This document shows, in pieces, positions 1 to 13,582 of a stretch of 13,582 bases of DNA. This stretch comes from Candidatus Aenigmatarchaeota archaeon (GTDB lineage Archaea; Aenigmatarchaeota; Aenigmatarchaeia; PWEA01; JAGHBM01), in contig JAGLWW010000007.1 in the NCBI GenBank assembly GCA_023133195.1, positions 1 through 13,582 on the forward strand. Reading direction: 5' to 3'. The translations under genes were made by a program, and so were the position numbers. Under the pieces are notes generated by a model. That model did not search any database, was not told the origin of the DNA, and saw only the letters and a list, made by a program, of their open reading frames with translations. Position 1 is the stretch's first letter. Each line of letters begins with the position of its first letter.

Positions 1-825
1 ATTCTTGTTCCCGTTGTTATGAAGAAAAATCTTCACGAATTAAGCAATATAATAAAGTTTGCGATAGAAAACATAGACATGGTAAGGGGCGTGAATTTCC
101 AGCCCATATCATTCTGCGGAAGACTGGAGAATGTCACACAAAAGCATATAGACGATGAAAGAGCAGATTACGGGATGATGATAAAAGCTTTGGAAGAAGG
201 TCTGGACGGGCAGATAACCAAGGATGATTTCTATCCTGTCCCATTCGTTTATCCAATATCAAAACTTATAGAAAACATTAAGGGAGAGAAGCAGGTTGAA
301 TTCACGGCAAATCCCATGTGCGGCGGGGCGACTTATGTCTTCTTGGATGAGGGAAAAATAATACCGATAACCAGATTCGTTGACGTGGAAGGTTTTATAG
401 GATTGGTGGACGAATTATCCAAAAAGTCAGGAAAACTCAAAAAGGTAAAAATAGCATCCTCTTTCCTGGCCAATATAGGCAAATATATAGACAAAGAAAA
501 GGCCCCCAAAGAACTTGACATAAAGAACCTGATATTCAATGTACTTGCAAAGGGAGATTACAGTGCACTTAGTGATTTCCATTACAAGAGCCTTTATATT
601 GGTTCAATGTGGTTCCAGGATGCATGGAATCTCAATATGGAAAGGCTTAAAAGGTGCGTTATTCATTACACAACACTTGAAGGGATAATTTCGTTCTGCG
701 CATACAACGGCCTCGGCATTGGCGAAAAAATAAGAAAGAAATACTCCATGACATTTGATGAGTGGGAAAAGAAAACCGGCAGAACAATGAAGGATGATTT
801 TTGGAAAGGCGGACCACTGGCCTGA
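1..825 (+). CDS. Tes-like radical SAM protein (tetraether lipid synthase / MJ0619 family), 3' part only
   Basis: The reading frame is open from base 1 (ATT CTT GTT CCC precede the first ATG at 19), so the start lies outside the window and ATG 19 is not the true start. The visible 274 residues match the C-terminal half of the Tes/MJ0619 radical SAM family as I know it: a segment VRGVNFQPISFCGR, then DFYPVPFVYPIS, then FTANPMCGGATYVF followed by PITRFVDVEG, and near the end RCVIHYTTLEGIISFCAYN. The radical SAM CxxxCxxC motif would lie upstream and is not seen. Characterised members join the ends of archaeal lipid chains into tetraethers, so the likely role is membrane lipid synthesis. In my recollection family members usually read DFYPVPCV; here the cysteine is phenylalanine, so an iron-sulfur ligand may differ. 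Family assignment is strong; exact substrate is inferred. Confidence 0.8.
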   Translation: MLVPVVMKKNLHELSNIIKFAIENIDMVRGVNFQPISFCGRLENVTQKHIDDERADYGMMIKALEEGLDGQITKDDFYPVPFVYPISKLIENIKGEKQVEFTANPMCGGATYVFLDEGKIIPITRFVDVEGFIGLVDELSKKSGKLKKVKIASSFLANIGKYIDKEKAPKELDIKNLIFNVLAKGDYSALSDFHYKSLYIGSMWFQDAWNLNMERLKRCVIHYTTLEGIISFCAYNGLGIGEKIRKKYSMTFDEWEKKTGRTMKDDFWKGGPLA

Positions 826-840
826 TTTCTAATTAAAAAA

Positions 841-850
841 TTTATAAGTT
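841..850 (+). promoter_or_regulatory. TATA-like box for the fen gene
   Basis: TTTATAAGTT follows a short A-run and is centred about 32 bp before the ATG at 878. With the usual archaeal spacing of about 25 bp, transcription would start only a few bases before the ATG. No SD sequence is visible, so the message is probably leaderless or nearly so. Confidence 0.55.
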
Positions 851-877
851 AAAATACCTAATTCTTATTGTGGTTTA

Positions 878-1912
878 ATGGGCGTGAACATCTCAGAGCT
901 TGTAAGGGAATGTAAAAGTAATATGGAAATAGAAACACTGACAGGCCGTAAAATAGCCATAGACGCCCTTAACGTGCTTTACCAGTTTCTATCCAGTATA
1001 AGACAGCCGGACGGCACCCCCCTGAAGGATTCTCATGGAAGGATAACCTCCCATTTCTCTGGCCTTTTTTACAGGACCCTGAAACTTATTAAGGCGGGAA
1101 TAAGGCCATGTTATGTGTTTGACGGAAAACCTCCAAAAATCAAAGAGACTACAAATACGGAAAGGCGGGAAAGAAGGGAAAATGCACGTAAGAAGCATAA
1201 AGAAGCCCTAGAAAGGGGTGATATAGAAGAAGCAAGGAAATGGGCTCAGCAAGGAGTAAAAGTGGACGAAAACGTGATAAAAGACTCCAAAGAGCTCCTT
1301 TGTGCCATGGGCGTTCCTTGCGTGCAGGCTCCGTCCGAAGGGGAAGCTCAGGCAGCTTTTATGACCCAAAAAGGTGATGTATGGGCTTCATCATCCCAGG
1401 ACTTTGATTCCCTGCTGTTTGGAGCGTCAATATTGCTGAGAAACATAACAATAACAGGCAAAAAGAAGGTTCCGAGAAAAGAGGTTTATGTGGAGATAAA
1501 GCCTGAAATAATCCATTTAAGGGATGTTCTGGATAAGCTGGGGATAACCAGAGAACAGTTGGTTGTATTGGGTATTGGAATAGGGACAGACTTCAATCCT
1601 GGCGGATTGAGTGGTATGGGACCTAAAACTGCTTTAAATATGGTCAAAAACGAAGGAAACGTCCCTGTTTTGCTAAAGAAAATAGGAAATGGTAAATGGA
1701 ACTTTGATACGAGCCCTGAGGAGATATTCGACTTCTTCATGAACCCTCCTGTTACCAAAGATTATGAACTGGAATGGAATCCTCCAAATGAAGAAAAGAT
1801 AAAGAAAATCCTGTGCGATGAGCATGATTTCTCGGAGGACAGGATAAACAGTACTCTGGAAAAACTCAAAGAAAAAAAAGGGATGCAAAGCAGGCTGGAT
1901 TCCTTTAGGTAA
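878..1912 (+). CDS. fen: Flap endonuclease FEN-1
   Basis: A 344-residue structure-specific 5' flap endonuclease, the normal length for archaeal FEN-1, which removes flaps during Okazaki fragment maturation and repair. It begins MGVNISEL, the typical start that places the free N-terminus at the active site. All metal ligands are visible: D29 (IAIDALN), D82 (YVFDGKPP), E154 and E156 (PSEGEAQAA), D175 and D177 (SQDFDSLLFG) and D238 (GTDFNPGG). The arch region around residues 87-135 is rich in Arg, Lys and Glu, as expected. A helix-hairpin-helix follows at GMGPKTAL. The C-terminus QSRLDSFR resembles the PCNA-binding PIP box, but the usual last aromatic pair is Phe-Arg. The gene is preceded by a TATA box and no SD, suggesting a leaderless transcript. 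It converges on, and overlaps by 8 bp, the downstream minus-strand gene. Confidence 0.96.
   Translation: MGVNISELVRECKSNMEIETLTGRKIAIDALNVLYQFLSSIRQPDGTPLKDSHGRITSHFSGLFYRTLKLIKAGIRPCYVFDGKPPKIKETTNTERRERRENARKKHKEALERGDIEEARKWAQQGVKVDENVIKDSKELLCAMGVPCVQAPSEGEAQAAFMTQKGDVWASSSQDFDSLLFGASILLRNITITGKKKVPRKEVYVEIKPEIIHLRDVLDKLGITREQLVVLGIGIGTDFNPGGLSGMGPKTALNMVKNEGNVPVLLKKIGNGKWNFDTSPEEIFDFFMNPPVTKDYELEWNPPNEEKIKKILCDEHDFSEDRINSTLEKLKEKKGMQSRLDSFR
1872..1879 (-). terminator. Possible oligo-T terminator for the coiled-coil gene
   Basis: Eight consecutive T residues on the minus strand, followed by further T-rich sequence, lie about 26-33 nt past the stop codon of the minus-strand coiled-coil gene. 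They fall inside the 3' end of fen, where they read as the Lys/Glu-rich codons of EKLKEKKG. Archaeal termination often uses T-runs without a hairpin. The run could also simply reflect lysine codons. Confidence 0.35.
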
Positions 1913-3170
1913 TCTTTACTTCCTTTTCTGACAGGCTTTTTAGCTTCTTTCCAAGCATTTTTCTCTGGGATTCTATTTTCTTGCCTATCTCTTCTCTTTC
2001 TTCCTTCAGGTCCTTTATTCTTTTCTTTGTCTTTGTAATCGTCTGGTTCCAGTCCTCATATTCCTTTTCCTTTTCCTTCTTCTCCTCTATTATCTTGTTT
2101 TTCCTGATTTTCCTTTCGGATTCAGAGATTTTGGCTGTTATTTCTTTATGTTCCTTTAAAGCCCAGTCCAATACGCCGGATTCGACCCTTTCTATTCCAA
2201 GAAGGGCCTTGTCTTTTGCTTTGTCTGAAAGCTCGAATCTGTTTTTCTTTATGCCGTCTTTTACGAAAAATGCCAGCTCTCTGAATTTGTCAAGTCCCTT
2301 GGGCTCAACAATGGCGTCCACGGGATTCTCCATATACCTGTTTATTGCCTTTGATTTCTCAATTTCACTGTATCCTATTTTCTTGAAGGCCTTTTCAAAG
2401 TTAGACATCTCCTGAATAATCCTGTCTTCCATTCTACTTCTCTTTGTTTTCAGGTCTTCCAGGCTTTTTTCCATTTTTTTGAGTTTTGACATCTCCTTGC
2501 TGTCCTTAAACTCCTCTGCTTCCTTTTTTGCCTTTTCCATCTTCTGTCTCTGGAAATCCAGGCCGCTCTCCAGGCTCTGAATATTCTTCTCAATTTCCGG
2601 CTTCCTTTCTATATCCGATATTACACTTTTGCCCAGGTTTATGGTCTCTTCTATGTCGTTTATCCTCTTCCCTTTCTCCTTAAGCGTTTTCCACAATTCC
2701 AGTGTCTTTCCTTCCAGTTCGCCTATGCTTTTTGTAAGGTCTTTCGTATCCTTTAGGGCCTCTGTAACTATCAGGAACCCTCTTCTATTTTTCTTTCCAA
2801 GTTCTGCTATTTTTACCGAGACATCCCTGCAGAAATTTTGAGCGCTTTTAAAGTCCTTTTCCTTGGGAATTGAGAAGGATTCTATGAAATTTTCCATGCT
2901 GCTCTCTATCATTAACTTGTTTGTCTGGGCGGCCTTCTTCAGTCTTTCTATGACATCTGGGTGTATCTCGGCCTGCCTGAAAAGCTTAAGAAATTCCCTG
3001 AGTTTTTCTAGTTTTTCTTCCAGTATGACGTAATTTTCTCCAATGTCCCCCTCAAGGTCCTCCATAAACTTCCGGTTCTCTTTTCTTACCCATTCCTCTA
3101 TTTCTTCCAGTTTAAGCTCTATTTCTAGGGGTTTCTCCTCTTTTTTGGAAAAAAGTTTCTTAAAAAGCAT
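1905..3170 (-). CDS. Uncharacterised coiled-coil protein
   Basis: A 421-residue, highly charged, Lys/Glu-rich protein with no recognised catalytic motif, signal peptide or membrane segment, so it is probably cytosolic. It opens with a basic, hydrophobic stretch (MLFKKLFSKKEEKP). Long heptad-like helical segments are apparent at about residues 15-75, 150-255 and 335-415. A less charged central part at about 270-335 (EKAFKKIGYSEIEKSKAINRY onward) may be a small globular domain. Such proteins act as scaffolds, SMC/Rad50-like tethers or cytoskeletal elements, but there is no Walker A motif, so it is not an intact SMC or Rad50. ATG at 3170 is preceded by a TATA-like box at leaderless spacing. It converges on fen, and convergent orientation gives no reason to infer a shared pathway. 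Function unknown. Confidence 0.85.
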   Translation of the reverse strand: MLFKKLFSKKEEKPLEIELKLEEIEEWVRKENRKFMEDLEGDIGENYVILEEKLEKLREFLKLFRQAEIHPDVIERLKKAAQTNKLMIESSMENFIESFSIPKEKDFKSAQNFCRDVSVKIAELGKKNRRGFLIVTEALKDTKDLTKSIGELEGKTLELWKTLKEKGKRINDIEETINLGKSVISDIERKPEIEKNIQSLESGLDFQRQKMEKAKKEAEEFKDSKEMSKLKKMEKSLEDLKTKRSRMEDRIIQEMSNFEKAFKKIGYSEIEKSKAINRYMENPVDAIVEPKGLDKFRELAFFVKDGIKKNRFELSDKAKDKALLGIERVESGVLDWALKEHKEITAKISESERKIRKNKIIEEKKEKEKEYEDWNQTITKTKKRIKDLKEEREEIGKKIESQRKMLGKKLKSLSEKEVKIT

Positions 3171-3190
3171 AAATAGTATATTTGTTTAGA

Positions 3191-3200
3191 AAGCATAAAA
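3191..3200 (-). promoter_or_regulatory. TATA-like box for the coiled-coil gene
   Basis: On the minus strand TTTTATGCTT is centred about 26 bp before the ATG at 3170, the spacing expected when transcription begins at the start codon. No SD motif lies between. A second AT-rich patch, AATATACTATTT, touches the ATG itself and is too close to be the core element. Confidence 0.4.
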
Positions 3201-3267
3201 GGATTTGCTATTTTTAGTCTAATATTGGGTATAATCCTCAGATTTTGGGTTTTTAAGGATTGTTTTG

Positions 3268-5823
3268 TTACTTGTTTGGTCTTAGTTTCCAGAATGTCAG
3301 AAACCCTATTACGAATGCCAGGAGACCCACGAAAATCAGTCTTTGTGTTTCTCCGAAATTTTCAGGAGGAGATGGCTGCTCGGCTTTTTCTTCTTTGATT
3401 TCTTTTTCTGGAGTTTCTTCTACTTCCCCAGGCTCCTCTGTTTCGGATAAAACTTCTCCAGTTACAGCAAATACAGAGAAACCCGGTGTATCCGCTTCAT
3501 AAGTGTAATAATCACTATCCTGTCCAACAAGTCTTGTTTTTAGTTTCTCCCATCCATTTTTATACCTATTCAAGACTATGGTATCCTTATCTATGTTGTT
3601 ACTATTTATCCAAGCTTTGTTGATCTCAAATCTAATTTTAGCTGATTCTATATTGTCATCTTCGAGATTTTCCGTGTTTATCTCCATGTATTTGTAGACT
3701 TTTCCGCTGACCTCGTGGACAACCGAGGCAGGTTTTCCTGCCAGTTTGGTCACGGTTATTTTGACGTTGTTGACCTGGTTATTCACGGAGACCTGTATTT
3801 GCTTGAAGCATATTTCCTTGTCGGTTATCTTCATTATCACAACCCTGCCTGGGGTTATCTTATCCCATATTTTGGTTTCTTTATGATAATGAACAGATCC
3901 GCCACCGAAACCACCGAGAGTGGTTGTTGTAGTAGTTGTTGTAGTAGTGGTGATGTCGAATTGTGCGTAAGTGATAAACTTGGTAAAGTGCTTGGTCCAT
4001 ATCACAAGATTTGGACCTGAATCTATTTTGCAGTTCCCCTCGTTTCCAAGTTCATTTCCTGCAGATTGTGTGTCGTTCGAACAGATTGTTGTGGTGGGAT
4101 AAAATGTACCGGATCTTAAATAGCCTGCATATTTGCCTGCCTCTCCCGGAATCAGAATGCTTACTGCCTTACCCAGCGTTAGCCTTTCATCAAAGTATCC
4201 CGTTTCAATTACAAAAGAAACAGTGGCTATCTTGCCTGCATCTGGGGTTACGTTAACGGATGAATTTTCCATTATAATGGGCAAGTTAATTATACAGTTC
4301 CAGCTAGTAGAGGCTGTGATTGTGAGGTCTGCTGGAATAAAAACTTTTACGGTTCCTATGGTTCTATTGGAACTGATGTTGATACTACCAGTAAGCGTGG
4401 CATTTGTTGTGATATTTGATGAATTGTCAAGCAGAGCCAAATTCAAAGTAACGTTGACTACATTAACCAGAACGGTAATGTTAGCCGCGGTGTTGTTTGG
4501 TGGTACGATGACTTCTGTGTGATTTGAGCCGACAGTTGTACTATCATTCAAGAAGACGTGATTTTCAGCTGACAGAACGGTCCTTTCTTCATCATAATAA
4601 TACGGCCAGAAAGTGACGTTGTCGCTTATATTGTTTCCTTGTCCGTCTGGATTTGATATCGTATGATAAGGCCCGTACGCATTTCCCCAATAATTCAGAG
4701 TGGCATTCACAGTTTCGACATTTATGTTATTAATTCCATAATTATTATTATCATAAATCTTATTATAATGAACAGTTATACCAGCGGATTCTATATATAT
4801 CCCCGTATCACCCAAGCTTATGTCATTTCCGCTGACGTTATTATTGCTAGACGAACCATCAAAGTATATACCTTCCCCCTTATTGCCAGAAAGTGTGTTT
4901 TCGGAGATTGTGTTGTTGGATGAACCACTTAAATATGTTCCGCTCTCGTTGCTACCTGTAATGTTATTTCCGGAGATTGTGTTGCTGGATGAATCAAAAA
5001 TATCAATACCCCTATAGTTTTTGGAGATTATGTTTTCGGAGATTGTGTTGCTATTAGAGGAGGTTTCTAGAATTATACCAGAGTCAAAATTCAATTCTAT
5101 GTTGTTTGTAGAAATTGTGTTAAAGAAAGATTCTTCAAAATAGATTCCATCCCCGTCATTGTTTGAAATTATGTTATTGTATATTGTATTGTAGTTACTT
5201 GTATACATCTCTATCCCGTAATCATTTCCTGTAAGATTATTCTCAGAGATTGTATTGTAGAATGAATCTTCTGACAAGATACAATCAAGGCCATTGCCTG
5301 AAATGGAGTTATAAGATATTGTGATATTGTTTGATTCTGAAAGATATACGCCAAGATAGTTATCAGTAATATTAATATTACTGATATTGTTATAGTTTGA
5401 ATTTATGCTTATCCCTGCATCATAGCCAGTTATGCCGCTTCCGTTTATAGTAAACCCGCTTATGTTTACCCAATCGGAGGTGATGTAAACGGTATTCCCG
5501 CTTCCGCCGCCGTCGATAGTCGTGGTGTCTTTGTTCTGGCCAACAAGATTTATCGTCTTGTTAACTATCACGTTCTCATAATAAATCCCGTTGTAGACAT
5601 TAATTGTGTCTCCGGAATTTGCATTATTAATCGCACTCTGTATGGAGGTGTAATTGCATCCGCTGGGACATACAGTGATGGTTGCTGCCATCACACCTTT
5701 GGAGTTAAGTAAAAGGGATAATGTCATGACAAAAAATAAAATCAGAAATTTCAATGAATTATTTAGTTTAGAGTAACGGCCGTTAGAAAATAGCTTTAAA
5801 GCTACCACAAATGTATTTTTCAT
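3268..5823 (-). CDS. Membrane-anchored surface protein with NosD-like beta-helix and PGF-pre-PGF-type domain
   Basis: An 851-residue envelope protein. Residues 23-47 form a hydrophobic signal peptide (LKFLILFFVMTLSLLL), preceded by a longer than usual N-region. Residues about 48-405 are a right-handed parallel beta-helix of the NosD/pectate-lyase-like type: imperfect 22-24 residue turns with recurring NTIS-N and GI-- motifs, ending at the typical NYWGNAYGP. Residues 410-620 look like a beta-sandwich. Then come eleven consecutive Thr (625-635), a Gly-rich turn, a domain ending PGFSVFAVTG that matches the archaeal PGF-pre-PGF type, an acidic Pro/Glu-rich stalk (about 790-825), one transmembrane helix (829-847) and a short basic tail. 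Many Asn-X-Ser/Thr sites suggest glycosylation. Beta-helices of this kind often bind or cut polysaccharide, but no catalytic residues can be named here. It probably faces outward as an adhesin or envelope component. Confidence 0.88.
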   Translation of the reverse strand: MKNTFVVALKLFSNGRYSKLNNSLKFLILFFVMTLSLLLNSKGVMAATITVCPSGCNYTSIQSAINNANSGDTINVYNGIYYENVIVNKTINLVGQNKDTTTIDGGGSGNTVYITSDWVNISGFTINGSGITGYDAGISINSNYNNISNINITDNYLGVYLSESNNITISYNSISGNGLDCILSEDSFYNTISENNLTGNDYGIEMYTSNYNTIYNNIISNNDGDGIYFEESFFNTISTNNIELNFDSGIILETSSNSNTISENIISKNYRGIDIFDSSSNTISGNNITGSNESGTYLSGSSNNTISENTLSGNKGEGIYFDGSSSNNNVSGNDISLGDTGIYIESAGITVHYNKIYDNNNYGINNINVETVNATLNYWGNAYGPYHTISNPDGQGNNISDNVTFWPYYYDEERTVLSAENHVFLNDSTTVGSNHTEVIVPPNNTAANITVLVNVVNVTLNLALLDNSSNITTNATLTGSINISSNRTIGTVKVFIPADLTITASTSWNCIINLPIIMENSSVNVTPDAGKIATVSFVIETGYFDERLTLGKAVSILIPGEAGKYAGYLRSGTFYPTTTICSNDTQSAGNELGNEGNCKIDSGPNLVIWTKHFTKFITYAQFDITTTTTTTTTTTLGGFGGGSVHYHKETKIWDKITPGRVVIMKITDKEICFKQIQVSVNNQVNNVKITVTKLAGKPASVVHEVSGKVYKYMEINTENLEDDNIESAKIRFEINKAWINSNNIDKDTIVLNRYKNGWEKLKTRLVGQDSDYYTYEADTPGFSVFAVTGEVLSETEEPGEVEETPEKEIKEEKAEQPSPPENFGETQRLIFVGLLAFVIGFLTFWKLRPNK
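4902..5260 (-). repeat. Coding repeats forming beta-helix turns
   Basis: Six related copies of a segment resembling CGGAGATTGTGTTG (plus strand) start at 4902, 4971, 5037, 5109, 5178 and 5244. Their spacings of 69, 66, 72, 69 and 66 bp are all multiples of three and equal 22-24 codons, one beta-helix turn each. On the coding strand they encode the recurring NTIS(E/T)N-type motif. The copies have diverged and the sequence between them is different, so this is a protein repeat rather than a CRISPR array or recent tandem duplication. Confidence 0.75.
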
Positions 5824-5848
5824 CTGTAAATTGCCTCATGCGCATTCT

Positions 5849-5868
5849 CACCCCAAATATATTGGGTG
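5849..5868. promoter_or_regulatory. Inverted repeat over the TATA-like box of the beta-helix protein gene
   Basis: CACCC at 5849-5853 and GGGTG at 5864-5868 flank the AT-rich centre AAATATATT, giving near-symmetric arms (one extra C on the left). The TATATT core lies about 36 bp upstream of the ATG at 5823, in the right place for a core promoter. A further ACCCAC at 5875-5880 lies just upstream. An inverted repeat wrapped around a TATA box suggests a repressor operator, though a chance arrangement cannot be excluded. Confidence 0.4.
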
Positions 5869-6102
5869 GAAACAACCCACTTATCTTTAAGGATTAAAAC
5901 AAAAACCAAAACAAATTAGAAAGTTTACTTATGAAACGCTTATAATTAAAGGTTAAAATCGTATTTCGGTTTTCATATTAAATTATACCAAAAAAATATG
6001 TTGTTAAAAAATTCCAAAATGAAGAAAGAAATTTAAAACTGCAATTATTACACCTCATATTTTTCGTTATCTTTAAATTCTTTTACAAATTCCTCTAAAA
6101 GG

Positions 6103-6110
6103 TTTAAATA
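6103..6110 (+). promoter_or_regulatory. TATA box for the AbrB-like / KaiC-like cluster
   Basis: TTTAAATA, preceded by the purine-rich AAAAGG that suits a BRE element, is centred about 26 bp before the ATG at 6133. No SD is seen before that ATG, so the first gene of the cluster is probably translated from a leaderless transcript. Confidence 0.6.
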
Positions 6111-6132
6111 CTTTTACAAAACATATAAACAT

Positions 6133-6444
6133 ATGGCAACTATAGAATCTATAAACAGGGTAAGAGATAACATATACGTGACTTCTTCCATTTCCGAGAA
6201 AGAAAACAAGACAATAAAATTTCATAAGAATGTGCTTATATTGCCAGAGGAATTTGAAGACTCCCTGACTACAGGAAAGCTTGGAAACAGCAACAGGATA
6301 ATGCTACCGAAAAAAATTCTCAAAAGACATGATATAGAACTGCATGGAAAGGTCCCTGCAAGGATTTTTGGAATAGGAAATAAAAAATTCCTTCTTATAA
6401 AACTTGATGAAAAAAAGGTCGGCGTGCCTCAATTCAAGGAGTGA
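6133..6444 (+). CDS. Small protein with AbrB/MazE-like swapped-hairpin segment
   Basis: A 103-residue protein. The C-terminal half (about residues 52-95) reads RIMLPKKILKRHDIEL, then a Lys-Val-Pro strand and KKFLLIKL. This is the pattern of AbrB/SpoVT-type DNA-binding domains (R-x-x-L-P-K-x-I followed by two strands). The N-terminal half (NRVRDNIYVTSSI and on) is not recognised and may be a second small beta unit. If the assignment is right, it would act as a dimeric transcription factor or as an antitoxin-like regulator; no toxin gene is adjacent. It is the first gene of a plus-strand cluster, and its stop codon lies within the SD of the KaiC-like gene, so the two are likely co-translated. 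The domain call rests on pattern recognition only. Confidence 0.6.
   Translation: MATIESINRVRDNIYVTSSISEKENKTIKFHKNVLILPEEFEDSLTTGKLGNSNRIMLPKKILKRHDIELHGKVPARIFGIGNKKFLLIKLDEKKVGVPQFKE
6436..6444 (+). promoter_or_regulatory. Strong SD that fixes the KaiC-like start
   Basis: AAGGAGTGA overlaps the stop codon of the upstream gene and lies 4 nt before the ATG at 6449 (7 nt counting from GGAG). This selects 6449 over an ATG at 6404, which would add 15 residues outside the conserved domain and overlap the upstream gene by 41 bp. Confidence 0.75.
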
Positions 6445-6448
6445 TATT

Positions 6449-7135
6449 ATGATAAAAACAGGTCTGCCTTATATGGACAAACTGCTCGGCGGGGGATTGC
6501 CAGAGAATACTGTCATTCTTATTTCAGGAGGCCCTGGCACAGGAAAGACGCTTTTTGGTCTGAATTTTCTTTTGGAAGGCTCCAAAGGGGGAGAAAAGTG
6601 CTGTTATGTCAGTCTTATGGAAAACAAGTCTGAACTTTTGCGGGCATGCAGAGGTTTTTCCACCTTGAAAAAACTGGAAGAATACGGCGACAAGAGCTTT
6701 GTGATTCAGGAATTGAAACTGAACGGGGAGGGTTCGGTAAAGCATGACAGTTTTAACCTGAATCAGTTCGTAAAACTCTTCAATCATTATCCCAAAATAG
6801 AAAGGATTGTAATTGATAACGTAAACAAACTTTTGATTTATGCTAAAGATAAAAAAGAGTATAGAAGATGCTTTTCTGACCTTATAAGAGAACTCAAAAA
6901 GAGGTTCACATGCTCCCTGATTTTATGCGAAACTGATGGGAAACTGGATTCGGGGAACGGAGAAGCCTTTGAATGTGACGGTATCGTGCATCTGTCATTT
7001 ATTGAAATGGAAGAGAAGCCAAAAAGGACTCTGGAAATCCATAAACTGAGGTACTCTGCATTCGAGCCAAAAATACCGCACGAGTTTATAATAGGCAAGG
7101 AAGGGTTAAAGCTGTCGAAAACAACATTAATATAA
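6449..7135 (+). CDS. Single-domain KaiC-like (RecA-superfamily) ATPase
   Basis: A 228-residue protein made of one RecA/KaiC-type domain. It starts with the family-typical TGLPYMDKLLGGGLPENT, has Walker A GGPGTGKT at 27-34 and a Walker B strand IERIVID ending at D123. After the second strand KaiC proteins usually carry an acidic pair (LEE); here it reads LMEN, so only E58 remains and ATPase activity may be altered. KaiC-like proteins in archaea are widespread, often sit with signalling genes, and are thought to work as nucleotide-dependent switches; ArlH and GvpD are relatives. No archaellum or gas-vesicle genes are present here. The gene is coupled to the AbrB-like gene upstream and followed 38 bp later by the V4R-like gene, suggesting one signalling unit. 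Confidence 0.85.
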   Translation: MIKTGLPYMDKLLGGGLPENTVILISGGPGTGKTLFGLNFLLEGSKGGEKCCYVSLMENKSELLRACRGFSTLKKLEEYGDKSFVIQELKLNGEGSVKHDSFNLNQFVKLFNHYPKIERIVIDNVNKLLIYAKDKKEYRRCFSDLIRELKKRFTCSLILCETDGKLDSGNGEAFECDGIVHLSFIEMEEKPKRTLEIHKLRYSAFEPKIPHEFIIGKEGLKLSKTTLI

Positions 7136-7138
7136 TTT

Positions 7139-7151
7139 AAAGGAATCCTTT
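7139..7151. repeat. Short palindrome between the KaiC-like and V4R-like genes
   Basis: AAAGGAATCCTTT is a perfect 13-bp odd palindrome lying 22 bp before the V4R-like start. An AT-rich TATA-like patch (ATTAATATAATTTA) just precedes it. It may be an operator for an internal promoter, or chance in an AT-rich spacer. Confidence 0.35.
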
Positions 7152-7173
7152 CATATCATTTGGAGAGAATGAA

Positions 7174-8187
7174 ATGAGACTTTCTTATTCCTTGAACAAA
7201 AATATTTTTGAAGCTACTGTAGGCAGCCTCGTCAACAAGCTTCATTTGAGCAAAAGGAGGGATACGCTTTTTTTCGAGGATATATTCATAAATTACATTA
7301 AGGAATGCGAAGACGCCGGCCATGGTGAAGAGATGAAAAGGATTGGCCAGAAATGGATGGCTGTAAGTTTTAAAACCCTTATGCCGAGTGCATTGGAGAG
7401 ATTACCTCCCGTGATAATACTTAATATGTTTATGAAAAATGTGTGGATTAATTTGGGTTTAATGAAAAATTTTCATGCCAATAAAACAGGAGATATTATT
7501 GAGATAAGGACAGAGAACGAGGCAATAACAAAAGTTATCGGAAATAATTATTTTTCCGTTGGTCTTTTCATAGGAATTTTAAACATAATATTTGGTTCTC
7601 AAGTTGATGTCATTGAAGTCTCACAAAGGGAAATTTTCAGTAAATACGTCTTCAAAATTAAACATGGAAACCCTTATAAAATTAATTCTAAAAGCAAAAA
7701 AACGTATGATAAGCTGAATTATTTAGCTCCGATTAAGGGATTTACATTAAGAGACTCCTTCAAAAGAAATATTTTTCAGTTAAAGGAAGGTAATAAAATT
7801 TACTTTAGAGATAAATCTTTGTATACAGTAGAAAATACGATTTTCCACCTGTTGGGCAACTCGGAAATACTATTAGAAAGAATTCCGTATATTTCATATG
7901 ATTATTTCAAAGAAATCATAAGGAAATCTTCAAGCAAAGAAAAATTTGTTCTTCTCAAGACGCTTTTGCAGATAATGGGATGGGGTATAATAACCGTCGT
8001 GTACAGGGAAGATTATATAGTCGTGGATATAAAAAATCCTCCATTCGGTTTGCAGAAAGAAAAGGACAACTGGAATTTTTTGATTCAAACCATTCTCGGT
8101 TATTTGTGGGTTATAGATAAAAAGTTCAATCTCGGGGATGTTGTAGAAACCTATAAAAATATTAAAATAACATATTCCAAAAATTAA
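7174..8187 (+). CDS. Protein with two degenerate V4R-like (ligand-sensing) domains
   Basis: A 337-residue protein that appears to contain two related domains. The first (about 1-165) ends SVGLFIGILNIIFGSQVDVIE then KYVFKIK, matching the end of V4R domains, where the usual form is a helix, an E-x-C-x-x-x-G-x-x-x-C strand and F-x-I. Both cysteines are replaced here (EVSQREIFSKYVFKI). The second (about 175-337) ends FLIQTILGYLWVIDKKFNL, then VVETYKNIKITYS, with the same pattern. V4R domains bind small hydrophobic ligands in XylR/DmpR-type sensors and bacteriochlorophyll 4-vinyl reductase. Loss of cysteines argues against metal binding. No signal peptide or clear membrane segment is seen. Start ATG 7174 has GGAGAG 7 nt upstream. 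Codon use seems more AT-rich than its upstream neighbour. Its 3' end overlaps the convergent radical SAM gene by 4 bp. Confidence 0.65.
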   Translation: MRLSYSLNKNIFEATVGSLVNKLHLSKRRDTLFFEDIFINYIKECEDAGHGEEMKRIGQKWMAVSFKTLMPSALERLPPVIILNMFMKNVWINLGLMKNFHANKTGDIIEIRTENEAITKVIGNNYFSVGLFIGILNIIFGSQVDVIEVSQREIFSKYVFKIKHGNPYKINSKSKKTYDKLNYLAPIKGFTLRDSFKRNIFQLKEGNKIYFRDKSLYTVENTIFHLLGNSEILLERIPYISYDYFKEIIRKSSSKEKFVLLKTLLQIMGWGIITVVYREDYIVVDIKNPPFGLQKEKDNWNFLIQTILGYLWVIDKKFNLGDVVETYKNIKITYSKN

Positions 8188-9239
8188 CTAGATTGTATTC
8201 TGTCCTTGCACCAATAATCGTAACCGTCTGAGTATTTTCTTCTCGTGTAACAACCGCCGCTGCATTTGGTTAAAAATTCACATCCTTCGCATTTTGACAG
8301 AATTCCACGCAATTGAACGAATTCTGCCAATTTGTCTCTATAGACCTTTTCTAAAGTCTCTCCGTTTGTGTCTTTGAAAACATTGAACATCGGCTCTCTG
8401 TTTGTAACACAGTAATAGACTTCTCCGTCAAATGATATATTTATAAGAAGGCCTGCTCTGGCCACACATGGTATGTTAGTTATATCAAGATTTGTCTCGT
8501 AGTCCAGCGGGAAAAAAGGTTCCCCCGACTCGATGTGTATGGCCCCGTTCTCATATGCAAATTTATCCAACTTCTTTAAAGTCTCTATGTAATTGGTGGG
8601 TCTAAGGTCCATTTTTCCCTTTGCAAAACCCACGGGCATCATATCCCACGTCCTGCATCTCTCTGTACCCAAACTTCTTCCAAGTTTGAAGATGTCAAAG
8701 ATTTCATTTTCATTCATCTTTGTGAGAACCGTCTGACAGACAGGTGTCATACCCGCTTCCTTTACGTTTTTCAAAGCCTTCACCGCTCTCTGAAACGAAC
8801 CTTCCTTACCCCTTATTTTGTCGTGTTTTTTGGGGTCAATACTATCTATGTTTGTCTGTACCTGAGAAAGACCAAGGCTTTTCAATTCTTTTGCCATCTC
8901 CCTTGTAATCAGATACCCGTTAGAGTTCATGTGAACCACAAAACCATAATCTTTTGCAATTTTTACCGCTTCTCTGATGTATGGATACATGGTAGGCTCT
9001 CCGCCGGAATATGTAATCTGTCTTACCCCTGAATCTGCAAGATTCCCAACCAACTTTGTAAGATTTTCCTTGCTCATATGATTTGAACTGTATCCAGAAC
9101 TTGCATAACACCACTTGCAATTGAAATTACAACTATTCGTAACTTCTATCACGGCCCACACCATTGTTCTTTTCTTTTTGAATTGCGCGGCCTTTTCCTT
9201 TGCATCCGTCTCCTTCCAGTCAAATGTAACCATGCACAT
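8184..9239 (-). CDS. Radical SAM/SPASM enzyme
   Basis: A 351-residue radical SAM enzyme. The SAM-binding 4Fe-4S cluster motif CNFNCKWC is at C37, C41 and C44, and the SAM-contacting SGGEP is at 78-82. The C-terminal SPASM domain is complete: C258, then G272 with C277, then C317-x2-C320-x5-C326-x3-C330, and C344. These seven cysteines fit the full SPASM pattern for two auxiliary 4Fe-4S clusters. SPASM enzymes modify peptides (sactipeptides, PQQ), enzymes (anSME) or tetrapyrroles (AhbD-like haem synthesis); which applies here is unknown. It is the last gene of an operon with a UbiA prenyltransferase and a homocitrate-synthase-family enzyme. The UbiA stop codon sits inside its SD-like GGGGGTGTGA, and ATG 9239 is 6 nt after GGTG, which favours this start over ATG 9233. 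Confidence 0.88.
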   Translation of the reverse strand: MCMVTFDWKETDAKEKAAQFKKKRTMVWAVIEVTNSCNFNCKWCYASSGYSSNHMSKENLTKLVGNLADSGVRQITYSGGEPTMYPYIREAVKIAKDYGFVVHMNSNGYLITREMAKELKSLGLSQVQTNIDSIDPKKHDKIRGKEGSFQRAVKALKNVKEAGMTPVCQTVLTKMNENEIFDIFKLGRSLGTERCRTWDMMPVGFAKGKMDLRPTNYIETLKKLDKFAYENGAIHIESGEPFFPLDYETNLDITNIPCVARAGLLINISFDGEVYYCVTNREPMFNVFKDTNGETLEKVYRDKLAEFVQLRGILSKCEGCEFLTKCSGGCYTRRKYSDGYDYWCKDRIQSS

Positions 9240-9242
9240 ATT

Positions 9243-10007
9243 TCACACCCCCAAAATAAGCCAAAAGACCAAGAAGATGAAAGAACACCCCTCACAGGAA
9301 TGAGCAAGAGTGGGCTTGTTCTTTAAGAGGAAGTAGAGCATGACCATGGTGAAAGGTAGGAAGACGATGAAACCCGAGAAAAATAGTATCAAAAAAGAAA
9401 ATATACTTAGCAGGACGAAAATTATTTTTTTACCTGCATCATACCCAAGATATACGGGCAGAGTCCTTATGTTATTTGCCGCGTCGCCATCGTAGTCCCT
9501 CAGGTCGGATATAGCGCTACCGATGAAAATGAAGAATGACAAAAGAATGTAGTATTCGATTATTTCAGAGGTCAAGTAGGTTGCACCAAGCAGGAAGACC
9601 AAGGTGGCCCCAAAACCAGTGTAAAAGTTTTTTACGAGAAAATGTTTCTTTAGTTTGAAAAAGGAATAGGCAAAACTTATGACAATACCTAACAAACAAA
9701 AAATAAGGGAATAAAAAGACAGAAAAGTTGAGAAAAAGAATCCCAAGGAAAATAAAACTATGATGACAAGATAACTTCTCTTGTCAAGGACAAAGGAATT
9801 CAACTCCTTTCTGTTTATCAAATCTTCTTCCTTGTCGGTCATGTTGTTGTATGCGTAAGATCCTGCAACCGCAAAGAAACAAGTCAGTGTAACAAAGAAA
9901 AGGTTTGTAGACAGGGGGTTAAACAAGAGATAACCTATTATGCCTATGCACGTTACGAAGATGCATATCCTGAATCTGATAAATCCCAAAAAATCACTAA
10001 TTCTCAA
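9243..10007 (-). CDS. UbiA-family membrane prenyltransferase
   Basis: A polytopic membrane protein of 254 residues with about eight or nine hydrophobic segments. Both Asp-rich motifs of the UbiA superfamily are present: NNMTDKEED (N54, D58, D62) and DLRDYDGD (D168, D171, D175), the latter followed by IRTLPVYLG, the usual continuation. These bind magnesium and the prenyl diphosphate. Relatives prenylate 4-hydroxybenzoate, menaquinone precursors, haem or, in archaea, geranylgeranylglyceryl phosphate. The stretch after the first motif (NRKELNSF) lacks the common NRPxRP form, so the acceptor may be unusual. I choose TTG at 10007, giving MRISDFLGFIRF, because AGGGGTGATT lies just upstream. An upstream ATG at 10049 would run 53 bp into the preceding gene. 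The gene overlaps that gene by 11 bp. A C-terminal CEGC pair sits in the last hydrophobic region. Confidence 0.85.
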   Translation of the reverse strand: MRISDFLGFIRFRICIFVTCIGIIGYLLFNPLSTNLFFVTLTCFFAVAGSYAYNNMTDKEEDLINRKELNSFVLDKRSYLVIIVLFSLGFFFSTFLSFYSLIFCLLGIVISFAYSFFKLKKHFLVKNFYTGFGATLVFLLGATYLTSEIIEYYILLSFFIFIGSAISDLRDYDGDAANNIRTLPVYLGYDAGKKIIFVLLSIFSFLILFFSGFIVFLPFTMVMLYFLLKNKPTLAHSCEGCSFIFLVFWLILGV

Positions 10008-11139
10008 AAAAATCACCCCTAAAATTAGTTTTGAAAAGGTCCCACACATCAGATTCGGAAAGAGATTTCTTGTTGGACTCAGAAAAGGTCTTTACCTTTT
10101 TAAGCAAATCTCTTACTTCTTCATTAGATGGCTTGTAATCGTTCAGAACGTATCTAAGACCCGATCCTCCAGTATGTTTGCCGAACAAAAATTTTCTCTT
10201 CCGTCCCACAATCTCGGGGTTGAAGTTCTCATAGGTCCTCGTATCCTTGAGCATCCCGTTTACATGAATTCCGCTCTCATGAGTGAAGGCGTTTTCACCG
10301 GTTATCGGTTTGTGCTTCTGAAGGCGCACGCCGGAGTACTTCTCAACCAGGCCGCACATCTCCTTGATGCTCTTGTAGTTTACTTTCAAATCTAAACCAT
10401 AGAGATACTTGAGTGCCACACACACCTCCTCTATCGGGGCGTTGCCTGCCCTTTCGCCTATTCCATTAAATGTTCCGGAGAAACCATCTACACCCGCGCT
10501 TAAGGCGGCCAAGACGTTGGCGGTTGCCATACCAAAATCGTTGTGACCGTGTACGCATAATTTGCATTTGCACTCTTTTTTCAACCTCTTGAAAAAGTCA
10601 TAAGTCTGGAAAGGGGTCATACAACCCAGAGTATCTGCAGGCAAAAAGTATTCTACGTGGAGCTTGTTGATAAAATCTATAAGATAATTTATGTCAGCTC
10701 TAGTGGCATCTTCAACTCCGAAATCCAGTTTTACGCCGTGCTCTCTTGTGAAATCTATCATCTCTAAAGACCTACTCAGGTTCTCCTCCCTAGTGATTTT
10801 CAGCTTGCGTTCCAGATGTAGGTCAGAAATCGAGGTGAAGAGCATTATCCTCTGGACGCCACATTCCAAGGCCTTTTCTATGTGTTCTTTCTTTAGCATA
10901 CAATCTGCAGTTATTTCAGAATCGAGACCCATGCCTGCAAGTTGCTTTGTCAAAGTTGCTTCAGAATCAGATATGGAAGGCATTAAATTTATGAAATGAC
11001 AGCCGAATTCGGAGGACTTTACAGCAAGTTCTACCTTTTCCTCGGGTCGGAACACCACCCCCGGCATCTGTTCCCCATCTCTCAAGGTTGTATCAAAAAT
11101 CTTCACAGTCTTGGAAAACTTATGTTTAATCCCCCACAC
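9997..11139 (-). CDS. Homocitrate / isopropylmalate synthase family enzyme (AksA/NifV/LeuA-like)
   Basis: A 380-residue enzyme of the HMG-CoA-lyase-like family that condenses acetyl-CoA with a 2-oxoacid. Key motifs: FDTTLRDGEQMPGVVF (D16 metal ligand, R20, E23), GVEDATRAD, HGHNDFG (H197 and H199 metal ligands), GIGERAGNAPIEEV, and ESGIHVNGM (H292, late catalytic region). The GEQ-PGVVF form and the short length, with no LeuA regulatory domain, favour the homocitrate synthase branch (AksA, NifV) over 2-isopropylmalate or citramalate synthase. The 2-oxoacid cannot be fixed from sequence, and a Re-citrate synthase is also possible. Start GTG 11139 is the only candidate near the TATA box, because an in-frame stop lies just upstream. 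GTG 11106 is the alternative. It is the first gene of the operon and overlaps the UbiA gene. Confidence 0.85.
   Translation of the reverse strand: MWGIKHKFSKTVKIFDTTLRDGEQMPGVVFRPEEKVELAVKSSEFGCHFINLMPSISDSEATLTKQLAGMGLDSEITADCMLKKEHIEKALECGVQRIMLFTSISDLHLERKLKITREENLSRSLEMIDFTREHGVKLDFGVEDATRADINYLIDFINKLHVEYFLPADTLGCMTPFQTYDFFKRLKKECKCKLCVHGHNDFGMATANVLAALSAGVDGFSGTFNGIGERAGNAPIEEVCVALKYLYGLDLKVNYKSIKEMCGLVEKYSGVRLQKHKPITGENAFTHESGIHVNGMLKDTRTYENFNPEIVGRKRKFLFGKHTGGSGLRYVLNDYKPSNEEVRDLLKKVKTFSESNKKSLSESDVWDLFKTNFRGDFFEN
10012..10020 (-). promoter_or_regulatory. SD site that fixes the UbiA TTG start
   Basis: AGGGGTGAT on the minus strand, complementary to the archaeal 16S rRNA tail (GGTGAT core), lies inside the 3' end of the homocitrate-synthase-family gene, 4 nt before TTG 10007. 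It implies translational coupling of the two genes. Confidence 0.65.
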
Positions 11140-11160
11140 CCATTTATTAAATGTTTATAC

Positions 11161-11170
11161 TTATATAAAT
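11161..11170 (-). promoter_or_regulatory. TATA box for the three-gene minus-strand operon
   Basis: ATTTATATAA on the minus strand is centred about 26 bp before GTG 11139, matching a leaderless start. No SD precedes that GTG. Confidence 0.5.
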
Positions 11171-11192
11171 TACTTAGCTGTTTGTTTATAAG

Positions 11193-11204
11193 ATGTTTAA
11201 ACAT
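11193..11204. promoter_or_regulatory. Perfect palindrome between the operon and the Lrp-type gene
   Basis: ATGTTTAAACAT is a perfect 12-bp palindrome in the 136-bp divergent region. Related half-sites ATGTTTATA (11151-11159) and TGTTTATA (11183-11190) lie between it and the operon start, overlapping or flanking the operon TATA box. AT-centred palindromes repeated at a promoter suit an Lrp-type regulator, so this may be the site through which the adjacent regulator controls the operon or itself. Confidence 0.45.
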
Positions 11205-11230
11205 TCAAGATATTAATATAAACAATACAA

Positions 11231-11240
11231 ATATTAAATA
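11231..11240 (+). promoter_or_regulatory. TATA-like box for the Lrp-type gene
   Basis: ATATTAAATA is placed to start transcription near 11260, giving a leader of about 15 nt that contains the GAGGGG SD (11263-11268) before GTG 11276. Confidence 0.4.
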
Positions 11241-11275
11241 GTGGGATTGATATTCCAATTTTGAGGGGTTTATTT

Positions 11276-11830
11276 GTGAAACTTACTAAAAATGAAAAGA
11301 AGGTTTTAAAATTACTACTTGAGAATTCAAGAATATCAGACATAGAAATAGCCTCCAAGTTAAACATATCTAGCCAAGCTGTAGGAAAAATAAGAAAAAA
11401 ATTGGAAGCAACAATAATAGATTCTTATACCTTAAATTTGGATTGCTGCATGTTAGATATAAGGATTTTTGCAATAGCAATAGCGCAACTGACAAAAGAA
11501 GGCTTGGGTAAGGGAGAATCTGAAATAGAAAAAATATTATTAAAAATTCCTCATATTATTAATGTTTACAGAATAACGAGGGGAACTTCTAGCTATATTA
11601 TTTTATACGGTTTTAGAGATATGAATGAATTGGACGATTTTTTCCGTTCATCCGAAATGAGACAGGAACTTCACGACTTTATAGAAACTCAAGAACTATT
11701 TACCTTTTCTCATAAAAGCGTGGTCAAAAATAGCTCCGTACAGCTATTTAATAAAGCGATGGATGATATGGGAAGCAGAGTTTCAAGGTTAGAATTTGAA
11801 AATTTCAAAAGGAGATTGAATACAAGATAA
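11276..11830 (+). CDS. Lrp/AsnC-type transcription regulator
   Basis: A 184-residue protein. Residues 3-44 form a winged helix-turn-helix (KLTKNEKKVLKLLLEN, then SDIEIASKLNISSQAVGKI). This is followed by a ligand-binding RAM-like alpha/beta region with HIINVYRITRGTSSYIILYG and a helix DMNELDDFF, matching the V--Y--TG-YD-- layout of Lrp/AsnC proteins. A C-terminal extension of about 40 residues beyond the usual length (SHKSVVKNSS onward) looks helical and may aid assembly. I choose GTG 11276 because GAGGGG lies 7 nt upstream; TTG 11261 would add five residues and swallow that SD. The gene is divergent from the homocitrate-synthase-family / UbiA / SPASM operon, so it is a good candidate regulator of that operon, probably responding to an amino acid or 2-oxoacid. 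Its codon use is AT-rich compared with the operon. Confidence 0.75.
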   Translation: MKLTKNEKKVLKLLLENSRISDIEIASKLNISSQAVGKIRKKLEATIIDSYTLNLDCCMLDIRIFAIAIAQLTKEGLGKGESEIEKILLKIPHIINVYRITRGTSSYIILYGFRDMNELDDFFRSSEMRQELHDFIETQELFTFSHKSVVKNSSVQLFNKAMDDMGSRVSRLEFENFKRRLNTR

Positions 11831-11849
11831 AACTTAAGGTATCAAAATT

Positions 11850-13582
11850 TTATGGTCCGTAAGAGTACTCTGACCTTTTCTTCTTCATATTGAATATTTC
11901 CTCTCTTTTCCAGTATGCTATTGCCCCGATGAATATTATTACGAAAACGAGACTAACCAGAAGTTGTGTATTTACGCCTTCAGGCAGTCCTGGTATTGTA
12001 ATAAATGGTTTTTCTCCGCCAACATCTTCTTCCTTTATTCCTTCTTCATCCTCTTCCGGTCCTTCTTTGATTGTGGTGGTGGCCTCTTCACCTTCCACTG
12101 TTGTTGTAGTTGTGTCGCCTCCGCTGGATCCACCGCCTCCGCCAGAAACGGTAGTCGTTGTCTCACCTGCCGATGTTGTGAATGTAGTTGAATTTGAATA
12201 AGTCATAATGTTGCCTGCTGTATCGTTGCAACGCACATAGTAAGTATACTGGGTTGAGGAAGACAAACCTGTCAAGGCAGCGGTGTGAGTGGTTCCTCCT
12301 GTGGTGTTGAAAACATCCATGGTTAAATAGCTGCCGTCAGTGTCGTTGTAGCGGCAAATAGAACTTTCATCTGTTGTCACGGATAATGTGGCGCTGCCGG
12401 TTGTTATGTCGGAGGAGGATACATCCGTAACTTGCGGTGAAGTGGTATCGCTCACGGAAAAGTTGAAAACTTCCTGCGTGCTTTGGTTGTTCAGGTCAGT
12501 GCAGTTTATTGTCATGTCATAGTTGCTATTGGCGATTCCGCTTAAAGTAGTCGTATAGGTTCCTGTGGTACCTACCCATGAGAATGAATTGTTGGTCAGA
12601 GTTGTATAGTTTATTTCTGCTCCTGTGCTGTTTGTAAGGTTATACCAACAGAAATCCTCCTTTGGATTGGATTCCTTGGCCGTAAAGGTGAAAGTGAAAT
12701 AACTGTTGTCTACCTCTGAGTTGTTTTCAGGCGAGGTCATGTTTATCGTTGGGCCAACTGTGTCGTCTCCCAGAGCACCTCCGGATAAGTGAGGTATATA
12801 CAGAGTTACGTTGTCGGTTGTGTTCGTGTAGCAGGCATCATTTACATTGGTACAGTTGATAGCAGTATTGTTATAGCATTGACCCAGCTTGTAAATAGTA
12901 TCACCTGTATCATCTTCTATGTAAAGAACATCATAACTTCCGACGGAATGATTGATAAATATGTTCGTGCCTTTATCGTATTTATCATCAGGCAGGAAAT
13001 TGTTTAATTTCTTGAAGACTACTATCTGCTTTATCTTCGTGCCTGCATTAGAACCCGTGTTATTTGCTATAACACTGGCGTTGTCCACTTCTATGTCAAA
13101 GTTCTCGTCCCAGTTTGCATCCAAGCCGTTGAATTTCACTATTTTTACAAAGACAAAAGTACCTGAACTGTTTACTTCCATTTCCATTAAGAAAGATTTG
13201 TTTGCGTTTTCATTGTCACCCATTGATGTCCCATTCGCGTGCTTTAAGGTTATGTTCTTCAACAGGTTTGTGTTATTTATATGAATCTCAATCTCATCAA
13301 GTTCTTTGGTTTTGTTCAGTGTCATATTAACTATAAATGATACGTAACTTGAATTAACGGCACTTGGCCCATAATCATCACTATCATTGACATAGAAAAT
13401 TATGTGGTGCGTACCCAAACCAAAAGTGGCAGTAGTGTTGTTTACCTCGCCCGTGACATAGTTCTTGGTTGTGTTGCTGTCCTTTGTGTACCATGTCATG
13501 TTTACTCCCGTGCCGGAATCGCTCACGCTCCAGTTTATCTCCACGGAACTGCCTTCATATAAGGTCCCGTTTACAGGTTTTC
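11850..13582 (-). CDS. Surface protein with Ig-like and fibronectin-III modules, C-terminally anchored (5' part missing)
   Basis: The frame is open to the right edge of the window, so the N-terminus and any signal peptide are missing; GTG 13544 is internal. The 576 visible residues contain an Ig-like segment (EINWSVSDSGTGVNMTWYT), a middle beta-rich region with several cysteines, an Ig-like module starting GPTINMTSPENNSEV, and a fibronectin-III-like module from SPQVTDVSSSDITTGSATL to NSTTFTTSAG. Then come a Thr/Gly stalk (TTTTVSGGGGGSSGG, TTTTT), an acidic Glu-rich segment, a transmembrane helix (LLVSLVFVIIFIGAIAYW) and a basic tail ending SEYSYGP. Numerous Asn-X-Ser/Thr sites suggest glycosylation. 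The anchor has the same layout as the beta-helix protein at 3268-5823, although the PGF-pre-PGF type domain is absent. Likely role: cell-surface adhesion or envelope structure. It converges with the Lrp-type gene, 19 bp apart. Confidence 0.85.
   Translation of the reverse strand, partial: KPVNGTLYEGSSVEINWSVSDSGTGVNMTWYTKDSNTTKNYVTGEVNNTTATFGLGTHHIIFYVNDSDDYGPSAVNSSYVSFIVNMTLNKTKELDEIEIHINNTNLLKNITLKHANGTSMGDNENANKSFLMEMEVNSSGTFVFVKIVKFNGLDANWDENFDIEVDNASVIANNTGSNAGTKIKQIVVFKKLNNFLPDDKYDKGTNIFINHSVGSYDVLYIEDDTGDTIYKLGQCYNNTAINCTNVNDACYTNTTDNVTLYIPHLSGGALGDDTVGPTINMTSPENNSEVDNSYFTFTFTAKESNPKEDFCWYNLTNSTGAEINYTTLTNNSFSWVGTTGTYTTTLSGIANSNYDMTINCTDLNNQSTQEVFNFSVSDTTSPQVTDVSSSDITTGSATLSVTTDESSICRYNDTDGSYLTMDVFNTTGGTTHTAALTGLSSSTQYTYYVRCNDTAGNIMTYSNSTTFTTSAGETTTTVSGGGGGSSGGDTTTTTVEGEEATTTIKEGPEEDEEGIKEEDVGGEKPFITIPGLPEGVNTQLLVSLVFVIIFIGAIAYWKREEIFNMKKKRSEYSYGP

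Follow-up and report, generated by a model that had tools for sequence, protein, structure and literature searches.

Three enzyme genes lying end to end on one strand of an archaeal contig (Candidatus Aenigmatarchaeota archaeon, assembly GCA_023133195.1, contig JAGLWW010000007.1) raise the question of whether they serve one pathway, and what that pathway would make. The window referred to below is the whole 13,582-nucleotide stretch of this contig that was analysed.

Layout and distribution of the island

On the minus strand, genes for a homocitrate/isopropylmalate-synthase-like enzyme of its own subfamily (9997..11139, first gene of the operon, 380 aa, HMGL-like and HCS_D2 domains), a UbiA prenyltransferase (UbiA-A, 9243..10007, PF01040) and a radical SAM/SPASM enzyme (8184..9239, 351 aa, PF04055, N-terminal signature MCxVTFDW) overlap or abut, confirming the positions and strand given by an earlier, sequence-only reading. 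Under a first-start rule the UbiA ORF runs from 9243 up to 10049; the TTG at 10007, preceded by AGGGGTGAT and in agreement with the starts of related proteins, appears to be the better start, and with it the 11-bp synthase/UbiA overlap proposed in that reading is exact. The UbiA-A stop codon also lies inside the next Shine–Dalgarno sequence as claimed, the TGA sitting within GGGGGTGTGA immediately upstream of the SPASM ATG. A divergent Lrp/AsnC-like HTH regulator (11261..11830, plus strand, HTH_24 E 7e-8), whose membership of the island is uncertain, is separated from the operon by an AT-rich intergenic region (11140..11260) with imperfect direct and inverted repeats, a possible operator.

The limits first drawn, 8184..11139, are correct for the trio but too narrow, as the conserved unit continues on the opposite strand to ~6133. 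Facing the SPASM gene, and overlapping its end by 4 nt, is the gene for a 337-aa sensor-like protein, cl1 (7174..8187, plus strand), accompanied by a KaiC-family ATPase (ORF 6404..7135, plus strand, true start probably inside it near 6449; PF06745, 147 bits against a cut-off of 26.6) and by cl5, a small AbrB/MazE-like putative DNA-binding protein (6133..6444, plus strand). These convergent genes (6133–8187) had been missed, and it is they, rather than the other members of the trio, that are the constant partner of UbiA-A.

Among 156 genomes of the phylum, UbiA-A was found in 17 and cl1 in 16, with both in 15 (Fisher p 7e-18, a value that ignores kinship); in G152, G080, and G143, which show one gene alone, the contig ends within the island. 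The two genes are convergent, tail to tail with 0 or 1 gene between them, on all 14 contigs that carry both, and KaiC lies upstream of cl1 on every contig that continues, either adjacent or separated by aminotransferase/FAD genes. The constant core of the island is UbiA-A facing the ~337-aa cl1, and the remaining enzymes vary: nine genomes add the SPASM enzyme, five add the synthase and a second UbiA, two add neither, and the window's genome alone has both SPASM enzyme and synthase. Close SPASM relatives occur in 10 of the 156 genomes (this one included), and all 10, like all six genomes of the synthase clade, are UbiA-A genomes. Of the 16 other UbiA-A genomes, eight have UbiA-A adjoining the SPASM gene, as do two named contigs, and in five other genomes UbiA-A and the synthase gene lie in one run on the same strand; in G055 UbiA-A and the SPASM gene are on separate contigs, each at a contig end. 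Because these UbiA-A/SPASM and UbiA-A/synthase pairs recur elsewhere, the adjacency of the trio is not due to chance, and the proposal of one co-made operon is supported by the neighbourhood comparison that had been suggested as a check. The exact trio itself occurs once, as a hybrid in which two forms of a conserved island are combined.

Of 19 UbiA-A loci, 11 carry genes for histidine kinases, receivers or DUF835-type proteins, with a Cache region in two of the four kinases scanned and a 7TM sensor region in one; the other eight loci have none, and no histidine kinase or receiver gene is found in the window. In G060 a second operon of KaiC, V4R-like and UbiA genes with overlapping ORFs adjoins the island (L035, 1146–3849). 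Its V4R match is weak (E 0.017/0.061), and the V4R-like protein gives a 4% hhalign probability with cl1 (E 0.01); neither protein has a plasmid match. Our literature search recognised no paper on this gene set, in line with the earlier view that the trio is not a known pathway, and an earlier mention of cl1 in a paper on KaiC hubs is possible; the island appears to be conserved yet undescribed.

The three enzymes and their possible products

The synthase matches HMGL-like (204 bits) and HCS_D2 (71 bits) in Pfam and is above the curated cut-off in none of the 25 NCBIfam families listed as matches, with a top score of 387 bits against a cut-off of 517 (LEU1_arch 378 against 484.75; NifV 347 against 462.9). 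Phylogenetic placement, likewise suggested earlier, puts it with its relatives in a six-member clade (support 99/98). All six retain LRDGEQ and HxHND, which we take to be catalytic/metal residues of the HMGL barrel, and have an ExGxP substrate loop one residue shorter (-MP); the residue aligned with the homocitrate synthase (HCS) His is D, T, or S, the Arg two residues further on is replaced by Met in four of the six, and no LeuA regulatory domain was found. The closest solved relative is 6ktq. Aconitase family PF00330 was undetected in five of the six synthase genomes, the window's included, and present in G144; over all island genomes, which are incomplete, it was found in 2 of 17 against 14 of 14 controls. 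The tree, the scores below cut-off and the missing aconitase family led us to reject an ordinary leucine, lysine or nitrogenase synthase.

UbiA-A scores 87 bits on PF01040 (cut-off 34.2) and keeps both Asp motifs, with D72, D182, and D189 invariant and D76 conserved in 90% or more of 13 aligned rows. Its best solved relative is DGGGP synthase (E 1.6e-19), with chlorophyll synthase and 4-hydroxybenzoate-type UbiA also among its solved relatives. On the DGGGP synthase model PRK12882 it reaches 43 bits, where the cut-offs for that enzyme are 296 and 353; two paralogues from related genomes score 252 and 261, likewise under 296, and UbiA-A groups apart from these DGGGP-synthase-like paralogues with support 92/94, in a tree with some long branches. 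Score and tree led us to reject a DGGGP synthase, with the reserve that the window's genome (80% complete) has no other PF01040 match, so that no paralogue there argues against a role in lipids.

Isoprenoid chemistry, as suggested earlier, is likely, and some neighbourhoods have isoprenoid links. In G055 two small genes separate UbiA-A from those for type 2 IPP isomerase and isopentenyl phosphate kinase, and the contig also carries AcnX and UbiX. In G036, a genome from which UbiA-A is absent, the closest outgroup SPASM gene (35% identity) belongs to a mevalonate run, where it and another SPASM gene are flanked by polyprenyl synthase and isopentenyl phosphate kinase. Set against a dedicated signal or sensor ligand, a quinone-like carrier or unusual lipid, two of the products first proposed, are possible but poorer explanations of the linkage to a sensor and KaiC. 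For a membrane lipid, UbiA-A (with the second UbiA) would prenylate a non-glycerol hydroxy-acid backbone and the SPASM enzyme modify the chains as tetraether synthase does, with cl1 and KaiC merely regulating the lipid composition. The solved relative of UbiA-A, the lack of another UbiA in this genome, the two UbiAs in five synthase-type loci, a GG-reductase-like FAD enzyme at one of these (G039) and the second place of tetraether synthase (7tol) among the SPASM profile matches fit such a product; the patchy distribution (17/156), the one to four further UbiA genes in all 12 other island genomes tested and the strict linkage to a sensor-like protein make it rather doubtful. A redox carrier built on an aromatic acceptor, with cl1 as a redox sensor, would agree with UbiA family chemistry, with the chlorophyll synthase and 4-hydroxybenzoate-type relatives and with the UbiX-type flavin prenyltransferase of G055. 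However, the islands showed no recognisable gene for ring formation, and the combination of UbiX, AcnX and isopentenyl phosphate kinase instead matches the archaeal mevalonate route, which leaves an electron-carrying product unlikely.

The SPASM enzyme matches Radical_SAM (PF04055, 115 bits), and the Pfam SPASM model gives no match on it. The CX3CX2C cysteines (37, 41, and 44) and seven SPASM cysteines (258, 277, 317, 320, 326, 330, and 344) are nevertheless conserved in all nine full-length relatives aligned, so the two auxiliary clusters predicted earlier are well founded. Of 88 families matched, 25 were listed, and the enzyme stays under the cut-off of every one of these. No close relative was found on plasmids (29% top identity in the best 10 of 373 records) or on viral contigs (34% at best among at least 80 loci listed). 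The best solved profile match is SkfB, and many SPASM enzymes mature peptides, so a small peptide modified by this enzyme and UbiA (a prenylated RiPP) was considered as the signal; it would leave the synthase unexplained, no ORF of at least 60 aa lies between the UbiA-A and SPASM genes, and we regard it as quite unlikely. NirJ2 (143 bits) and AhbD (116 bits) are among the top family matches, but with cut-offs of 500, and none of the 17 island genomes yielded HemB, against 11 of 14 controls that did; the AhbD-like haem tailoring offered earlier as an alternative is thus not upheld.

Could the three simply be neighbours from ordinary pathways, a homocitrate/isopropylmalate synthase, a DGGGP synthase and a stray radical SAM enzyme? 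Family-level annotation would allow it, and the exact trio was met once. That uniqueness was one of two results expected of unconnected genes; the other, an ordinary pathway for each, was not borne out. The sub-cut-off scores, the separation of UbiA-A from DGGGP-synthase-like paralogues and the undetected aconitase (in five of six synthase genomes, this one included) and HemB place none of the trio in an ordinary pathway, the subfamilies are distinct, and pairs are conserved across families. The neighbourhood data refute this explanation, to which we give next to no weight.

The putative sensing side and the proposed pathway

cl1 has no significant Pfam match, no V4R match (PF02830, three cl1 proteins scanned, E up to 5) and no sequence match to any solved structure. 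Its predicted structure (pLDDT 84.6) retrieved 11 PDB chains in Foldseek at E ≤ 0.001, namely 10 H-NOX chains and the TRAPP protein TPC6, with a moderate best E of 2.7e-4 and TM values by target length of 0.39–0.45 for H-NOX and 0.61 for TPC6. The predicted fold thus bears a moderate resemblance to V4R/H-NOX/TRAPP. Both halves of the model have helices and strands in the same order, for which a tandem V4R repeat was considered; the C-terminal half alone gave no Foldseek match at E ≤ 0.001, and the two halves align with an hhalign probability of 0.2%. In cl5 the LTTGKLGNSNRIMLPKK motif is nearly invariant (13-row alignment), and the match to MazE_antitoxin is weak (E 0.064).

With H-NOX as the main fold match, NirJ2 and AhbD among the top SPASM families and chlorophyll synthase a UbiA relative, a prenylated tetrapyrrole (haem O/chlorophyll-like) made for a haem sensor would be conceivable. 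The H-NOX haem motif is YxSxR, which is present in none of nine cl1 proteins examined; together with the missing HemB and the SPASM scores far under cut-off, this largely refutes the haem reading and makes it very unlikely, haem import from a host being the only way out.

What is observed is that the genes are linked and co-occur, that catalytic motifs are intact, that some neighbourhoods hold isoprenoid genes and that the fold resemblance is moderate; the reactions, ligand and direction of signalling that we infer are as follows. UbiA-A would join an isoprenoid chain to a small acceptor, the prenyl donor coming from the ordinary polyprenyl synthase of the cell. In this genome the synthase may supply or modify that acceptor through condensation of acetyl-CoA and a 2-oxo acid, and radical chemistry by the SPASM enzyme would complete the product. 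cl1 would then bind the hydrophobic product and signal via the neighbouring KaiC-family ATPase and the AbrB-like protein. We put the probability of such a dedicated isoprenoid small-molecule pathway, with its product sensed by cl1 and passed to KaiC, at a little under one half (about 0.48); cl1 and KaiC could also regulate the genes for a reason other than binding the UbiA product. More speculative, and on balance improbable, is a new archaeal class of isoprenoid signal, a prenylated molecule with swapped tailoring enzymes (synthase and second UbiA, SPASM, or both) and a V4R-fold/KaiC receptor, serving in something like quorum or partner recognition. Exchangeable tailoring enzymes around a constant core are what one would expect of a diversifying signal or specialised metabolite. 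If the proposal is true, the KaiC signalling networks of archaea gain a definite ligand made by the cell itself and a receptor that can be tested, and small-genome organisms a hydroxy-acid/prenyl/radical pathway.

Comparison with known systems

The synthase shares the HMGL barrel, LRDGEQ, HxHND, and a post-HMGL domain with homocitrate, isopropylmalate and citramalate synthases (NifV, LysS, LeuA, CimA), but differs in its own clade, shortened loop and changed HCS His/Arg positions. UbiA-A shares PF01040 and both Asp motifs with DGGGP synthase and with further UbiA prenyltransferases (6m31, 4tq3, 4od4), whereas its low PRK12882 score and tree group set it apart from DGGGP synthase. With NirJ2, GeoRSP, SkfB, and Tes the SPASM enzyme has CX3CX2C and the seven-Cys SPASM region in common, unlike them in its MCxVTFDW N-terminus, sub-cut-off scores and UbiA gene partner. 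cl1 bears a moderate structural resemblance to the V4R/H-NOX/TRAPP (Bet3, TPC6)/YslB fold, but is without Pfam sequence match or haem motif, and the fold of its C-terminal half is uncertain.

KaiC-like ATPases are signal-transduction hubs in archaea (Makarova, Galperin, and Koonin, 2017, as summarised in PMC5847659; referenced in PMC6393860). No link between KaiC and a prenyltransferase operon was met in our literature search. In common with these hubs, island loci have a KaiC-family ATPase in the vicinity of kinase and receiver genes, DUF835/KaiC-like proteins and a protein resembling the V4R/H-NOX type of fold; unlike them, the island has as its constant partner a biosynthetic operon centred on a prenyltransferase.

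Gene order in the window and across the phylum

The minus-strand trio (synthase, UbiA prenyltransferase and radical SAM/SPASM genes) is real and is part of a conserved island, in which UbiA faces the plus-strand genes of a sensor-like protein (cl1), a KaiC-family ATPase and a small AbrB/MazE-like protein (cl5); no description of it was found in the paper searches made. Re-reading of ORFs and positions from the sequence bore out the three frames and the spacing proposed in the sequence-only reading: taking the TTG at 10007, which a strong ribosome-binding site precedes, as the UbiA start gives the 11-nt synthase/UbiA overlap, and the radical SAM gene's ribosome-binding site does contain the UbiA stop codon. 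The 3′ ends of the radical SAM gene and of convergent cl1 (7174–8187, plus strand, downstream of KaiC and cl5) overlap by 4 nt. The window is one entire contig of an 827-kb genome (178 contigs, 80% complete). The stretch 11140–11260, which separates the synthase from a divergent Lrp-like regulator, holds imperfect direct and inverted repeats and is a possible operator. A gene for tetraether lipid synthase (Tes) is cut by the contig start, leaving its C-terminal portion at 1–825 (NF045702, 266 bits, cut-off 450), and, judged by eye, large repeat-rich surface-type proteins with Thr linkers and C-terminal membrane anchors lie on either side of the island (3268–5823 and 11850–13582).

Among 156 phylum genomes, the window's UbiA subfamily (UbiA-A) occurs in 17, cl1 in 16 and both in 15, although the Fisher value (p = 7e-18) is only indicative because the genomes are incomplete and related. 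Neither was found in any of the 13 further genomes that make up the rest of the window's order (0/13 for each). Close SPASM relatives are present in 10 genomes, with one further distant relative in G036, and all 10, like all six synthase genomes, carry UbiA-A. Of the 17 UbiA-A genomes, nine are SPASM-only (G022, G028, G050, G055, G060, G080, G143, G154, G155), five synthase-only (G039, G070, G135, G144, G145), the window's has both and two have neither (G041, G065). Contigs L028 and L029, counted beside the 156, hold two more SPASM-type loci.

UbiA-A and cl1 are convergent on 14/14 contigs holding both, being directly adjacent on five (G039, G041, G135, G144, G145) or separated by a SPASM gene on seven (G000, the window's genome; G022, G028, G050, G060, G154, L028), by a second UbiA on one (G070) and by a polyprenyl-synthase-like gene on one (G065). 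This last gene is divergent (L074 10250–11170; PF00348, 46 bits) and occupies the SPASM gene's place. Island pieces in G055 and G155 are split over separate contigs, each ending within the island. KaiC is upstream of cl1 at every locus whose contig continues (15 loci), either next to it or, in G039, G070 and G135, with genes for an aminotransferase and an FAD enzyme in the gap, and cl5 accompanies 14 of these (exception G144). We have high confidence that UbiA-A is functionally linked with cl1/KaiC.

Synthase-type loci follow the order synthase, second UbiA (UbiA-B), UbiA-A in four of five; the second UbiA of G070 is of another type (23% identity, outside the UbiA-B group) and is placed after UbiA-A. 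Three of the five have an aminotransferase gene close to cl1; in G144 none separates KaiC from cl1, and in G145 the contig ends too soon to show one. A GG-reductase-like FAD enzyme (142 bits, cut-off 159) is a further gene of the G039 locus. Genes of kinase, receiver or DUF835 type were found at 11/19 loci and not in the window; of four kinases scanned, two carry a Cache and one a 7TM sensor region. In the trees, the window's UbiA-A groups with G041 (97/93), whereas its SPASM (87/96) and cl1 (94/92) group with G055/G154, the cl1 tree being mostly unresolved. This difference in partners suggests, with moderate support, a mosaic island whose tailoring genes have been swapped.

Proteins of the putative sensor side

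KaiC scored above its Pfam cut-off, and a Pfam search gave no significant match for cl1 or cl5. The stretch LTTGKLGNSNRIMLPKK of cl5, almost invariant in 13/13 alignment rows, has the look of an AbrB/MazE hairpin, by eye and from a MazE match (E 0.064). Matches to the whole-protein model of cl1 are led by H-NOX (E 2.7e-4 at best; TM 0.42 by target length), followed by human TPC6 (E 4.1e-4; TM 0.61), with a weaker match to YslB (E 0.011). The C-terminal half searched by itself brought no match under E 0.001, and its profile does not align with that of the N-terminal half. Passages of two papers link V4R to the haem-NO-binding domain (PMC5847659) and to TRAPP subunit Bet3 (PMC2253512). In G060 a second operon of overlapping KaiC, V4R-like and UbiA ORFs adjoins the island (L035 1146–3849); its UbiA is outside the UbiA-A group and its V4R-like protein matches XylR_N (E 0.017) and V4R (E 0.061) weakly.

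Isoprenoid enzymes and the proposed product

UbiA belongs to PF01040, and its five best curated models score 43–65 bits against cut-offs of 238–353. In a tree with several very long-branched rows, UbiA-A forms a single group of 19 (92/94), separate from a ten-member group that includes the two paralogues reaching 252 and 261 bits with the DGGGP-synthase model, both below its cut-off of 296. The radical SAM enzyme matches NirJ2 best (143 bits, cut-off 500) and clears no cut-off among the 25 families listed (88 matched), with a like outcome for four scanned relatives; its ten cluster cysteines are all kept in 9/9 full-length relatives.

A polyprenyl synthase (PF00348) is encoded in 16/17 island genomes, the window's included. 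In G055, two small genes separate UbiA-A from the genes for isopentenyl phosphate kinase and type 2 IPP isomerase, and the same contig encodes AcnX and UbiX. In G036, where a genome search found no UbiA-A, two adjacent SPASM genes lie between polyprenyl synthase and isopentenyl phosphate kinase within a mevalonate run (L037 2567–11169).

With moderate confidence, the island makes its own isoprenoid ligand; our confidence in any structure for it is low. The reading that we favour, at close to even odds (about 0.48), is that the trio makes an isoprenoid small molecule that is sensed by cl1 and passed to KaiC. That the island enzymes instead make an unusual membrane lipid seems rather unlikely. 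A PF01040 survey of the island genomes (all but G135, G143, G144 and G145) gave 2–5 matches in each of 12 others and UbiA-A as the sole match in the window's genome. This lack of a second UbiA in the window's genome and the H-NOX TM-scores of cl1, which are below 0.5, slightly lowered the weight of the ligand reading and raised that of the lipid.

Comparison with known enzymes and sensors

The haem motif characteristic of H-NOX was sought in nine cl1 proteins and found in none (0/9).

The synthase has HMGL-like and HCS_D2 (Pfam) domains and reaches the cut-off of 0/25 matched NCBIfam families. Its six members, from 6/156 phylum genomes (639–662 bits; next best 226), form one clade (99/98) separate from the NifV, LeuA and CimA references (AksA left out) and the phylum's paralogues used. 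Aconitase-family isomerases occur in just 2/17 island genomes, G144 being the one synthase-bearing genome of these; direct use of the hydroxy acid is therefore possible. The pocket His of homocitrate synthase (6ktq/3ivs) is matched in the alignment by D, T or S in all six synthases, and the Arg two residues past this His by Met in four of the six; the ExGxP loop of all six is one residue shorter (-MP). With such a pocket, 2-oxoglutarate in its usual binding mode is unlikely to be the 2-oxo acid.
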